Assembly: GCF_005435165.1 (NCBI RefSeq)
Contig: NZ_SGUC01000005.1
Location: forward strand, 62,001 to 126,000
Length of the DNA: 64,000 bases
Direction: 5' to 3'
Source of the DNA: Halorubrum sp. GN11_10-6_MGM
GTDB taxonomy: Archaea > Halobacteriota > Halobacteria > Halobacteriales > Haloferacaceae
Part shown: positions 1 through 64,000 of the stretch, piece after piece
Position numbering within the stretch: position 1 is the first letter of the stretch
How the letters are laid out: every line of letters starts with the position of its first letter
The notes under the pieces: generated by a model
What the model was told of the DNA's origin: nothing
Seen by the model: only the letters and a program-made list of their open reading frames with translations
Databases searched by the model: none
Made by a program: the position numbers and the translations under genes

Positions 1-71
1 AATTTTTCAGCGGTTTCACCCGTCTTTTCGGCGAGAACGGAATCTGCGGATTTCGTTTCGTGGGCGGGCAT
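1..71 (-). CDS. N-terminal fragment of an unidentified protein, cut by the window edge
   Basis: An ATG at 69-71 on the minus strand opens a frame that reads without a stop to base 1, starting MPAHETKSADSVLAEKTGET. Only 23 codons are inside the window, so the family cannot be named. A TATA-like stretch (tatttatc on the minus strand, about 103-112) lies some 35 bp upstream, giving a short leader. It is transcribed away from the rest of the window. Confidence 0.4.
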   Translation of the reverse strand, partial: MPAHETKSADSVLAEKTGETAEK

Positions 72-191
72 AGCTCTCGTATTCTGACGTACGCCGCCTC
101 AGATAAATAGTTTGTTCCCTATCGTGTCGTAGAGTTTACAATCTGAGAGCCGACGGCTGTACCGATTAAAAGAAACGCAGCGGGCAGCTTT

Positions 192-623
192 TCAGTCGTC
201 TTCGAGCGCCTGCGCGATACGCTGGAGCTGGCGGGTGGCGTCGCGGACCTCGTCGCGGAGCTGGCGCACCTCGCGGACGAGTTCCTCGTTGCCGGCGTCG
301 TCGCCGCGGCCGCCCTGCTCGGCTCCCGCGCCGGGACCGCCGCCCATGCCGGGCGGGCCGCCGGCGCCGCCGGGGCCGCCGCCGCCCATCATACCGGACA
401 TCATCTGCGCGAAGGGGTTGCCGCCGCCGCCACCGCCCATCCCCGGCGGGCCGCCGCCGCCCATCATCTCCTCGGGCTCGGGCCGGTCGCCCTCCTCGCG
501 CTCCTGCTCGCGTCGCTCGCGGATCTCCTCGACGCGCTCGCGGAAGGATTTCTCTTCGCCGTCGCCGTCGCCCTGTTCGCCGGCCTCGCCGTTCTCGGGG
601 TCGGTGGCGTCGTCGTCTGCCAT
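192..623 (-). CDS. Acidic protein with a Gly/Met/Pro-rich centre and two charged helical ends
   Basis: A 143-residue protein of unknown function. Residues 1-50 are acidic and then Arg/Glu-rich (KSFRERVEEIRERREQE), likely helical. Residues about 52-105 are low-complexity Gly/Met/Pro (MMGGGG, PPGMGGG repeats). The last 40 residues form a charged helix (VREVRQLRDEVRDATRQLQR) that could make a coiled coil. There is no signal peptide or membrane segment. A TATA-like element on the minus strand near 645-653 would give a leaderless mRNA at the ATG. The coiled ends and flexible centre suggest an oligomeric scaffold, but this is inference. Confidence 0.72.
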   Translation of the reverse strand: MADDDATDPENGEAGEQGDGDGEEKSFRERVEEIRERREQEREEGDRPEPEEMMGGGGPPGMGGGGGGNPFAQMMSGMMGGGGPGGAGGPPGMGGGPGAGAEQGGRGDDAGNEELVREVRQLRDEVRDATRQLQRIAQALEDD

Positions 624-728
624 GCGCCACGGTTCGGCGGCGCCGCCGAAAAGGGTTGTCGTGGCGTCCGCGACGGTGTTTTTATAAGTCGGCGGCGAGC
701 GGCCGCGTGCGGTCTTCGCCCGCCGGTG

Positions 729-884
729 TCAGGTCCGAACCATGCGGTGGCAGTTCGGACACTCCGTCGCCTCCGTGTTCCGGCCGGCCGCGGGCACGCG
801 ATCGCCGCAGTTCGGACACCGCGTCCGGGCGCGGGCGTACTCCGTGCTCGACCGGACCGCGGAGCGATCGGTGTCGTCGCTCAT
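729..884 (-). CDS. Small zinc-ribbon protein with two CPNC knuckles
   Basis: A 51-residue protein starting MSDDTDRSAVRSSTEYARAR. It has two CPNC motifs at residues 23-26 and 42-45, spaced as in a single zinc ribbon with four Cys ligands. Nothing else is in the protein, which resembles the many haloarchaeal zinc-finger microproteins. The ATG at 884 is the only sensible start, with an AT-rich promoter-like stretch at about 895-919. Function is unknown; nucleic-acid or protein binding is plausible. Confidence 0.72.
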   Translation of the reverse strand: MSDDTDRSAVRSSTEYARARTRCPNCGDRVPAAGRNTEATECPNCHRMVRT

Positions 885-979
885 ATGCGTGTGTTATTAG
901 CTACCACACAAATAGCTTGCCGACATATCCCTAAAACACGATTTAGGACGCGAACGCCGGCGGTCAGCGGGTACCGTCC

Positions 980-1957
980 CTACTCGTGGCCGGAGACGCG
1001 GACGGGCTCGTACGGCTCCTCGAGCCACTCGACGTCCGAGTCGGAGAGGTCGACGTCGAGCGCTTCGACCGCGTCTTCGAGGTGTTCGACACTCGTCGTC
1101 CCGACGATCGGGGTGTCGACCCACTCCTTGTGGAACAGCCACGACAGGGCGATCTGCGCCATCTTCACGCCCTTCTCCGCGGCGAGCTCCTCGACGCGTT
1201 CGTTGACCGCCCGGCCGCCGCCCTCGCGGTACGGGTGCGCGTAGAGGTGCTCTTCCGTCTCGCCGCGGAGCGTCGCGTCGACCTCCTCGTGGGGGCGCGC
1301 CAGATACCCGCGGGCGAGCGGGCTCCACGGCATCACGCCGATCCCCTCTTTCTCGCACAGCGGGAGGGTCTCGCGTTCCTCCTCGCGGTACGCGAGGTTG
1401 TAGTGGTTCTGCATCGTGGCGAACCGCTCGTACCCCTCGCGATCGCTCGTGTGAAGCGACTCCGCGAACTGGTGGGCCCACATCGACGAGGCGCCGACGT
1501 ACCGCACGTCGCCGCGCCGCACCGCGTCGTCGAGCGCGGCGAGCGTCTCCTCGATCGGCGTGTCGTAATCCCAGCGGTGGATCTGGTAGAGGTCGATCGT
1601 GTCGGTACCGAGGCGGTCGAGGGAGTTTTGAAGTTCCTGTTCGATCGCCTTCCGCGAGAGCCCGCCGGAGTTCGGGTTCGACTCGTCCATCTGGAAGTAC
1701 CCCTTCGTGGCCACGACGAACTCGTCGCGGTCGTACCCGTCGAGCGCCTCGCCGAGGACGCGCTCGCTCTCTCCGTCCGAGTACATGTTGGCGGTGTCGA
1801 AGAAGTTCACCCCGAGGTCGATCGCGCACTCCACCAGCTCTTTCCCCGCTTCCTCGTCGAGGACCCACTCGCGCCAGTCGGAGTCGCCGAAGCTCATACA
1901 GCCGAGACAGATCTTCGAGACGGTGGTGCCGGTGGACCCGAGCGTCGTGTACTCCAT
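980..1957 (-). CDS. Aldo/keto reductase (AKR), NADPH-dependent type
   Basis: A 325-residue TIM-barrel oxidoreductase that reduces aldehydes or ketones with NAD(P)H; the substrate is not predictable. The N-terminus MEYTTLGSTGTTVSKICLGC is typical. The catalytic tetrad is visible: Asp and Tyr in FFDTANMYSDG, Lys in VVATKGYF, His in LYQIHRWD. The C-terminal segment PIVGTTSVEHLEDAVEAL is the usual cofactor-phosphate region. A TATA-like ctttttgt (minus strand, about 1981-1988) lies 27 bp upstream of the ATG, so the mRNA is probably leaderless. A second, only distantly similar AKR is at 33338. Confidence 0.92.
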   Translation of the reverse strand: MEYTTLGSTGTTVSKICLGCMSFGDSDWREWVLDEEAGKELVECAIDLGVNFFDTANMYSDGESERVLGEALDGYDRDEFVVATKGYFQMDESNPNSGGLSRKAIEQELQNSLDRLGTDTIDLYQIHRWDYDTPIEETLAALDDAVRRGDVRYVGASSMWAHQFAESLHTSDREGYERFATMQNHYNLAYREEERETLPLCEKEGIGVMPWSPLARGYLARPHEEVDATLRGETEEHLYAHPYREGGGRAVNERVEELAAEKGVKMAQIALSWLFHKEWVDTPIVGTTSVEHLEDAVEALDVDLSDSDVEWLEEPYEPVRVSGHE

Positions 1958-2029
1958 GGGTCGATCAGTCCGAGGCGGGACAAAAAGCTACGCGCGCGGT
2001 CGGGACGGACGGTTCGGCGTCGAGCTCGA

Positions 2030-2227
2030 TCAGAGGTCGCGGAACGACGCGGTGTACACGAGGAACGCGCCCGTGAGGATGACGAACGCGAGGAACGTGA
2101 CGAGCGCGAGCACGTTCGCGATCGGTGCGAGAGGATCGAGGAAGGACTGGCCGGTCGAGTCGAGCACGAGGACGGCGAGGAGGGCGGCGATCAGTCCGAG
2201 CAGCCAGTTCGTGAGGATGTCGTCCAT
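2030..2227 (-). CDS. Small two-span membrane protein
   Basis: A 65-residue protein starting MDDILTNWLLGLIAALLAVL. It has two hydrophobic spans (about residues 8-27 and 38-60) separated by a short polar loop (DSTGQSFLDPLAP). I chose the ATG at 2227 over an upstream alternative because a TATA-like ggctttttgt (minus, 2251-2260) sits about 27 bp upstream, matching leaderless haloarchaeal promoters. The same spacing and TATA are seen for the aldo/keto reductase next to it. Function unknown. Confidence 0.65.
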   Translation of the reverse strand: MDDILTNWLLGLIAALLAVLVLDSTGQSFLDPLAPIANVLALVTFLAFVILTGAFLVYTASFRDL

Positions 2228-2322
2228 GGGTCGCCCGACACGTCGGGACGACAAAAAGCCGCGGATGGGGCGGCGGGACGCGCCGTCGAGGGACCGCGGC
2301 CGGCGCGTGCGGCGGCGGAGCT

Positions 2323-4116
2323 ATGACGCTGGCGCCCGTGGGTTCCGTCGTGAGCGATCGGACGACGTGCTGGCTGCTCGGCGACCAGCTCAACCACGAC
2401 CTCGACGTCCTCGACGCGGCCGACGACGTCCTGCTGATCGAGGCCCACGGGTTCGCCGACCGGAAGCCGTACCACGCCCACAAGCTAACGCTCGTGTTCT
2501 CGGCGATGCGGCACTTCCGCGACGAGCTCCGCGAGCGCGGGCACGACGTGACCTACGTGCGGGCGGACTCGTTCGGCGAGGGACTCGACGAGTTCCTCGC
2601 GAGAAGGGGGAAAGCGAGCGACCGCGACGGGGCCGACCGTGACGGCGTCGACCGCGACGGCGACGATGCCCCGACCCTGCGGCTCATGCGTCCCGCGAGC
2701 CACGGCGCGGGCGAGCGGCTCCGTAAGCTGGTGGCCGAGCGCGGGGGGACCCTCGAACTCGTCGACAACGAGCTGTTCTGGACGACCCCGGCCGACTGGC
2801 GGGCGTGGACGGGGGACGAGGGGGGCGGCGACGGCGAGCCGCTCCTCGACGAGGACGGGACCGCGGCGCGCACCTTCCGACAGGAGAACTGGTACCGGCG
2901 CGTCCGCCGGGAGACGGGGGTGCTGATGGACGACGGCGACCCGGTCGGCGGGGAGTGGAACTACGATGACTTGAATCAGGAGACGCCGCCGGACGACTGG
3001 GAGCCGCCGGCGCGGTCGGCGTTCGAGCCGGACGATCTGACCCGCGAGACCCACGCGTGGGTCCGGCAGCGGTTCGACACGTGGGGGAACGACTCGCTGG
3101 ACGGGTTCGCGTGGCCGGTCACGCGCGACGAAGCCCGGGAGGCGCTCGACCGGTTCGTCCGCGACGGGCTCCCCGCGTTCGGCCGGTACGAGGACGCGAT
3201 GGTCGGCGGCGAGCCGTTCCTCTCGCACTCGCTGCTCTCGCCCGCGATCAACCTCGGACTGCTCGACCCGCGCGAGCCGGTGCGGGCGGTCGAGCGCGCC
3301 TACGAGGCGCGGGGCGTCGAGCCGGGCGGGTACGACCCGGCCGAACGCGGCGCGTCGCAGGGAGAGACGGCGACGTCTCTCGACGACTTCGGCGACGTAA
3401 CCGACGTAGACAGCCCGGACGGGGCGGCGCCGGGAGCGGCGGCGAGAGACGACGAGCTCGCTCCCGTCCCGCTCAACGCCGCGGAGGGGTTCGTCCGGCA
3501 GGTGATCGGCTGGCGGGAGTTCGTGCGCCACGTCTACCGCGAGGCGATGCCCGAGCTGGCCGACGCGAACCAACTGGAACAGGAGCGGGAGCTCCCGCCC
3601 GCGTACTGGGACGGCGAGACGGACATGCGGTGTCTCTCGGAGGCGGTCGGTCACGTCCGCGAGTTCGGCTACGCTCACCACATCGAGCGGCTGATGGTGC
3701 TGTCGAACTTCGCGCTCGTCTACGGCGCCGACCCCGTGGAGCTGAACGAGTGGTTCCACCTCGGCTTCGTCGACGCCTACCACTGGGTAACGACGCCGAA
3801 CGTCGTCGCGATGGGGTCGTTCGGCACCGACGCGCTCTCCTCGAAGCCGTACGCCTCCTCGGGGAGCTACGTCAACCGGATGAGCGACCACTGCGCCGAC
3901 TGCCGGTACGCCGTCTCGCGGACGACGGGCGAGGGCGCCTGTCCGTTCAACGCGCTCTACTGGGACTTCCTGAAGGAGAACGAGGAGACGCTGCGCGGCA
4001 CCGGCCGGATGGGGCTGATGTACTCGCACGTCGACGACAAGGGTGACGAGGAGTGGGCGTCGATCCGCGAGCGCGCGGCGCGGGTCCGAGAGCTGGCGGC
4101 CGACGGAGAGCTGTGA
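2323..4116 (+). CDS. Fe-S cryptochrome/photolyase (FeS-BCP, PhrB-like)
   Basis: A 597-residue flavoprotein of the deoxyribodipyrimidine photolyase-related family, whose best-known member (Agrobacterium PhrB) is a (6-4) photolyase with a [4Fe-4S] cluster and a lumazine antenna. The N-terminal Rossmann domain starts CWLLGDQLNHDLDVLDAADD. Four Cys in the C-terminal helical domain, at residues 437 (DMRC), 524 and 527 (HCADC) and 540 (GACPF), have the spacing 87-3-13, essentially that of the PhrB ligands, so the cluster should be present. About 45 residues near 342-387 are a low-complexity haloarchaeal insertion. Likely light-driven DNA repair; a signalling role is possible. Confidence 0.9.
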   Translation: MTLAPVGSVVSDRTTCWLLGDQLNHDLDVLDAADDVLLIEAHGFADRKPYHAHKLTLVFSAMRHFRDELRERGHDVTYVRADSFGEGLDEFLARRGKASDRDGADRDGVDRDGDDAPTLRLMRPASHGAGERLRKLVAERGGTLELVDNELFWTTPADWRAWTGDEGGGDGEPLLDEDGTAARTFRQENWYRRVRRETGVLMDDGDPVGGEWNYDDLNQETPPDDWEPPARSAFEPDDLTRETHAWVRQRFDTWGNDSLDGFAWPVTRDEAREALDRFVRDGLPAFGRYEDAMVGGEPFLSHSLLSPAINLGLLDPREPVRAVERAYEARGVEPGGYDPAERGASQGETATSLDDFGDVTDVDSPDGAAPGAAARDDELAPVPLNAAEGFVRQVIGWREFVRHVYREAMPELADANQLEQERELPPAYWDGETDMRCLSEAVGHVREFGYAHHIERLMVLSNFALVYGADPVELNEWFHLGFVDAYHWVTTPNVVAMGSFGTDALSSKPYASSGSYVNRMSDHCADCRYAVSRTTGEGACPFNALYWDFLKENEETLRGTGRMGLMYSHVDDKGDEEWASIRERAARVRELAADGEL

Positions 4117-4144
4117 GTCGCTGTCGGACGCAACAGGGGCGTGT

Positions 4145-4390
4145 CTACTCGCCGCTCGCGAGCCGGCGCAGCCGCGGGAGCGCCTGCTCGTAGCCGAGTC
4201 CGACGAGCCCCACGTACAGCGCGAGCAGCCCCATGCCGACGGCCCAAGCGCCGAGGACGAGCTCGCCGCCCGAGACCGCCGAGAGTCCGAACTGTTCGAG
4301 GACGACGCCGACCGCGGCGGCCGCGCCGGCACCGACGGTGACGGCGAGGAGTTCGACGAGCTCGACCGCGACGGCGGGTAGTTCGACCAT
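4145..4390 (-). CDS. Small hydrophobic membrane protein
   Basis: An 81-residue protein starting MVELPAVAVELVELLAVTVG with two long hydrophobic stretches (about residues 10-32 and 42-66) and a basic C-terminal tail (QALPRLRRLASGE). It converges with the photolyase gene, their ends being 28 bp apart. No family recognised. Confidence 0.6.
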   Translation of the reverse strand: MVELPAVAVELVELLAVTVGAGAAAAVGVVLEQFGLSAVSGGELVLGAWAVGMGLLALYVGLVGLGYEQALPRLRRLASGE

Positions 4391-4451
4391 ACCGGAGGAG
4401 AACGGCCGGTGATTATGACTCTTTCGGGAGGACGGTGAAACGGCGTTCGGC

Positions 4452-4631
4452 TTACTTCAGTCCGAACGACCGCATGGCCGTGTCGACGAGCCCCTTCGCG
4501 ATCAGCGCGAGACCGGCGAGCACGACCATCAGGGCGCCGGCGATGACGGGGTCGCGAACGGTGATGATGCCGACCCCGACGAAGACGACGAGGACGCCGG
4601 CGATGCCTTCGAGTCCGAGCGTGTCGCGCAT
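4452..4631 (-). CDS. Conserved two-span haloarchaeal membrane protein
   Basis: A 59-residue protein starting [20 protein letters not shown], with two transmembrane segments (residues 8-24 and 27-47) and a short amphipathic tail ending AMRSFGLK. The size and pattern resemble a family of tiny conserved haloarchaeal membrane proteins (possibly DUF7470; from memory). The ATG at 4631 lies 27 bp from one half of the palindromic divergent promoter it shares with aIF1A, so both are expected to be co-regulated and leaderless. Confidence 0.7.
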
Positions 4632-4655
4632 GCCGTCGCCTCCGCGGTCCCGGGA

Positions 4656-4700
4656 GGTAAAAGGGCCGTTTCGGTCCCGACGGAGAACGGCCCTTTTATT
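4656..4700. promoter_or_regulatory. Palindromic divergent promoter (aIF1A / membrane protein)
   Basis: A perfect 13-bp inverted repeat, TAAAAGGGCCGTT at 4658-4670 and AACGGCCCTTTTA at 4686-4698, with a 15-bp spacer. The AT-rich outer end of each arm is a TATA-like box pointing outward. Each box sits about 27 bp from a start codon (4631 minus, 4728 plus), as expected for leaderless transcripts on both strands. Confidence 0.7.
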
Positions 4701-4727
4701 TCCGCGAACGCGTATGGCCGCGTACGC

Positions 4728-5018
4728 ATGAGCAACGGAGACGGCGACGGTCGGAACGACCTCCGGATGCCCGACGACGACGAGGTGTTCGCGGAGGTCG
4801 TCGAGATGCTCGGCGCGAACCGCGTCAAGGTTCGCTGTGCGGACGGAAACGAGCGAACCGCGCGCATCCCCGGCCGGATGCAAAAGCGCGTGTGGATCCG
4901 CGAAGACGACATCGTCCTCGTCGAGCCGTGGGACTGGCAGGACGAGAAGGCCGACATCTCGTGGCGCTACGAGAAGAGCGAGGCGGAACAGCTCCGCGAG
5001 GAAGGCCACCTACAGTAA
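4728..5018 (+). CDS. eif1A: Translation initiation factor aIF1A
   Basis: A 96-residue OB-fold protein homologous to eukaryotic eIF1A and bacterial IF1. It binds the A site of the 30S subunit and helps initiator tRNA and start-codon selection. The family signatures [32 protein letters not shown] and [13 protein letters not shown] are all present. The length is normal. The start ATG is 27 bp after a TATA-like box in the shared divergent promoter. An interspersed element (copy A) begins about 47 bp after the stop. Confidence 0.96.
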
Positions 5019-5064
5019 GTCGCTTCGCCTTGATCGGCGGAGAATGCCGCTAAATCTCCACTCC

Positions 5065-5307
5065 CTCGTTTATAAATACCCGAAGTAGGTCAACACGAAC
5101 ACCGCCGAAGCCCCAGTCGCGAGAATCGGAGATTCTCTGGCAGCCGGCGCGTAGCGCCGGCGACTGCCCCTTCGAGTCCCGCCCGGCTCCGCACCGCACC
5201 TCACGCCTCCCCAACCTCGTCGCTGGCGGCCATCGCTCCGCTCCGGCCGCCAGCGACTCCCTCGCGCGTGCGGCTCGCGGCCTGTCGGCCGCTCGCCGGC
5301 ACGCGCC
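5065..5307 (-). repeat. Interspersed hairpin element, copy A
   Basis: This fills most of the gap between aIF1A and the RimK-like gene. Read on the minus strand it has, in order: a GCGCGTGC/GCACGCGC stem enclosing GCGGCC/GGCCGC; a 9-bp hairpin CTGGCGGCC/GGCCGCCAG extended by GTCG/CGAC; the family core at 5196-5222 (one T for C relative to the others); the constant GGGACTCGAAGGGGCAGTCGC; a stem CAGTCGC/GCGACTG holding two further perfect hairpins; and the terminus CTGGGGCTTCGGCGGTGTTC followed by an AT-rich end. No plausible protein is encoded. Confidence 0.8.
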
Positions 5308-5367
5308 ATCGCCGAGGGGTTCGGTCGCTCGCGCCGTTTTTAAGTCCGATCGAGCCGGAACACGGCT

Positions 5368-6261
5368 ATGCTTCGGCTCGCGATGACTACCGACGCGGAG
5401 ACGTTCGAGCGCGTGCGCGGGCCGCTCGCGGACCGCGGCATCGACGTGGGGCACGTACAGGCGAAAGAGCGGTCGCTCCGGGTGTCGGGCGGAGAGGACT
5501 CGCCCGCGGCCGATCCCGCCGAGTTCGACGGCTTCGACGTCGGCCTCGTCTACCCCACCCGACTGATGGAGGGCGCGGTGGTCGACGAGCGGCTGGGCGT
5601 CCCGTGGGTGAACGGCCGCGACGCGGTCGTGACCTCGCGGAACAAGGCGGGCGTCCTCGCCGCGCTCGACGACGCCGGCCTCCCGACGCCGAGGACGACG
5701 CTCGTCTCGAACCCCGTCGACGAGTCCGTCGTCGTCGACGCCGTCGAGGGGTTTTCCTACCCCGTCGTGGTGAAGCCGAACTCCGCGACCCGGGGCGTCG
5801 GCGTCGCGACCGCGACCGACCTCGACTCGCTTCTCGGCGTCGTCGACTATCTGAACCTCGTTCACGACTACCGCGCCACCGGCGACAAGTCGTTCCTGAT
5901 TCAGGAGTTCCTCCCGGACGCGCGCGACTACCGCGCGATGGTCGTCGACGGCGCGTACGCCGGTGCGGTGGAGCGCGTCCTCGACGACGACGCGCTCGCG
6001 GCCGGTCGGTGGAAACACAACGTCCACCGCGGCGCGACCGCTCGCGGGGTCGACCTCGGTAGCGAGGCCCGCGACCTCGCCGAGCGCGCGGCCGCGGCGC
6101 TCGGGATCGACTACCTCGGCGTCGACCTGCTCGCGACGGACGACCGGCTGGTCGTCAACGAGACGAACGCGCGGCCGACCGTCGACGCCGCGACGAAGTA
6201 CGAGGACGACTTCTACGACCGGCTCACGACGCTGATCCGACGAACGGCGAACGCGGAATGA
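5368..6261 (+). CDS. RimK-like ATP-grasp ligase
   Basis: A 297-residue ATP-grasp enzyme of the RimK/LysX group, which ligate a carboxylate to an amine through an acyl-phosphate. The ATP-grasp domain runs from about residue 90 to the end: KAGVLAALDDAGLPTPRT, the ATP-binding VVVKPNSATRGVGV, LIQEFLPDARDYRAMVV, and the metal-binding LVVNETNARPTVD. The substrate is unknown; glutamate ligation or peptide/cofactor modification is typical for the family. A TATA-like tttttaag (about 5337-5343) gives a leaderless start at 5368. Confidence 0.85.
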   Translation: MLRLAMTTDAETFERVRGPLADRGIDVGHVQAKERSLRVSGGEDSPAADPAEFDGFDVGLVYPTRLMEGAVVDERLGVPWVNGRDAVVTSRNKAGVLAALDDAGLPTPRTTLVSNPVDESVVVDAVEGFSYPVVVKPNSATRGVGVATATDLDSLLGVVDYLNLVHDYRATGDKSFLIQEFLPDARDYRAMVVDGAYAGAVERVLDDDALAAGRWKHNVHRGATARGVDLGSEARDLAERAAAALGIDYLGVDLLATDDRLVVNETNARPTVDAATKYEDDFYDRLTTLIRRTANAE

Positions 6262-6330
6262 AAGCGGCGGAGGAAAAACCGGCGGAGGAAAAGCAAAGTG
6301 GCGGCTGGAAAAACCGAAGCGGCCGGCGGC

Positions 6331-6711
6331 TCAGACGAGGTCGATCGACGCGCTGTCGTCGTCGCGGTCGAACGCGACCTCGAGGACGCCGTTGTTGAAC
6401 GTCGCGTCCGCGGTGTGCTCGTCGACGGGGGCGGGGAGCTCGACCGTCTCGTCGTACTCGCGCCGGTCGGTGACCGCGGAGATGGTGAGCGCGTCGCCGT
6501 CGCAGCGCAGCGAGAGGTCCTCTTTCGAGACGGCGGGGAGGTCGGCGACGAGACGCACCGACTCCTCCGTCGTGTACGCGTCGACGTGGGTGTCGGATCC
6601 GAATCCCGCGTCGTCGGCCGACGGGGCGTCCGCATTGGCCATCTCGTTCATCATCCGCTCGATCTCCTCGAAGAAGTCTCCGAACGGATCGTCGCGGTCG
6701 TCTCTGTCCAT
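6331..6711 (-). CDS. Hsp20/alpha-crystallin small heat-shock protein
   Basis: About 126 residues, starting MDRDDRDDPFGDFFEEIERM. An acidic N-terminal arm is followed by the alpha-crystallin beta-sandwich (residues about 45-125: DAYTTEESVRLVADLP, LSLRCDGDALTISA, FNNGVLEVAFDRDD). It should be an ATP-independent holdase. The C-terminal I-X-I anchor is reduced to ASIDLV. An upstream in-frame ATG at 6756 is less likely because a gcttatc TATA-like box (about 6735-6741) sits 27 bp from the ATG at 6711. It is divergent from gap. Confidence 0.88.
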   Translation of the reverse strand: MDRDDRDDPFGDFFEEIERMMNEMANADAPSADDAGFGSDTHVDAYTTEESVRLVADLPAVSKEDLSLRCDGDALTISAVTDRREYDETVELPAPVDEHTADATFNNGVLEVAFDRDDDSASIDLV

Positions 6712-6928
6712 ATCCCCCGTGAGGTCGGTGACCCCGATAAGCCTTCTGTCGGTCACCGTATCGGCCGGTATCCGCCCGGTACCGGGAGGAAACCGGGCGG
6801 GAACGGACCGCGGCGGTCGCTCGCCGCCGGCCGCGACGCCCGTACCGGTCGTAACAAATTCTATCGATTATGACGGTCTCGGAGCGACTGGGCCGGATTT
6901 AAGTAGTTGCGGCTCGCTTTTTTCGAAC

Positions 6929-7981
6929 ATGAGTAAATCGTATCTGTCTGCCGGCGACGACGTGAGCGACGACGAGGTCGTGCGGGTGGGACTCAACGGC
7001 TTCGGTCGCATCGGGCGCAACGTGTTCCGCGCGGTGTTGGAGCACCCCCGGATCGAGCTCGTCGGGGTCAACGACGTGATGGACTTCGACGACATGGGGT
7101 ACCTCGCGAAGTACGACACCGTCATGGGCCGGCTCGACGGCGTCGAGCGCGACGGCGACGAGCTGACGGTCGGCGGCACGTCGGTCCCGCTGTTCAACGT
7201 TCAGGACCCCGCGGACCTCCCGTGGGACGAGCTCGACGTCGACGTCGCCTTGGAGTGTACGGGCATCTTCCGCACCCGCGACGACGCGAGCGCGCACCTC
7301 GACGGCGGCGCGGACACCGTGATCATCTCCGCGCCGCCGAAAGGCGAGAAGCCGGTCAAACAGCTCGTCTACGGCGTCAACCACGACGAGTACGACGGCG
7401 ACGACGTGGTCTCGAACGCCTCCTGTACCACGAACTCCATCACGCCGGTCGCGAAGGTGCTCGACGCGGAGTTCGGGATCGACGCCGGCACCCTCACCAC
7501 CGTCCACGCGTACACCGGCTCGCAGGCGCTCATCGACGGCCCGATGAGCAAGCGCCGCCGCGGCCGCGCGGCCGCCGAGAACATCGTTCCCACCTCGACG
7601 GGCGCCGCGGGCGCCGCCCAAGAGGTCCTCCCGCAGCTGGAGGGGAAGATCGACGGGATGGCGATGCGCGTCCCCGTCCCGACCGGCTCGATCACGGAGT
7701 TCGTCGTCAGCCTCGACGAGACCGTCACCGCGGAGGAGGTCAACGCCGCCTTCCGCGACGCCGCCGACTCCGGGCCGCTCGCGGGCGTGCTCGGCTACAC
7801 CGACGACGAGGTCGTCTCCTCGGATATCGTCGGGCTCCCCTTCTCCAGCTACGTCGACCTCGGGTCGACGAACGTCATCGCCGGCGGGAAGCTGCTGAAG
7901 ATCCTCACCTGGTACGACAACGAGTACGGCTTCTCGAACCGGATGCTCGACATGGCCGCGTACGTTCAGGACGAAGCCTAA
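6929..7981 (+). CDS. gap: Glyceraldehyde-3-phosphate dehydrogenase, type I
   Basis: A 350-residue bacterial/eukaryotic-class GAPDH, oxidising glyceraldehyde-3-phosphate to 1,3-bisphosphoglycerate with NAD. The Rossmann motif GLNGFGRIGRNVFRAV, catalytic Cys166 in SNASCTTNSITP and the signature WYDNEYGFSNRM are intact. In Haloferax the type I enzyme is the catabolic one while a distinct type II serves gluconeogenesis, so this copy is probably glycolytic (by homology). It is followed 97 bp later by pgk, the next pathway enzyme. A TATA-like atttaag at 6897-6903 gives a leaderless ATG at 6929. Confidence 0.95.
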   Translation: MSKSYLSAGDDVSDDEVVRVGLNGFGRIGRNVFRAVLEHPRIELVGVNDVMDFDDMGYLAKYDTVMGRLDGVERDGDELTVGGTSVPLFNVQDPADLPWDELDVDVALECTGIFRTRDDASAHLDGGADTVIISAPPKGEKPVKQLVYGVNHDEYDGDDVVSNASCTTNSITPVAKVLDAEFGIDAGTLTTVHAYTGSQALIDGPMSKRRRGRAAAENIVPTSTGAAGAAQEVLPQLEGKIDGMAMRVPVPTGSITEFVVSLDETVTAEEVNAAFRDAADSGPLAGVLGYTDDEVVSSDIVGLPFSSYVDLGSTNVIAGGKLLKILTWYDNEYGFSNRMLDMAAYVQDEA

Positions 7982-8078
7982 ACACCCGGCCGCGGCCGGC
8001 GAGCGGGACCCGACGCCCGGGCGGCAACGTTCTCCCGGAGAACCACCTGTTAAATATCTCATCGACGACCGTTCACCC

Positions 8079-9311
8079 ATGGCCACCTTCGACACCATCG
8101 ACGACCTCCCGGCAGACTCGCGCGTCCTCGTCCGACTCGACCTCAACTCGCCTATCGAGGACGGCGAACCACAGGACAACCGCCGCTTCGAGCGACACGC
8201 CGAGACCGTCCGCGAACTGGCCGACGCCGGCCACCGCGTGGTCCTCATGGCCCACCAGGGCCGGCCCGGCCGCGACGACTTCACGTCGCTCGCCGGTCAC
8301 GCCGAGATCCTCGCCGACCACGTCGGCCGCGAGGTGGGGTTCGTGGCGGACACGTACGGCGACGACGCGCTCGACGCCATCGACGCGCTCGAGGCGGGCG
8401 AGGTCCTCCTCCTCGAAAACACCCGGATGTGCGAGGACGAACTGCCGGAGGAATCGCCCGAGGAGAAGGCCGAGACGGAGTTCGTCGAAACGCTCGCGCC
8501 GCGGTTCGACGCGTACGTCAACGACGCGTACTCGGCGGCGCATCGGAAACACGCCTCGCTCGTGGGATTCCCGCTCGTCCTCCCCGCGTACGCGGGCCGC
8601 GTGATGGAGACGGAGTACGAGGCCAACACCGCGATCGCGACCCGCGAGTTCGACGGCCCCGTCACGATGGTCGTCGGCGGGACGAAGGCGACCGACGTGA
8701 TCGGCGTGATGGACGCCTTAGACGACCGCGTCGATCGCTTCCTCCTCGGTGGCGTCGCTGGCGAGCTGTTCTTACGCGCCGCGGGCCACCCGGTCGGTCA
8801 CGATGTGGGCGACATGGACCTGTTCGACGAGCAGTGGGATCGGAACCGCGAGCTGATCGAGTCGGTCCTCGACGAGCGCGGCGACGCGATCCGGCTCGCG
8901 AGCGACCTCGCGTACGAGGGAGAAGACGGCGACCGCGCCGAGGTCGCCGTCGACGACATCGACGAGAAAACGACGGGGTACCTCGACGTGGGCGCGGCGA
9001 CGGTCGCCGACTACGAGCCGGCGATCCGCGAGTCCGACGCCGTCTTCGTGAAGGGCGCACTCGGCGTCTTCGAAGACGAGCGGTTCGCCGACGGCACCGT
9101 CGGCGTCCTCGAAGCGATCGCGGAGACGGACTGCTTCTCGGTCGTCGGCGGCGGCGACACCTCGCGGGCCATCGAGATGTACGGCATGGACGAAGACGAC
9201 TTCTCGCACGTCTCAATCGCCGGGGGCGCGTACATTCGGGCCCTGACGGGCGAGCCGCTCCCGGCGGTGGAGGTCTTGGAGGCGGCGGCGCGGCGGCGAG
9301 CGGAGAGCTGA
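8079..9311 (+). CDS. pgk: Phosphoglycerate kinase
   Basis: A 410-residue two-domain kinase interconverting 1,3-bisphosphoglycerate + ADP and 3-phosphoglycerate + ATP. N-domain substrate motifs [24 protein letters not shown] and [11 protein letters not shown] and the C-domain nucleotide motifs [12 protein letters not shown] and [15 protein letters not shown] are recognisable. It has its own TATA (ttaaatat, 8050-8057) 25 bp before the ATG, so it may be transcribed separately from gap as well as with it. Confidence 0.96.
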
Positions 9312-9340
9312 GAGGGAGAACAGTACGGCGCCCGAGCGAA

Positions 9341-9799
9341 CTACTCCTCGACGTCGAGGTCGAACTGCTCGTTTTCGGTGACCGCGTTCAGGACGACGCT
9401 CGTGTTCGACTCGCGGATGTCCGCGTCCGTGAGGATCGACTTGATCTGGTCGTTCATCCCGTCCGTGTCGGTGAACTTCCCGATGGCGATCACGTCGTAG
9501 TCACCGGTGACCTCGTAGACGCTCACCATCTGTTTCTCCTGCCGGAGCTTCTCCGTCACGTCCGGCAGCGCGCTCCCCTCGACTTTGAGCTGGAGGACGG
9601 CCGTCACGTCGTAGCCGAGCTTGTCGTAGTCGACGACGGGCGTGTAGCCTCGAATGACGCCCTCTTCTTCGAGGTCACGGAGGTGGTTCGAAACGGTCGT
9701 CACAGACACGTCGAGCTCGTCGCCCAGGCTCCGGAGGCTCGCGCGGCCGTTGCTGAGCAGCGAGTTAATAAGCTTCGCGTCGAGGTTTTCGTACGTCAT
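9341..9799 (-). CDS. lrp: Lrp/AsnC family transcription regulator
   Basis: A 152-residue DNA-binding regulator with an N-terminal winged HTH ([35 protein letters not shown]) and a C-terminal RAM/AsnC effector domain ([28 protein letters not shown]). I place the start at [10 protein letters not shown] (9799); the longer frame needs a TTG. It is divergent from glnA, an arrangement kept in several haloarchaea, so it is a good candidate regulator of glnA. The AT-rich tttagaattttac at 9824-9836 between them is a possible binding site. Confidence 0.93.
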
Positions 9800-9887
9800 C
9801 ACACCCAACCACGCTTTCGGGGGTTTAGAATTTTACGAACGTCCAGCAGTTTTGCCTGTCCGGCGGTTCATGCGCCAAGCGATAAGG

Positions 9888-9897
9888 CCTTTATACT
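9888..9897 (+). promoter_or_regulatory. glnA promoter TATA box
   Basis: The stretch cctttatact at 9888-9897 is the best TATA-like element upstream of glnA, about 31 bp before the ATG at 9926. It predicts a transcript with at most a few untranslated bases. Confidence 0.6.
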
Positions 9898-9925
9898 GGC
9901 AGATAACGAAGGAAACGTCCAGAAC

Positions 9926-11296
9926 ATGACGGACGAACACGCGAAACCGGACGGCGGCCTCACGGCCGAGGAACAGGCGGTACTCGACGAGATCGAAGAG
10001 GAAAACGTCGACTTCCTGCGGCTCCAGTTCACCGACATCCTCGGCGTCGTGAAGAACGTCTCCGTCCCCGCCCACCAAGCGGAGAAGGCGTTCACCGAGG
10101 GCATCTACTTCGACGGCTCCTCCATCGAGGGGTTCGTGCGCATCCAGGAGTCGGACATGCGGCTCGTTCCCGACCCCGACACGTTCGCGGTCCTCCCGTG
10201 GCGCAGCGACGGCGACGGCGACAGCGGTGCCGCGCGGCTCATCTGCGACATCGTCGACACCGACGGCGAGCCGTTCGCCGGCGGCCCGCGGCAGGTCCTG
10301 AAGAGCGTCCTCGCGGAGGCCGAGGAGATGGGCTACTCCGTCTCGATCGGCCCCGAGCCGGAGTTCTTCCTGTTCGAGAAGGACGAGGACGGTAACGCGA
10401 CCACCATCCCGCACGACAACGGCGGCTACTTCGATCTGGCCCCGAAGGACCTCGCGTCCGACGTGCGCAAGGAGATCATCTTCACCCTCGAAGATATGGG
10501 CTTCGAGATCGAGGCCTCGCACCACGAGGTCGCCGAGGGCCAACACGAGATCAACTTCAAGTACGACGACGCGCTCACGACCGCGGACAACATCGCGACG
10601 TTCCGCGCCGTCGTCCGCGCCGTCGCCGAGCAGCACGACCTCCACGCGACGTTCATGCCCAAGCCGATCGCCGACATCAACGGCTCGGGCATGCACAGCC
10701 ACATCTCGCTGTTCGACGAGGACGGCAACGCCTTCGCCGACGACGACGACGAGTTCAACCTGAGCGAGACGGCCTACCAGTTCATGGGCGGCATCCTGAA
10801 CCACGCCCCCGCGTTCACGGCCGTCACGAACCCGACCGTGAACTCCTACAAGCGGCTGGTGCCCGGCTACGAGGCGCCCATCTACGTCGCGTGGTCCGAC
10901 ACGAACCGCTCGGCGCTCGTCCGCGTGCCGGACGCCGCGGGCGTCTCCGCGCGCTTCGAGGTGCGCAGCCCCGACCCGTCCTGTAACCCCTACCTCGGCA
11001 TGGCCTCGCTCATCGCGGCCGGCCTCGACGGGATCAAGACCGGCGCCGACCCGGGCGACCCGGTCCGCGAGGACATCTACGAGTTCGACGACGAGAAGCG
11101 CGAGGAGTACGGCATCGAGACGCTGCCGCCGAACCTCGGCGCCGCCGTCGAGGAGCTCGAAGCGGACGAGGTGCTTCAGGAGGCGCTCGGCCCCCACACC
11201 TCCGAGAAGTTCGCCGAGGCGAAGTCGCAGGAGTTCAGCGAGTACCTCACCCAGGTGTCGCAGTGGGAGGAGGACCGCTACCTGGAGACGTTCTGA
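9926..11296 (+). CDS. glnA: Glutamine synthetase type I
   Basis: A 456-residue GS that makes glutamine from glutamate, ammonium and ATP, a dodecamer in this family. The beta-grasp start [39 protein letters not shown], metal ligands in [28 protein letters not shown], the ATP site [13 protein letters not shown] and arginine loop [13 protein letters not shown] are present. The start follows the TATA at 9888 and not the long overlapping frame upstream. It is divergent from lrp. The 3' region (11297-11503) holds no gene but contains a fragment of the interspersed element. Confidence 0.97.
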
Positions 11297-11396
11297 GGCG
11301 ACGGCGCGGCGAACTTTCACGGCTCGTCGGCGCTGCCGATTTCCACTTTTCGCGTATTCGTTGCGCGCCCGAGAGTCAACCGTCGAAGCTCCGGCC

Positions 11397-11433
11397 GCTC
11401 GCGGGCACGCGCCGACCGCACTGCTTTTTATAA
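11397..11433 (-). repeat. Solo left-end fragment of the interspersed element
   Basis: The 28 bases at 11397-11424, read on the minus strand, match the left end of copy D (from 54906) with only a few differences, sharing TGCGGTCGGCGCGTGCC. They stop before the first closing stem. A T-rich, TATA-like tttttataa follows on the plus strand at 11425-11433, with no gene obviously downstream. It lies between the convergent glnA and PAP2 genes. Confidence 0.55.
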
Positions 11434-11503
11434 CCGATCGTCGCACGCGCTCGCAGATAGTTGGATACCGTCTCGCTGACGCGGGGAACGCCCGCGAGAG
11501 CGC

Positions 11504-12499
11504 TCAGTTCCGGACGGCGGACAGCGCGTCGATCCGGTCGGGCAGCGCCGGGAGCGCGACGACGGCGACCACGGCGGCGGTCGTCGCGACCAGCGTCACG
11601 GGAAGCGTCCCGGCGAGCGAGTACGCGCCGACCCAGAGCCCGCCGGTGACGGCGAGCGCGGGGACCGCGATCCGGACCGGAACCGCCGGGTCGTCGCCGT
11701 CGACGAGCCGCCAGCCGATCGCGCCGCCGGCGCCGGTGGCGACCCCGATCCCGGCCTCGACGACCTCTCCGGGGTACCCGCCCGCGACCGCGACGGCCAG
11801 CGCGCCGGCCGAGACGACGGCCGCGAGCAGGAACGCCGGGGCGGGGTTGAGTTCGGCGGTCGGATCGCTCGCCGCGCCAGCCGTCTCAGTGCCCGCGGAG
11901 CGCCGTAGCCGCGGGTCGCCGGCGAGCCACAGCGCGAGGGCGACCGTCCCCGCGCCGACGACCAGCCCGGCGAGCACGTCGACGAGGTAGTGGACCTCGA
12001 TGACGACCCGGGAGGCCGCGACCGCGACGGCGACCGCGACGGCCGCGAGGTAGCGTGCGCGGTCGGTCCAGAGACGGTCGTACAGGAGCGCGATCGCGAG
12101 GTACGCGGCCGCGCCGCCGGTGGCGTGACCGCTCGGGAAGCCGAACCCGTCCGAGAGCACCTGCGCCTCGTACCACCCCGACAGCAGCGCGGGGAGCCAC
12201 GTCGGGACGTCCGCGGGGGGCATCGCGCCGGGCGGTCGGGGGACCGCGAACCACGCCTTGCCGAGCGCCGTCGCGGCGTACGCGCAGGTGACGGCCGCGA
12301 TCGCGGTCGCGCCGGCGCGGCGAGGGGAGCCCGCGACGCCGTCGCTCGCGAACCAGTAGCCGACCGCGAGCAGCGCGAAGAGGAACCACGGGTCCGCGAG
12401 GTGGGTGACGGCCGCGAAGAGGACGGTGACCGCCTCGGGAAGCTCCTCGGCGAGCGCGGTGCCGCCGACGGCTCGGTCCGCCGGGACGAGACCGGTCAC
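11504..12499 (-). CDS. PAP2-family membrane phosphatase
   Basis: A 331-residue multi-span membrane protein of the type 2 phosphatidic acid phosphatase family. The three catalytic motifs are in order: KAWFAVPRPPG (KxxxxxxRP), PSGHATG, and SRVVIEVHYLVD (SRxxxxxHxxxD). The remaining C-terminal half is hydrophobic helices interrupted by an acidic loop. Likely substrates are undecaprenyl/dolichyl or isoprenoid diphosphates or phospholipids. Translation probably starts at GTG (12499), 15 bp after the BrkB-like gene ends, so the two may form an operon. Confidence 0.9.
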   Translation of the reverse strand: MTGLVPADRAVGGTALAEELPEAVTVLFAAVTHLADPWFLFALLAVGYWFASDGVAGSPRRAGATAIAAVTCAYAATALGKAWFAVPRPPGAMPPADVPTWLPALLSGWYEAQVLSDGFGFPSGHATGGAAAYLAIALLYDRLWTDRARYLAAVAVAVAVAASRVVIEVHYLVDVLAGLVVGAGTVALALWLAGDPRLRRSAGTETAGAASDPTAELNPAPAFLLAAVVSAGALAVAVAGGYPGEVVEAGIGVATGAGGAIGWRLVDGDDPAVPVRIAVPALAVTGGLWVGAYSLAGTLPVTLVATTAAVVAVVALPALPDRIDALSAVRN

Positions 12500-12514
12500 G
12501 CGTCGATCACTCGA

Positions 12515-13831
12515 TCAGTCATCGCCGCGACGGCGGGCGTAGTCGAGCGCCTTCCCGGGCGTCTCGATCAGGTTGAGGCCGATGCCGACGACGACGAAGA
12601 TCGTGTACAGGCCGAGCGTCGACAGCCCGAGGACGACGATGGCGCCGACCGCGTACAGCCCGTCGAGGTTCGACAGCGCGGCGAGGGTGAGCACCGTCCC
12701 GTACAGCAACACGAGGTACGGACCCCAGCCGCGCGCGTGGCCGCGGCGCATCCGCGAGCGGACGTACCGCTTCAGCTCCGACTCGACCTCGGGCTTGTCG
12801 ACCGTGCGGCGTTCCACGTCGTCTTCGAACTCGTCGAGCTGCGACCGCAGCTCCCGGACCTCCGCTTCGAGGGCGGCGACGTCCGGCGCGCCGCGCGGCC
12901 GCTCGTCGTCGTCCCCCTCGGGATCCGACTCGCCGTTCATACCCGTGGGTCGGCCGCGGTCGTGTTGTAACTGCCGGTCCGCGGCGTGGTCCGGCCCGGC
13001 GGCGACGGGTCCGGCGTCGCGCTCGCTCCCGAGGGTCTCGCCGTCCGCGCTCCGGCCCGCGAGCACCACGTTGACCGCGCCGCCGAGGACGACGACGGCG
13101 GCGGCGAGGTACAGCCAGGTGACGAGGAGGAGAACTCCGCCTATCACGCCGTACACCTGATACTGGGCGGCGCCCGCGGCGTACACCTGAAACCCGGCCT
13201 GGAGCAGCGTCCAGCAGACCGCCGTGAACGCCGCGCCCGGCAGCGCCTCGCGGACGCCGATCCGCGGCTGCGGGAGGAGGTAGTACATCGGGAGGAAGAC
13301 GACCGCGAGGAACACCGGCAGCGCGAGGACGCTCGCCGCCTCGACCAGCGGGACCGCGTCCGCGGCCGCGACGAACGCGCCGACGGCGACCATCACGCCG
13401 ATGCCGACGCCGACGGCGGCGACGACCGAGGCGGCGTCGACGACCTGCTTGAGGAACCCCGGCGTCTCGTCGCCGCCGTACAGGGAGACGAACGCCGTGT
13501 CGAGCCCGCGGAACACCTTCAGCGTCGACCAGAGCAGCACGCCGAGCCCCAGCAGGCCCGCGCCGGTCCGCCCGCCGGCCGAGGAGACGGCGGCGACGAC
13601 CGCCTCCTCGCCGGCGGGGGTGAGGAAGTCGCCGGTCGACGCGACCAGCTCCGCGGCGATGGTCTCGCCGAAGACGGCGGTGGCGACGACGACGAGGAGC
13701 AGGAGCGCGGGGACGAGCGAGACGAACGCGTAGTAGGCGATCGCGGCGGCGAGGAACGTCACCTGCCGGTCGACCGCGAGGTCGGCGACGCGCCGAGCCG
13801 TGCCGAACGCGGTGCGCGAGTGTCTGGACAC
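12515..13831 (-). CDS. YihY/BrkB-family membrane protein with a C-terminal coiled-coil/two-span extension
   Basis: About 438 residues from a GTG at 13831, which is 26 bp from a tttttgtc TATA-like box; the longer frame needs a TTG. The first ~270 residues are the YihY/BrkB six-helix domain (VTFLAAAIAYYAFVSLVPAL, PRIGVREALPGAAFTA). After a polar linker the same frame continues at 12940 with MNGESDPEGDDDERPRGAPD, a heptad-rich segment (VAALEAEVRELRSQLDEFED) and two more membrane spans. That tail looks like an independent small protein, so this is either a fusion or two in-frame genes without an intervening stop. Function unknown. Confidence 0.8.
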   Translation of the reverse strand: MSRHSRTAFGTARRVADLAVDRQVTFLAAAIAYYAFVSLVPALLLLVVVATAVFGETIAAELVASTGDFLTPAGEEAVVAAVSSAGGRTGAGLLGLGVLLWSTLKVFRGLDTAFVSLYGGDETPGFLKQVVDAASVVAAVGVGIGVMVAVGAFVAAADAVPLVEAASVLALPVFLAVVFLPMYYLLPQPRIGVREALPGAAFTAVCWTLLQAGFQVYAAGAAQYQVYGVIGGVLLLVTWLYLAAAVVVLGGAVNVVLAGRSADGETLGSERDAGPVAAGPDHAADRQLQHDRGRPTGMNGESDPEGDDDERPRGAPDVAALEAEVRELRSQLDEFEDDVERRTVDKPEVESELKRYVRSRMRRGHARGWGPYLVLLYGTVLTLAALSNLDGLYAVGAIVVLGLSTLGLYTIFVVVGIGLNLIETPGKALDYARRRGDD

Positions 13832-13879
13832 GTGCCGCGTTTCGGTCGATGGCGACAAAAACAGGCGGGTGTGATCCCG

Positions 13880-15010
13880 TCAGTCCGCGTCCTCGCCGAG
13901 CACCGCCGCGCGCATCTCCGGGATCGAGGCCGTGCTCTTCACCGCCGTGCCGCGGTAGTGCGCCCGGCTCGCCTCGTGGCCGGCCCCGCGGACGCGCTCG
14001 ACGAACTCGTCCATCCCGATCGCGGGCTCGCCCCACTCCTTGTACAGCCGGTGCTGGTCGTAGTGCGTGGGGGTGTCGAGCTCTCGCGAGACGGTCCCGA
14101 GCAGCTTCCGCGCGCGTTTCGCCTCGCCCATGTCGTCGGTCACCTCGCGGCGGACGGCGCGCGCGAAGTCGGCGTCCGCGACCGGCCCGAGCCAGATCGG
14201 ACCGGCCGTGAGGACGCGGTCGCTCCCGCACTCCGGGCAGGCGTCGACCGGATCGGCGATGCGCCCGCGCGTCGCGGCACGCCAGAGGCAGTCCTCGCAG
14301 TGATCGACGTGGCCGAGGGCTTCGAGGCGGTCGTCGGCCGCGCGGGCGCCCGACTCCAGTTCGAGGTAGGTCCGTGCGTAGTGCCGGGAGACGTGCGAGA
14401 GGATCGGCGTCGCCGCCTTGTCGTAGCGCGCGGCGGTCCGGACCAGCGCGGAGATCAGCGTCCGGAGTCCCATCTCCGGGTGGTAGTCGGTGTTTCGCGG
14501 CACCGCCCCGTACTTGCGGATGCCGCTGTTGAGGTGGGCGCCACAGAGCGGCGCGGTGTCGGTGGCGGTGACGCAGACGAGGTTGCGGCCGTTGGCGAAC
14601 GCCGCGTCCGCGAAGGGGATCGGCGTGCCGTACGGGTCGAGGTCGACGACGTCGAACGGGCCCTCGTCGTACAGCAGGGCGTTGACGTCGCGGTGTACGG
14701 CCTCGCCGTCGAGGCCGTTCGCGTCGAGGTTCGCGGCGGCGAGGTCGACCGCGTCCGCGTCGACGTCGGCGCAGGTGGCGTCGTACCCCTCCGCCGCGGC
14801 GCGGACGCCGCGGATCCCCGAGGCGGCCATCGCGTCGAGGTACGAGGCCGCGCGGGGTTCGCGGTCGCGGTAGGCGCGCAGCGTCGCGACCGTCACGTCG
14901 CGGTTCAGCTCTTGGGTCGGGTTGAAGAAGACGCCGCCGCCGGTGCCCTCGCTGGCGCCGTCGCGGGCCTCCGGGACGGAGACGGTGAGTCCGCCCTCTT
15001 CGATGTCCAT
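13880..15010 (-). CDS. trm1: tRNA (guanine26-N2)-dimethyltransferase Trm1
   Basis: A 376-residue SAM-dependent enzyme that makes m2,2G26 in tRNAs. The start is set at [20 protein letters not shown] (15010). Visible motifs are [15 protein letters not shown], the SAM pocket [16 protein letters not shown], the catalytic-type [18 protein letters not shown], a Zn-binding region HCEDCLW...CPECGSDRV, and the tRNA-binding [16 protein letters not shown]. Length is normal for archaeal Trm1. Confidence 0.95.
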
Positions 15011-15138
15011 ACGACCGGTTCGGTCATCCGGACTAAAAGGACCGCGCTCCGGGGCCGGGAACGCCTCGGCGGCGAGCGGGCCGGTCGGCGGCAACGACAA
15101 TGGGAGGCTTTTACGCCGTGGGTGCGGAACTGAAACGT

Positions 15139-15204
15139 ATGAACGGAGTCACGGGAGAACGCTCGGGCGAAGGCGGCGGCGACACGGGAGGGCGAGGATG
15201 GTAA
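15139..15204 (+). CDS. Possible 21-codon leader ORF overlapping the repeat-protein start
   Basis: [20 protein letters not shown]... begins at 15139, about 27 bp from a TATA-like cttttacg (15108-15115), exactly where a leaderless mRNA would start. It ends in ATGGTAA, whose ATG is the start codon of the coiled-coil protein. A GGAGG at 15187-15191 precedes that second ATG. Coupled translation from a leader is possible; the peptide itself has no recognisable motif. Confidence 0.35.
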
Positions 15205-16091
15205 GTCCGGCGCGGGTCGACGCGATAACCGACATCGCGTACGGCGCGCTGATCGCACTGTCGATCGTCCTCATCGCGACCACCCAGCAGAACGACATCG
15301 CGATCGCGTTCGGGATCGGGGTGTTCGCCTCGTACGTGGTCCACGTCGTCTGGAAGATGGCCCGGTTCGACCCGGACTGGATGACCCGCGAGGTGGCGGA
15401 CCAGGTCGGGAAACAGGTCGAAGAGAGCGTCGGCGAGACCGTCGACAAGGAGGTTGAGAAGACGGTGGGAGAGACCGTGGAAAAGACCGTCGGCGAGACC
15501 GTCGACAAGGAGGTTGAGAAGACGGTGGGAGAGACCGTGGAAAAGACCGTCGGCGAGACGGTGAGCAAGGAGGTCGAGAAGACCGTCGAGGAGACTGTCG
15601 GCGAGAAAGTCGAGGAGACGGTGAGCAAGGAGGTCGAAAAGAGCGTCGGCGAGACCGTCAACAAGGAGGTCAGCGAGGTCGCCGACGACGTGAGCGACAC
15701 TGTCAGCGAGGAAGTCACGGGGAAAGTCGAGGAGACCGTCGGCGAGACGGTCGAGAAAACCGTCGAAGAGAAGGTTGGCGAAACCGTCGAAGAGACGGTC
15801 GGCGAGAAGGTGGAGGAGACCGTCGGCGAGAAGGTCGAAGAAACCGTAGAGCGAACCGTCGAAGAGACGGTCGGCGAGAAGGTCGAAGAAACCGTGGAGA
15901 AAACCGTCGAGGAGACCGTCGGCGAGAAGGTGGAGGAGACGGTCGAAGAAACCGTGGAGAAAACCGTCGAGGAGACTGTCGGCGAGAAGGTGGAGGAGAC
16001 CGTCGAGGGCAACGAGGCGAACACAGAGGAGAGCGACGAGACGGACGAACAGGGAGACGGCGAAGGGACCGAGCGGCGCGACGACTCGTAA
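15198..16091 (+). CDS. Membrane-anchored protein made of four-residue (VxxT/VxxK) repeats
   Basis: A 297-residue protein starting [20 protein letters not shown]. Two N-terminal membrane spans (about residues 7-27 and 31-51) precede an aromatic patch (VVWKMARFDPDW). Then come roughly 220 residues in which Val recurs every fourth position: VEETVGEKVEETV, VEKTVGETVDKEV and variants. The tail is acidic and disordered. Strict four-residue spacing differs from ordinary heptad coiled coils and is reminiscent of amphipathic-helix repeat proteins. GGAGG lies 7-11 bases before the ATG. Topology suggests a rod outside or inside the membrane; function unknown. Confidence 0.8.
   Translation: MVSPARVDAITDIAYGALIALSIVLIATTQQNDIAIAFGIGVFASYVVHVVWKMARFDPDWMTREVADQVGKQVEESVGETVDKEVEKTVGETVEKTVGETVDKEVEKTVGETVEKTVGETVSKEVEKTVEETVGEKVEETVSKEVEKSVGETVNKEVSEVADDVSDTVSEEVTGKVEETVGETVEKTVEEKVGETVEETVGEKVEETVGEKVEETVERTVEETVGEKVEETVEKTVEETVGEKVEETVEETVEKTVEETVGEKVEETVEGNEANTEESDETDEQGDGEGTERRDDS
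15428..15559 (+). repeat. Exact 60-bp tandem repeat inside the rod protein
   Basis: Bases 15428-15499 are identical to 15488-15559, a period of 60 bp (20 codons, five four-residue units). Less perfect copies continue to about 15990. Identity at third codon positions points to recent duplication or gene conversion. Confidence 0.9.
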
Positions 16092-16125
16092 TCGGAGCGA
16101 CCGCGGTCAGCGACGTCGCAGCGGT

Positions 16126-16299
16126 CGTCGTGCCGAATCCCTCACGGGCGATCGGAAGGAACGTCTCCGGCTCCTCCTGACCCTCGATGCCGCCGACGTG
16201 GAGCTACATTCACACGAGCTCGGGCGCGCAGTTGATCTCGACGACGACCGGGAACTCGTGTAACAATCGATCGAGGCGACGGCTGACGTCGCTCGATAG
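16126..16299 (+). pseudogene. Degraded gene, probable antitoxin partner of the RelE remnant
   Basis: The frame from 16126 reads AESLTGDRKERLRLLLTLDA and ADVELHSHELGRAVDLDDDR, then hits TAA at 16261 and continues QSIEATADVAR to a TAG at 16297. No in-frame start is evident. The protein-like composition on both sides of the stop, and its position directly before a relE-like remnant with a few bases of overlap, suggest an inactivated antitoxin. The antitoxin family is not recognised. Confidence 0.5.
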
Positions 16300-16636
16300 G
16301 CTATGGCATCCCTCTTTCCGAAGAAGCTCAGGGGTACCACTAGGCGCTCGACGACAAAAGTCAGCGCATCGTCAAAGGAGACCTCCGAGAACTGGAGTCA
16401 GAGCCGTATCCGAAACCGGGAGCGGGCGATCGTGAGAAGCTAAACGTCAACGGTGAGGAGAGGTACCGTCTTCACGCCGGGCGGAGCCACACCGCCTTCT
16501 ACGAGATCCGCGACGACAAGAGCAAGTGAGAGTCGTCGATATCCCCTCCATCGACGAACCACACGTCCAGTACGCGTTTGAAAATGTACACACAGATACG
16601 ACAGGTGTCAGAGGTGAGTGTAGCGGATCTAATTGA
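16296..16636 (+). pseudogene. Decayed RelE/ParE-family toxin gene
   Basis: The frame around 16300-16526 reads YGIPLSEEAQGYH, a TAG at 16341, then ALDDKSQRIVKGDLRELES, EPYPKPGAGDREKL, ERYRLHAGRSHTAFYEIRDD, closely following RelE-type mRNA-interferase toxins. At TGA 16527 a one-base shift to the frame at 16526 restores VRVVDIPSIDEPHVQY, the usual RelE C-terminus. Stop plus frameshift mark it as non-functional. Confidence 0.7.
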
Positions 16637-16657
16637 GTGACCTCTCGGCCACACAGT

Positions 16658-16838
16658 CTAGAGGACGTCACTCGCCGCCGTGGTGACCGTGCTACCCTCT
16701 CGGTGGTCGACCGCGTGTAAGAGCGCGTCTTCCGCGTCCGCTCGCGGGTCGTCGCGTCACGAACGAGGCGAGGCCCGCTCGAATCCGGTCGGCTGACACG
16801 CCGCGCTCACCGCGAACCACCCCGGCGCGGCCGCTCAT
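16658..16838 (-). pseudogene. Possible frameshifted gene remnant
   Basis: On the minus strand, an ATG at 16838 leads into SADRIRAGLASFVT. A different frame then gives DDPRADAEDALLHAVDHREG and STVTTAASDVL before a TAG at 16658. Both halves have the acidic, Ala-rich look of haloarchaeal proteins but are separated by a frameshift. No family recognised; chance reading is possible in DNA of this GC content. Confidence 0.28.
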
Positions 16839-16869
16839 GGAACGGTGAGATGTAGAAAATACAGATGTT

Positions 16870-16891
16870 TTCGGGGCCGTCGAGGCCCCGA
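16870..16891 (-). terminator. Hairpin terminator after secY
   Basis: A perfect 8-bp stem, TCGGGGCC (16871-16878) and GGCCCCGA (16884-16891), with a 5-base loop, lies 14 bp past the secY stop. On the minus strand it is followed by an A/T-rich run including TATTTTC. It closes the long ribosomal operon. Confidence 0.7.
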
Positions 16892-16905
16892 TTCGCAGAT
16901 TACGG

Positions 16906-18387
16906 TTAGTCCGAACCGAACATCTGGCGCATCATCGGATGCATCTCCATCAGCTGCTCCTCGGCGATCTCCTCGTACAGCTTGTACGTGATAGAGACCG
17001 CGAGCAGCAGCCCGGTTCCGGAGACCTGTCCGATGGTACCGAGCAGGTTCGCCATCACGGCGAGCAGCCCGACGAGGGCGCCGCCGATGACGGTCACCTG
17101 CGGGATGTACCGCTCCATGACCTTCTCGACGACCTGCGGGTTCCGGCGGAATCCGGGGATCTGCATCCCGGAGTTCTGGATCTGTTTCGCGGTCGCCTCC
17201 GGCCCCATGCCGGTGGTCTCGACCCAGAAGATCGCGAAGATGGCGCCGCCGACGATCATGAACGTGAGGTCGACGGCGAGCCGGATCGCGATCATCCACG
17301 GCTCGACGGACGCCGGGATCTCACCCAAGAACCACATCCACTGTCCGCGGCTCTGGATCGGGTTCAGGTAGTAGAACAGCCCGCCGATGGGCTGGCCCTG
17401 TTCGCTGTAGGTGCCGAGCACCGCGGGCATCCCCGCCCACTGTGAGGAGAGGATCTGCCCGAGGAACTGGATGTTCGCCTGCAGCGCACGGACGAGGATC
17501 ATCGGCAGGACGGACGCGTAGATGAGCTTCACCGGGAAGCGTCCGCGAGCGCCCTTCACGCGGGCGTGCGACAGCGGGATCTCGACGCGAACGGACTCCG
17601 CGTACACGACGATCCCGAAGATGAACACCGTGGTGAAAAGCGCCAGAATGTTCCCCGGATCGAAGAGGAGGTTCTGGAGCCCCTCGGCCGTGAACGGCGA
17701 CATCGACACCGGCACGTTACCGAAGATGACGCCGTACCAGCTCGCGAAGAAGCCGGACGCGCCGAGCGCGGAGAAGCTGAAGAAGCCGCCGACGATCTGC
17801 TGGCTCACCGACGCGATGATGAACAGCCCGACGCCGGAGCCGACTCCCCATTTGCTCACGATCTCGTCCATGAACAGGATGAGGATACCGCCGACGAAGA
17901 TCTGTGCGAAGATCAACACCTGGACGCCGAACGTGCCGATACCGAGCGCGCTCGCGACCGCGTCGTCGGCCGGAAGGAAGCCGCCGGTGAACACCATCGG
18001 CGCCGCCGTGAGGGCGGTGACGATGACCACCAGCAGCTTCTGAAGGCCCTGATAGAGGACCTGGTCGCGCGGGTCGTTCTCCGTGTCGAGTCCGAGGAGG
18101 TTCGCACCGCCCAACAGCTGGAGGACGATGGACGCCGTGACGATCGGTCCGATACCGACCTGTAGCAGCGACCCGGATGAGCCGGCGAGAACGGACCGGA
18201 ACTGCCCGAAGAAGTCCGACCCCTGCCCGACCGCCAACCCGAACGGGTTGATGTTGGTCAGGAAGAAGTAGACGATCAGGATCCCGGCCGTCCACGTGAG
18301 CTTCCGTTTGAACGGGACGTGTCCCGCGGGCCGCTCCACGACGGGCATCCGCGAGAGCACCGGTTCGGCGGCCTCCTTCCAGCTCAT
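16906..18387 (-). CDS. secY: Preprotein translocase subunit SecY
   Basis: A 493-residue, ten-span channel subunit of the Sec translocon that exports and inserts proteins across the cytoplasmic membrane. The N-terminus MSWKEAAEPVLSRMPVVERP and the first span LTWTAGILIVYFFL are typical of archaeal SecY, as are the plug region and the positively charged loop HARVKGARGRFPVKLIYASV. It is the last gene of the cluster, 1 bp after uL15, and is followed by a hairpin terminator. Confidence 0.97.
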   Translation of the reverse strand: MSWKEAAEPVLSRMPVVERPAGHVPFKRKLTWTAGILIVYFFLTNINPFGLAVGQGSDFFGQFRSVLAGSSGSLLQVGIGPIVTASIVLQLLGGANLLGLDTENDPRDQVLYQGLQKLLVVIVTALTAAPMVFTGGFLPADDAVASALGIGTFGVQVLIFAQIFVGGILILFMDEIVSKWGVGSGVGLFIIASVSQQIVGGFFSFSALGASGFFASWYGVIFGNVPVSMSPFTAEGLQNLLFDPGNILALFTTVFIFGIVVYAESVRVEIPLSHARVKGARGRFPVKLIYASVLPMILVRALQANIQFLGQILSSQWAGMPAVLGTYSEQGQPIGGLFYYLNPIQSRGQWMWFLGEIPASVEPWMIAIRLAVDLTFMIVGGAIFAIFWVETTGMGPEATAKQIQNSGMQIPGFRRNPQVVEKVMERYIPQVTVIGGALVGLLAVMANLLGTIGQVSGTGLLLAVSITYKLYEEIAEEQLMEMHPMMRQMFGSD

Positions 18388-18388
18388 G

Positions 18389-18886
18389 TTACGCCTCGTC
18401 GTTCTCGTCGTCGGAAGTGTTTTCCGGTTCGTCAGCGGCCTCTTCGGCGCGCTCGGAGAGCGTCGCCTCGCCGCCGGCCTCCTCGATGAGCTCGACCGCG
18501 CCGGCCGTGAACGCGTCCGCCGTGACGCGGAGCTCGCGGCGGACCTGCCCGCCGCCGAGCACCTTCACAACGTCCGCCTCGTGGCCGTCCTCGACGACGT
18601 CGCGCGCGTCGAAGACGTACGCGTCGCCGTCCTCCTCGGCGAGGCCGTCCGCGGCGTACAGCGCCGCGTCCTCGTCGAGCTTCTGGACCTTCACTTCGAG
18701 GACCTCCGTCTGAGCGTCCTCGGGTCGCTTGAAGCCGTGCTTACCGAGCGGACCGTAGTTGTGGTACTCGTGTTTCGCGCGACCGGCCGCGCCGCGGCCG
18801 CCGCGGTGACCGGCGCCGCGCCGGTTCTTGTGCGTGCCGCCGCCGTGCGTGCGAGAGCCGCGCTGTCGTCGTTTCTTACTCGTCAT
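18389..18886 (-). CDS. rpl15: Ribosomal protein uL15
   Basis: A 165-residue large-subunit protein. The Arg/Gly/His-rich N-terminal tail (SKKRRQRGSRTHGGGTHKNR, GAGHRGGRGAAGRAKHE) threads into the rRNA core, followed by a globular domain (VLGGGQVRRELRVTADAFT) and an acidic halophilic tail. The start ATG overlaps the uL30 stop by 4 bp (ATGA), which excludes the longer frame. Confidence 0.96.
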   Translation of the reverse strand: MTSKKRRQRGSRTHGGGTHKNRRGAGHRGGRGAAGRAKHEYHNYGPLGKHGFKRPEDAQTEVLEVKVQKLDEDAALYAADGLAEEDGDAYVFDARDVVEDGHEADVVKVLGGGQVRRELRVTADAFTAGAVELIEEAGGEATLSERAEEAADEPENTSDDENDEA

Positions 18887-19347
18887 CGCATCGCCTCCAG
18901 GAGACCGTCGATCTCCTCGGTGGTGTGTTTCCCGAGCTCGCCGCCCTCGATCACGGGGTGTTTGATGCCCTCGTGACCGCCGCGGGGGGCGTGGAGCCGT
19001 AGCGTCGGCGAGAGGCCCTGCTCGCGCAGGGTCGTCTCCTCGTCGACGAGCGCCTCGGCCAGCGCCTCCAGGTCGGCGTACTCGGTGTTGTCGTCGATCC
19101 ACTCGTCGTCGACGTCGGCCGAGCCCTCGAGGGGCTCGCCGCGCCGCGCGATCGTTCGCGCGACGGCCTCGACGCTCGGTTCCCCGAACGCGACGACGTC
19201 GTTGACCTTGGTGATCATGCCGCGGTACGAGTCCGTCTCGGGGACGAACGTCGCGTGGTTGACGCGCCCGACGTTCAGCATGTCGAGGGTGTCCTCGACG
19301 CCGTAGTCGAGGTTGACGTCGCCGCGGAGCTGGACGATAGCCTGCAT
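18883..19347 (-). CDS. rpl30: Ribosomal protein uL30
   Basis: A 154-residue large-subunit protein starting [20 protein letters not shown]. The archaeal/eukaryotic form is longer than bacterial L30, with the C-terminal LHAPRGGHEGIKHPVIEGGE region present. The start shares its A with the uS5 TGA stop (TGATG), so translation is probably coupled. Confidence 0.96.
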   Translation of the reverse strand: MQAIVQLRGDVNLDYGVEDTLDMLNVGRVNHATFVPETDSYRGMITKVNDVVAFGEPSVEAVARTIARRGEPLEGSADVDDEWIDDNTEYADLEALAEALVDEETTLREQGLSPTLRLHAPRGGHEGIKHPVIEGGELGKHTTEEIDGLLEAMR

Positions 19348-19994
19348 CACTCGCTCACCTCGTCGTAGTGGACTTCGCGGGCGTGCTGGGGCGTGCGAGA
19401 CTGCGCCGCGTTCTCCAGCGCGTTGAACGTCGCCTTCGCGAGGTTCACCGTGGTGCGCGTGTTGCCGTCGGAGTTCGTCCAGGCGTCCTCGACGCCGGCG
19501 AGCTCCAAGATGTTGCGGACCGTCTCCGCGGCCGCGAGGCCGAGCCCCTGCGGAGCGGGCTTGATCTCGACGGTGACGGAACCGGCCTTCCCTTTCGCCG
19601 TTCGGGTCAGGGAGTTGGTGCCGCCGGGCTGGTCCTCCCAGGACCCGGAGCCGCGGTCGACCGAGATGATGTTCAGCTTCGCGACGTCGATCGCCTTCTG
19701 GATCGCGCCGCCGACCTGATCGTCGCGGGCCTGCGCGTAGCCGAGGTAGCCGTCGCGGTTACCCACGGCGACCACGCAGCGGAACTTCACGCGACGGCCG
19801 GAGTCGGTCATGCGCTGGACCATGTTGATGTCCAGCACCTCGTCTTCCAGCCCCGGGAGGAGCTGGTCGACGATCTCCGCCTCCTTCAGCGGGAGGCCGG
19901 AGTCGAGCGCCTGTTCCATCGACGTGATGTCGCCGTCCTGTACCTTGCGGCCGAGTCGCGTCCGCGGTTCCCAGCCGTCGTTGTGTCTACTCAT
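19347..19994 (-). CDS. rps5: Ribosomal protein uS5
   Basis: A 215-residue small-subunit protein involved in decoding accuracy. The double-stranded-RNA-binding region ([37 protein letters not shown]) and the C-terminal S5 fold ([20 protein letters not shown]) are intact. It overlaps the end of uL18 by 8 bp. Confidence 0.97.
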
Positions 19995-20544
19995 GGTCCT
20001 CCTGGATTGTCGCGAGCACGTCGTCGAAGTGCTCGGGTAGCTCGCTGGCGTCGAACGCTCCGCTGTACAGCGGCTCGTCGAGCTGCTCGGCGTAGTCGGC
20101 GATGTGCTCGCCGCGCGTGCGCGACCAGTCGGCCAGCACGTCGTCGTTGTGCGGGATCTCGAGGCCCGCGTCGATCGCTCCTTCCTGTACCGCGAACGTC
20201 TTGTTGCCGGGGGTCGCCGTGTTGAGCCCGATGTCGAGGACGGCCTCTTCGAGGCCGGCGTCGACGGCGCGGGCGCCCGCGAGGTAGCCGGTGAGATACG
20301 CGCTGGGGAGGTTGCCCGTGGGGGCGTCCCAGCCGTACTCGCCGAGCTCCTCGCTGGAGGCGGCCGCGTGGGTCTCGTCGCCGTCCGGTCCGGGGGTCAC
20401 CAGCTGCGCCCTGACGTGAGCGTTGCTCACCCGGGCGACCAGGCGAGGCTTGCCCGATTTCAGCAGGCGCAACCTCTGATGGTAATCCGTCCGGACCTCG
20501 CGGCGGCGCCGCATCGGCACCTTGTATCGTGGTCCTGTCGCCAT
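19987..20544 (-). CDS. rpl18: Ribosomal protein uL18
   Basis: A 185-residue 5S rRNA-binding protein. The archaeal N-terminus [20 protein letters not shown], the core [20 protein letters not shown] and the family segment [20 protein letters not shown] are present. Its start overlaps the eL19 stop by 1 bp. Confidence 0.97.
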
Positions 20545-21005
20545 TAGTCCGTCACCTCGTAGCCGTACTGCGTCCGAATGTACGCCTCGAGACGGGCGAC
20601 GTCCTCGAAGTCTCCCCCGCTTGCTTTGTTGTAAAGCGTGCGGTACTCGGAGGCGTCGAGCACGTCTTCCTCGTCGCGAAGCTCCTTCAGGCGTGCCCGC
20701 TGTGCGCGGATGCGCGCCTTCCAGTCGTCTTTCGTGTTCTGTCGCGCACCGGAGCGACCCTTGCGGGAGCCGGCGCCCGACTGGTGTCCGTACGAGCGCT
20801 TGTCGGCGCGCTCGCGGGCTCGACCGCGGGAGTTCGTCTTCGCGTCCTTCGCGCGGATCGTTCCTTGGTCGATGAGTTCGCGGACGTCCTCTCGGGTGAT
20901 CGCGTCCGCGATCTCTTCCTGTGCCTCGGGGTCGAGCCAGACGCGGCCCTTGCCGACGTCGAGCTCGTCCGCTGCGAGCCGTTTCTGCGCCTTCAGATCA
21001 CTCAT
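20544..21005 (-). CDS. rpl19e: Ribosomal protein eL19
   Basis: A 153-residue archaeal/eukaryotic-specific large-subunit protein starting [20 protein letters not shown]. The long basic helix region ([40 protein letters not shown]) fits eL19. It overlaps eL32 by 8 bp. Bacteria have no counterpart, which helps identify the host as archaeal. Confidence 0.97.
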
Positions 21006-21708
21006 CGTCGACCTCCACTTCGACGTAGGTCGGGTTCAGCACGCGAATGTCGCGCTCCTCCGCCTCGTCTTCGATCAGTTCGCGCTTGCGACCGCCGACC
21101 TTCGAGGCGATACGCACCGCCTGCGTGTCGCCGTCGACGCCTTCGAGGTCGTCCGTGTTGTGGACGCGGACCTCCTCGAAGCCGCTCGGGTGGAGGTCGC
21201 GCGACGCCTTGGGCGAACGGAACCCGGCCTCGACGACCGGGCCCTTCGACTTCATGCGACGGCGCTGCTTGGAGAGCCCGCCGCGCGGCTTGCGCCACGA
21301 CGTCGGGATGCGCTTCTTCTTGTGGTAGTCCTGCCGGTTGAACTGCGGTTTCCCCTCGCGGTGCTTCTGTGCGAGCGCGCGAGCGGTCTCGTCGTCCAGC
21401 TCCGGCGTCTTGTCGGCGTGTCCGCGGGGACGAAGCTCCGTCTCGACGTCCTCGTCGGCGTCGGCCTCGTCGGCCGCCTCCTCCTCGTCCGTCTCGTCTT
21501 CGATCTCCGCGTCCGCCTCCTCGTCGACCTCCAGCCCGCCGACGTCGGCCTTGATACGCGCGGCGAGCGCGTTGCCGATGCCGTCGACCTCGGAGAGTTC
21601 CGACTGGGAGGCGGCCTTCACGTCCTCGACCGTCTCGTAGCCGGCCTCGCGAAGGGCGTCCGCCTTCGAGGGACCGACGCCGCTGATGTCTTCCAGTTCG
21701 TCTGCCAT
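20998..21708 (-). CDS. rpl32e: Ribosomal protein eL32 with N-terminal HhH and acidic extension
   Basis: A 236-residue protein. The last ~130 residues are the eL32 fold ([51 protein letters not shown]). The first ~60 form a helix-hairpin-helix domain ([36 protein letters not shown]), joined by a ~35-residue Asp/Glu linker. Such HhH extensions on eL32 are known from haloarchaea; their role is not established. Confidence 0.95.
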
Positions 21709-21711
21709 TGA

Positions 21712-22245
21712 TCAGGCACCTCCGGTGGGCTTCTCGACGATGTACACGCCGTCCTGGAAGACGCGCGTGTCCTTGTCGGTCACCTTCGTCAGCTGTTCGA
21801 TGTCGGCGGCGGTCTGCCCGACGGCCTCCTTGTCGGAGCCCGTCAGCGTGACCGTCTCGCCGTCGACCTGTACGTCCGTGTCTCCGCGGATCGGGGTGCG
21901 CCGCGCGGCGCTCTCTCCGAGGAAGTTCTCGATGACGACCTCGTCGCCCTCCACGTTCACCTGCATCGGGAAGTGGGCGTAGTACACTTCCATCGCGTAC
22001 TCCCAGCCCTCGGTGACGCCGTGGATCATGTTGGCGACGTGGCTCTCGAAGGTGCCGACCGTCGCGTTGGTCTTCGCGTCCTCGTTCTCGGAGGTGATGA
22101 CCACCGCGCCGTCCTCGACCGCAACGTCGACGTCGGGGTACCAGAGGCGTCGCGTGACGCTCCCGTTGGGCCCCTCGACGGTGAGTTCGAGGTGATCGGT
22201 CTCGGCGGAGACGTCGTCCGGAATCTCGATTTCGACTCTGTTCAT
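21712..22245 (-). CDS. rpl6: Ribosomal protein uL6
   Basis: A 177-residue two-domain protein near the sarcin-ricin loop. The segments VEIEIPDDVSAETDHLELTV, SHVANMIHGVTEGWEYAMEV and NFLGESAARRTPIRGDTDVQ are standard archaeal uL6. It lies 2 bp after uS8 and 3 bp before eL32. Confidence 0.97.
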   Translation of the reverse strand: MNRVEIEIPDDVSAETDHLELTVEGPNGSVTRRLWYPDVDVAVEDGAVVITSENEDAKTNATVGTFESHVANMIHGVTEGWEYAMEVYYAHFPMQVNVEGDEVVIENFLGESAARRTPIRGDTDVQVDGETVTLTGSDKEAVGQTAADIEQLTKVTDKDTRVFQDGVYIVEKPTGGA

Positions 22246-22247
22246 TG

Positions 22248-22640
22248 TTAGTAGACGTATGCGATCACTTGGCCGCCGATGCCCTCTTCGCGGGCCTCGT
22301 AGTGGCTCATGACGCCGTGGCTCGTCGTGACGATGAGCGTCCCGTAGTCACGGGCGGGGAGGTATCGCTTCTCCCACTTCTCGAACTCGTCGGCGCCCGC
22401 GGAGTAGCGGGGCTTGACGGCGCCACACTCGTTGATCGCGCCTTTCAGTTCGACCTCGAACTTCCCGGCTTTCCCGTCGTCGACGAACTCGAAGCCGTCG
22501 ACGTACCCGCGGTCGTAGAGGACCTCGAGGACGGAGCCGATGATGTTCGAAGCGGGCTCTACCGTGTACGACAGGTGGCCAACGCTCTCGGCGTTGTCCA
22601 TGCCGGCGAGCGCGTTGGTGAATGGATCGTTTCCCGTCAT
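22248..22640 (-). CDS. rps8: Ribosomal protein uS8
   Basis: A 130-residue primary 16S rRNA-binding protein starting [20 protein letters not shown], with the family C-terminus [20 protein letters not shown] and [11 protein letters not shown] used the ATG at 22640, 2 bp after uS14, and not the longer frame that overlaps uS14. Confidence 0.97.
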
Positions 22641-22642
22641 GA

Positions 22643-22816
22643 TCAGCTGTACTTCTCGAATCCCATGTCTCGGGCGACCTCGCGGAAGCACTGCCGGCAG
22701 AGGTTGATGTCGTACTTGCCGACGAGCCCCTGCTCGCGGTCGCACCGCCGGCACGTGTGCCGGGAGTCGGTGCGCTTCGCGGCGTGCTCGCCCGTGTCGT
22801 TGTTCGCTTCGCTCAT
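22643..22816 (-). CDS. rps14: Ribosomal protein uS14, zinc-binding form
   Basis: A 57-residue protein with the four zinc ligands in CRRC (residues 22-25) and CRQC (40-43), ending [11 protein letters not shown]. Its ATG overlaps the uL5 stop by 4 bp and it ends 2 bp before uS8. It sits in the canonical uL5-uS14-uS8 order of the spc operon. Confidence 0.96.
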
Positions 22817-23337
22817 TCGGATACCTCGACGTCGAAGTTCGTTTCGAGGAACGCGGCCGCGTCCTCGGCTGTCATCCGGTGGCGAGCGGGGATGGTCCCC
22901 GTCGCCTTGTCGCGTTTCGAGACGCGGTAGCCGGGACGGACGATCGTCGTCGTCACGTCGAGGCCGTAGATACCGGTGTTGGGGTCGTACTCCTGGCTCG
23001 GGAAGTCGGTGTGGTCCTCGACTCCGAAGCTGAGGTTGCCCGTGTCGTCGAACTGGCTCCGGCCGATATCGACCAGATCCAGCGCGGTCTCGAGGAACGC
23101 GTGTGCGTCCTCGCCCCGCAGCGTCACCTTGACGCCGATCGGGTCGCCCTTGCGGATCCCGAACTCGGCGATGGTGCGCTTCGAGGTGGTCCGGACCGAC
23201 TGCTGGCCCGTGACCTCCTCGATGATCTCCTCGGCGTCGGCGAGGGGTTCACCGCCCTGCCCGACGCCCATGTGGACGACGACCTTCTCGAGGGACGGCT
23301 CGCGCATCTCGTGGTCGGCGCTCTCGGCTTCACTCAT
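22813..23337 (-). CDS. rpl5: Ribosomal protein uL5
   Basis: A 174-residue protein that binds 5S rRNA and contacts P-site t[43 protein letters not shown] and [20 protein letters not shown] are diagnostic. The start MSEAES at 23337 overlaps the end of eS4 by 8 bp; an upstream in-frame ATG at 23346 is less likely. Confidence 0.96.
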
Positions 23338-24049
23338 CCGAATCACCCGCCTCGTCGTCGTCGGTGAAGTTCTCGTCGATGACGACGACGTACTCCTCGA
23401 CCGTCTCGTAGCCGCCGTCGTCGCTGTCGACGGTGACCGTGTTGTCTCCGGAGCCGAGCGTCACGTCGATGTCGTCGATCTCGCCGATCTGGCCGGCGTG
23501 CTGGCCGGCGACGGCGGTGACCAGGGCGCCCTCCTCGTACTCGAAGTGGGCGACGATCTCTTTCGTCTCATTGTCGACGACGATCGAGTCGTTCGTCTCG
23601 TAGTCCGCGTCGTCGTCGACGCGAACGTTCGTCCCGTCGTGGAGCGTCAGCTGGACGGCTCCGCCGGGGACGACGGTCTTGTTCGCGATCTTCCCGAGCC
23701 GGCTGCCCGCGGCCTCCTCGTCGACGGGGGTCAGCGCGAGCCGACCGCCCTCGTCGGGGAAGACGCGGAAGAACTCCCCGCGCTCGGGGAACGCCAGGAT
23801 GTCGAACATCCCGATCGGACGCTGCTCGTCCGAGATCGCGTCCCCGTTGACGAGGATGGAGTCGTTGTTCAGCGCGTAGCGCGCCTCCTTCGTCGAGTCG
23901 ACGTAGCCGAGCACGTCCCGCAGCAGGACGACGAGCGGAACGCCCGCCTCGCCGTGCGGGCCCGCGCCCGCCTTCACGGTGAACGTGTTCGTCTTGCGCT
24001 CGACCGGCCAGGAGTTCGGTACCGACAGTCGCTTCTGGTGTCGCGTCAT
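23330..24049 (-). CDS. rps4e: Ribosomal protein eS4
   Basis: A 239-residue archaeal/eukaryotic-specific small-subunit protein containing an S4-like RNA-binding segment ([40 protein letters not shown]) and a KOW-like C-terminal part ([20 protein letters not shown]). It begins [20 protein letters not shown]. It overlaps uL24 by 4 bp. Confidence 0.97.
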
Positions 24050-24402
24050 TCGTTGTCCTCCTGGAGCCGCGCCTCGCGGCGCTCGTCTTCGAGGTCCAGT
24101 TCCGTCACCCGGACGTTGCTCGCCGGGATGGGGCGGGGAACCTCCTCCCCGTCCGCCTTCTCGACGGTGACGTCCTCGACCGTGATCCGCTCGGCGGACA
24201 GGTCGACGGAGACGACCTCCGCCTCCGTCCCGGCCGCGTCGCCGCGAAGCACCTCGACGGTGTCGCCGGCGTTGACGCGGACGTTCCGCTGTCCGTACTC
24301 CGCGCGGAGATCCTCGGTGAGGGTGGCCCGGACCTGATTCTGCCGCTCGTGGAGCGGCGCGGTCTCCGACCGTTTTCGTTGTTTGCGTGGCTGTTTCGTC
24401 AT
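24046..24402 (-). CDS. rpl24: Ribosomal protein uL24
   Basis: A 118-residue assembly-initiator protein of the large subunit with a KOW motif ([20 protein letters not shown]) and the archaeal N-terminal basic segment ([20 protein letters not shown]). It sits 2 bp after uL14 and overlaps eS4. Confidence 0.96.
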
Positions 24403-24404
24403 AG

Positions 24405-24803
24405 TTAGACGATCATCGTCGCGGTCGAGGCGATGCTCCCGAATCGTTCGGCGACCTCGCGAGCGACGGGGCCTTTGATCTCCGTGCCCCGCGGCTCCTC
24501 GAGGTCGTCGATGATGACGGCCGCGTTGTCCTCGAACTTCACGCGCGTGCCGTCCGGACGGCGGATCGGCTTGCGCTGGCGGACGACGACCGCCTCCAGC
24601 ACCTGCCGCCGCATCTCCGGGGTCCCTTTCGTGACCGAGACGGTCACCTTGTCGCCGATTCCTGCCTTCGGGTGGCGGTTCTTCGTGCCGGAGTAGCCCG
24701 ACACGGAGATCACCTTCAGCTCACGGGCGCCGGTGTTGTCGGCGCACGTGATCAGCGAGCCCTTCGAGAGCCCCTGCGTGACGTCGGCCTTGAGCGCCTC
24801 CAT
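24405..24803 (-). CDS. rpl14: Ribosomal protein uL14
   Basis: A 132-residue large-subunit protein at the subunit interface. [20 protein letters not shown] and [20 protein letters not shown] match the family. The ATG at 24803 shares its A with the uS17 TGA; a GTG one codon upstream is the alternative. Confidence 0.97.
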
Positions 24804-25144
24804 CACTGATCACCCAGGATCTCGACGACGACGTGGGACTTCGTCTTCGAGAGCGGTCGCGTCTCCGCGATCGTCACTTCGTCACCGACTTCGAGCGAGT
24901 CGAGCACGCCCGGCACGTGGGCCGGGATGCGCGAGCGACGCTTCATGTACCGGTCGTATTTCGGTACGAACACGTCGTACTCTCGCTCGACGATGACGGT
25001 CTTTTCCATATCCGTCGACACGACCGTTCCCTCGCGAGTCTGGCCGCGGACGGAGAGCTGCCCGTAGAACGGGCACTTCTCGTAGTCGTAATCCTCCGGG
25101 TTGTCTGGCTCCGGAGGCGTGGGTACGTCGATTCCTATCGCCAT
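24803..25144 (-). CDS. rps17: Ribosomal protein uS17
   Basis: A 113-residue OB-fold 16S rRNA-binding protein: [60 protein letters not shown]. Its start lies 10 bp inside the rnp1 coding end, so the two are tightly coupled. Confidence 0.97.
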
Positions 25145-25593
25145 TGTGTGGCACCTCGTTCGGTGCGTTCGGCGGGTCGATATCGCAACCGATCGCCATC
25201 CACCGTCGCGTAGACCGCGTCTTTGCACTCGCCTCGTCGGCTCGCCGGACCCGCGCCGTCACCGGTGACGACGCTTGTGGACCCGGACGGGCCAGACTGA
25301 CGGGGGCGGACCCCCGTAGTATCCGACCCGAGTTGGGACGCGGACCCCGGCGACTGTCCGTCGCCGGCGGCTTCATCTGTGCGAGCGGTCGGCGTCTCGA
25401 CGACGCCGAACTCGAACGTCGCGCCCGACTTGGGCACGCGTTTGTCCCCCGACCCCGTCCGGACCACGAGGGTGCCGAACGTCTCGTCGAGCACGCGACC
25501 GGCGATACCCACGTGGGCGTCGCTGTCGGCGTCGACCACCCGAACCGGGAGGCCGACGAGCTCGTGTCGAACGAGGGTGTCGGGGGAGATCAT
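25135..25593 (-). CDS. rnp1: Ribonuclease P protein component 1 (Rpp29/Pop4)
   Basis: A 152-residue subunit of archaeal RNase P, the ribozyme that trims tRNA 5' ends. The Sm-like core is split: LVRHELVGLPVRVVDADSDA, GIAGRVLDETFGTLVVRTGS and ATFEFGVVETP, then about 55 polar, Ser/Gly-rich residues, then KDAVYATVDGDRLRYRPAER. Archaeal Rpp29 is usually near 100 residues, so the middle is an insertion. Location between uL29 and uS17 is the usual archaeal one. Confidence 0.93.
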   Translation of the reverse strand: MISPDTLVRHELVGLPVRVVDADSDAHVGIAGRVLDETFGTLVVRTGSGDKRVPKSGATFEFGVVETPTARTDEAAGDGQSPGSASQLGSDTTGVRPRQSGPSGSTSVVTGDGAGPASRRGECKDAVYATVDGDRLRYRPAERTERGATQWR

Positions 25594-25594
25594 C

Positions 25595-25810
25595 TTACTG
25601 TTCCTCGTCGGAGTCGCCTTCTTCCGCCTGGATCGTCTTGATCCGCGCGATCGTCTTTTTCAGCTCGTTGACGCGGCCCGGGCTCTCCGGCATGCCGCCG
25701 GCCGCCCGCTGCGCCTTCGAGTTGAGCAGCTCGGTCTCGAGCTCCTCCAGTTCGACCTCTCGCTCCGCCGCGGTCATGTCGCGGATCTCGTCGGTGTAGA
25801 GGATCGCCAT
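25595..25810 (-). CDS. rpl29: Ribosomal protein uL29
   Basis: A 71-residue helical hairpin at the exit tunnel: [60 protein letters not shown]. The ATG at 25810 is 1 bp after the uS3 stop; the longer frame is a shadow. Confidence 0.96.
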
Positions 25811-25811
25811 C

Positions 25812-26753
25812 TTACTCGTCCTCCTCGTCTTCCTCGTCGGCCGCCTCCATCTCCGCGACGAGGTCGGCCGCCTCGGACTCGATCTCTTCGTCGAGCTCGT
25901 CGAGCTCGTCGGCCTCCGCGTCGCCGACCGGCTCCTCCGCGGCGACGTCCGTCGCCTCGGCGGCCGTGTCTTGGGTCTCCTCGACGACTTCCTCGACGAC
26001 CTCCTCGTCGATGACCTCCGTCGGGTCCTCGTCGGGCACGTCGACGTCGTCGTCGGCACCCACGTCGGGGACCTCCTCGGGCTCCTCTTCGAGGAGCGCC
26101 TCGACGCCCTCCTCGTCGCCGGCGTCGACCGCCGCCTGCTCGACCTCCGGGACCTCGGCGTCCTCGCGGACGTCGAAGTCGTCGGGAAGGGTCGCGCCCG
26201 GCGGGATGATCTTCACGTTGACGCCGATCGTCCCGAGCTTCATCACCGCGACGCCCTGGCCGTGGTCGACGACCTCCTCGGCGGGCTCGCCGTTGTGCTT
26301 GATGTAGCCGCGGTTGAACTTCTCGACGCGCGAGCGCGCGCCGGTGACCTTCCCGGACAGGACGATCTCGGCGCCCAGCGCGCCCGCGTCCATGATGCGG
26401 TCGATCGTCGTGTGACCGGCCTTCCGGAAGTACCAGCCGCGTTCGAGGGCGTTCGCGAGACGGTCCGCGACGATCTGCGCGTTCAGGTCGGGCTCGTCGA
26501 CCTCCTGAACGTCGATCTGCGGGTCGTCCATGTCGAAGCGCTCCTCCAGCTCGGTGGTGATCTTGCGGATGTTCTTCCCGCCCTTCCCGATCACCATGCC
26601 GGGCTTTTCGGCCTTCAGGACGATCTGGGTGCCCATCGGCGTCTGGGCGACGTCCATCCCGCCGTAGCCGGCGCGGCCGAGCTCGTCCGCGAAGAACTCG
26701 TTGATCTGGGAACGGCGAAGGCCGTCCTCGATGAATTGGTGTTCGTCAGCCAT
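25812..26753 (-). CDS. rps3: Ribosomal protein uS3 with a long acidic C-terminal tail
   Basis: A 313-residue small-subunit protein of the mRNA entry channel. The KH domain ([20 protein letters not shown]) and C-terminal S3 domain ([40 protein letters not shown]) end near residue 195. The remaining ~115 residues are almost entirely acidic and low complexity ([20 protein letters not shown]). Overlaps uL22 by 3 bp (TAATG arrangement). Confidence 0.96.
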
Positions 26754-27217
26754 TAGTTGTCAGCCTCCGGCTCCTCGATGATCAGTTCGACGTCCGCGAG
26801 CGTGGTGTTCCACTCCGTCGCGCCCGCGGCGCGGGGGTTCCGGCCGGGCCGCTCGCCGACCTTGTGAGGAGCGACGTGTTTGATCACCATCGCCTCGCCG
26901 TCGAACCCCTGTTCATCGGCGTTGTTCTTGACGTTCTCCAAGAGCTTGAGAAAGTCCTTGGCGGCCTTCTCGGGGTACCGTCCCGCGTCCCAGCCGTCGA
27001 TGTCGGAGCGGTGCCCGGCGCCGGCGTTGTGCTGGCGCATGGGGACCGACGACTCCTCGTCGATGACCTCCCGGAGGAACTGTTCCGCGTCGGCGACCGT
27101 CTCGCCTTTGATCTCTCGGGAGATCTCCTTGCTGTCCTTCACGCTGATGGGCCGGTCGCGGAGCATCCCCTTGGCGGTGGTCTCCGGGTCGGCCTCGACG
27201 CTGTAGTTGATTCCCAT
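26753..27217 (-). CDS. rpl22: Ribosomal protein uL22
   Basis: A 154-residue protein lining the exit tunnel. [40 protein letters not shown] and [20 protein letters not shown] are typical of the archaeal form. It lies 3 bp after uS19. Confidence 0.96.
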
Positions 27218-27220
27218 GGG

Positions 27221-27646
27221 TTACTTGAGGGGCACGAACTTCGAGGACCGGGTCGCGCCGATGCCGGCCTGACCGTGTTCGACGGTGCTTCGGGTGAGGT
27301 GGAACTCACCGAGGTAGTGCCCGATCATCTCGGGCTCGACCTGCACGCGCTCGAAGCTGTGTCCGTTGTACACGGCGAAGGTGACGCCGACGAACTCCGG
27401 CAGGACCGGCATGTCGCGCAGGTGCGTCCGGATCGGGTCGTCCGCCGTCGTCTCCTTGTCGCGGCCTCGGACCGTCTCCAGCAGCTTCTGCTGTTCGGTG
27501 CTGAGACCGCGAACGATGCTTCGCCGCTGGCGTGCGGGGAGCAGTTCCGCGACCTCGTCTACGTCCATCTCCTGCAGCTCGTCGAGCGAGTGACCGCGGT
27601 AGGCGAACTCCTTGCCCTCGCGGCCGGTTCGGTAGTCTGAACTCAT
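27221..27646 (-). CDS. rps19: Ribosomal protein uS19
   Basis: A 141-residue head protein of the small subunit. [20 protein letters not shown] is the archaeal extension; [20 protein letters not shown] and [20 protein letters not shown] are the conserved core. Overlaps uL2 by 4 bp. Confidence 0.97.
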
Positions 27647-28365
27647 TTGTTGCCACCTCGTCCGGTGCGCTTGGATGCGATGTCACCGACCTTGCGTCCG
27701 GGCGGAGCGTTCCGCGAGACGGACTTCGGCTGACCGGGGTGTTGGCGACCACCGCCACCGAAGGGGTGGTCGACGGCGTTCATCGCGACGCCGCGGACGC
27801 GCGGGTATTTGGTGCCGCGCGCCTTCATCTTGTGGTGCTTGTTGCCGGCCTTGACGAAGGGTTTCTCCGTCCGGCCGCCGCCCGCGACCACGCCGATCGT
27901 GGCGCGGCACTGGGGGTCGAGCCGCTTCACTTCCCCGCTGGGAAGCTGGACGACCGCGACGTCGCGGTCGTGGGTGAGAAGCGTCGCCGACACGCCGGAG
28001 GCGCGCGCGAACTTCCCGCCGTCCCCGCGGTTACTCTCGACGTTACAGACGGGCACGCCCTCCGGGATCTCCGCCAGCGGGAGCGTGTTGCCCGGCTTGA
28101 TCTCCGCCGAGACGCCGACCTGGATCGTCTCGCCCACGCGCACGCCTTCCGGCGCGAGCACGAGCCGACGGTCGTCGTCCTCGAACTCGACCTCCGCGAG
28201 GGGGGCCGAGCGGGCCGGGTCGTGTTCGATCCCGACGATCTCGCCGGTGACCGTGTCCACGTCTTCGAGCTTCTTGTGCGACAGTTCCGCCTTGTAACGG
28301 TGGGAGGGGGCCCGGAACGTCGGGCCGCCGCGTCCGCGCCGTTGTCCTTGGATTCGTCGTCCCAT
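27643..28365 (-). CDS. rpl2: Ribosomal protein uL2
   Basis: A 240-residue protein needed for subunit association and peptidyl transfer. It begins [20 protein letters not shown] and contains [20 protein letters not shown], the conserved [20 protein letters not shown] with the functionally critical His, and a basic tail ending KRTGRGGNK. Confidence 0.97.
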
Positions 28366-28366
28366 C

Positions 28367-28621
28367 TCAGAACACCCCGATGCGCGAGGCGATTTCGGTC
28401 GCGTCGTCGTCCGCGGACAGGGTGACGACCGCCTTCTTCTCGCCCTGCGGCGTCACCTGCGTGTTCACGTTGACGACGCCCACGTCGTAGCGCTCGGCGA
28501 CCTCGGAGCTGATCTCCGGTTTGGTCGCGTCCACGTCGACGAGGAACAGCAGCTTGTTGTTGAAGTCCATCTCGTTCATCGCCTGCTCGGTGACGATCGG
28601 ATGCTCGATGATCGAGTTCAT
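28367..28621 (-). CDS. rpl23: Ribosomal protein uL23
   Basis: An 84-residue protein at the tunnel exit where SRP docks. IIEHPIVTEQAMNEMDFNNK, LLFLVDVDATKPEISSEVAE and VNTQVTPQGEKKAVVTLSAD identify it. The ATG at 28621 overlaps the uL4 stop by 4 bp. Confidence 0.97.
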   Translation of the reverse strand: MNSIIEHPIVTEQAMNEMDFNNKLLFLVDVDATKPEISSEVAERYDVGVVNVNTQVTPQGEKKAVVTLSADDDATEIASRIGVF

Positions 28622-29364
28622 CGGTCGGCCACCTCCGCGACGGCGCTTTCGGTCCACAGCGTGAGTCGGCCCGGGTGCGCGCCCGGCGCGAGGTCTTCTG
28701 CGTTGACCTCGCGCGCGGTCGCGACGTCGACGCCCGCGAGGTTGCGGGCGGCGCGGGACGGCTCCTCGCTGGTGACGACGAGGACGGACTTCGGCTGGCG
28801 GTACTTGCGGCCGCGGGCCTTCCCCTGTCCGGCGCGGACGGAGCGGCCCTCCTCGGCGCGAGCGATGTCGGCGTCGACGCCGACCGCTTCGAGCACGCCC
28901 AGGGCCTCCTGGGTCTTGGTGAGGTCCTCGAACTCGTCGCTCACGACGAGCGGGAGGTCGAGGTCCTCGTCGAACGCGTGGCCGCGCTCGGCGACGAGCT
29001 CGGCGTCGGTCGTGGCCGCGATGGCCGACCGGATCGCGAGCTGTCGCTCCTTATCGTTCAGCTGTTTCGACTGGTCCTTCTCGGCCTTCGGCGGGTGCGC
29101 GGCGCGCCCCGACACGGCGTGCGGGACGCGGCGAGCGACGTTCTCCTGTCGCGGCACGTGCGCGAGCCCGCGGCCGGAGCCGAACGACTCGGCGGGCGTC
29201 CGCAGCCCGGCGAACTCGTCGGCCCCGTAGGCCTGCTTCCGGTTTGCCTGAGCGGCGCCGACCGCGCGACCGATGAGGTCCGGTCGGAACGCGGTGTCGA
29301 AGACGGCCGGCAGATCGATCGTGCCGGCCTCGTCGCCGTCCAGGTCGTGTACTGTTGCGTTCAT
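28618..29364 (-). CDS. rpl4: Ribosomal protein uL4
   Basis: A 248-residue protein of the archaeal/eukaryotic L4 type: DLPAVFDTAFRPDLIGRAVG, NRKQAYGADEFAGLRTPAES, the extended loop RGLAHVPRQENVARRVPHAV and RKYRQPKSVLVVTSEEPSRA. It lies 3 bp after uL3. Confidence 0.97.
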   Translation of the reverse strand: MNATVHDLDGDEAGTIDLPAVFDTAFRPDLIGRAVGAAQANRKQAYGADEFAGLRTPAESFGSGRGLAHVPRQENVARRVPHAVSGRAAHPPKAEKDQSKQLNDKERQLAIRSAIAATTDAELVAERGHAFDEDLDLPLVVSDEFEDLTKTQEALGVLEAVGVDADIARAEEGRSVRAGQGKARGRKYRQPKSVLVVTSEEPSRAARNLAGVDVATAREVNAEDLAPGAHPGRLTLWTESAVAEVADR

Positions 29365-29367
29365 TGG

Positions 29368-30384
29368 TTATCCCTGGTTGGATTCGGTGGAAACGTACCG
29401 GACCTCGGGGTCGAGGCGCGGCTGGTCGTTCGGCCGGATGGCCGGGCGGAGTCGTAGCAGACGCTGGTCCGGACCGGGCAGCGAGCCCTTGATGAGCGCG
29501 TACTCGCCGTCGACCTCGCCGTAGTTGACGAAGCCGCCGTCGACGGAGGCGTCGTCGCCCTCGCCGAAGTCGATGAGGCGCTTGTTGAGCTCGGTGCGCT
29601 GGTGGTACCCGGTCTGGCCCTGCTGGGGCACGGTGGAGCGGACGCGGGAGGGGTTCCACGGACCGAGGTTGCCGATCCGGCGCCGCCATCCCTGACGGGC
29701 GTGTTTGCCCTTCCGCTTCTGGACGCCCCAGCGCTTGACGGGACCCTGCGTCCCCTTCCCCTTCGTGATGCCGGAGACGTCGGTGTACTGGCCGGCGCGG
29801 AAGACGTCGCCGAACTCGTGGGCGCCGCCCTCGGCGACCAGGTCCAGCGCGAAGTCGGCGCGCTCCTCGAGGGAGCCGCCGCCGACGCGCGTCTCCATGA
29901 CGTCGGGCTTCTTCTTGGGAACGTTCGAGAGGTCCGAGGGCGCCGTGTGCGTGATGACGCGCAGGTCGTCGACGACGTCGTCGTCGAGCAGCGCGCGGAG
30001 CTCGTCGGCGTCCTCCTCGAAGGTGTCCTCCGCCGGGAGGTCGAGCGCGCGGTCGAGCTCCTCGTGGAACTCGGTCGCCCAGACCTCTTCGACCGGCTTC
30101 TGTCCGTACGGCGTGTCCTCGTAGGCTCGGACGGCGACGGCGTACATCGGCGGCGTCTCGACGACGGTGACGGGGACGGCCTCCTCCATCCCTTCACGCG
30201 GCGAGTTCGCCTCGTCGTTGACCATCATGACGTGGGTCATCCCGGCCTTGTAGCCGGCGAATCCCTGCAGCGCAGGGGCCCCATCGTCATCTGGCCACGA
30301 ACGGATGCGCGGCACCTCGCTGTCTGCGCGGGTGCGTGGGCCGTAGCCCAGCGAGCCTTTTCGTGGTCGGCTTGGTTGTGGCAT
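29368..30384 (-). CDS. rpl3: Ribosomal protein uL3
   Basis: A 338-residue protein near the peptidyl-transferase centre. The archaeal N-terminus PQPSRPRKGSLGYGPRTRAD, FAGYKAGMTHVMMVNDEANS, the long basic extension TKGKGTQGPVKRWGVQKRKG and the tip WRRRIGNLGPWNPSRVRSTV are intact. First ribosomal gene of the operon, 4 bp after the SPOUT methyltransferase. Confidence 0.97.
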   Translation of the reverse strand: MPQPSRPRKGSLGYGPRTRADSEVPRIRSWPDDDGAPALQGFAGYKAGMTHVMMVNDEANSPREGMEEAVPVTVVETPPMYAVAVRAYEDTPYGQKPVEEVWATEFHEELDRALDLPAEDTFEEDADELRALLDDDVVDDLRVITHTAPSDLSNVPKKKPDVMETRVGGGSLEERADFALDLVAEGGAHEFGDVFRAGQYTDVSGITKGKGTQGPVKRWGVQKRKGKHARQGWRRRIGNLGPWNPSRVRSTVPQQGQTGYHQRTELNKRLIDFGEGDDASVDGGFVNYGEVDGEYALIKGSLPGPDQRLLRLRPAIRPNDQPRLDPEVRYVSTESNQG

Positions 30385-30388
30385 GTGT

Positions 30389-31255
30389 TTACTCCGTGAG
30401 TGTGAGCGAGCCGAGGGTCGCGAACAGAGCCTCCTCCGTCCGGACGACCTCGCTCGCCTGTGCCGGGATCGTGTTCAGCCAGAGGTCGAACCCCGGATCG
30501 GGTTCGACCGAGCGGCCGTCGGCGACGGCCGCCCGAATGCGGTCGGGCGAAAGCCCGAGCATCTCCGGAAGCCCCCGCTCGGGCGCGCCGAAGGCGACGG
30601 TGTAGCCGCCGGCCGTCCGCGCGTCCGAGACGAGGTCGCCGAGCCGCGAGACGGAGAGTTCTTCCCCGTGTCGCGACGTCGCGACGGCCAAGCCGTCGCG
30701 GGCGAGCGCTTCCGACAGGTCCGCGGCCACGACCTGGAAGCCGACCTCCGGCTTCCCGGTGATGCGGGCGCGGACCGGTTCTCTCGAAGAGACCCTGATG
30801 GTGACGCGCTCCCCCTGCTCGACCTCCATTCCGGAGGGAACGAGCAGGGAGATCGGGTGTTCCCGCAGCGGGGAATTGACCCGGACGCGGCCTTCAGGTC
30901 CGACCTCGGTCACGAGTCCCTGTGTTTTCGACTCTTCCCCGCTAGGGGTCGAGCCGGTCCGCCACGGCACGCGGAGCGGGGGTAAGACGCCGACGTACCG
31001 GAGTTCGTCGCGCTGCCCCCAGAGGTCCTTCCGGAGCTCCGGCGGCGTCGCGGCGTACCCCAGCACGGTGCGGACGTACTCCCCACCCCGTCGACCCTCG
31101 CCTTCCCTGTCGGGGAAGACGACGAGCCGATCCGCCCGGAACACCGCCGCCGCACGGGCGACGTAGCCGAGTTTGCGAGTCGCCTCGCGGTCGTCCTCGG
31201 CCTCCCGGACGAGCGAAGACGGAACACAGATCGTGAGCCCGTCTTCGGTACGCAT
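30389..31255 (-). CDS. SPOUT-class RNA methyltransferase (COG2106 type)
   Basis: A 288-residue putative SAM-dependent RNA methyltransferase, probably acting on rRNA given its fixed place ahead of rpl3 in haloarchaea. The alpha/beta-knot parts are visible: TICVPSSLVREAEDDREATR, FRADRLVVFPDREGEGRRGG, and the C-terminal SAM-binding knot GYTVAFGAPERGLPEMLG with DLWLNTIPAQASEVVRTEEA. A small OB-like insert lies in the middle (TQGLVTEVGPEGRVRVNSPL). I use MRTEDGLTICVPS (31255). Confidence 0.88.
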   Translation of the reverse strand: MRTEDGLTICVPSSLVREAEDDREATRKLGYVARAAAVFRADRLVVFPDREGEGRRGGEYVRTVLGYAATPPELRKDLWGQRDELRYVGVLPPLRVPWRTGSTPSGEESKTQGLVTEVGPEGRVRVNSPLREHPISLLVPSGMEVEQGERVTIRVSSREPVRARITGKPEVGFQVVAADLSEALARDGLAVATSRHGEELSVSRLGDLVSDARTAGGYTVAFGAPERGLPEMLGLSPDRIRAAVADGRSVEPDPGFDLWLNTIPAQASEVVRTEEALFATLGSLTLTE

Positions 31256-31290
31256 CGTGGCGAGACTGTACACCTCGATTCCGGACGGCA

Positions 31291-31300
31291 CCGTAAAAGG
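31291..31300 (-). promoter_or_regulatory. Promoter of the S10-spc cluster
   Basis: On the minus strand the stretch CCTTTTACGG at 31300-31291 is the only clear TATA-like element upstream of the methyltransferase. It lies about 40 bp before the ATG at 31255, predicting a leader of roughly 15 bases. The next 25 genes have gaps of at most 4 bp, so it may drive the whole cluster. Confidence 0.5.
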
Positions 31301-31419
31301 ATAGCGGTCCCGATTTCGGGCTGTGCCGCGTTCACACGGGGTGTGACGGGGGATCTGGCCGCTCGATCGTGACAACCGTCACCGCGGTGGTCGGAGGCAC
31401 GCCGGACCGGTGGCGGCGT

Positions 31420-32712
31420 TCAGACCGGGACGATCCGTGCGACCGGCGCGTCGCCGGCGTCGACCGCGACGAAGAGGTGGCCGGTGGCGGGTTCGACCGC
31501 GACCGCGCGCATCCGCCACTCCCGGTCGTCGAGCAGCGGGCCGCGCTCGGTGACGGTCGCGTCCTGACCGTCGCCGTCGACCGTGAACCGCCCGAGGTAC
31601 CGCGCCGCGAGCGTGCCCGCGAAGAGGTCGCCGCGCCACTCCGGGAACGCGTCGCCGTCGTAGAAGACGGCGCCGCTCGGCGGGAAGCCGCCGGAGCCGC
31701 AGGGCCAGTAGTGGACCGGCGCGACCACGCCGTCGCGCTCGTCGTGGCCCGGAGCGAGGGGCTCGTCGGTCCCGTAGCGGCAGGCCTCGCTCGCGACCGG
31801 CCAACCGTAGTTGCCGCCGGCGTCGACGACGTTGATCTCGTCGCCGTCGCGCTCGCCGTGCTCGCACTGCCAGACCGCGCCGGTCTCGGGTCGCACGGTC
31901 ATCGCCTGCGGGTTCCGGTGGCCGTAGCTGTAAACGGCGTCTGACGCGGCCGACTCGTCCGCGAACGGATTCTCGGGGTGAGGGTCGCCGTCCGGCGTCA
32001 GCCGCAGGGTCGCCCCCAGCTCGTTCGACCGGTCCTGCGAGACGTGGTCGGGGCCGAAGTCGGTGTCGCGCCGGTCGCCGACCGTGACGAACAGCGCGTC
32101 GTCGGGGCCGAACGTCGCGCGCGAGCCGAAGTGGAGGGCCGTGTCGCGGAAGGGCTCGGCGACGAAGATCGCCTCGAATCCGTCGAGCGCGGGCGCGCCG
32201 TCGCCGTCGAGCGAGAGCCGGCCGGCGCCGACGTGGGTCGTCGCGCCGTCCGCCCCGTCGCCCGCCGGGCTGTCGGCGGCGCTCGCCGAATACGTGAGGT
32301 ACACGCGCGGGTCCTCCGGGTAGTCGGGGTGGACCGCGACGTCGAGCAGGCCGCCCTGCCCCTCCGCGACCACCTCGGGCGCGCCCGCGACCGGTTCGGT
32401 TTCTCCCGACTCGGGGTCGACGAGCGAGAGCCGACCCGGGCGCTCGGTGACCAGCAGGCGGCCGTCGCCGGGCAAAAAGGCGAGCCCCCACGGGTTCTCG
32501 AACCCGTCCGCGACGGTCTCGACGGCGTACTCCACCTCAGCGCCGTCGTCCGGCGAGGGGTCGTCGCCGTCGGGATCGTCGCCGGCGTCGGGGTCGCTCC
32601 CGGTCTCGCCGCCGAGACAGCCGGAGAGCGTCGGGAGCGCGGCGACCCCGGCGAGGCCGCCGGTCGCGCGGAGGGCGGTGCGTCTGTCGATGCGGTCGGA
32701 GGGGTCGGCCAT
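31420..32712 (-). CDS. PQQ-dependent sugar dehydrogenase-like lipoprotein
   Basis: A 430-residue exported six-bladed beta-propeller of the soluble glucose dehydrogenase/Asd family. The N-terminus has a Tat-type twin Arg (DRIDRRTALRATGGLAGVAA) and a lipobox LSGC, then a Ser/Asp-rich linker, so it is probably anchored outside the cell by lipid. Propeller signatures: VADGFENPWGLAFLPGDGRL, LLDVAVHPDYPEDPRVYLTY, YSYGHRNPQAMTVRPETG, VWQCEHGERDGDEINVVDAG, GNYGWPVA. It would oxidise aldose sugars if PQQ is available; the cofactor supply is not shown here. Confidence 0.88.
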   Translation of the reverse strand: MADPSDRIDRRTALRATGGLAGVAALPTLSGCLGGETGSDPDAGDDPDGDDPSPDDGAEVEYAVETVADGFENPWGLAFLPGDGRLLVTERPGRLSLVDPESGETEPVAGAPEVVAEGQGGLLDVAVHPDYPEDPRVYLTYSASAADSPAGDGADGATTHVGAGRLSLDGDGAPALDGFEAIFVAEPFRDTALHFGSRATFGPDDALFVTVGDRRDTDFGPDHVSQDRSNELGATLRLTPDGDPHPENPFADESAASDAVYSYGHRNPQAMTVRPETGAVWQCEHGERDGDEINVVDAGGNYGWPVASEACRYGTDEPLAPGHDERDGVVAPVHYWPCGSGGFPPSGAVFYDGDAFPEWRGDLFAGTLAARYLGRFTVDGDGQDATVTERGPLLDDREWRMRAVAVEPATGHLFVAVDAGDAPVARIVPV

Positions 32713-32819
32713 CGTTCGGGTTCGGATCGAGGTCGGGGCGCGACGCCGATGACCCTTCCGCCGACCGGCGTTCGGAACCCTTATATCTCCGACCCGGGCT
32801 ACGATCGGATGCGAAGCAC

Positions 32820-32890
32820 GCACCGGTAGTGTAGTGGTATCACGCAACCTTGCCATGGTTGCAACCCGAGTTCAAATCTCGGCCGGTGCA
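32820..32890 (+). tRNA. tRNA-Gly (anticodon GCC)
   Basis: A 71-base tRNA. Acceptor GCACCGG (32820-32826) pairs with CCGGTGC (32883-32889) with discriminator A. The anticodon stem CAACC/GGTTG encloses TTGCCAT, giving anticodon GCC. The T arm is GAG-TTCAAAT-CTC. No intron. A TATA-like cttatatctc lies at 32778-32787. The 3' end is repeated downstream. Confidence 0.95.
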
Positions 32891-32987
32891 TTTTGCGAAC
32901 GAAGTGAGCAAAATCACCGAGAGAGATTTGAACGCTATCAGTCGCGCGCAGCGAGCGGCGGAGCCGCGAGCGAGCACGTCTGATTCT

Positions 32988-33010
32988 GAGTTCAAATCTC
33001 GGCCGGTGCA
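32988..33010 (+). repeat. Duplicate of the tRNA-Gly 3' end (att-like)
   Basis: These 23 bases (GAGTTCAAATCTCGGCCGG + TGCA) exactly repeat 32868-32890, the T arm and 3' acceptor strand of the tRNA-Gly gene, 120 bp downstream. An inverted piece, gagatttgaac, lies between them near 32922-32932. Confidence 0.9.
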
Positions 33011-33061
33011 CTCCTTTCAGTCGCGCCCCGGCCTGACTCCCGCTCGCTGCGCTCGCGGGAG

Positions 33062-33074
33062 TCTCGGCCGGTGC
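33062..33074 (+). repeat. Second, shorter duplicate of the tRNA-Gly 3' end
   Basis: TCTCGGCCGGTGC at 33062-33074 repeats the last part of the tRNA gene again. Directly before it is a palindrome, GACTCCCGC...GCGGGAGTC (about 33034-33062). Confidence 0.65.
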
Positions 33075-33099
33075 CGTTCCTAATTACTTGAGTCGAATC

Positions 33100-33267
33100 T
33101 GAGAGGGATTCTTGTCGGTCGCGGCCGGCACGGATCGGTCCTCTCGCGGCACCGCACAGCACCTCACGCCTCCCCAGCCTCGTCGGCCTCCCTGCGGTCG
33201 GCCGACTCCCTCGCACGATCGCCGTTCGCGCCCGGCGGGCGCTCACGGGCGCGCGCCACCGCACCGC
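33100..33267 (-). repeat. Interspersed hairpin element, copy B (right half missing)
   Basis: Read on the minus strand: the conserved left end GCGGTGCGGTGGCGCGCGCC, an internal GCGCCC/GGGCGC stem, GCGAGGGAGTCG, a 7-bp hairpin GTCGGCC/GGCCGAC, and the family core (33159-33185, identical to copies C and D). After the core it departs: the usual GGGACTCGAAGGGGCAGTCGC segment and second stem are absent. It sits between the tRNA-Gly duplicates and the aldo/keto reductase. Confidence 0.75.
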
Positions 33268-33337
33268 TTCACCCCTTTCGTCGGGAAATCGTTCCCCGAC
33301 CGGTACTTTCAATCGGCGATCCGGCGAAGGCGTTCGC

Positions 33338-34180
33338 GTGACCGTACCAACGAAGACGCTCCCGAGCGGCGCCGAGATGCCGGCGCTCGGACTGGGCACG
33401 TACGACCTCGACGACGACGAGACGAAGGCGAGCGTCCGCGCGGCGCTCGACGCGGGCTACGCGCACATCGACACGGCCGAGGGGTACCACAACGAGCGAG
33501 CGATCGGCGACGCCCTCGCGGCGAGCGGCGTCGACCGCGACGACGTGTTTCTCACCTCGAAGGTGCTCGCGAAGAACCTCAACTACGAGTCGGTGATCGA
33601 GTCGTGCGAGGCGTCGCTCGACCGCCTCGGCACCGGCTACCTCGACCTCTACCTGATCCACTGGCCGAACCCCGCGATCTCGCTGCGCGAGACGCTCCGG
33701 GCGATGGCGGAGCTTCGCGACCGGGGACTCGTCCGCGACGTCGGCGTCTCGAACTTCAGCGCGTATCAGCTGAGCTGCGCGCACCATATTTCGGACGTGC
33801 CGATCGCCGTGAACCAGATCGAGTTCCACCCGTGGTTCCAGCGACCGGATCTGGTCGACTACTGCCGCGAGTCGGACACCGTGATCGAGGCCGCGGCCCC
33901 GCTCGCGCGGACGGACGTGTTCGGCGACGAGGTCGTCGCCGAGCTCGCGGAGAAGTACGAGGTACACCCGGCGCAGGTCGTCGTGCGGTGGGCGATCGAC
34001 AGCGGCGTGGTCCCGCTCCCGCGCTCGTCGACGCCGGACCACGTCCGGGCGAACGCCGAGACGGACTGGGAGTTGGACGAGGCCGACCGGCGACGCCTCG
34101 ACGAGCGCGACCGCGACGCGCCGGTGTACGACACGCCCGCCCGCGACTGGACGAGCGACGTGTACGGGATCGAGCAGTAG
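33338..34180 (+). CDS. Aldo/keto reductase (2,5-diketogluconate reductase-like)
   Basis: A 280-residue AKR of the shorter bacterial type. Motifs: ALGLGTYDLDDDETKASVRA, catalytic Asp/Tyr in HIDTAEGYHNERAIGDAL, Lys in FLTSKVLAKN, His in LDLYLIHWPNP, GVSNFSAYQL, and the cofactor end VVPLPRSSTPDHVRANAE. It starts with GTG at 33338, about 30 bp after a TATA-like tactttcaa. Converges with the Gfo6-like gene. Substrate not predictable. Confidence 0.92.
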   Translation: MTVPTKTLPSGAEMPALGLGTYDLDDDETKASVRAALDAGYAHIDTAEGYHNERAIGDALAASGVDRDDVFLTSKVLAKNLNYESVIESCEASLDRLGTGYLDLYLIHWPNPAISLRETLRAMAELRDRGLVRDVGVSNFSAYQLSCAHHISDVPIAVNQIEFHPWFQRPDLVDYCRESDTVIEAAAPLARTDVFGDEVVAELAEKYEVHPAQVVVRWAIDSGVVPLPRSSTPDHVRANAETDWELDEADRRRLDERDRDAPVYDTPARDWTSDVYGIEQ

Positions 34181-34190
34181 CGAGGCGAGG

Positions 34191-35288
34191 TTACGCCTCG
34201 TCGCCGAGCGCCACCGGCGCTCCCGTCTCGGCCGACTCGTAGACGGCGTCGAGCGCGCGGGCGTCGGTGAGCGCGTGCTCGCCGTCGGCGTGGAACGGCT
34301 CGTCCGCAAGCAGCTGGTGGCCGAAGTATGCGAACTCCGCTTCGATCTGGTGGACCTGCTCGAAGTCGAGGTCGACCCGAGTGCCGTCGCGGACGACGGC
34401 GAACCCGCGGTCCTCGCGCTCGTAGAACGCCGGGTCTAAGATCAGCCGCGCCTCCGTGCCGGTGACCTCCAGCCGGCTCGCGTGCTGAGCGTTCTGGCTC
34501 ACCGAGCACTGGGCGTCGACGTCGCCCGGGAACTCCAGCCGGAACGTGGCGTGTTCGTCGACGCCGGCGAACGCCTCGTGCTCCGACCGGGTCCGCCCGG
34601 ACACCCGTACCGGGTCCGCGCCGAGGACGAACCGCGTCGTGTTGAGCGGGTACACCCCCAGATCCATGACGGCACAGCCGCCGGAGAGCTCGGGGTCGAG
34701 CCGCCACTGGTCGGCGTCGCCGCCGAGCTCGCCGAGCATCGTCTGCGACATCGTCGCGTGGACGTGGATCACCTCGCCGGCGACGCCCGCGTCGAGCAGG
34801 TCGCGCAGCCGCCGGACGGCCGGGTCGGTCTGCATCCGGTAGCCGACCATCAGCGGGACGCCGGCGTCGCGGCACGCGGCCACGAGCCGGCGCGCGCGGT
34901 CGAGCGTCGCTTCGAGGGGTTTCTCACAGAGGACCGCCTTCCCCTGCTCCGCGGCGGCCTCGACGTACTCCAAGTGCGTCGCGTTCGGCGTCGCGACGTA
35001 GACGGCGTCGTACTCGTCGGCGGCCGCGCCGGACCGGAACGCCTCGGGCGTGACGCCGGTCAGGCCGCGCTCGGCCGCGACGGCCTCGACCGCGTCGGCG
35101 TCGACGTCGGTGACGACGGTCGCCTCGGTGTACGCCGACCGCTCGATCCCGGGCAGCGCCCACTCGCGGGCGAACCAGCCGAGACCGACGACCGCGACTC
35201 GGACGGGATCGGTGACCGCGTCGGGGTCGAGCGTCTCCCAGTCCCGGCGCGCGAACTCGTCGAGGTACTCCGCGAAGGCGGCGTCCAT
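34191..35288 (-). CDS. Gfo/Idh/MocA oxidoreductase, D-xylose dehydrogenase (Gfo6)-like
   Basis: A 365-residue NAD(P)-dependent sugar dehydrogenase. Rossmann part RVAVVGLGWFAREWALPGIE, the catalytic Lys in AVLCEKPLEATLDRARRLVA, and QWRLDPELSGGCAVMDLGVY, PLNTTRFVLGADPV closely resemble the haloarchaeal D-xylose 1-dehydrogenase Gfo6 that opens the oxidative pentose pathway. No other pentose genes are adjacent, so a different sugar is possible. The ATG at 35288 is ~28 bp from a ggttatttg TATA-like box, supporting it over an upstream TTG. Confidence 0.85.
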   Translation of the reverse strand: MDAAFAEYLDEFARRDWETLDPDAVTDPVRVAVVGLGWFAREWALPGIERSAYTEATVVTDVDADAVEAVAAERGLTGVTPEAFRSGAAADEYDAVYVATPNATHLEYVEAAAEQGKAVLCEKPLEATLDRARRLVAACRDAGVPLMVGYRMQTDPAVRRLRDLLDAGVAGEVIHVHATMSQTMLGELGGDADQWRLDPELSGGCAVMDLGVYPLNTTRFVLGADPVRVSGRTRSEHEAFAGVDEHATFRLEFPGDVDAQCSVSQNAQHASRLEVTGTEARLILDPAFYEREDRGFAVVRDGTRVDLDFEQVHQIEAEFAYFGHQLLADEPFHADGEHALTDARALDAVYESAETGAPVALGDEA

Positions 35289-35373
35289 GCCCGGGTCTGG
35301 GCGGGCGGGCGTCAAATAACCACGGCGACGCGGCCGGGCGGACGGCCGGAATTGAGCGTCGCCCCCGACGACG

Positions 35374-35907
35374 TCACCGCGCCCACTCCCCGTCGTACTC
35401 CACCCGGGGTCGCTCGACGTCGATCCCGATCTCGCGGAGCGTCTCGGTCGCGCGCTCGACGGGCGCGGGGTCGGCGCGGTCGAGGGCGTCCTTGGTCGCC
35501 GCGGTGAACCGGACCGTCCACTCGCCGTCGATCACGACCGTCGCGTGCCGCGGGATGTCGGAGTGACCCTCCCACGAGTCAGCGAGGAGGTCGTACGACT
35601 CGGCGACGCCGCCGTGAAAGTCCGCGACGACCGGGAACGGGAGGGCGAACCGGTCGGCGTACGCGAACGCCGCGTACAGCGAGTCGCCCGTGAGCGCGAC
35701 GACGGCGAGGTCGTCGCGGCCGTGCCACCCGGCGTCGCGGACCGCGGCGAACGCGGCGGTACAGGTCGGCACGAACGTCGCGGGCGCGAAACAGAGCGCG
35801 ACCGCGTCGTGCGCCTCCACTAGGTCGAACAGCGCGATCTCCGCCGCCTCGGCCCCGACCACGGCGGGCGCGATGAAGTCGGGCGCCTTGACCCCGGCGT
35901 CGATCAC
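35374..35907 (-). CDS. Peroxiredoxin/redoxin-domain protein
   Basis: A 177-residue AhpC/TSA-like thioredoxin-fold protein. APDFIAPAVVGAEAAEIALF is the usual entry; the peroxidatic Cys is in FVPTCTAAFAAVRDAG; ALTGDSLYAAFAYADRFALP and PRHATVVIDGEWTVRFTA follow. No clear resolving Cys, so 1-Cys chemistry or an external partner is likely. The GTG start at 35907 is 1 bp after the carboxyltransferase stop, suggesting co-transcription. Confidence 0.85.
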   Translation of the reverse strand: MIDAGVKAPDFIAPAVVGAEAAEIALFDLVEAHDAVALCFAPATFVPTCTAAFAAVRDAGWHGRDDLAVVALTGDSLYAAFAYADRFALPFPVVADFHGGVAESYDLLADSWEGHSDIPRHATVVIDGEWTVRFTAATKDALDRADPAPVERATETLREIGIDVERPRVEYDGEWAR

Positions 35908-35908
35908 G

Positions 35909-37720
35909 TCACAGCACCGTCCCGTGTTTCTTGTCCGGCAGGTCCTTCCGAACGTCCTCGTAGAAGTCGAACCGCGCGGCCAGTTCGGCGCGGAGGTCGG
36001 AGGGGGGTACGATCTCGTCGATGACGACCTCGCTCGCCATCCGGTGGACGTCGATCCCCTCGCGGTACTCCTCGCGCAGGCGCTCCTCCTCGGCGGCGCG
36101 CTCCTCAGGGTCGTCGATCTCGGCGAGCTTCCGGGCGTAGACGGCGTTGATCGCGGCCTCCGGGCCCATGATCCCGATCTCGCCGGAGGGGAGCCCGATC
36201 ACGCTCTCGGGGTCGTAGGCGGGACCGCCCATCGCGTAGATGCCCGCGCCGTACGCCTTCCGGACGACGACGGTCTGTTTCGGGACCGTCGCCGAGGAGG
36301 TGGCGTAGATCATCTTCTTCCCCTTCTCCAAGATGGCGTCCTTCTCCACCTGCGAGCCGGCCATGAAGCCGGGCGTGTCACAGAGGTACAGGAGGGGGAT
36401 CTCGTAGGCGTCGCAGGTCCAGATGAACTCCGCGGCCTTCTCCGCCGCGTCCGGGAAGATCGCGCCCGACCGCTCGGTCGGCTGGTTGGCGACGACGCCG
36501 ACCGGGCGCCCGTCGATCCGACAGAACGCCGTGACGATCTCCGGTCCGTACCCCTCCTTCAGCTCGAACACCGACTCGGCGTCCGCGATCCGGTCGAGCA
36601 GGTCGTGGGCGTCGTACGGCCGGTTCGGCGCCTCGGGGATCAGCTCGTCGATCCCCGCCGGCGAGAACTTCGGCGGCTTCGTCTCGCGTTTCGGGGGCTT
36701 CTCGCCGGCCCGGTCGGGGAGGTAGCCGATCAGGTCCGCGACCAGCTCGCGGGCGTGCTCCTCGTCGCGCGCGATCAGGTCCGCGGAGCCGGACTCCTCG
36801 GCGTGGACGCGGGGGCCGCCCAGCTCCTCCAGGTCGATCTCCTCGCCGGTGACCATCTCGACCATCCGGGGCGAGGCGATCGCCATCGCGGACATCTCCT
36901 CCACCATGACGGTGAAGTCGGCGAAGACGGGCGTGTAGGCGGCGCCGGCGATACAGGGGCCGTAGAGGACGCAGATCTGCGGCACGGCGCCAGAGAGCAT
37001 CGAGTGGTTGTAGTAGTACTTCCCGATCCCCTCGCGGTTGGCGAAGAAACCGGTCTGCTGGTCGATACGGCCGCCGGAGGAGTCCATCAGGTAGAGGACG
37101 GGGTTCCCCGTCTTCAGCGCGCGCTGTTGCATCCGGAGGAACTTCTCGACGCCCTTCGACGCCATCGACCCCGCCTTCACGGTGAAGTCGTTGGCCATGA
37201 AGTGGACGTCGCGCCCCTCGAACTCCGCCGCGCCCGTCAGGAGGCCGTCGCCCGGCAGTCGGTCGCCGCCCGCCTCGTTCCGTTCCCCGTCGTCGCCGGC
37301 GGGCGCGCTCGGGTGCCAGTCGTCGAACGCGGCGAACTTCCCGTCCTCGAATTTCACGCCCGCGGGGTCGCCGTCCGCCGCGTCCGCGTCGCCGGTCCCC
37401 CGAGTCCCGCCCTCGCCGCCGAACCAGAGGTCGAGGCGGTCGCGGACGAACAGCTTCCCCTGCTCGGAGAGCCGGTCGCGGTACTTCTCCGGGCCGCCCT
37501 CGCGGATGTCGGCTATCTCGTCGCGCAGGTCGCGCTCGCGGTCCGTGGGGCCGAGGTCGTCGTCGAGCGGATAGCTCGTCTCGGGCGGTTCGGCGCTGGC
37601 GACCGGCGTCTCGCCGTCGCCGACGTGGACGTCGACGTCGACGCCGAGGTGTTCCGCGAGCGACACCGCTATCGCCTCGGCCTCCTCGGGGGTCGCCGAC
37701 GCGCCGACGTGGACTTTCAT
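35909..37720 (-). CDS. Acyl-CoA carboxylase carboxyltransferase subunit
   Basis: A 603-residue carboxyltransferase of the PccB/AccD family, which transfers CO2 from carboxybiotin to acetyl- or propionyl-CoA. It starts MKVHVGASATPEEAEAIAVS (37720). The first ~120 residues are a family-specific extension; the two crotonase-like domains follow (HFMANDFTVKAGSMASKGVE, LMDSSGGRIDQQTGFFANRE, LCDTPGFMAGSQVEKDAILE, RKAYGAGIYAMGGPAYDPES). No biotin carboxylase or BCCP gene is adjacent. Might serve propionate/3-hydroxypropionate or amino-acid catabolism. Confidence 0.9.
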   Translation of the reverse strand: MKVHVGASATPEEAEAIAVSLAEHLGVDVDVHVGDGETPVASAEPPETSYPLDDDLGPTDRERDLRDEIADIREGGPEKYRDRLSEQGKLFVRDRLDLWFGGEGGTRGTGDADAADGDPAGVKFEDGKFAAFDDWHPSAPAGDDGERNEAGGDRLPGDGLLTGAAEFEGRDVHFMANDFTVKAGSMASKGVEKFLRMQQRALKTGNPVLYLMDSSGGRIDQQTGFFANREGIGKYYYNHSMLSGAVPQICVLYGPCIAGAAYTPVFADFTVMVEEMSAMAIASPRMVEMVTGEEIDLEELGGPRVHAEESGSADLIARDEEHARELVADLIGYLPDRAGEKPPKRETKPPKFSPAGIDELIPEAPNRPYDAHDLLDRIADAESVFELKEGYGPEIVTAFCRIDGRPVGVVANQPTERSGAIFPDAAEKAAEFIWTCDAYEIPLLYLCDTPGFMAGSQVEKDAILEKGKKMIYATSSATVPKQTVVVRKAYGAGIYAMGGPAYDPESVIGLPSGEIGIMGPEAAINAVYARKLAEIDDPEERAAEEERLREEYREGIDVHRMASEVVIDEIVPPSDLRAELAARFDFYEDVRKDLPDKKHGTVL

Positions 37721-37828
37721 GGACGCAAGATTTGCGGAGAGTCCTAAACAGTTTTCCATGCGGGATTCGGCCCGGACCGGGCGACCGACCGCGCTCCGAC
37801 GGGCGCGTCCCGCCGGCCGCGACGGCGC

Positions 37829-38797
37829 TCAGTCGTCGCCGACGGCCGCTTCCAACCGCTCGATCAGCGCCTCGTTGCCGACGTACAGCGGGACGCGCTG
37901 ATGGACCGCCTCAGGCTCGACGTCGAGGATCGACCCGGCGCCGTCGGAGGAAGCGCCGCCCGCGCGCTCGACGATGTACGCGATCGGGTTCGCCTCGAAC
38001 TGGAGCCGCAGCTTCCCTTCCGGCGCGCTGCGCAGCGCGGGGTACGCGAACACCCCGCCGTAGGTGAGCACTTGGTTCACGTCGCCGACCATCGCCCCGC
38101 CGTACCGGAGCTTCAGGTCGTCCTCGATAGAGCGGGCGAACGCGCGGAAGTCGCTCGGCCAGTCGGGGACGCGCCCGCCGAAGCCGTAGACGGTCGGCGT
38201 CTCCGGAAGCGTCAGGTCGGCCTCGACGACCGAGCGCGAAACCGCCGACCCGTCCTCGTCGCCGCCGTCGCGCTCGACGACCTCCTCGCGGACGCCCGAC
38301 TCGTCGGCGACGATCATCGTCGTGATCGGGCCGTAGAGGACGTATCCGGCGGCGACGAGGTCGCGGCCGCTCGCCGGCAGCGGGGCGTCGTAGATCCCGA
38401 CGACGGTCCCCATCGCGTTGTTCGACCGGAGGTTCGAGGAGCCGTCGAGCGGGTCGATCGCGACCGCGTAGGCGCCGCCGTCGGCCGCGTCGGTGCCTCC
38501 CGCGTCGTCGCTCCCGACCGCGCCGCCCGCGTCGACCGCCTCCTCGCGCTCCTCGCTGACGAACGAGCCGACGCCGTCGATCGCGGTGATCGCCTCGCCG
38601 AGCAGCTCGTCGGCGTACAGGTCGCCCGCCAGCACCGACTCGCCGGAGGCGTTCTCCGTCCCGGCCTCCACGCGGCGGCCGGGGAGCGCGGCGCGGATCT
38701 CGGGAGCCGTCGCCGCCACCGCGTCGAACACCGCCTCGACGGTCGCGTCGACGTCGGGGTCGCCGCCGTCGGCGCGGGGGGCGTGCGGGTCGGCCAT
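37829..38797 (-). CDS. fbp: Fructose-1,6-bisphosphatase class I
   Basis: A 322-residue gluconeogenic phosphatase removing the C1 phosphate of fructose-1,6-bisphosphate. The metal site AIDPLDGSSNLRSNNAMGTV, the sugar site LKLRYGGAMVGDVNQVLTYG and GKLRLQFEANPIAYIVERAG are intact. Two Asp/Gly/Ala-rich stretches (around residues 85-106 and 175-185) are halophilic insertions. It overlaps the upstream class I aldolase by 1 bp, so both gluconeogenic steps are coupled. Confidence 0.95.
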   Translation of the reverse strand: MADPHAPRADGGDPDVDATVEAVFDAVAATAPEIRAALPGRRVEAGTENASGESVLAGDLYADELLGEAITAIDGVGSFVSEEREEAVDAGGAVGSDDAGGTDAADGGAYAVAIDPLDGSSNLRSNNAMGTVVGIYDAPLPASGRDLVAAGYVLYGPITTMIVADESGVREEVVERDGGDEDGSAVSRSVVEADLTLPETPTVYGFGGRVPDWPSDFRAFARSIEDDLKLRYGGAMVGDVNQVLTYGGVFAYPALRSAPEGKLRLQFEANPIAYIVERAGGASSDGAGSILDVEPEAVHQRVPLYVGNEALIERLEAAVGDD

Positions 38798-39600
38798 CAG
38801 TCGGCGCTCTCGGCGACGGCGAGCGCCTCGCCGGGATCGGCCTCCTCGAAGATCACGGCTTCGAGGGCGTCGAGGATGCGCTCGGGGTCGTCGCGCTGGA
38901 AGACGTTTCGGCCGACGGCGATGCCGGTCGCCCCCGCGTCGATGGCGTTCGAGACGTTCCGGAGGAACTCCTCGTCGTCGCGCATCGTCCCGCCGGACAT
39001 CACCACGTCGGCGGGGCCGGCCATCTCGACGGCGTGGCCCATCGCCTCGGCGGAGCCGGGGTACTTCACTTTCACCACGTCGGCGCCGAGCTCTAAGCCC
39101 AGCCGCGCGCCGTACGAGATCACGTCCGGGCTCCCGTCGTTGCGGAGCCCCTGTCCGCGCGGGTACGACCACATGACGACCGCCATGTCGTGCTCGCGGG
39201 CGCCCTCCTGCGCCTCGCGGAACTCCTCGGCCATCTCGACCTCGTGGTTCGACCCGCCGTAGACGGTGAACCCGACCGCGTCGGCGCCCAGCTCCGCCGC
39301 GTACTCGGGGGTACAGTTGACCGCGCTGTCGGGCTCGCCCCGCCAGAGGTTCGAGGTCCCGTTGAGCTTCAACAGGAGGTTCACCTCCTCGTCGTAGTCG
39401 GGGTAGTACGCCTCGGCGAGCCCCTTCTGGACGGCCAGCGAGGTGACCGCCTCGTGGGTGGCGAGCTCGAAGATCCGCTCGGGGTCGGCGGTGTCGGGGT
39501 TCGGCTCGAAGTCGACCGGGCCGTGTTCGATCCCGTGGTCGTACGCGAGGATGAGCGACTTGCCGTCGCGCGAGATGGAGTCGGCGGCGTGAGGAAGCAT
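38797..39600 (-). CDS. Fructose-bisphosphate aldolase class I (archaeal DhnA type)
   Basis: A 267-residue Schiff-base aldolase. DGKSLILAYDHGIEHGPVDF, AVQKGLAEAYYPDYDEEVNL, LNGTSNLWRGEPDSAV and the Lys-containing GADVVKVKYPGS fit the archaeal class I family, which makes fructose-1,6-bisphosphate from triose phosphates (some relatives serve aromatic biosynthesis). The ATG at 39600 (MLPHAADSISRDGKS) lies 27 bp from a tttttacc TATA-like box; the longer frame would need TTG. Overlaps fbp. Confidence 0.9.
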   Translation of the reverse strand: MLPHAADSISRDGKSLILAYDHGIEHGPVDFEPNPDTADPERIFELATHEAVTSLAVQKGLAEAYYPDYDEEVNLLLKLNGTSNLWRGEPDSAVNCTPEYAAELGADAVGFTVYGGSNHEVEMAEEFREAQEGAREHDMAVVMWSYPRGQGLRNDGSPDVISYGARLGLELGADVVKVKYPGSAEAMGHAVEMAGPADVVMSGGTMRDDEEFLRNVSNAIDAGATGIAVGRNVFQRDDPERILDALEAVIFEEADPGEALAVAESAD

Positions 39601-39822
39601 CAGTTCGTAGTTCAATCACATCGGTAAAAAGTACTATGGTCGTTTTAGCGGCCGTAAAGAAACGCGTTCGCGCGTCTCAGCGCCGTTGAAGTGAGTTAGG
39701 CGTGAAATAACTTCTCCCAATGATTACTACTCAGATAGTTAATTATCAGTATTCCGCAACGAATCAAGGCCGTCGTTCTCGAAGGCGCAATACTTACTTC
39801 CCGCGACGCGACACCGGTCCTC

Positions 39823-40680
39823 ATGCGAACGCTCTCCGAGATCGAAGTCGTCGGCGTCGTCGGGGCCGGCACGATGGGCAACGGGATCGCACAGGCCGCA
39901 GCGACGGCGGGCTACGACGTGGTGATGCGCGACGTCGAGCGCGAGTACGTCGAACGCGGCCTCGACAGCGTCGAGGACAGCCTCGACCGGCTGGCCGGAA
40001 AGGACGCGCTCGACGAGGAGCCTGCGGCGATCCGCGACCGGATCGCGGGGACGACCGCCCTCGACGACCTCGCGGACGTCGACGTCGCGGTCGAGGCCGT
40101 GATCGAGGACCTCGACGTGAAGCGGGACGTGTTCGCCGACCTCGACCGCGTCACCGACGACGACGTCGTCCTCGCGACGAACACCTCCACGCTCTCTATC
40201 ACGACGATCGCGAGCGCGACCGACCGCGCGAGCGACGTGGTCGGCCTCCACTTCATGAACCCCGTCCCGATCATGGACGGCGTCGAGGTCGTGGTGGGCG
40301 AGCGCACCGACCCCGCGGTCGTCGACTTCGCGCACGCGTTCGCCGAGGACCTCGGCAAGGAGACGTGGGAGGCCGACGACAAGCCCGGCTTCGTCACCAA
40401 CCGGATCCTGATGCCGTGGATAAACGAGGGGGTCCGCGCGTACGACGAGGGCGTCGCCTCGAAGGCCGACATCGACCGCGGAATGAAGCTCGGTACGAAC
40501 GTTCCGATGGGGCCGCTCGAACTCGCCGACCACATCGGTCTCGACGTTGCGCTCGACGCGAGCGAGACGCTCCACGAGGAGCTCGGCGACCGCTACAAGC
40601 CCGCCTACCTCCTCAAGCGCAAGGTCGAGGCCGGCGACCTCGGGAAGAAGACCGGGCGCGGGTTCTACGAGTACGAGTAG
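39823..40680 (+). CDS. hbd: 3-hydroxyacyl-CoA (3-hydroxybutyryl-CoA) dehydrogenase
   Basis: A 285-residue NAD-dependent enzyme of beta-oxidation/polyhydroxyalkanoate-type metabolism. VGVVGAGTMGNGIAQAAATA is the NAD site, catalytic His is in VVGLHFMNPVPIMDGVEVVV, and GFVTNRILMPWINEGVRAYD and GTNVPMGPLELADHIGLDVA are the C-domain. TATA-like atacttac (39789-39796) gives a leaderless start. Divergent from the aldolase-fbp pair. Confidence 0.95.
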   Translation: MRTLSEIEVVGVVGAGTMGNGIAQAAATAGYDVVMRDVEREYVERGLDSVEDSLDRLAGKDALDEEPAAIRDRIAGTTALDDLADVDVAVEAVIEDLDVKRDVFADLDRVTDDDVVLATNTSTLSITTIASATDRASDVVGLHFMNPVPIMDGVEVVVGERTDPAVVDFAHAFAEDLGKETWEADDKPGFVTNRILMPWINEGVRAYDEGVASKADIDRGMKLGTNVPMGPLELADHIGLDVALDASETLHEELGDRYKPAYLLKRKVEAGDLGKKTGRGFYEYE

Positions 40681-40703
40681 CCGAAATCGGCCCTACGAAG
40701 GGA

Positions 40704-41384
40704 TCACGCGCCCTTCGCGTCGCCGTCGCGGTCGTCGCCCGCGGTCCACCGACGCGCGCCGGGTAGCAGTCCGACCAGCTTCGTCACGTAGCCGAACCGG
40801 AACAGGCCGAGCTGCGAGAGCGCCCCGAGGACGAACACCGCGAGGAACGCGGGCGCGGAGAGGTCGAAGAGGAGGGGCTCCACCGTCGTCTCCGCCGCGG
40901 CCGTCTCGAAGGCCGCGGGCGTGAGCGACCGCGAGGCGAACGCCGCGCCGATGAGCGCGGTCGAGACCACGAGCGTCGTGCGCGTGAGGACGAACCCGAA
41001 CAGCGCGCCGACCGCGACGCCCGCGAGCGTCGCGCCGACGAGCAGCGCGGTCCCCTCGATCCCCGCCGCGTCGGCCGCGTAGAAGGGGCCGACCGCGAAC
41101 CGCCCGGCGAACCCGCCGACGACCGCGCCGATCCCCAGCACCGCGAACGAGAGCCCGGCGTACGCGAGGAAGCCGCCGAGGAGGCCGCCGACGCCGACCG
41201 CGCCGGCGGTCAGGACCGCGCCGTCGACCGCGATCAGGCCGACGACGTTCGGCGCGAGGAGGTAGCCGGCGCCGGCGCCGACGAGCAGCCCCGTCAGCGT
41301 CACCGCGTAGACGGAGACCGCCGCGCCGACGAACGCGAGCGCGAGCCCCGCGAGGACCAGACCGCCGTTGAGTGGGGTGAGCAT
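40704..41384 (-). CDS. Multi-span membrane protein of unknown function
   Basis: A 226-residue Gly/Ala/Val/Leu-rich protein with about six or seven hydrophobic segments up to residue ~205 and a basic-acidic tail (GARRWTAGDDRDGDAKGA). Glycine-rich helices (VGVGGLLGGFLAYAGLSFAV) suggest tight packing. No transporter signature seen. Confidence 0.75.
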   Translation of the reverse strand: MLTPLNGGLVLAGLALAFVGAAVSVYAVTLTGLLVGAGAGYLLAPNVVGLIAVDGAVLTAGAVGVGGLLGGFLAYAGLSFAVLGIGAVVGGFAGRFAVGPFYAADAAGIEGTALLVGATLAGVAVGALFGFVLTRTTLVVSTALIGAAFASRSLTPAAFETAAAETTVEPLLFDLSAPAFLAVFVLGALSQLGLFRFGYVTKLVGLLPGARRWTAGDDRDGDAKGA

Positions 41385-41463
41385 ACGCTACCGTGGCGGT
41401 CGCTGGTACTTAAATTGTCGAGAGAGAGGCGACGGGATGGCTCCCGGACGCGTGGCGACCGCC

Positions 41464-41742
41464 TCACCGCGCCCGGCTCGCCGCCTGCCGGTCGAGGTAG
41501 CGCGTGTACCCGCCGACGGCGAGGCCGAAGCCGACGACGAGCAGGACGAACCCGAGGAAGCGGCTCGTCCCGACGGTCATCACCGCGAGGACGACCCCGA
41601 ACAGTAGCGCGAAGACGCCGGCGACGACCACGCCGACATCCAGCAGCGGGGACGGCTGGATCGCGCGGCAGTGCGGACAGATCCGCGCGTCGGTCGGGAT
41701 CGGCTCGCGGCAGTCGACGCAGCGGACGCGGTCGCCGGACAC
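41464..41742 (-). CDS. Zinc-ribbon plus two-span membrane protein
   Basis: A 92-residue protein with an N-terminal ribbon (CVDCREPIPTDARICPHCRA, four Cys) and two membrane helices (about residues 33-55 and 59-80), ending YLDRQAASRAR. A GTG start at 41742. Such ribbon-membrane proteins are frequent and uncharacterised in haloarchaea. Confidence 0.75.
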   Translation of the reverse strand: MSGDRVRCVDCREPIPTDARICPHCRAIQPSPLLDVGVVVAGVFALLFGVVLAVMTVGTSRFLGFVLLVVGFGLAVGGYTRYLDRQAASRAR

Positions 41743-41901
41743 GTGGGGCGGTTCGGCCGCGACCGGTTTGGCTCTGTTGACTGCGCGGGAGCCGGTAGGA
41801 CGTGTCTGCTAATCGGACTGGTGTGTCATACAGTGCTCGCCGGAACGGATGATTTTCGGCTGGCCGCATATTTATATGACCATCGCAAAATACAAACTAA
41901 A

Positions 41902-42315
41902 ATGTCGAAACGAAGACGCCGTGAGGTCCTCGGAGCCCTCGCGGTGGCCCTCACTGCCGGCTGTGTTTCGGACGACGAACCGCGGGTGGAAATTCGCGAG
42001 ATAGACGTGGTGAATCTGCGGGAGGAAAGTGTGGAGGTTACGGTGGTTGCGGAGCGAGTCGACGAGACGGTATACGAAGATACGTTCGAATTTAGCCCGA
42101 AGCAAGGCGGATCGACCGATGGGGTACATTTAGAGGAGGATTGGATGAGTGGTGAGGGAGACCTGGAAGTCACGATAGCTGCTGATTCGATCGACGAAGC
42201 CAGTCTGTCCACGGAGAGTTTGGCGCAAGACCGTGAGGACGACGAGTGTGTCTCTGTATTCAGTACCGTCGACGAGAACGGCGTCGGCGTGTACTACGCT
42301 GAAATTGAGTGCTGA
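41902..42315 (+). CDS. Small secreted lipoprotein, AT-richer than its neighbours
   Basis: A 137-residue protein starting MSKRRRREVLGALAVALTAG with a basic, Tat-like n-region and lipobox LTAGC at residue 21, so likely a membrane lipoprotein. The mature part is all acidic beta-type sequence (EVTVVAERVDETVYEDTFEF) without a known domain. Two Cys near the C-terminus (DECVSVF, EIEC) may form a disulfide. TATA tttatatg at 41870-41877 gives a leaderless ATG. Codon use includes ATA, GTA and TTA, unusual for this window. Confidence 0.8.
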   Translation: MSKRRRREVLGALAVALTAGCVSDDEPRVEIREIDVVNLREESVEVTVVAERVDETVYEDTFEFSPKQGGSTDGVHLEEDWMSGEGDLEVTIAADSIDEASLSTESLAQDREDDECVSVFSTVDENGVGVYYAEIEC

Positions 42316-42363
42316 CGGCTCGCGAAACGAGCGCAGGGGGCGGATTTTCGCCGTCTCCCTCGC

Positions 42364-43680
42364 TCAGTCCGCGCCCGCCGCCGCGGCCGGCTCGTCTTCC
42401 ACGTCCAGCGTCTCCTCCACCTGCGTGACCACCGCGAACAGCGCGAGCGCGGCGGCCGCGGCGCCGACCGCGAAGGGGACGACGAAGCCGAAGCCGTAGA
42501 GCCACCCGGACGCCAGCGGGCCGAGGGCGACCCCGAAGCCGAACCCCATCGTGAGCACCGAGAGCGTGGTCCCGGACTCGCCCTCGCGGGCGAGGTCGCC
42601 GGCGAGCGCGAGCGACGGGGCGAACACGCACGCGACCGCGACCCCCTGCCCGAGCCGGACGAGCATCATCAGCGCGGGCTCCGTCACGATCCCCTGAAAG
42701 AGCGTCGTCGGGATCAACAGGAGGAACCCGGCGACGAGGAACGGACGGCGACCGATCCGGTCGCTGGCGCGTCCCACCGGGACTTGGAAGATCACGTTGG
42801 CGATCGTCACGGCCGCGAACTGCGCGCCGAACCACACGGGCGGCTGGTCCAGCCGGACGTTCACCTGGTTCTGGAGCGTCGCGAACAACGCGATGCACGC
42901 GCCCATCGCGACGGTGGCGAGCCCGAGCGTGAACACGGGGTCGAGCAGGCGGTCCTCGCCGCGGACCCGGATCGAGACGTCGTCGCCCGCCTCGGCGGTG
43001 TCGTCGGCGTCGCGGACGAGCAGGAACACGAGGGCGAAGCTGAGGTACGCCCCCGCGCAGGCTGCGACGAAGGCGGCGTCGAAACCGTCGAGGACCGGGA
43101 GCCCGACCGGCGAGAGGTCGTACGGGCCGGCCTCGACGACGGCGCCCGCGAGGACCGGACCGAAGCCGAATCCGATGAGCCGGAAGGTGTTGTACACGCC
43201 GAAGTTCCCGCCGCGGTCGGCGTCGCCCGCGGCGTACTCGTTCACCAGCGCGACCGTCGCGGGGATGATGAGCGCCGCCCCGAGCCCCTGTATCGCCCGC
43301 AGCGCGACGAGCGCCGGGTAGCTCGTCGCGACCGTGTACAGGCCGCTCGCGGTGCCGAGGAGGAGGATGCCGGCGAGGACGAAGGGTCGTCTCCTGCCGA
43401 CGCGGTCGGAGAGGCGTCCGGTGAACGGCTGCGAGAGGCTGTTGAGGAAGCCGAACAGCGAGAGGACGATCCCGATGAGCAGGGGTTCGGTCAGCGTGAC
43501 CGCGGCCGCGCCGACGCCGACCTCGGCGCCGAGCAGCGACTCGATATCGACGAGGTCGCTGGTGATGTACAGCGGGAGGACGACGATGAGAAAGGAGTTC
43601 CCGGCCGCGCCGACCATCCGCGCGAGCGCCAGCACGATCACGCGCCGGTCGGTCTCGGCGATATCGGTGAGCGACCCCAT
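42364..43680 (-). CDS. MFS transporter
   Basis: A 438-residue, 12-span major facilitator. The motif-A loops GRLSDRVGRRRPFVLAG (after helix 2) and GRASDRIGRRPFLVAG (after helix 8) mark both halves; the central loop is acidic (VRDADDTAEAGDDVSIRVRG). Resembles multidrug-efflux types, but the substrate cannot be told. TATA-like tttattc about 27 bp upstream of the ATG. Confidence 0.92.
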   Translation of the reverse strand: MGSLTDIAETDRRVIVLALARMVGAAGNSFLIVVLPLYITSDLVDIESLLGAEVGVGAAAVTLTEPLLIGIVLSLFGFLNSLSQPFTGRLSDRVGRRRPFVLAGILLLGTASGLYTVATSYPALVALRAIQGLGAALIIPATVALVNEYAAGDADRGGNFGVYNTFRLIGFGFGPVLAGAVVEAGPYDLSPVGLPVLDGFDAAFVAACAGAYLSFALVFLLVRDADDTAEAGDDVSIRVRGEDRLLDPVFTLGLATVAMGACIALFATLQNQVNVRLDQPPVWFGAQFAAVTIANVIFQVPVGRASDRIGRRPFLVAGFLLLIPTTLFQGIVTEPALMMLVRLGQGVAVACVFAPSLALAGDLAREGESGTTLSVLTMGFGFGVALGPLASGWLYGFGFVVPFAVGAAAAALALFAVVTQVEETLDVEDEPAAAAGAD

Positions 43681-43838
43681 TCACTACGGGTTCGGAGCGG
43701 AGAATAAAGGCGCTTGTGAACGGCGGGAGTCGATCCGGTTCCGGACGGATCCCGGGTCGCCCGCGAGACCGACCGAGTCGGGAGGTCGCCGGCGAGACTA
43801 AGCCGGGCGGGGGAGAGGTCGCCGGCGGCGTCGGGGGG

Positions 43839-45623
43839 TCAGGTGGTCGCCGGCGTCCGCTTGTCGACGCCGCGAACCTCGAACCGCGCACCGCCGTTCT
43901 CGGCCGTCGTCGCCTCGACCGTCCACCCGTGCGCGGTGGCGATCTCTTTGACGATCGCGAGGCCGAACCCGGTGTTGCCCGCGGCGCCGCTCTCGCCGGG
44001 GTCGAAGATCGAACCGGCGATCTCGGGGTCGATCCCCGGTCCGTCGTCCTCGACGAAGAAGCCGTCCGGGAGGTCGCCGACGCGGATCGAGACGTCCTCG
44101 CCGACGTGGTCGACGGCGTTACGCATCAGGTTCTCGAAGAGGTTTCGGAGGCGGTCCGGGTCGGCGAGCACCTCGCGGTCGGTCTCGACCGAGAGCGTCG
44201 CCTCCCCCGTGTCGACGGTCGACCAGCTGTCGACGACGACGTCGGCGAGGTCGACGTGTTTCGGGTCGCCGACCGTCTCGCCCTCGCGGGCGAGCGCGAG
44301 CGTGCGCTCGACGATCGACTCCATCCGGTCGAGCGCGGCGAGCGCGGCGTCGAGGTTCTCCGCGTCGCCCGACGCCTCGCGCGCCAGTTGGACGCGTCCC
44401 TGCGCGACGTTGAGGGGGTTCCGCAGGTCGTGCGAGACGATGCTCGCGAAGGAGTCGAGCCGGTCGTTCTGGCGTTCGAGGGCCGCCTCGCGGTCCTTGA
44501 ACGCCGTGATATCCTCTTGGAATCCGACCCAGTGCGTGACGGTCCCGTCGGCGTCGCTGATCGGGGCGATGCTCACCCGGTTCCAGAACTCGGTCCCGTC
44601 TTTCCGGTAGTTCAACAGCTCGACGCTCGTCGGCTCTTCGGCGTCGATCGCGTCGTGGAGCTGCTGGACCGACGCCTCCTCGGTGTCCGGTCCCTGGAGG
44701 AACCGGCAGTTGACGCCGATCGACTCCTCGCGATCGTAGCCGGTCATCTCGACGAACCGATCGTTGACGTACACCATCGGGTTGTCCTCCTGTTCGGGGT
44801 CCGTGATGGTGATCCCGACCGGCGCCTCGTCGAGCGCGCGGGTCTTCGTCTCCAGCTCCTCGCGGCGCTCGCGCTCGTCGGAGACGTCGCGGAGGATACC
44901 GACGCTGCCCTCGAAACACTCCCCGTCGTACGGCAGCGCCGCCATGTGGTCCCGACAGGGCACGGGCTCGCCCTCCTTCGGAACGATGTCGACGCCGAAG
45001 TGCTGGACGTCCGGCCCGTCGTCGGAGAGGATCGTGCCGAGCCGGTCCTCGGCCTCTTTGACGGCCGCGTCGTCTTTGATCAGCTCCGGCTTGCTCCCGA
45101 TTATCTCCTCGCGGTCGTAGCCGGTGAGTTCGGCGAACGGCTCGTTGACGAACCGGAAGACGCCGGTTCCGTCGACGACGTAGACGGGGTAGCCGAGCGC
45201 CTCGATGACCGTCGAGTAGCGCTCGGCGATCTCCTTCGTCCGGTACTCGTCGACCGCCTGATCGACGCGGTTCGCGAGCCGACGGAGCTGCTCGGGACCG
45301 CCCTTCTGGAAGTAGCCGGTGACGCCGGCGTTGAGCGCCTGACTCGCGATCTCCTCCGATCCCTTCCCGGTGTACAGCACGAACGGCACCTTCTGGTGGC
45401 GCTCGCGCAGCGCTTCGAAGAACTCCAGTCCGTCCATCGGGGGCATGTCGTAGTCGCTGACGATACAGTCGAACTGCCTCTCGTCGAGCCGGTCGAGCGC
45501 GGTCTCCGGGTCGGTCACGCTCGTCACCGCCACCGCGTCGAGCTCCCGCTCGAAGTACGCCTCGGCGAGGTCGAGGACGGACGGGTCGTCGTCGACGTGT
45601 AGCACGTCGATCGCTGCGGGCAT
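43839..45623 (-). CDS. Hybrid sensor: receiver - PAS - LOV - histidine kinase
   Basis: A 594-residue soluble protein. Order: receiver domain (1-120) with phospho-Asp57 in CIVSDYDMPPMDG; a PAS domain (~140-260); a LOV/PAS domain (~270-385) with the flavin-adduct Cys306 in GVNCRFLQG and the matching NYRKDGTEFWN; a short coiled coil; the dimerisation/phosphoacceptor helix with His398 in SIVSHDLRNPLNV; and an ATPase domain (RLRNLFENLMRNAVDHVGED, DDGPGIDPEI, GFGLAIVKEIATAHGW). The LOV signature predicts a blue-light sensor. No partner regulator is adjacent; the MFS gene is next. Confidence 0.92.
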   Translation of the reverse strand: MPAAIDVLHVDDDPSVLDLAEAYFERELDAVAVTSVTDPETALDRLDERQFDCIVSDYDMPPMDGLEFFEALRERHQKVPFVLYTGKGSEEIASQALNAGVTGYFQKGGPEQLRRLANRVDQAVDEYRTKEIAERYSTVIEALGYPVYVVDGTGVFRFVNEPFAELTGYDREEIIGSKPELIKDDAAVKEAEDRLGTILSDDGPDVQHFGVDIVPKEGEPVPCRDHMAALPYDGECFEGSVGILRDVSDERERREELETKTRALDEAPVGITITDPEQEDNPMVYVNDRFVEMTGYDREESIGVNCRFLQGPDTEEASVQQLHDAIDAEEPTSVELLNYRKDGTEFWNRVSIAPISDADGTVTHWVGFQEDITAFKDREAALERQNDRLDSFASIVSHDLRNPLNVAQGRVQLAREASGDAENLDAALAALDRMESIVERTLALAREGETVGDPKHVDLADVVVDSWSTVDTGEATLSVETDREVLADPDRLRNLFENLMRNAVDHVGEDVSIRVGDLPDGFFVEDDGPGIDPEIAGSIFDPGESGAAGNTGFGLAIVKEIATAHGWTVEATTAENGGARFEVRGVDKRTPATT

Positions 45624-45832
45624 AGGCACGTGAACGGGCGCGCGGAATAAACGACTACCGACCCGGCTATCGGATCTGGATCTGCGGCGTCGACGGTGAG
45701 GGCGAGAGGCGGCAGAGAGTGAGCGGCGGCGAGCCGGGAGCCAGAATTCGGCGACTCGTTTCACTTCCGGCGCGCGTGGCGGATTCTTAAGGCCGCGGAG
45801 CGCGGAGCCGAACGCGACGAGCGGGGGAAACG

Positions 45833-47281
45833 ATGGCGCTGGACACATTCGCTCACGACGAGGGGGACGACGCGCCCGACCGCGTGGTCTGTCACGTCGA
45901 CATGGACTGCTTTTACGCCTCCTGCGAGCGGCTGCGCCGCCCCGACCTCGCCGGCGAGCCCGTCGTGGTCGGGATGGGGTACGAGCCGGGGGAGTCGATC
46001 GGCGCGGTCGCGACCGCGAGCTACGAGGCCCGCGCGTTCGGCGTCGACAGCGCCATGCCGATCTCGGAGGCGCTGGAGCTGCTCCCGCGCCGCGAGGCCG
46101 CGGACCCGGACGACCCGGACGCGCCCGACCCCGGGGAGACCGGTCGGTACCTCTCCGTCGACCTCGACTTCTACGAGGAGGTCGCGGACGAGGTGAAGTC
46201 GGTGCTCCGAGACTGCGCCGACACCCGCCGCGAGGTGAGCATCGACGAGGCGTACCTCGACGTCACCGATCGGACCTCGTGGGCGGTGGCGGGGGGCGGC
46301 GGGGACGACGACGGCGGAGGCGACGGGACAGACTCCGACCCCGCAGACCCGCCGCCGAGCGGCGCCGCCGGCCCCGCCGACGTGCGGACGCTCGCCGAGG
46401 GGTACGCTCGGTACGTCAAAGACCGGATCGAGCGGGAGGCCGGGGTGCCGGCGAGCGTCGGCGTCGCGCCGAACATGTCGGCCGCGAAGGTCGCCAGCGA
46501 CGCCGACAAGCCGGACGGCCTCGTCGTCGTCCCGCCGGGGTCGGTCGCCGAGTTCCTCGCGCCGCTGCCGACCGCCGACGTCCACGGCGTCGGCCCGGTG
46601 ACCGAGCGGACGCTCGCCGAGATGGGGATCGAGACCGCGGGCGACCTCGCCGCGGCCGACCGCGATCGCCTCGCCGACGCGCTCGGCGAGCGGGGGCCGG
46701 AGCTCTCCCGGCGCGCCGCGGGCGACGACGACCGCGAGGTGACGCCGACCGGCCTCCCGAAGAGCCTCTCGCGGGAGTCCGCGCTGCCGACGACCGCCGA
46801 CGAGGCGACGAAGCGCGAGACCGTCTCGGCGCTCGCCGCGGACGTCGCCCGCCGCGCCCGCGAGCGCGGCTGCCTCTACCGCACCATCGGGATCAAGGCG
46901 GTCGAGCCGCCGTTCGACGTCAACACCCGCGCCCGGAGCCTGCCCGGCCCCGTCGACGACCCCGACCTCGTCGAGGAGGTCGCGCTGGATCTCCTCGGGG
47001 AGTTCGACGAGACCCGCGTCCGCAAGCTCGGCGTGCGCGTCTCCAAGCTCGACTTCGCCGAGACCGACCAGGCGACGCTCGGCGGGTTCGAAGCCGGAGA
47101 GAACGACCGCGAGGACGGGGAACGACGCTCGGGCCGAACCGACCGCGGGGGCGACGGCGGGAAGCTCACCGACTGGGTCGGCGGCCCGCCGGCGCGCGGC
47201 GACGGGGAGGCCGAGTCGGAGTCCGGGGCCGACCGGCGCGAGCCCGACGAGGGGCAGGCGTCGCTCGGCGACTGGGGATGA
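45833..47281 (+). CDS. dinB: DNA polymerase IV (Y-family)
   Basis: A 482-residue translesion polymerase. Catalytic acidic residues lie in VCHVDMDCFYASCERLRRPD and REVSIDEAYLDVTDRT; the thumb HhH is VHGVGPVTERTLAEMGIETA; the little finger follows to ~residue 415. About 35 Gly/Asp/Pro-rich residues (~150-185) are inserted in the palm. The tail carries two PCNA-binding-like boxes, QATLGGFE and the terminal QASLGDWG, separated by acidic linker. Confidence 0.95.
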   Translation: MALDTFAHDEGDDAPDRVVCHVDMDCFYASCERLRRPDLAGEPVVVGMGYEPGESIGAVATASYEARAFGVDSAMPISEALELLPRREAADPDDPDAPDPGETGRYLSVDLDFYEEVADEVKSVLRDCADTRREVSIDEAYLDVTDRTSWAVAGGGGDDDGGGDGTDSDPADPPPSGAAGPADVRTLAEGYARYVKDRIEREAGVPASVGVAPNMSAAKVASDADKPDGLVVVPPGSVAEFLAPLPTADVHGVGPVTERTLAEMGIETAGDLAAADRDRLADALGERGPELSRRAAGDDDREVTPTGLPKSLSRESALPTTADEATKRETVSALAADVARRARERGCLYRTIGIKAVEPPFDVNTRARSLPGPVDDPDLVEEVALDLLGEFDETRVRKLGVRVSKLDFAETDQATLGGFEAGENDREDGERRSGRTDRGGDGGKLTDWVGGPPARGDGEAESESGADRREPDEGQASLGDWG

Positions 47282-47363
47282 TCCGGGCCGGGCGGGGCGC
47301 CGCCGGGCGCACCCGAGCCGCGTGGGTGCCGGGTATTTACGCGCCGAGCGACGACGGCGATCC

Positions 47364-47960
47364 ATGGACGACGAAGCGGCCGACCTCGCGTGGGAGACGC
47401 TCGACTCGGCGGTCGACTACGCCTGCCCCGGATTCGACGTGCGCCGGGACGAGGTGCGGTTCCCGGACGGCGAGACGGACGGGTTCCACTACGTCGACGA
47501 GCCGCCGGCGGTCGTGGTGTTACCCTTGACGCCCGACGGCGACGTCGTCGTCATCGACGAGTGGCGACAGGCCGTCGGCCGGGTAAACCGCGGGATTCCG
47601 GCCGGGACGATGGAGCCGGAAGACGGGGCGGCGGGCGACGAGTCGGGGGGACGGGAGCCGACGACGGACGCGATCGAGCGCGCCGCGGCCCGCGAACTCG
47701 CCGAGGAGACCGGGTACGAGGCCGACTCCTTCGAGCGGCTGACGACCGTCGAGCCGACGAACGGGATGGCGAACGCGGTCCACCACCATGTGCTGGCGAC
47801 CGGCTGCGAGCCGAGCGCGGACCGCGATCTGGACCACAACGAGTCGATCGCGGTCGAGACGGTCCCGTACGACGACTTCCTCGCCGCGGTCGTCGACGAC
47901 GAACTGCGCGACGGGCGGGCCGTCACGGCGGTGCTGTGGTACGAACTGCTCCACCGCTAG
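47364..47960 (+). CDS. NUDIX hydrolase
   Basis: A 198-residue pyrophosphohydrolase. The Nudix box is interrupted: IPAGTMEPEDG, about 18 polar residues, then AAARELAEETGYEADSF containing REx2EExG. The strand VVVLPLTPDGDVVVIDEWRQ resembles ADP-ribose pyrophosphatases. TATA-like tatttacg at 47332-47339 gives a leaderless ATG at 47364. Confidence 0.88.
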   Translation: MDDEAADLAWETLDSAVDYACPGFDVRRDEVRFPDGETDGFHYVDEPPAVVVLPLTPDGDVVVIDEWRQAVGRVNRGIPAGTMEPEDGAAGDESGGREPTTDAIERAAARELAEETGYEADSFERLTTVEPTNGMANAVHHHVLATGCEPSADRDLDHNESIAVETVPYDDFLAAVVDDELRDGRAVTAVLWYELLHR

Positions 47961-48054
47961 CGGTGGGGGCCCGCGACGGCCTTCGCCAGCCTTCGGAACG
48001 GCCGACGGTTCCGACACGGACAACCATTTTGCCCGGCGGTCCCTACGCGAGACA

Positions 48055-48930
48055 ATGACAGCACCCTCCAGCGGCGACCCGGTTCCGGACGGCGGCGTCT
48101 CCGAGGAGTTCGACGACGCCGGACCGGACGCCGTCGACGACGCGGACGGCCCGGGGCGGTCCGGCGGGTCGCCGGTCGTCGCGGTCGCGACGGCGCTGCT
48201 CCTCGGCGTTCTCGGACCGGTCATCGCGCTCGCGAGCGGGGTCGCGGTCTTCGCGATCGACTCGCTGACCGGCGGCCTCTCGCTGGTCGCGAGCGTCGTT
48301 CTCACGCTGATACTCGGCCAGTACGTCGCGTTCGGCGGGCTCGCGGTCGGCTACCTCTCGTGGCGCGGCTTCGACCGGAAGCGGATCGTCTCGTACCTCG
48401 GCGTCCGGGTACCGAGTCTCAAGGAGATTGGGATCGTCCTCGGCAGCTGGGTCGTGATCCTACTCTTGGTCCTCGTGGTCTCGACGATCGTCCAGCTGCT
48501 CGGGACGGAGACGGCGGCGAACCAGAGCGCGGAGCTGGCGATGGGGAACCCGACGATCATTCCGCTGTTCATCGCGGCCTCGTTCCTCGTCATCGGGCCC
48601 TGCGAGGAGATCCTCTACCGCGGCGTCGTTCAGGGGCGGCTCCGCGAGTCGCTGCCGGCGGCCCCGTCGATCGTGCTCTCGGCCGCGATCTTCGCGACCA
48701 TCCACGTGATGGCGCTGACCGGGGGGCTCTCGGCGCGGCTCACGACCGTCGCGATCCTGTTCGTCCCGAGCCTCGTCTTCGGCGCGGTGTACGAGTACAC
48801 CGAGAACCTCGTCGTTCCCGCGCTGCTCCACGGCCTCCACAACGCCGTGATATTCACCGTGCTCTACGTCACCGTCACGCAGGTCGGTCCGGACGCGATG
48901 CCGGCGGTGCTCGGGTTCCTGCCGTTTTGA
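48055..48930 (+). CDS. CPBP-family intramembrane metalloprotease
   Basis: A 291-residue protein with a ~40-residue acidic N-terminal tail and about eight membrane spans. The Rce1/CPBP active-site motifs are GPCEEILYRGVVQGRLRE, AAIFATIHVMAL and VPALLHGLHNAVIFT. Relatives cleave prenylated proteins or act in bacteriocin immunity; here the substrate is unknown. An 8-bp inverted repeat, AGTGTGAC/GTCACACT (48953-48985), follows the stop. Confidence 0.92.
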   Translation: MTAPSSGDPVPDGGVSEEFDDAGPDAVDDADGPGRSGGSPVVAVATALLLGVLGPVIALASGVAVFAIDSLTGGLSLVASVVLTLILGQYVAFGGLAVGYLSWRGFDRKRIVSYLGVRVPSLKEIGIVLGSWVVILLLVLVVSTIVQLLGTETAANQSAELAMGNPTIIPLFIAASFLVIGPCEEILYRGVVQGRLRESLPAAPSIVLSAAIFATIHVMALTGGLSARLTTVAILFVPSLVFGAVYEYTENLVVPALLHGLHNAVIFTVLYVTVTQVGPDAMPAVLGFLPF

Positions 48931-48985
48931 GCGAGCGATTCACGGGGACGGGAGTGTGACGACGCGACCGCTCGACTGTCACACT

Positions 48986-49233
48986 GGCGCGCGCAGGCGC
49001 GCGAGGGAGTCGGACCGGCGCGACTGCGCCGGTCCGACGAGGCTGGGGAGGCGTGAGGTGCTGTGCGGGGCGGTTCGGGCGGGACTCGAAGGGGCAGTCG
49101 CGAGGCGGGCGCAGGGGACGCAAGCACCGCAGGGAGCGAACGGAGTGAGCGACCGAGGAGCACAGCGAGCGTGCGCCCGCCTCGCAACTGGGGCTTCGGA
49201 GGGATTCACGTCGACCGGCGATTGATAAACGAG
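48986..49233 (+). repeat. Interspersed hairpin element, copy C
   Basis: Lies between the convergent CPBP and panB genes. Plus-strand order: a short GCGCGC stem, GCGAGGGAGTC, a perfect 13-bp hairpin GTCGGACCGGCGC/GCGCCGGTCCGAC, core 49035-49061, GGGACTCGAAGGGGCAGTCGC, a 19-bp stem (one mismatch) CAGTCGCGAGGCGGGCGCA pairing with TGCGCCCGCCTCGCAACTG around 60 variable bases, and the terminus CTGGGGCTTCGGAGGGATTC ending gataaacgag. Confidence 0.8.
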
Positions 49234-49287
49234 CGGCCGAGACTTCGATCGTCTCCGAACCGGCGCCGGGTGCGTGGTATCGAGCGC

Positions 49288-50094
49288 TCAGTACAGGTCG
49301 TCCAACTCCTCCTCGACGTGCGAGTGCTCTTCCGCCGGGAACTCGCCGTTCGTCACGGCCTCCTTGTACGTCTCGACGGCGTCGACCATCTCCGTCCGCA
49401 CGTCGCCGAACCGCTTCGCGAACGGCGGCGACCACTCGCCGAGGCCGACCGCGTCGTTGATCACCAGCACCTGTCCGTCGCAGTCGGGGCCGGCACCGAT
49501 GCCGATCGTCGGTATCTCCAGCGCCTCCGTCACCGCGCCCGCGAGGTTCGACGGGACGTGCTCCAACACGAGCGCGAACGCCCCGGCGTCGGCGTGGGCG
49601 CCCGCCAGATCGATTATCTCCTCGGCGGCGTCCTGCTCGGTCCCCTGCCGGGTGTACCCGCCGAGCCGGTTCACGTGCTGGGGGGTCAAGCCGAGGTGCG
49701 CCATCACGGGGATCCCGACCTCCGCCATCCTGCGCGTCGTCTCGACGGTGTGCGGGCCGCTCTCGATCTTCACCGCGTCGGCGTTCGCCTCCTTCAGCAG
49801 CCGGCCCGCGTTCCGGACCGACTCGGCCTCGTCGACGCCGAAGGTGAGGAACGGCATGTCGGCGACGACGAGGGCGTCGTCGGTCGCGCGCGCCACGGCC
49901 GCGGTCCGGCTCGCGACCTCGTCGAACGTGACGGGGAGCGTGGAGTCGTAGCCGAGGGCGGCGTTGCCCATGCTGTCGCCGACGAGAATGACGTCGATTC
50001 CCGCCTCGTCGACGATCGCCGCCGTCGGGGCGTCGTAGGCGGTCAGCATCGTGATCGGATCGTCGCCGTCCCGCAGTCCCCTCGTCGTGGTCAT
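49288..50094 (-). CDS. panB: 3-methyl-2-oxobutanoate hydroxymethyltransferase
   Basis: A 268-residue TIM barrel making ketopantoate from alpha-ketoisovalerate and methylene-tetrahydrofolate/pterin, the first step to pantothenate and CoA. ITMLTAYDAPTAAIVDEAGI, ILVGDSMGNAALGYDSTLPV (metal Asp), VKIESGPHTVETTRRM, GIPVMAHLGLTPQHVNRLGG and the catalytic Glu in FALVLEHVPSNLAGAV are intact. TATA-like ttttacgg 28 bp upstream. Confidence 0.96.
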   Translation of the reverse strand: MTTTRGLRDGDDPITMLTAYDAPTAAIVDEAGIDVILVGDSMGNAALGYDSTLPVTFDEVASRTAAVARATDDALVVADMPFLTFGVDEAESVRNAGRLLKEANADAVKIESGPHTVETTRRMAEVGIPVMAHLGLTPQHVNRLGGYTRQGTEQDAAEEIIDLAGAHADAGAFALVLEHVPSNLAGAVTEALEIPTIGIGAGPDCDGQVLVINDAVGLGEWSPPFAKRFGDVRTEMVDAVETYKEAVTNGEFPAEEHSHVEEELDDLY

Positions 50095-50305
50095 GCCTCG
50101 GAGTCACCCCCGCGACGCCGTAAAATCGTCGGGAACCGGAAAGCGAGCGCGACGGCGAACCGGCGGCCCCGACGAACCGGCGGCCCCGGCGGACCGGCAG
50201 CGACGGCGCTGGCGCCGACTTCCCCCGGGTTCCGGAGACGACCCACGCCGCGTTCTGCCGACGACGACCGCCACCGATTTGCCGCTCCGCCGCGGAGTCC
50301 GTGGC

Positions 50306-50686
50306 GTGCAACCAGTCGAGCGGGCCGAGTACGAGGGGGTCGACTACGCGTGGGTGATGCAGACGACGTTCGTCGTCACCATCCTCGTCGGCGCCCCCGT
50401 CGTGGCCCTGCTGTCGACCGCCGTCACCCTCGACTCGTGGGGGGCGCGCGCCGCGTTCGCGGTCCGGGTCGGCGCGCCCATCTGGTTCGTCACCGCCGTC
50501 GCCGTCGCGCTGTACGCGAGGCGGACCGAGGCCGGCGACGGCGGGAGCGGTGAGAGTGGGAGTAGCGAGAACGGGAGCGGTGAGAGTGGGAGTAGCGAGA
50601 ACGGGAGCGGCGACACCGACGAGGCGGACGCTGAGGACGCGGGCAAGAGCGCTGCGGAGCCGGACGAAGCCGAAAAACCCGATTGA
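50306..50686 (+). CDS. Two-span membrane protein with a Gly/Ser/Asp-rich tail (DUF5822-like)
   Basis: About 126 residues from a GTG at 50306. EGVDYAWVMQTTFVVTILVG and APVVALLSTAVTLDSWG then AAFAVRVGAPIWFVTAVAVA form two membrane helices, resembling a conserved haloarchaeal family (I believe DUF5822; from memory). The tail contains an exact 30-bp duplication (GESGSSENGS twice) and ends acidic. Function unknown. Confidence 0.7.
   Translation: MQPVERAEYEGVDYAWVMQTTFVVTILVGAPVVALLSTAVTLDSWGARAAFAVRVGAPIWFVTAVAVALYARRTEAGDGGSGESGSSENGSGESGSSENGSGDTDEADAEDAGKSAAEPDEAEKPD
50551..50610 (+). repeat. Exact 30-bp tandem duplication
   Basis: Bases 50551-50580 are identical to 50581-50610 (start TGAGAGTGGGAGTAGCGAGA). 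In frame within the membrane-protein tail, adding ten residues per unit; length may vary between strains. Confidence 0.92.
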
Positions 50687-50720
50687 AGCGCCCGATTCGT
50701 TCTGGTTTTCTGACGGACCG

Positions 50721-51308
50721 TCACTCGGCGAGCAGGTCAGCGACCCACGCGAAATCGACGCCGCCGCGCTCGGCGGCGACCGCGTCGGTCTCCGAGTCGC
50801 CGACGAACAGCGCGTCCTGGGGGGCGGCGCCGAGCCGGTCGATCGCCGCGAGCAGCGACTCCGGGTCCGGCTTGTGGGTCTCGACGGTGTCGCGGCCGAC
50901 GATCGCGTCCGAGACCAAGGCGTCGCCGAGGCCGTGCGTCTCGACCGCGATCCGACACGCCTCCTCGCAGTTGAGCGAGCAGACCCCCGCCGGCGGGTGG
51001 GAGGCGGCGCGGTCGGCGGTCGGCGTCGCGAGTCGGTCGCCGAGCGGGAGGCGGGTCGAGTCGCGGGCGCCGGGGCGCTCGTGGAGCGCGATCGCCTCCT
51101 CGACCTCGGTCCGGATCCCGTAGTCGTCGGCCGCGCCGAGGAGCCCCCACAGCTCCTCGGTCGGCGGGATGAGCGCGTGCTCAGCGTACGCGTCGAGGAC
51201 CGCGTCCGCGACCGCGCCCCAGTCGACCGCGAGCTCGACGAGCGTGCCGTCGAGGTCGTAGACGACCGCCTCGTAGCCGGCGAGCCGGGGGCCAATCCGG
51301 TCGGTCAC
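50721..51308 (-). CDS. HAD-superfamily hydrolase
   Basis: A 195-residue phosphatase-like protein. Nucleophile motif VVYDLDGTLVELAVDW, Lys motif VETHKPDPESLLAAIDRLG and acidic motif FVGDSETDAVAAERGG are the HAD I, III and IV motifs; the cap is small. Phosphoglycolate phosphatase is the usual annotation for such proteins, but specificity is not visible. The GTG start overlaps the acyl-CoA dehydrogenase stop by 4 bp. Confidence 0.88.
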   Translation of the reverse strand: MTDRIGPRLAGYEAVVYDLDGTLVELAVDWGAVADAVLDAYAEHALIPPTEELWGLLGAADDYGIRTEVEEAIALHERPGARDSTRLPLGDRLATPTADRAASHPPAGVCSLNCEEACRIAVETHGLGDALVSDAIVGRDTVETHKPDPESLLAAIDRLGAAPQDALFVGDSETDAVAAERGGVDFAWVADLLAE

Positions 51309-52477
51309 TCGCCGAACACCCCCCGGGCGATGATCGTCTTCTGGATCTCGGTCGTCCCCTCGTAGATCTCCGTGATCTTCGCGTCGCGGTAGAGCCGCTC
51401 GACGTCGAACTCGGTCGTGTAGCCGTAACCGCCGTGGATCTGGACCGCCTCGTTCGTCACCGACATCGCGGCCTCGCTGGCGCGGTACTTCGCCTTCGAG
51501 GCGGCGACGCGGTAGTCCTCGCCCGCCTCGGCCTGTCGACACGCCTCGCGGACGAGCAGCCGCGCCGCCGACACGTCGGTCGCCATCTCCGCGAGCTTGT
51601 GCCGGATCGTCTGGATGTCGGCGATCGGGCGGTCGAACTGCTCGCGCTCGGTCGCGTACGATTTCGCCTCGTCCAGCGCGGCCTGCGCCACCCCGACCGC
51701 CTGCGCCGCGATCCCGATCCGGCCCTCGGTGAGCGTCCGGAACGCGGCCGAGAGCCCCTTCCCCGGCTCGGTGAGTCGGTTCTCGGCCGGGACCCGGCAG
51801 CCGTCGAAGCTGATGCCGGTCGTGTCCGACGCGCGGAGCCCGAGCTTCTCCTCCTTCTTGCCGACCTCGAAGCCGTCGGTGTCCGCGGGGACGAGGAACT
51901 GGGTGATCGCGTCGTCATCGGGCTCCCGGTCCGGGTCGTCAACCTTCGCGAAGACGATCGCGACGCCGCCGCGGTTCCCGTTCGTGATCCACTGCTTCTC
52001 GCCGTTCAGGGCGTACTCGTCGGTCTCGGGGTCGTACGTCGCTGTCGTCGACATCTCGGCCGGGTTCGAGCCGGCGTGCGGCTCGGAGAGACAGAACATC
52101 CCGACCGGGCGCCCGGTCTCGGCCATCTCGGGGAGCCACGCCTCGCGCTGCTCGTCCGTGCCGAACTCGGCGATACAGGAGGTTGCGAGACAGTGGACGG
52201 AGAGGGCGGTCGCGACCGCGAGCGACCCGTGCGCCAGCGCCTCGTTGACGACCGCGTAGGTCGTCTCGTCGGCACCGAACCCGCCGTACTCCTCCGGGAC
52301 CGTCAGCCCCGTCAGGCCGAGTTCCGCGAGCTCGTCCCACACGTCCTCCGGGAACGTCTCCGTCTCGTCCGCCTCGGCCGCGGTCGGCCGGACCTCCTCG
52401 GCCGCGAACTCCGCGACGAGGTCGCGGACCGCCTGCTGTTCGTCGGTGAGCGCCGAGCCGACGCGTGCTCCGGTCAT
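51305..52477 (-). CDS. Acyl-CoA dehydrogenase
   Basis: A 390-residue FAD enzyme oxidising acyl-CoA to trans-2-enoyl-CoA. LTGLTVPEEYGGFGADETTY, MFCLSEPHAGSNPAEMSTTA, YALNGEKQWITNGNRGGVAI, the flavin-binding QIHGGYGYTTEFDVERLYRD and the catalytic-base region ITEIYEGTTEIQKTIIAR are complete. Electrons would go to ETF. Translationally coupled to the HAD hydrolase. Confidence 0.95.
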   Translation of the reverse strand: MTGARVGSALTDEQQAVRDLVAEFAAEEVRPTAAEADETETFPEDVWDELAELGLTGLTVPEEYGGFGADETTYAVVNEALAHGSLAVATALSVHCLATSCIAEFGTDEQREAWLPEMAETGRPVGMFCLSEPHAGSNPAEMSTTATYDPETDEYALNGEKQWITNGNRGGVAIVFAKVDDPDREPDDDAITQFLVPADTDGFEVGKKEEKLGLRASDTTGISFDGCRVPAENRLTEPGKGLSAAFRTLTEGRIGIAAQAVGVAQAALDEAKSYATEREQFDRPIADIQTIRHKLAEMATDVSAARLLVREACRQAEAGEDYRVAASKAKYRASEAAMSVTNEAVQIHGGYGYTTEFDVERLYRDAKITEIYEGTTEIQKTIIARGVFGE

Positions 52478-52615
52478 GTCACCGCCTTCGGACCCTCACC
52501 GAAAAAGGTGAGCGATCGGCCGAGTGGAAGGCGGGGCTGGTGGAAGGCGAGGCCGGTGGAAAGCGGGGCCGGTGGAAGGCGAGGCCGAGTGGAAGGAGAG
52601 GCGAGTGGAAAGCGT

Positions 52616-53611
52616 CTACGCCCGCGCCTCCCACAGGGGGTACAGCTCGTCTCGGGGCGGCTCGGAGAGCGTCTCGCCGTCGATCCGGACGGTTCCGGGA
52701 GGTGCCGCCTCGGTCGGGGGTTCCACCGAACCGATCGCCGCGCCCTCGATCCCGACCGCGTCGAGCACGCCGAGCGCGTCGTCGACCCGCTCCGGCGGGA
52801 CCGCGGCCAGCAGCGCGCCGGAGCCGAACGTCGCGAGCGGGTCGACGCCGAGGGCGTCACAGCAGGCCCGCGTCTCGGGACGGACCGGGACAGCGTCGCG
52901 GTCGACGGCGAAGACGGTCTCGCTCGCCGACGCGGTCTCGACGAGGGCGGTCGCCGCACCGCCCTCGGTCGGGTCGTGGAGCGCGGTCGCCGCGTCCCGG
53001 ACCGCTGCGGCGTCGGGGACGACGCTCACCTCGTCGAGGAAGTCGGCCGCGGCGTCGAGCGTCGCGGCCGGGACCCCCGCCTCGCGGCACTCCTCGCGGA
53101 AGTCGGTCGCGAGGATCGCGGTCGCCTCGATCCCCGCGCCCTTGGTGAGCAGGAGGCGGTCCCCGGGCTCGGCACCGCCGCTCGACACGAAACGGTCCGT
53201 CGTTCCCATCGCCGTCATCGAACAGAGCGGGCGGTCGAGCGCGTCGAGCACCTCGGTGTGGCCACCGACGACCGACACCCCGAGATCGCGCGCCGTCGCG
53301 TCGACCTGCTCGGCGACGGTCCGCAGGCGGTCCGGGTCGTCGTCGGGCAGGAAGAGCGTGTGGGTGAGCCACCGCGGGTCGGCGCCGCTGGCGGCGACGT
53401 CGTTACAGGCGACGTGGACCGCTAACGTTCCGACCGACTCGGCCGCCAGCGAGAGGGGATCGGCCGCGACCACCAGCGTCCCCGCGGCGCCGGCCAAGTC
53501 GATCGCGGCCGCGTCCTCGCCGTAGGCGGGCCCCTGCCGCACCGCCGGGTCCGCCGCGCCGGTGGCCGCGAGCGCCGCCGCGAGCGCGTCGGGGCCCAGC
53601 TTCCCGGTCAT
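52616..53611 (-). CDS. AIR synthase-family protein (HypE/ThiL-like)
   Basis: A 331-residue ATP-binding protein of the PurM/ThiL/HypE/SelD superfamily. GPAYGEDAAAIDLAGAAGTL is the metal/ATP loop, VHVACNDVAASGADPRWLTH and VSVVGGHTEVLDALDRPLCS follow, and LHDPTEGGAATALVE is the C-domain signature, closest to HypE. There is no HypE C-terminal Cys and no hydrogenase nearby, so hydrogenase maturation is unlikely. It overlaps the AlaX gene by 4 bp, hinting at a shared process. Confidence 0.85.
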   Translation of the reverse strand: MTGKLGPDALAAALAATGAADPAVRQGPAYGEDAAAIDLAGAAGTLVVAADPLSLAAESVGTLAVHVACNDVAASGADPRWLTHTLFLPDDDPDRLRTVAEQVDATARDLGVSVVGGHTEVLDALDRPLCSMTAMGTTDRFVSSGGAEPGDRLLLTKGAGIEATAILATDFREECREAGVPAATLDAAADFLDEVSVVPDAAAVRDAATALHDPTEGGAATALVETASASETVFAVDRDAVPVRPETRACCDALGVDPLATFGSGALLAAVPPERVDDALGVLDAVGIEGAAIGSVEPPTEAAPPGTVRIDGETLSEPPRDELYPLWEARA

Positions 53612-54843
53612 CGCTCCCGGAGCCACGCCGCGACGGCCTCGGGGTCGGCGTCGAGGCCGCCGCCCTGCGCGAACGTCGGGCCGCCGCCCCCGCCGCCGCC
53701 GAACTCGTCGGTGACCGCGCCGACGACGTCGCCCGCGTCGATTTCGGTGTCGGCGTCGACCGCGTCGCCGTCCGCCGCGACGACGACGAACGGGGCGTCG
53801 CCGGTCCCGACCGCGGCGAGGGCGTGGGGGGCGTCGTCGCCCGCGATCGCCTCGGTCGCCGGCTCCCGGAGTTCGTTCGGGTCGGCGTCGTCGACGGTGC
53901 CGATCGCCCACCGCGCGCCGTCGACCTCGGTGACCGGGAGGTCGCGCAGGCGGGCGCCGAGCAGTTCCTCGCGGGCGTCCCGCAGGTCCGACTCCAGCCG
54001 GTCGGCCTCGTCGCGGAGCCGGGAGACCGCGTCCGGGAGGTCGCCGACGCGCGCGTCGAGCGTCGTCGCGGCGTCGAGCGCCGCGGCGTGGACCGCGCCG
54101 AGCTCGTCGATGGCTGTCGGGCCGACCGCGAACTCGACGCGAGTGACGCCCTCGCCGGGGTTCGACCGCTCCAGCACCGCGACCGGGCCGATCTCGGCGG
54201 TGTTCGAGACGTGCGTGCCGCCGCAGGCGGCGACGTCCCAAGGGTCGTCGCTCTCGCCGACCGTCACGACTCGGACCGCGTCGCCGCTCATCGCGCCCTC
54301 CTCGGTCTTGGTGTTGAACGCGATGCCGTCGATTTCGCGGGCCGCCTCGGCCGAGTGGGTCGCCCACGAGACGGGCAGCGAGTCCCAGACGGCGCGGTTG
54401 GCGAGCCGCTCCAGCTCGATCAGGTCCTCGTCGCCGAGCGGCTCGGCGGTCGTCAGGTCGACGCGGACCTTCGTCTGCGAGATGTCGAACCCGGCGTAGC
54501 CGAGGTCGTCGGCGATCCGACGCGCGGCGCCGTACAGCACGTGCGAGGCGGTGTGCGCCCGAGCGCAGTAGGTGCGGAAGGCGTCGTCGATCAGGCCCGC
54601 GACCTCGTCGCCGGGCGCGAGGTCGACGGCCGCGTCGCCGTCGAGCAGGTGGACGACCGCGCCGTCGCGCTCGACCACGTCGGCGACGACGTGGCCGTCG
54701 AGGGTGCCCCTGTCGGCGGGCTGTCCCCCCGACTCGGGGTAGAAGTACGTCTCGTCGAGGACGACCTCGCGGTCGTCGACGGACTCGACCGTCGCTTCGA
54801 ACTCCCGGACCGTCGGCTCGGCCGGCGCGCGTGACGCGGTCAT
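53608..54843 (-). CDS. AlaX-type alanyl-tRNA editing protein with DHHA1 domain
   Basis: A 411-residue stand-alone homologue of the AlaRS editing and C-terminal domains. TYFYPESGGQPADRGTLDGH, the zinc motif HTASHVLYGAARRI (HxxxH), the second ligands in ACGGTHVSNTAEIGPVAVLE and GEGVTRVEFAVG define the editing domain; then a helical region and a DHHA1 domain ending GGGGGGGPTFAQGGGLDADP. It should hydrolyse mischarged Ser- or Gly-tRNA(Ala). Confidence 0.9.
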   Translation of the reverse strand: MTASRAPAEPTVREFEATVESVDDREVVLDETYFYPESGGQPADRGTLDGHVVADVVERDGAVVHLLDGDAAVDLAPGDEVAGLIDDAFRTYCARAHTASHVLYGAARRIADDLGYAGFDISQTKVRVDLTTAEPLGDEDLIELERLANRAVWDSLPVSWATHSAEAAREIDGIAFNTKTEEGAMSGDAVRVVTVGESDDPWDVAACGGTHVSNTAEIGPVAVLERSNPGEGVTRVEFAVGPTAIDELGAVHAAALDAATTLDARVGDLPDAVSRLRDEADRLESDLRDAREELLGARLRDLPVTEVDGARWAIGTVDDADPNELREPATEAIAGDDAPHALAAVGTGDAPFVVVAADGDAVDADTEIDAGDVVGAVTDEFGGGGGGGPTFAQGGGLDADPEAVAAWLRER

Positions 54844-54905
54844 TGCCGGGTCGTGGGCGCGGGCGGATAAATAGGTGACCGGCGCGTGAGAACGTATAAA
54901 CGAAC

Positions 54906-55192
54906 CGCGGTGCGGTCGGCGCGTGCCTGCGAGCGCCCGTCAGGGCGCGAAGCCAGCACGCGCGAGGGAGTCGCGAACGGAGGGCGACCGAAGGGAGCCC
55001 GGAGGGAGCGACGAGGCTGGGGAGGCGTGAGGTGCGGTGCCGTGCGGGGCGGGATTCGAAGGGGCAGTCGCGAGGCGGGCGCAGGCGACGTAAGCACCGC
55101 AACGAAGGAGCGACAGCGACTGAGTGAGGAGCGCAACGAGCGTGCGTCCACCTCGCGACTGGGGCTTCGGGGGTGTTCGTGTCGCTCGACCG
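54906..55192 (+). repeat. Interspersed hairpin element, copy D
   Basis: Between alaX and dodecin. Plus-strand order: left end GCGGTGCGGTCGGCGCGTGCC, stem GCGCGTGC/GCACGCGC enclosing GCGCCC/GGGCGC, GCGAGGGAGTCG, a variable segment whose hairpin is weak here, core 55009-55035, GGGATTCGAAGGGGCAGTCGC, an 11-bp stem CAGTCGCGAGG/CCTCGCGACTG, and the terminus CTGGGGCTTCGGGGGTGTTC. Confidence 0.8.
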
Positions 55193-55220
55193 GTTATCAC
55201 CCGCACCATCGTACAGCCGA

Positions 55221-55271
55221 GCGACTGGGGATTCGGCGGTGTGCGCGGCGATCGGTCAGTAATAAAACGAG
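55221..55271 (+). repeat. Extra right-end copy of the interspersed element
   Basis: GCGACTGGGGATTCGGCGGT at 55221-55240 and the AT-rich end aataaaacgag at 55261-55271 repeat the right terminus seen in copies A and C, about 30 bp after copy D ends. Either a nested insertion or an internal duplication. Confidence 0.6.
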
Positions 55272-55288
55272 GCAGGCCGCCCGGTCTC

Positions 55289-55489
55289 TCAGCCCTCCAG
55301 CTCGAACGCGACCTCGACTTCGGCCTGATACTCGCGGTCGGCCGCGCCGTCTAACTCGACGCCGAACTCCTCGACCTCGGCCCAGTAGACGTTGTCGAGG
55401 GTGTCCTCGGCGCGGTCGATGGCGTCGTCGGCCGCGGCGTCGAAGCTCTCCTCGCTCGTCCCAATCAGCGTGATCTTCTTAAAGACCAT
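55289..55489 (-). CDS. Dodecin (flavin-binding)
   Basis: A 66-residue protein forming a hollow dodecamer that stores riboflavin/lumichrome in haloarchaea. [40 protein letters not shown] (with the flavin-stacking Trp) and [13 protein letters not shown] match Halobacterium dodecin. TATA-like tatttttaac about 30-39 bp upstream of the ATG. Confidence 0.95.
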
Positions 55490-55605
55490 GTCACGTGCTG
55501 ATACGACGCACGGGGAGTTAAAAATACGCGTCGAGGAGCGACCGCGAGACGGCGTTACCGCCCGCGCGGACTCTCGCGCCGAGTCGGCGGACTCTCGGAC
55601 CGGCC

Positions 55606-55944
55606 TTACGGGCTCCCGGGCGCGCCTTCCATCACCGCGAACTCCTCGCCGTCGCGCTCAATGCCGATGACCGCCCAGTCGTAGGGCGGTTTCGCGGAGA
55701 CGAGCCGCTCTTGGAGGTCGTTCGCGCGGTCGCGCCACGTGACGAAACACCGGAGCCGCGGCGCGTCGCCCCCGTCTGCGAGATACGGGTCGAGATCGTC
55801 GTCGTCCAGACACAGCACCGTCACGAACACGCGCCGCCACTTGCGTTCCGCGACGAACTCTCGTCCGCCCTCGGAGACGGTGTAACCCAGTTCGCGGAAG
55901 ACGTCTCTGGCCTCGGTCGTCGGGGGGATGCTCGCAGTGGCCAT
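55606..55944 (-). CDS. Conserved haloarchaeal protein (DUF7116-like)
   Basis: A 112-residue soluble protein: [80 protein letters not shown]. Pattern fits a small haloarchaeal family I recall as DUF7116. Function unknown. Leaderless by its TATA (gtttatcac, about 55969-55977). Confidence 0.75.
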
Positions 55945-56089
55945 CTACCTCGAAGTTCGGCACCATCCGTGATAAACTTTCCCACGATTTCGCGCGGAGA
56001 GAATCGGACGTCCGTCCGAGACGGCCATCAGAACCGTCGAGACGCCGCTTCAACCGACCGTTCGTTCGCCGGAAGCGACTGCCGGAGGC

Positions 56090-56335
56090 TCACTCGTGGG
56101 CCGCGTCCCACTCGTCCGGCTTGCGGAGGTTCCCGCACTCGGTACACTGAATCCGGCCCATCGTGTCCATCGCCGTGTCGAACGAACCGCAGTTGCCACA
56201 GCGGAACCCCCACCGCGACTCGCCCGCCTCGTCCGCGAACACGAGGTAGAAGGGGCCGTCCGCGCCGCGCTCGGTGCGCGACCGGTCGGTGTACACGCGT
56301 TCGCCGCTCGGCGTCGTCGACGCTTCCAGAGTCAT
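56090..56335 (-). CDS. Zinc-ribbon protein (DUF5816-like)
   Basis: An 81-residue protein. RWGFRCGNCGSFDTAMDTMG and RIQCTECGNLRKPDEWDAAH give a CxxC...CxxC ribbon in the C-terminal half; the N-terminal half is beta-type. Resembles the haloarchaeal family I recall as DUF5816. Function unknown. Confidence 0.78.
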   Translation of the reverse strand: MTLEASTTPSGERVYTDRSRTERGADGPFYLVFADEAGESRWGFRCGNCGSFDTAMDTMGRIQCTECGNLRKPDEWDAAHE

Positions 56336-56419
56336 GGCGACCCGTATACCCCCGAGCGACTTAAGCGGCGGACTCGGAAGTCCGGGGAAAGAGAGAAAAC
56401 TCGAACCGCGAGCGGACCG

Positions 56420-56794
56420 CTACGTTCGGAACGACTCGCCGCAGCCGCACTCGGAGACGACGTTCGGGTTCTCGACCTCGAACCCGGCCGCCTGAAGGCC
56501 GTGTTCGTAGTCGAGCGTGCTCCCGCCGATGTAGTTCTTGCTCGCCGGATCGACGAACACCCGGAGTCCGTGGTGTTCCACGACGAGGTCGTCCGCTTCC
56601 GGTTCGGTGTCGAAGCGCATCCCGTACGACAGCCCCGCGCAGCCGCCCTGCTGGACGAACAGCCGCAACCCCGCGACGTCGGTGTCGAGCCCCTCGCCCT
56701 CCAGAAGGGAGAGCGCCTCCTCGGCGGCGTCGGGGGTCACCTCGATCGCCGGGTCGGTTCCTTCGGTCCCGGTGTCGGCCGGTTCGGTACTCAT
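56420..56794 (-). CDS. A-type Fe-S carrier (IscA/ErpA, HesB family)
   Basis: A 124-residue scaffold/carrier that passes Fe-S clusters to target enzymes. IEVTPDAAEEALSLLEG, LRLFVQQGGCAGLSYGMRF and NPNVVSECGCGESF carry the three conserved Cys (C, CxC). The first ~18 residues are a disordered halophilic tail. No Suf genes adjacent. Confidence 0.94.
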   Translation of the reverse strand: MSTEPADTGTEGTDPAIEVTPDAAEEALSLLEGEGLDTDVAGLRLFVQQGGCAGLSYGMRFDTEPEADDLVVEHHGLRVFVDPASKNYIGGSTLDYEHGLQAAGFEVENPNVVSECGCGESFRT

Positions 56795-56880
56795 GCGAAC
56801 GCGTTCGGTACGGACACTCAAAACCCTGCCGGCGGAAGCGATCCGCTCGATCGACAGCCGTGGCCCTCGGAGACGCCCGC

Positions 56881-58080
56881 TCACGACGTCTCTGCGCGGG
56901 AGTCGGCGGGCGCGGCGTCGGCGTCCGATCCGGGCGCTCCGACGTCCGAGTCGGGCGCACCGGCGTCCGAGCCCCGCGCCGACTCGCCGTCCGCCGGCGA
57001 CGGCGCGGCGGCTGTCGTGACCGCCACGTCTCGTTTCGGGAACGGGATCTCGATCCCGGCGTCGCCGAGCGCCACGTACAGCGCGCGGTTGAGCTGGTGT
57101 TGCGCGCGGCGGCGTCGGGTCGGCCCGTTCACCCAGCAGAGGATCTCGTACTGAAGCGCCGAGTCGCCGAACGAGCGGAACCGCGCCCGGGGTTTCGGCG
57201 AGTCGAGGACCAGCGGCTCGGCCGCCGCGACGTCCAGCGCCAGCGCCTCGAACTCGTCCACGTCGGTCCCGTAGGCGACGCCGATCGGGATCCGCACGCG
57301 GCGGCGGCGCTGCGGAGCGGACTCGTTGGTCACCTTCGCGGCGTTGAGCGCCGCGTTCGGCACCGTCACCAGCACCTCGTCGCGGGTGAGCAGCGTCGTC
57401 GAGCGCACGCCGACCTTGATCACGGTTCCGGCCGTCCCGTCGTCGAGGACGATGTAGTCGCCGATCTTGTAGGTGTCGTCGAAGTACAGCGCGATCCCGC
57501 CGAAGAAGTTCGCCACGGTGTCTTTCGCGGCGAAGCCGACCGCGATGCCCGCGACCCCCGCCGCGCCGAGCAGCGGCGTGATCTCGATACCCCACAGCCA
57601 CAGGAGGGTGCCGACGCTGCCGACGAGCACCGCGAGCGTCCAGACGTTCGAGAAGACCGGCGCGAAGTCGAACCGTCCGCCCTCCGCGTTGACCGCGGCG
57701 ACGACCCGGTTCACGACGGTGTTCGCTGCGTACGCCCAGACGAGGACGATCACCGACAGCGACGGGCGCCCGAAGACGGCGTCGAGCAGCCGCGGCTCCA
57801 CGATCACCGACGCCCGCACCGCGGGGACCTGCGTGAGGACGTACACGCCCACGAGCGCGGCGGTGACGACGAGCGGCGCCCGCAGCGAGGCGATGACGAT
57901 GTCGTCGTAGCCGGTGTCCGTGTGCGAGACGTAGCGCCGGGCGACCCGGAGGACGACGAACTCCATCCCCACGGCGGCGACGACGGAGACCACGAGGACC
58001 CCGACCGTCGCCTCGACCGCCGAGAACCCCTCGAACAGCGCCGTAAATCCACCAGACAGCGCCGCGGGCGACGGAATCAT
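56881..58080 (-). CDS. Small-conductance mechanosensitive channel (MscS family)
   Basis: A 399-residue osmotic safety valve. Four or so N-terminal spans, the pore helix region GAAGVAGIAVGFAAKDTVAN, FFGGIALYFDDTYKIGDYIV and LLTRDEVLVTVPNAALNAAK (beta domain) are classic. The last ~45 residues repeat the pattern SDAGAPDSDVGAPGSDADA, a disordered acidic tail. TATA-like gttatctc 28 bp upstream. Confidence 0.94.
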   Translation of the reverse strand: MIPSPAALSGGFTALFEGFSAVEATVGVLVVSVVAAVGMEFVVLRVARRYVSHTDTGYDDIVIASLRAPLVVTAALVGVYVLTQVPAVRASVIVEPRLLDAVFGRPSLSVIVLVWAYAANTVVNRVVAAVNAEGGRFDFAPVFSNVWTLAVLVGSVGTLLWLWGIEITPLLGAAGVAGIAVGFAAKDTVANFFGGIALYFDDTYKIGDYIVLDDGTAGTVIKVGVRSTTLLTRDEVLVTVPNAALNAAKVTNESAPQRRRRVRIPIGVAYGTDVDEFEALALDVAAAEPLVLDSPKPRARFRSFGDSALQYEILCWVNGPTRRRRAQHQLNRALYVALGDAGIEIPFPKRDVAVTTAAAPSPADGESARGSDAGAPDSDVGAPGSDADAAPADSRAETS

Positions 58081-58191
58081 GTCACCCGAGACGCGGCAGC
58101 GTGAGATAACCGTTTCTACCGCGAAAACCCGGCCAGCGGACGGGCCAGCCGTAGAGAGCGTGCGGGTCGGCCGCCCCCGCGGAGCGCCCTC

Positions 58192-59469
58192 TCAGTCGAA
58201 CCGCTTCCGGACGCTCTCGGCGTGGGCCTCTAACCCCTCCGCGTCGGCGAGCGTCGTGACCGTCTCCGAGAGGTCGCCGAGCGCGTCGCGGTTGAGGCGC
58301 TGGACCGTCGACGACCGGAGGAAGGTGTCGACGGAGAGCCCGCCGTAGCGCTTCGCGCCGCCGTTCGTCGGCAGCACGTGGTTCGTCCCGGCGGCGTAGT
58401 CGCCCGCGGCGACGGGGGAGTAGGGGCCGAGGAAGACGGAGCCGGCGTTCGTGATCCGATCGAGGAGCGCCTCGTCGTCGGCGGCGACGATCGAGAGGTG
58501 TTCGGCGGCGTACTCCTCGGCGAACAGCACGGCCTCGGGCATCGACCGCGCGCACAAGACGCCGGAGGCCTCGTTGTCGAGCGCGGCGCGGATCGTCTCC
58601 TCGCGCTCGCGCTCGGCCGCCTGCTCGTCGACCGCGACCGCGACCGCGTCGGCGAGGTCGCGGTCGGCGGTGACCGCGACGACCGAGGCGTTCGGGTCGT
58701 GTTCGGCCTGCGCGACGAGGTCGGCGGCGACGAGCTCCGGGTCGGCGGTCTCGTCGGCGAGCACGAGCACCTCGCTCGGGCCGGCGAGGAAATCTATCTC
58801 GACGTCGCCCTGAACGATCGATTTGGCGGCGGTGACCCACTTGTTGCCCGGGCCGACCACCTTCTGCACCCGCGTCACCGTCTCCGTCCCGTACGCGAGC
58901 GCCCCGATCGCCTGCGCGCCGCCGACCTGGTACACCGCGTCGGCGCCCGCCTCGTGGATCGCCGCGAGGGTGACCGGGTTCAACTCGTCGGCCGGCGGCG
59001 TCGCGACCGCGACGTGGTCGACGCCGGCGACGACCGCGGGGATGATCCCCATCAGCGCGCTGGAGGGGTACGCGGCCGCGCCGCCGGGCACGTACACTCC
59101 CACGCGGTCGATCGGGCGGAAGCGCCGCCCCAGCTCTCGACCGCCGAAGTCGTCCCGCCAGTCCTCGGGGCGCTGGCGCTCGTGGAACTCGCGCACGTTC
59201 GCGGCCGCCTCGCGGACCGCGTCGAGGACGGGGTCGTCAGCGTCGGCCAGTTCGTCGTGCGCCCGTTCGGCCGCGTCCGTCACGTCGATGTTGCCGACGG
59301 CGACGCCGTCGAACTCCTCGGCGAACTCGCGGACCGCGACGTCGCCCTCCTCGCGGACTCGGTCGACGATCCCGCGCACGTCTTCGCGGACCCCCTCGAC
59401 CCCGGCGTCGCGCTCGAAGAACGCGCGGCGCTCGGCCGGCGAGAGGTCCGCGACGGTTCGTACGTCCAT
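58192..59469 (-). CDS. hisD: Histidinol dehydrogenase
   Basis: A 425-residue Zn enzyme for the last two steps of histidine synthesis. RVGVYVPGGAAAYPSSALMG, YQVGGAQAIGALAYGTETV, KVVGPGNKWVTAAKSIVQGD, DFLAGPSEVLVLADETADPE, AEHDPNASVVAVTAD and SVFLGPYSPVAAGDYAAGTN hold the substrate and Zn ligands. Not clustered with other his genes here. Confidence 0.96.
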   Translation of the reverse strand: MDVRTVADLSPAERRAFFERDAGVEGVREDVRGIVDRVREEGDVAVREFAEEFDGVAVGNIDVTDAAERAHDELADADDPVLDAVREAAANVREFHERQRPEDWRDDFGGRELGRRFRPIDRVGVYVPGGAAAYPSSALMGIIPAVVAGVDHVAVATPPADELNPVTLAAIHEAGADAVYQVGGAQAIGALAYGTETVTRVQKVVGPGNKWVTAAKSIVQGDVEIDFLAGPSEVLVLADETADPELVAADLVAQAEHDPNASVVAVTADRDLADAVAVAVDEQAAEREREETIRAALDNEASGVLCARSMPEAVLFAEEYAAEHLSIVAADDEALLDRITNAGSVFLGPYSPVAAGDYAAGTNHVLPTNGGAKRYGGLSVDTFLRSSTVQRLNRDALGDLSETVTTLADAEGLEAHAESVRKRFD

Positions 59470-59595
59470 ACGCGTCGTCGGAGGCGACGGGGCAAGGGCG
59501 TTCCGACTCGGTCGACGGCGGAGCGAACCGACCGCGGAGCGAACCGACCGCAGAGTCGACCCGACAGCCGGCCGAGCGACGCCCGCCCTCCCGAC

Positions 59596-59805
59596 TCACT
59601 CCAGCCGACGGATTCCGGTCACGTCGAGGAGAGCGAGGACGACCAAGGCGGCTAAGAGTGCGGCCGCCGCGAAGAGGACGGGCGCGGACACGGCGACGGC
59701 GACGCCGTAGGGCGCCACCAGTCGGGTCGTGCCGCGGAGGAGGAAGGAGACGAACACGAGGCCGAACGCGGCGAACGCGAACGAGACGAACCGGGAGCGG
59801 TCCAT
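59596..59805 (-). CDS. Small two-span membrane protein next to crtB
   Basis: A 69-residue protein, MDRSRFVSFAFAAFGLVFVS, with two hydrophobic helices (about 5-22 and 33-62) and a short polar end (TGIRRLE). It begins 8 bp after the crtB stop, so likely co-transcribed; function unknown. Confidence 0.7.
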   Translation of the reverse strand: MDRSRFVSFAFAAFGLVFVSFLLRGTTRLVAPYGVAVAVSAPVLFAAAALLAALVVLALLDVTGIRRLE

Positions 59806-59813
59806 GCGACCGC

Positions 59814-60779
59814 TCAGTCCGTCTGCGGGACGCCCGTGCCGTGCGGGCCGTGCCCGTGGTGCTCGCGGCCGGGGTCGAACTCCGTACACATGTCGTAGAA
59901 CACCGCCTCCGGGTCGCGGTTCCACTGCCACTTCCAGCGGGTGCGGACGAGCAGCGACAGCTTCCGGGTGAGCGACAGCTCCGGGGTCGTCGACACCGTG
60001 TCGTACCCGAGGTTTCGGATGAGTCGGTGGTGGTCGACGTACAGCACCGCCGCGAGCAGCACCGCGAGCTGGCAGTCCTCGGGGAGGTACTTGATCCCGG
60101 CGACGCCCTCCTCGTAGAGGCGCTCGGTGCGGGTCATCTCCTCGCGGATCGCGGCCGCGACGCTCTCGTCGAACTCCAAGTCGAGGATCTGTTCCTCGGT
60201 CACGCCGTGGCGCCGCAGCGTCTCCAGCGGGAGGTAGATCCGGTCGCGCTCGACGACGTCCTCGCGGACGTCCCGGAGGAAGTTCGTCATCTGGAACGCC
60301 TCGCCGAGCTTCGTGGCGTGCGGGAGCGCCACTGCCTCCTCCTCCGGGTCGAGGTCCATGATCGCGGTCATCATCCGGCCGACGGCGGCCGCGGAACCGT
60401 CCATGTACGCCTCCAGGTCCGCGTACGTCTCGTACCGGTCGGTGTCGATGTCGCTCTCCATCGCGTCCACGAACGAGTGGACGTCCCCGTCGGGGATGTC
60501 GTTGCGCTCGCACACCTCCGCGAACGCCTCCAACACGGGGTCGTCGGTCGGCTCCTCACCGAGCGCTGCCGACCGGAGCCGGTCGAGTTCGGTCCGCTGC
60601 TCGGCGGGCGGCGCGGTGTCCTCGGCGTCGACGACCTCGTCGGCGATCCGGAAGAACCCGTACAGCACGTACGTCGGATGGCGAATTCGCTTCGGCAGCA
60701 GCCGGGTGGCGACGTGGAACGTCTTCCCGGTGCGCCGCTGGATCCGCTTGCTCCGGGCAACCTGCGTTTGGTCTACCAT
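59814..60779 (-). CDS. crtB: Phytoene synthase
   Basis: A 321-residue trans-isoprenyl diphosphate synthase joining two geranylgeranyl diphosphates into phytoene, the first committed step to bacterioruberin. The two Asp-rich metal motifs are FFRIADEVVDAEDTA and MTNFLRDVREDVVERDRIYL; YMDGSAAAVGRMM is also conserved. A short uORF overlaps its start codon. A zinc-finger gene (HVO_2523-like) lies upstream, an association also seen, to my knowledge, in Haloferax. Confidence 0.94.
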   Translation of the reverse strand: MVDQTQVARSKRIQRRTGKTFHVATRLLPKRIRHPTYVLYGFFRIADEVVDAEDTAPPAEQRTELDRLRSAALGEEPTDDPVLEAFAEVCERNDIPDGDVHSFVDAMESDIDTDRYETYADLEAYMDGSAAAVGRMMTAIMDLDPEEEAVALPHATKLGEAFQMTNFLRDVREDVVERDRIYLPLETLRRHGVTEEQILDLEFDESVAAAIREEMTRTERLYEEGVAGIKYLPEDCQLAVLLAAVLYVDHHRLIRNLGYDTVSTTPELSLTRKLSLLVRTRWKWQWNRDPEAVFYDMCTEFDPGREHHGHGPHGTGVPQTD

Positions 60780-60829
60780 GTTGACCCCGAGCGGCCGGCG
60801 CGGAGGGTCAGGTACGGGTCGCCCATCAT
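60773..60829 (-). CDS. Possible 18-codon uORF overlapping the crtB start
   Basis: ATGATG at 60829-60824 opens MMGDPYLTLRAGRSGSTW, ending at TAG 60775-60773 so that crtB's ATG lies inside ATGGTAG. A TATA-like tgttatgttc (60860-60851) sits about 26 bp before the uORF, which would therefore be the leaderless cistron. Only positional evidence supports it. Confidence 0.35.
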   Translation of the reverse strand: MMGDPYLTLRAGRSGSTW

Positions 60830-60988
60830 GGAAGAAAAGTCGGCCTCCAAGAACATAACAGTTCGCACGACACAGTTTGGGCCCCGGTCGCTCCCGACGG
60901 TTCTGGCGCCGCCTCGGGGCGGTGCGCGAACTGACCGGCGGCGTAGTGGAACGCCGTTCGACCGCTCAGTGGAACGCCGTTTGATCGC

Positions 60989-61120
60989 TTAGTAGAACGT
61001 GTCGCTACAGTCGTAGACGACGCCGTGCGACGGGCAGACGTACTTACAGTGTCGGTGGTACATCGGCGTCTCGCAGACCGGGCACGGGCGACCGCCGTTC
61101 TCCGGGGGGTCGTCGCTCAC
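60989..61120 (-). CDS. Zinc-finger microprotein (HVO_2523-like)
   Basis: A 43-residue protein from a GTG at 61120: CPVCETPMYHRHCKYVCPSH then GVVYDCSDTFY. Cys/His spacing gives up to two zinc sites. It closely resembles the HVO_2523 family of haloarchaeal zinc-finger proteins. Transcribed toward crtB, 160 bp upstream of its start uORF. Confidence 0.8.
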   Translation of the reverse strand: MSDDPPENGGRPCPVCETPMYHRHCKYVCPSHGVVYDCSDTFY

Positions 61121-61185
61121 GGCGGAGGGACGTGGGCGAGGGAGAAAACCCTGTCCGATATCGACCGCGCTGTACCACCTGACCA

Positions 61186-61253
61186 GTCAGTCGTCGAGGT
61201 CGAGACGGAAGCGGATCTCGGTCAGTCGTCGAGGTCGACCCGGAAGCGGATCG
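61186..61253. repeat. Imperfect tandem repeat after the Tat protein gene
   Basis: Two units (61186-61220, 35 bp; 61221-61253, 33 bp), both starting GTCAGTCGTCGAGGTCGA and containing CGGAAGCGGATC, abut the gene's stop, whose own end begins GTCAGTCGTC. On the minus strand each unit can read IRFRVDLDD or IRFRLDLDD followed by TGA. Confidence 0.8.
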
Positions 61254-61254
61254 G

Positions 61255-61806
61255 TCAGTCGTCCGCCAGTCGGTCGTACACCGATCGGGCCACCGACTCC
61301 TCGCCGAACGGGAGCGTCAACACGCCCGGCCACTCGGAGTCGGTGAGGGCGTCGACCGTCTCCCGGTCGAGTTCGACGCGCCTGACCTCGGTGCCGTCGA
61401 GCGTCATCGACACCACGAACGCCGCCGGGTCGTCGGTCGCGCCCGCCTCGTCGAGGCGGCGCCGAAGCGAGTCGATCCCGTCGTCGGAGAGCACGACCTG
61501 AACGAGGAACTCCCCGTCCTCGGCGAAGACGCCCTTAACCCGGTCGAGGTCGCTCGCGTCGAACAGGAGGGCGTCCGTGTCGTCGTCCCCGATCAGCCGC
61601 GCGACGAACGGCGCGTCCGCGTCGACGGCGGCCGATTCCGGCCCCTCGTCGCCCGCGTTCGACTCGCCGGCCGGAGCCGGGCCGTCGCCGCCGATGCCGC
61701 CGAGCGCCTCGCCGTCCGTCACCGTCGCCGCGCCCGCGAAGCCGACGGCGCCGACCGCACAGACCGCGCCGAGGCCGCCGAGCACGCCTCGCCGAGAGAT
61801 GTCCAT
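61255..61806 (-). CDS. Tat-exported protein of unknown function
   Basis: A 183-residue protein with a twin-Arg signal (MDISRRGVLGGLGAVCAVGA), a ~30-residue Gly/Glu/Ala linker, then a folded part (PFVARLIGDDDTDALLFDAS, GEFLVQVVLSDDGIDSLRRR, AAFVVSMTLDGTEVRRVELD). No lipobox Cys in the usual place, so it may be free or uncleaved. No family recognised. Confidence 0.75.
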   Translation of the reverse strand: MDISRRGVLGGLGAVCAVGAVGFAGAATVTDGEALGGIGGDGPAPAGESNAGDEGPESAAVDADAPFVARLIGDDDTDALLFDASDLDRVKGVFAEDGEFLVQVVLSDDGIDSLRRRLDEAGATDDPAAFVVSMTLDGTEVRRVELDRETVDALTDSEWPGVLTLPFGEESVARSVYDRLADD

Positions 61807-61933
61807 ACCTCGCGGTTCCGGTGAGCGGTAAAAAGGGTTACACGCCGATTATCACGCGGGGCAACCGGCGGCGACGGGGGCAACCGGCGGTGATGGCAGG
61901 GGCTACCGACTCCAAGGAGCGAGGATCGGCTGA

Positions 61934-62512
61934 CTACGCCGACGCGAAGGCCACCTCGTCGCGGGAGGCCGTCTCGCCGAACAGCCAGTCGGCGTGGTCG
62001 ACGGCGTACTCGCGGTGCTCCTCGGTGATGTAGCCGAGCGCGTCCTCGACGACGACGGGGCGGTAGTCCCGGAGCCCCGCGCTGCCGGCGGTGTGGAGGA
62101 CGCAGACGTTCGCGAGCGTCCCGCAGATCAGCAGGTCGTCGATTCCGTGCGCGTCGAGGTACCCCTCCAGATCGGTCTGATAGAAGGCGTCGTACGTGTG
62201 CTTCTCGACGACGTGGTCGTCGTCGCGCACGTCGAGGTCGGCGACGAGTTCGGCGTCCCACGACCCCTCGACGACGTGTTCGCCCCACCGGTCGAACTCG
62301 TCGTAGTAGTGCGCCTCGTCGAACTGCTCGGGCGGGTGGACGTCGCGGGTGTACACGACGCTCGCGCCGGCGTCGCGGGCGCGCTCGACGAGCGCCGTGA
62401 CGGGCTCGACCGCAGCCTCGCTCGGCTCGGCGTAGAGGCTCCCGTCGGGGTGACAGAAGCCGTTTTGCATGTCGACGACGACAACCGCGGTCTCGGTCGG
62501 ATCGAACGCCAT
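61934..62512 (-). CDS. Isochorismatase-family cysteine hydrolase (nicotinamidase-like)
   Basis: A 192-residue hydrolase. The catalytic triad appears as Asp in VVVVDMQNGFCHPDGSLYAE, Lys in HVVEKHTYDAFYQTDLEGYL and Cys in ICGTLANVCVLHTAGSAGLR, preceded by the cis-peptide-type GTLANV. Nicotinamide (NAD salvage) is the most likely substrate; other amides are possible. Confidence 0.9.
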   Translation of the reverse strand: MAFDPTETAVVVVDMQNGFCHPDGSLYAEPSEAAVEPVTALVERARDAGASVVYTRDVHPPEQFDEAHYYDEFDRWGEHVVEGSWDAELVADLDVRDDDHVVEKHTYDAFYQTDLEGYLDAHGIDDLLICGTLANVCVLHTAGSAGLRDYRPVVVEDALGYITEEHREYAVDHADWLFGETASRDEVAFASA

Positions 62513-62704
62513 ACCGGGAGTTGGGACGGACCCCTCAAAAACCGTCGTCCCCCGCGAGCGCGGGCGACGACCGACCGGCCGCCGCGCCTACGGGAGACGG
62601 CGGGAATCCGACGCGGTCGTGGTCGACCGGGCGTCGAAAAATCCGCCGGCCGCGGCGCCGAAGGAAGCGACAAACTACTTACCGAGGCGTCCGATACGAT
62701 TCGT

Positions 62705-64000
62705 ATGCGACGGGTTCTCACCCTCTCGACCGCGGCTGCGGCCGTCGCCGCGCTCGCCGTCCTGTGTGTCGCGTTTACCGCCGGCGTCGCCGCCGCGGAC
62801 GCCGGCGCGGTCCCCGCCGCGTCCGCCGGAAACGGCCCCGTGACGTCGGACGCAGTTCCCTCCGCGTCGGCCGAGGAGTGCGATCCGGGCGACGGCACCG
62901 AGCTGGTCGGCTGCTGGAACGGGACCCACTACGAGGAGTCGGTCGATTTCGCGGAGACCGACGGCCTCAACGAGACCCAGCTTGAGGCCCTGACGGACCT
63001 GACGATGGCCCGGGTCGAGCACGTCCGACAGCGCCCCTTCAAGCGGGACGTGCCGGTCGAGACGGTGACGCGCAGCGAGTACGCCAACGACACCGCGAGC
63101 GGCGGGAACGGCTCGGCGGCGTTCCGTCGCTGGAACGATCAGGTGTGGGAGGCCCTGTTCGTCGTCGGCGACGAGACGGACGCGAACGACGAGATCGACT
63201 CGGTGTTCGGCGGCGCGGTCTCCGGCTTCTACTCGCCGGCCGAAGACCGGATCGTCATCGTCGTCCCCGACGGCGAGTCCCCCGACATCGACCCCTCGAC
63301 GCTCGCACACGAGCTGCTCCACGCGATGCAAGACCAGTACCACGACCTCACTAGACCCCGATACGTCGGCGTCACGCAGGACGGAGACCTCGCGGTCGAC
63401 GGGATAATCGAGGGGGAGGCGGTCCACGTCGAGGAGCGGTACGCCGCTCGCTGCGCGGACAACTGGACCTGCGCCGAGGCGCCCGAGAGCGGCGGGGGCG
63501 GCGGCTCCGGGGCCGAGTTCAACTTCGGCATCCTCCAGACCGTCCTCCAGCCCTACGGCGACGGCGCGCTGTACGTCCGCGAGCTCCGCGACGAGGGCGG
63601 GTGGGCGGCGGTCAACGCGACGATGAACGACCCGCCCGAGTCGACCGCGGAGGTCATCCACCGGAACCCCGACTACGAGGAGGGGAACGTCACGTTCCAG
63701 GACGCCGCGACCGGCGGCTGGGAAACGTACCCGGACCAGGGGGTCGACGGCGCGGAGACCGCGGGCGAGGCGTCGATGTTCGTGATGTTCTGGTACCAGA
63801 GCCTGGAGTACGGACACGCCGTGTTGGAGCCCGACGCGACCGCCCAGCAGAACGTCCAGATCCACCTCGACACCGAGGCGAACCTCGAGACGCGGGCGGT
63901 CTACAACTACGCGCACCCCGTGACCGACGGGTGGGCCGGCGACGAGCTGTACCCCTACCGGAACGGCGACCGCGACGGCTACGTCTGGGCGACGGAGTGG
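62705..64000 (+). CDS. Hvo_1808-type surface protein with HELLHA motif (3' end outside window)
   Basis: 432 codons are visible without a stop. A Sec-type signal (MRRVLTLSTAAAAVAALAVL, to about residue 33) leads to an exported domain with VSGFYSPAEDRIVIVVPDGE, the metalloprotease-like STLAHELLHAMQDQYHDL, and IIEGEAVHVEERYAARCADN, which could supply the third zinc ligand (Glu). Matches the haloarchaeal Hvo_1808 surface-protein family by memory. Protease activity is inferred only from the motif. TATA-like ctacttacc at 62675-62683. Confidence 0.85.
   Translation, partial: MRRVLTLSTAAAAVAALAVLCVAFTAGVAAADAGAVPAASAGNGPVTSDAVPSASAEECDPGDGTELVGCWNGTHYEESVDFAETDGLNETQLEALTDLTMARVEHVRQRPFKRDVPVETVTRSEYANDTASGGNGSAAFRRWNDQVWEALFVVGDETDANDEIDSVFGGAVSGFYSPAEDRIVIVVPDGESPDIDPSTLAHELLHAMQDQYHDLTRPRYVGVTQDGDLAVDGIIEGEAVHVEERYAARCADNWTCAEAPESGGGGGSGAEFNFGILQTVLQPYGDGALYVRELRDEGGWAAVNATMNDPPESTAEVIHRNPDYEEGNVTFQDAATGGWETYPDQGVDGAETAGEASMFVMFWYQSLEYGHAVLEPDATAQQNVQIHLDTEANLETRAVYNYAHPVTDGWAGDELYPYRNGDRDGYVWATEW

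Follow-up and report, generated by a model that had tools for sequence, protein, structure and literature searches.

Bacterial PitA phosphate importers are paired with PitR regulators by gene adjacency and co-occurrence, and each accessory family serves its own transporter family, with clade-specific accessory proteins adjoining pitA (PMC13170248). Where PitR is missing, pitA often lies beside the gene for SCO1846, an unrelated and uncharacterised small actinobacterial membrane protein (PMC13170248). For helical assemblies, the published estimate of the upper limit for coiled coils is about 3.9 residues per turn, and 4.0 is thought to be inaccessible (PMC4786415); right-handed coiled coils include the hendecad (11/3), the pentadecad (15/4) and the local 19/5 period of YadA (PMC4786415). 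In glycophorin A, whose helices form a right-handed dimer, a small residue and Val recur every four residues (PMC13351972).

The locus described here, found in a 64,000-nucleotide stretch of Halorubrum sp. GN11_10-6_MGM DNA (the window), encodes a protein with Val at almost every fourth position of its tail, and is referred to as the tetrad gene. As with the PitR / DUF47 (PhoU_div) regulators of PitA, the genes of its family are putative accessory genes that lie beside a transporter gene and track the presence of one specific clade of transporters (PMC13170248). Unlike these regulators, the tetrad protein is predicted to be a membrane hairpin with a long stalk, and a Pfam scan of it gave no match to PhoU_div (PF01865), which sets it apart from PitR / DUF47. 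Proteins of the SCO1846 type are likewise membrane proteins encoded beside a PiT-type gene, a likeness drawn by description only, and no tetrad tail has been reported for SCO1846 (PMC13170248).

The tetrad gene and its product

The gene is an ORF of 297 codons on the + strand with its ATG at 15198 and a stop codon ending at 16091, divergent from trm1 (13880-15100) and followed downstream by secY (16906-18387) on the opposite strand. Its features are as follows.

15198..16091, +: whole gene, 297 aa plus stop, with two-span head, tetrad tail and acidic C-terminus (ORF; conserved head)
15207..15281, +: predicted membrane helix 1, residues 4-28 (AlphaFold helix, pLDDT about 75; invariant P4, D8, D12, Y15, G16)
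15294..15365, +: predicted membrane helix 2, residues 33-56 (AlphaFold helix, pLDDT 75-83; invariant A37, G39, G41, Y46)
15351..15386, +: family signature WKMARFDPDWMT, residues 52-63, at the predicted cytoplasmic membrane boundary (invariant W52, K53, M54, R56, F57, D58, P59, W61, M62)
15393..16004, +: tetrad tail V66-V269, 52 Val (spacing count and shuffles; Val codon constraint)
15428..15499, +: exact 72-bp repeat, first copy (exact repeat search)
15488..15559, +: exact 72-bp repeat, second, overlapping copy, offset by 60 bp or five tetrads (exact repeat search)
15669..15680, +: lone three-residue step V158-V161 (VSEV), kept in most Halorubrum (spacing strings of relatives)
16005..16088, +: acidic C-terminal tail without repeat, residues 270-297 (sequence)

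All residues listed as invariant are so among 28 diverse family members. The two N-terminal spans that the initial annotation had put forward as an anchor coincide with the membrane helices predicted by AlphaFold at residues 4-28 and 33-56. Across 97 family proteins, Lys and Arg together averaged 1.1 over the first 12 residues, 0.12 over the loop between the spans and 2.6 just after span 2. The positive-inside rule is well established, and given this charge distribution both chain ends are expected to be cytoplasmic, so that the whole tail most likely lies in the cytoplasm. A surface or S-layer rod was also considered and is disfavoured, as the charge distribution speaks against it.

Distribution of the family

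With the first 79 residues as query, matches were obtained in 48 of 59 related genomes, and a head profile of 28 rows matched 205 of 292 Halobacteria genomes, representing 59 of 77 genera. This conservation of the head rules out a strain-specific oddity: a lack of homologues outside this strain, which the initial annotation had named as a result that would refute it, does not occur, and homologues proved to be abundant. Hosts include Halorubrum, Natrialba, Natrinema, Natronococcus, Halovivax, Halosimplex, Halorientalis, Haloferax marinum, Halogeometricum, Halobaculum and Halorussus. The head was not found outside the class Halobacteria in a phylum-wide sample, in which all 32 matching genomes (of 247) belonged to the same genus, family or order. 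No named family in Pfam or NCBIfam fits the protein, the matches being weak, composition-driven and directed to the tail; one of many such matches, to DUF445 (PF04286), was confined to tail residues 60-222 and scored 27.8 bits, below the family cut-off of 33.8. A sequence search of the PDB returned nothing meaningful, and a search for other tetrad proteins in the same genome gave nothing better than E 0.008, bar an antisense frame of the tetrad gene itself. That the tetrad protein represents a class-wide, undescribed family of Halobacteria is well supported.

The product of L048:2782-3522 resembles the head distantly (E 6e-4), as a remote relative or a paralogue, and has a tail mixing four- and three-residue steps, possibly representing a second family built likewise. 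A conserved C-terminal cap, consisting of a short heptad piece followed by RVDRRPREDEVEE, is present in L102, L103, L040 and most Natrialbaceae loci and is lost in most Halorubrum, including the window.

Genomic association with PiT (PHO4) transporters

A PHO4 (PF01384) gene was found near the tetrad gene in 49 of 67 non-Halorubrum loci, in a sample that is rich in Natrialbaceae, includes some contigs ending close by and may contain a few duplicate loci. Several arrangements occur: PHO4 lies downstream on the same strand with an overlap of 1-10 bases in nine loci (L031, L032, L036, L121, L122, L123, L124, L126 and L129), downstream with a gap in L127 and L040, and divergently in L034, L035, L128 and most Natrialbaceae, the latter with a second PiT gene beyond a USP gene. 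In a separate whole-genome sample, in which positions were compared by eye, the tetrad gene and a PiT gene stood side by side in 42 of 52 non-Halorubrum genomes, and G095 carried two tetrad genes, each adjoining its own PiT gene. Since a genome of thousands of genes contains only about two to six PiT genes, this adjacency is far above chance. In Halorubrum the tetrad gene adjoins trm1 instead of a PiT gene, and in one group of loci it adjoins an AstE-like gene.

The mere presence of PHO4 was useless for examining co-occurrence, as all 292 genomes carry some PHO4 protein, and the comparison was thus made at the level of the PiT clade. In a quick maximum likelihood tree, the directly linked PiTs and the unlinked PiTs of Halorubrum (L155 and L156, the latter from the window genome) formed one clade (support 99), which excluded the PiTs of genomes without a tetrad gene (L136, L141, L144, L146), as well as the second PiT that Natrialbaceae carry on the USP side. 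Of the 86 genomes with the tetrad gene, 82 contained a close match to a linked PiT, compared with 5 of the 40 lacking the gene, at a cut of E 1e-136 or better that was set after the values had been seen (the outcome is alike at 140 and 145), and with the reservation that the genomes are related rather than independent, so that counts and p-values overstate the case. One gene occurred without the other in G027 and G118 and in G075, G145 and G154, and in G078, an exception to the co-occurrence, the PiT gene beside the tetrad gene has an internal stop. The genomic link between the tetrad family and one PiT clade is, on these comparisons, well supported.

These data also bear on the suggestion that the protein serves as a cytoskeletal stalk or organises the membrane in general, with no phosphate role, its adjacency to PiT being an inherited neighbourhood. 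The position of the Halorubrum gene beside trm1, away from PiT, and the few genomes with a tetrad gene and without the PiT clade fit this suggestion; it is nevertheless an improbable one in our judgement, given the several arrangements with PiT and the translational overlaps that different families show, the co-occurrence at clade level and the paired genes of G095. As the tetrad gene usually adjoins one type of PiT, its product is probably an undescribed partner of this importer and, by analogy of genomic context, most likely a PiT accessory subunit. In ten haloarchaeal genomes, PhoU_div (DUF47) was either missing or encoded apart from the linked genes, and no publication was found that describes a coiled-coil protein as a partner of phosphate transporters in haloarchaea.

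The USP-side PiTs of Natrialbaceae (L078-L118) form a clade of their own, and in these loci the tetrad gene thus lies between PiT genes of different clades.

Four-residue period and its conservation

All 52 hydrophobic residues of V66-V269 (204 residues) are Val, and 50 of the 51 successive spacings are four, the exception being a three-residue step at V158-V161, with a mean spacing of 3.98 and a longest run of 27 consecutive fours. Shuffling these residues 20,000 times yielded at most 16 four-spacings (mean 5.4) and a longest run of 6. The strict four-residue spacing over about 220 residues that had initially been described was hence borne out as a regular Val period, although its length had been put slightly too high and the phase shift, which is common to most Halorubrum relatives, had been missed.

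Among 97 family proteins, 3,094 of 3,504 hydrophobic tail spacings were four and 255 were three. Val occupied position a in 97.2% of the 3,094 tetrads; position b was mostly Glu or Gly, c Glu or Lys, and d Thr in 61%. The tetrads comprised 217 different words, and the period was kept across many families, with the longest runs of consecutive fours in L018 (64) and L009 (49). In ten sister pairs, Val codons showed 114 synonymous and 3 nonsynonymous differences, a count restricted to codons in phase in both genes, which could mask losses, whereas 25-37% of the differences at positions b, c and d were nonsynonymous; only five non-aliphatic residues in phase were found in the whole set of 97 proteins. 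The excess of synonymous differences at Val codons argues that the period is selected and does not result from slippage alone, and indicates that it is under strong purifying selection.

The frequency with which three-residue steps break the fours varies among relatives, which through these steps reach known right-handed periods: mean spacings were 3.71 in L098, 3.77 in L093 of Natrinema limicola, 3.80 in L092, 3.81 in L090, 3.87 in L096 and L101, 3.90 in L128 and 3.93 in L034, compared with exactly 4.00 over 176-256 residues in L018, L009, L036, L121 and L123. The tail of L124 from Haloferax marinum likewise has a period of 4.00.

Repeat expansion and tail length

The DNA-level repeats that had been noted at the outset, offset by 60 bp and exact over 72 bp, are real, and their proposed expansion is supported by a near relative, L002 (head 99% identical), in which the extra 20-residue unit is missing. 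This difference implies that the array expands and contracts, changing the length of the tail on short time scales; in the family as a whole, proteins range from 98 to 340 aa, the style of the tail being kept and its length not. Slippage by 12 bp supplies such length changes and leaves the intolerance of Val to change, even to Ile or Leu, unexplained.

An alternative reading is that the tail is mainly a product of repeat expansion whose period is mostly mutational (12-bp slippage), and that it forms an acidic brush, either disordered or a single helix, for which charge and extension are enough. We regard this as unlikely. The exact repeat, the spread of protein lengths, the low AlphaFold confidence in the tail (see below) and a tail net charge of -45 over 210 residues are in line with it, but a brush has no need of Val, and neither the Val codon counts, at a time when the other positions change freely, nor the persistence of the period across many families using so many tetrad words would be expected from it.

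Predicted structure of the tail

The AlphaFold single-chain model of the window protein had a mean pLDDT of 55, with values of mostly 38-67 in the tail, and that of the 118-aa short form L103 a mean of 67. In the L103 model, two membrane helices are followed by a long helix (58-95) and, beyond an RRPR turn, by a short one; this model gave no match by fold in the PDB. The initial proposal of a membrane-anchored rod is supported as far as the anchoring of the tail is concerned, and the rod itself is tentative, given the low AlphaFold confidence in the tail. A helix is suggested by the relatives, since their mixing of three- and four-residue steps points to one.

The period is incompatible with heptads, as had been claimed: in place of the alternating 3-4 spacing (3.5 residues per turn) of a heptad, the window tail has fours at all steps but one. 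Nor did AlphaFold yield a confident ordinary heptad coiled coil, the outcome that the initial annotation had named as refuting its reading. An ordinary heptad or hendecad coiled coil, its register hidden by a Val/Thr-rich sequence, is a very unlikely reading of the tail. Some relatives do carry a short stretch of heptads ahead of the RRPR motif, and the three-residue steps of some give about 15/4 to 19/5; against this stand the mean spacing in the window and the uninterrupted fours of L018 and L009, and a heptad register would place charged residues in half of the core.

Compared with right-handed coiled coils (mean spacing about 3.67-3.8), L092, L093 and L098 fall within the range, and the mixed steps of relatives from 3.71 to 3.87 are in or near the known periods (PMC4786415), whereas the window and the several relatives at 4.00 lie above about 3.9, and the core of the tetrad tail is almost only Val. 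Judged by their spacings, the extreme members (4.00) exceed the 3.33 to about 3.9 that is accepted for coiled coils. The TVxxTV pattern of the tail, with a small residue next to Val every four, is similar to that of glycophorin-A (GxxxG) dimers, by analogy only; the glycophorin helices are short and within the membrane, and the tetrad tail is long, acidic and soluble. A literature search on tetrad or four-residue coiled coils found nothing relevant.

A simple supercoil estimate for a period of 4.0 was right-handed and gave, at a close radius of 3.3 A, a pitch of 55 A, a pair crossing of 41 degrees and a helix bend of 11.7 degrees per turn, compared with 1.9-2.8 degrees per turn for a heptad (same radius and usual dimer radius); estimates for a tightly wound right-handed supercoil were a pitch of about 50-55 A and a bend of about 12-17 degrees per turn. 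We tentatively raise, as a reading with well under an even chance, that the tail may be a continuous multi-chain structure that keeps 4.0 residues per turn for as many as 256 residues, either such a supercoil or another fold beyond the accepted range, borne by an undescribed PiT accessory family. The chance of a new fold is substantial. The family makes the coiled-coil limit near 3.9 directly testable with a few natural tails, because a selected natural series grades from 3.71 to exactly 4.00 on one membrane anchor.

Proposed role

Taking the genomic and tail data together, we put at about even the chance that the protein is a membrane-anchored, cytoplasmic, helical and self-associating stalk, accessory to a single clade of halobacterial PiT (PHO4) importers. 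Its two membrane helices, with both chain termini facing the cytoplasm, would lie next to the PiT transporter or bind it, and the conserved WKMARFDP boundary would lead into a long, acidic, mainly alpha-helical stalk. The stripe of Val at every fourth residue may allow chains to pair, their helices packing closely in a right-handed sense. The head would be the part that touches the transporter, and the stalk, free in length but not in its Val stripe, would mediate a self-association that could cluster, hold, restrain or regulate the transporter. The protein offers a candidate answer to how a phosphate importer is matched with an accessory protein in haloarchaea, where no PitR gene was found next to the linked PiT genes.

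Other repeats in the window

About six 16-bp tandem copies of GGCCGGTGGAAGGCGA occupy positions 52518-52614 in the gap between two minus-strand genes, upstream of an acyl-CoA-dehydrogenase-like ORF (51305-52477). A perfect 30-bp tandem repeat at 50542-50610, in the 3' part of an ORF on the + strand (50051-50686), encodes Gly/Ser/Glu-rich repeats that follow two likely membrane spans.
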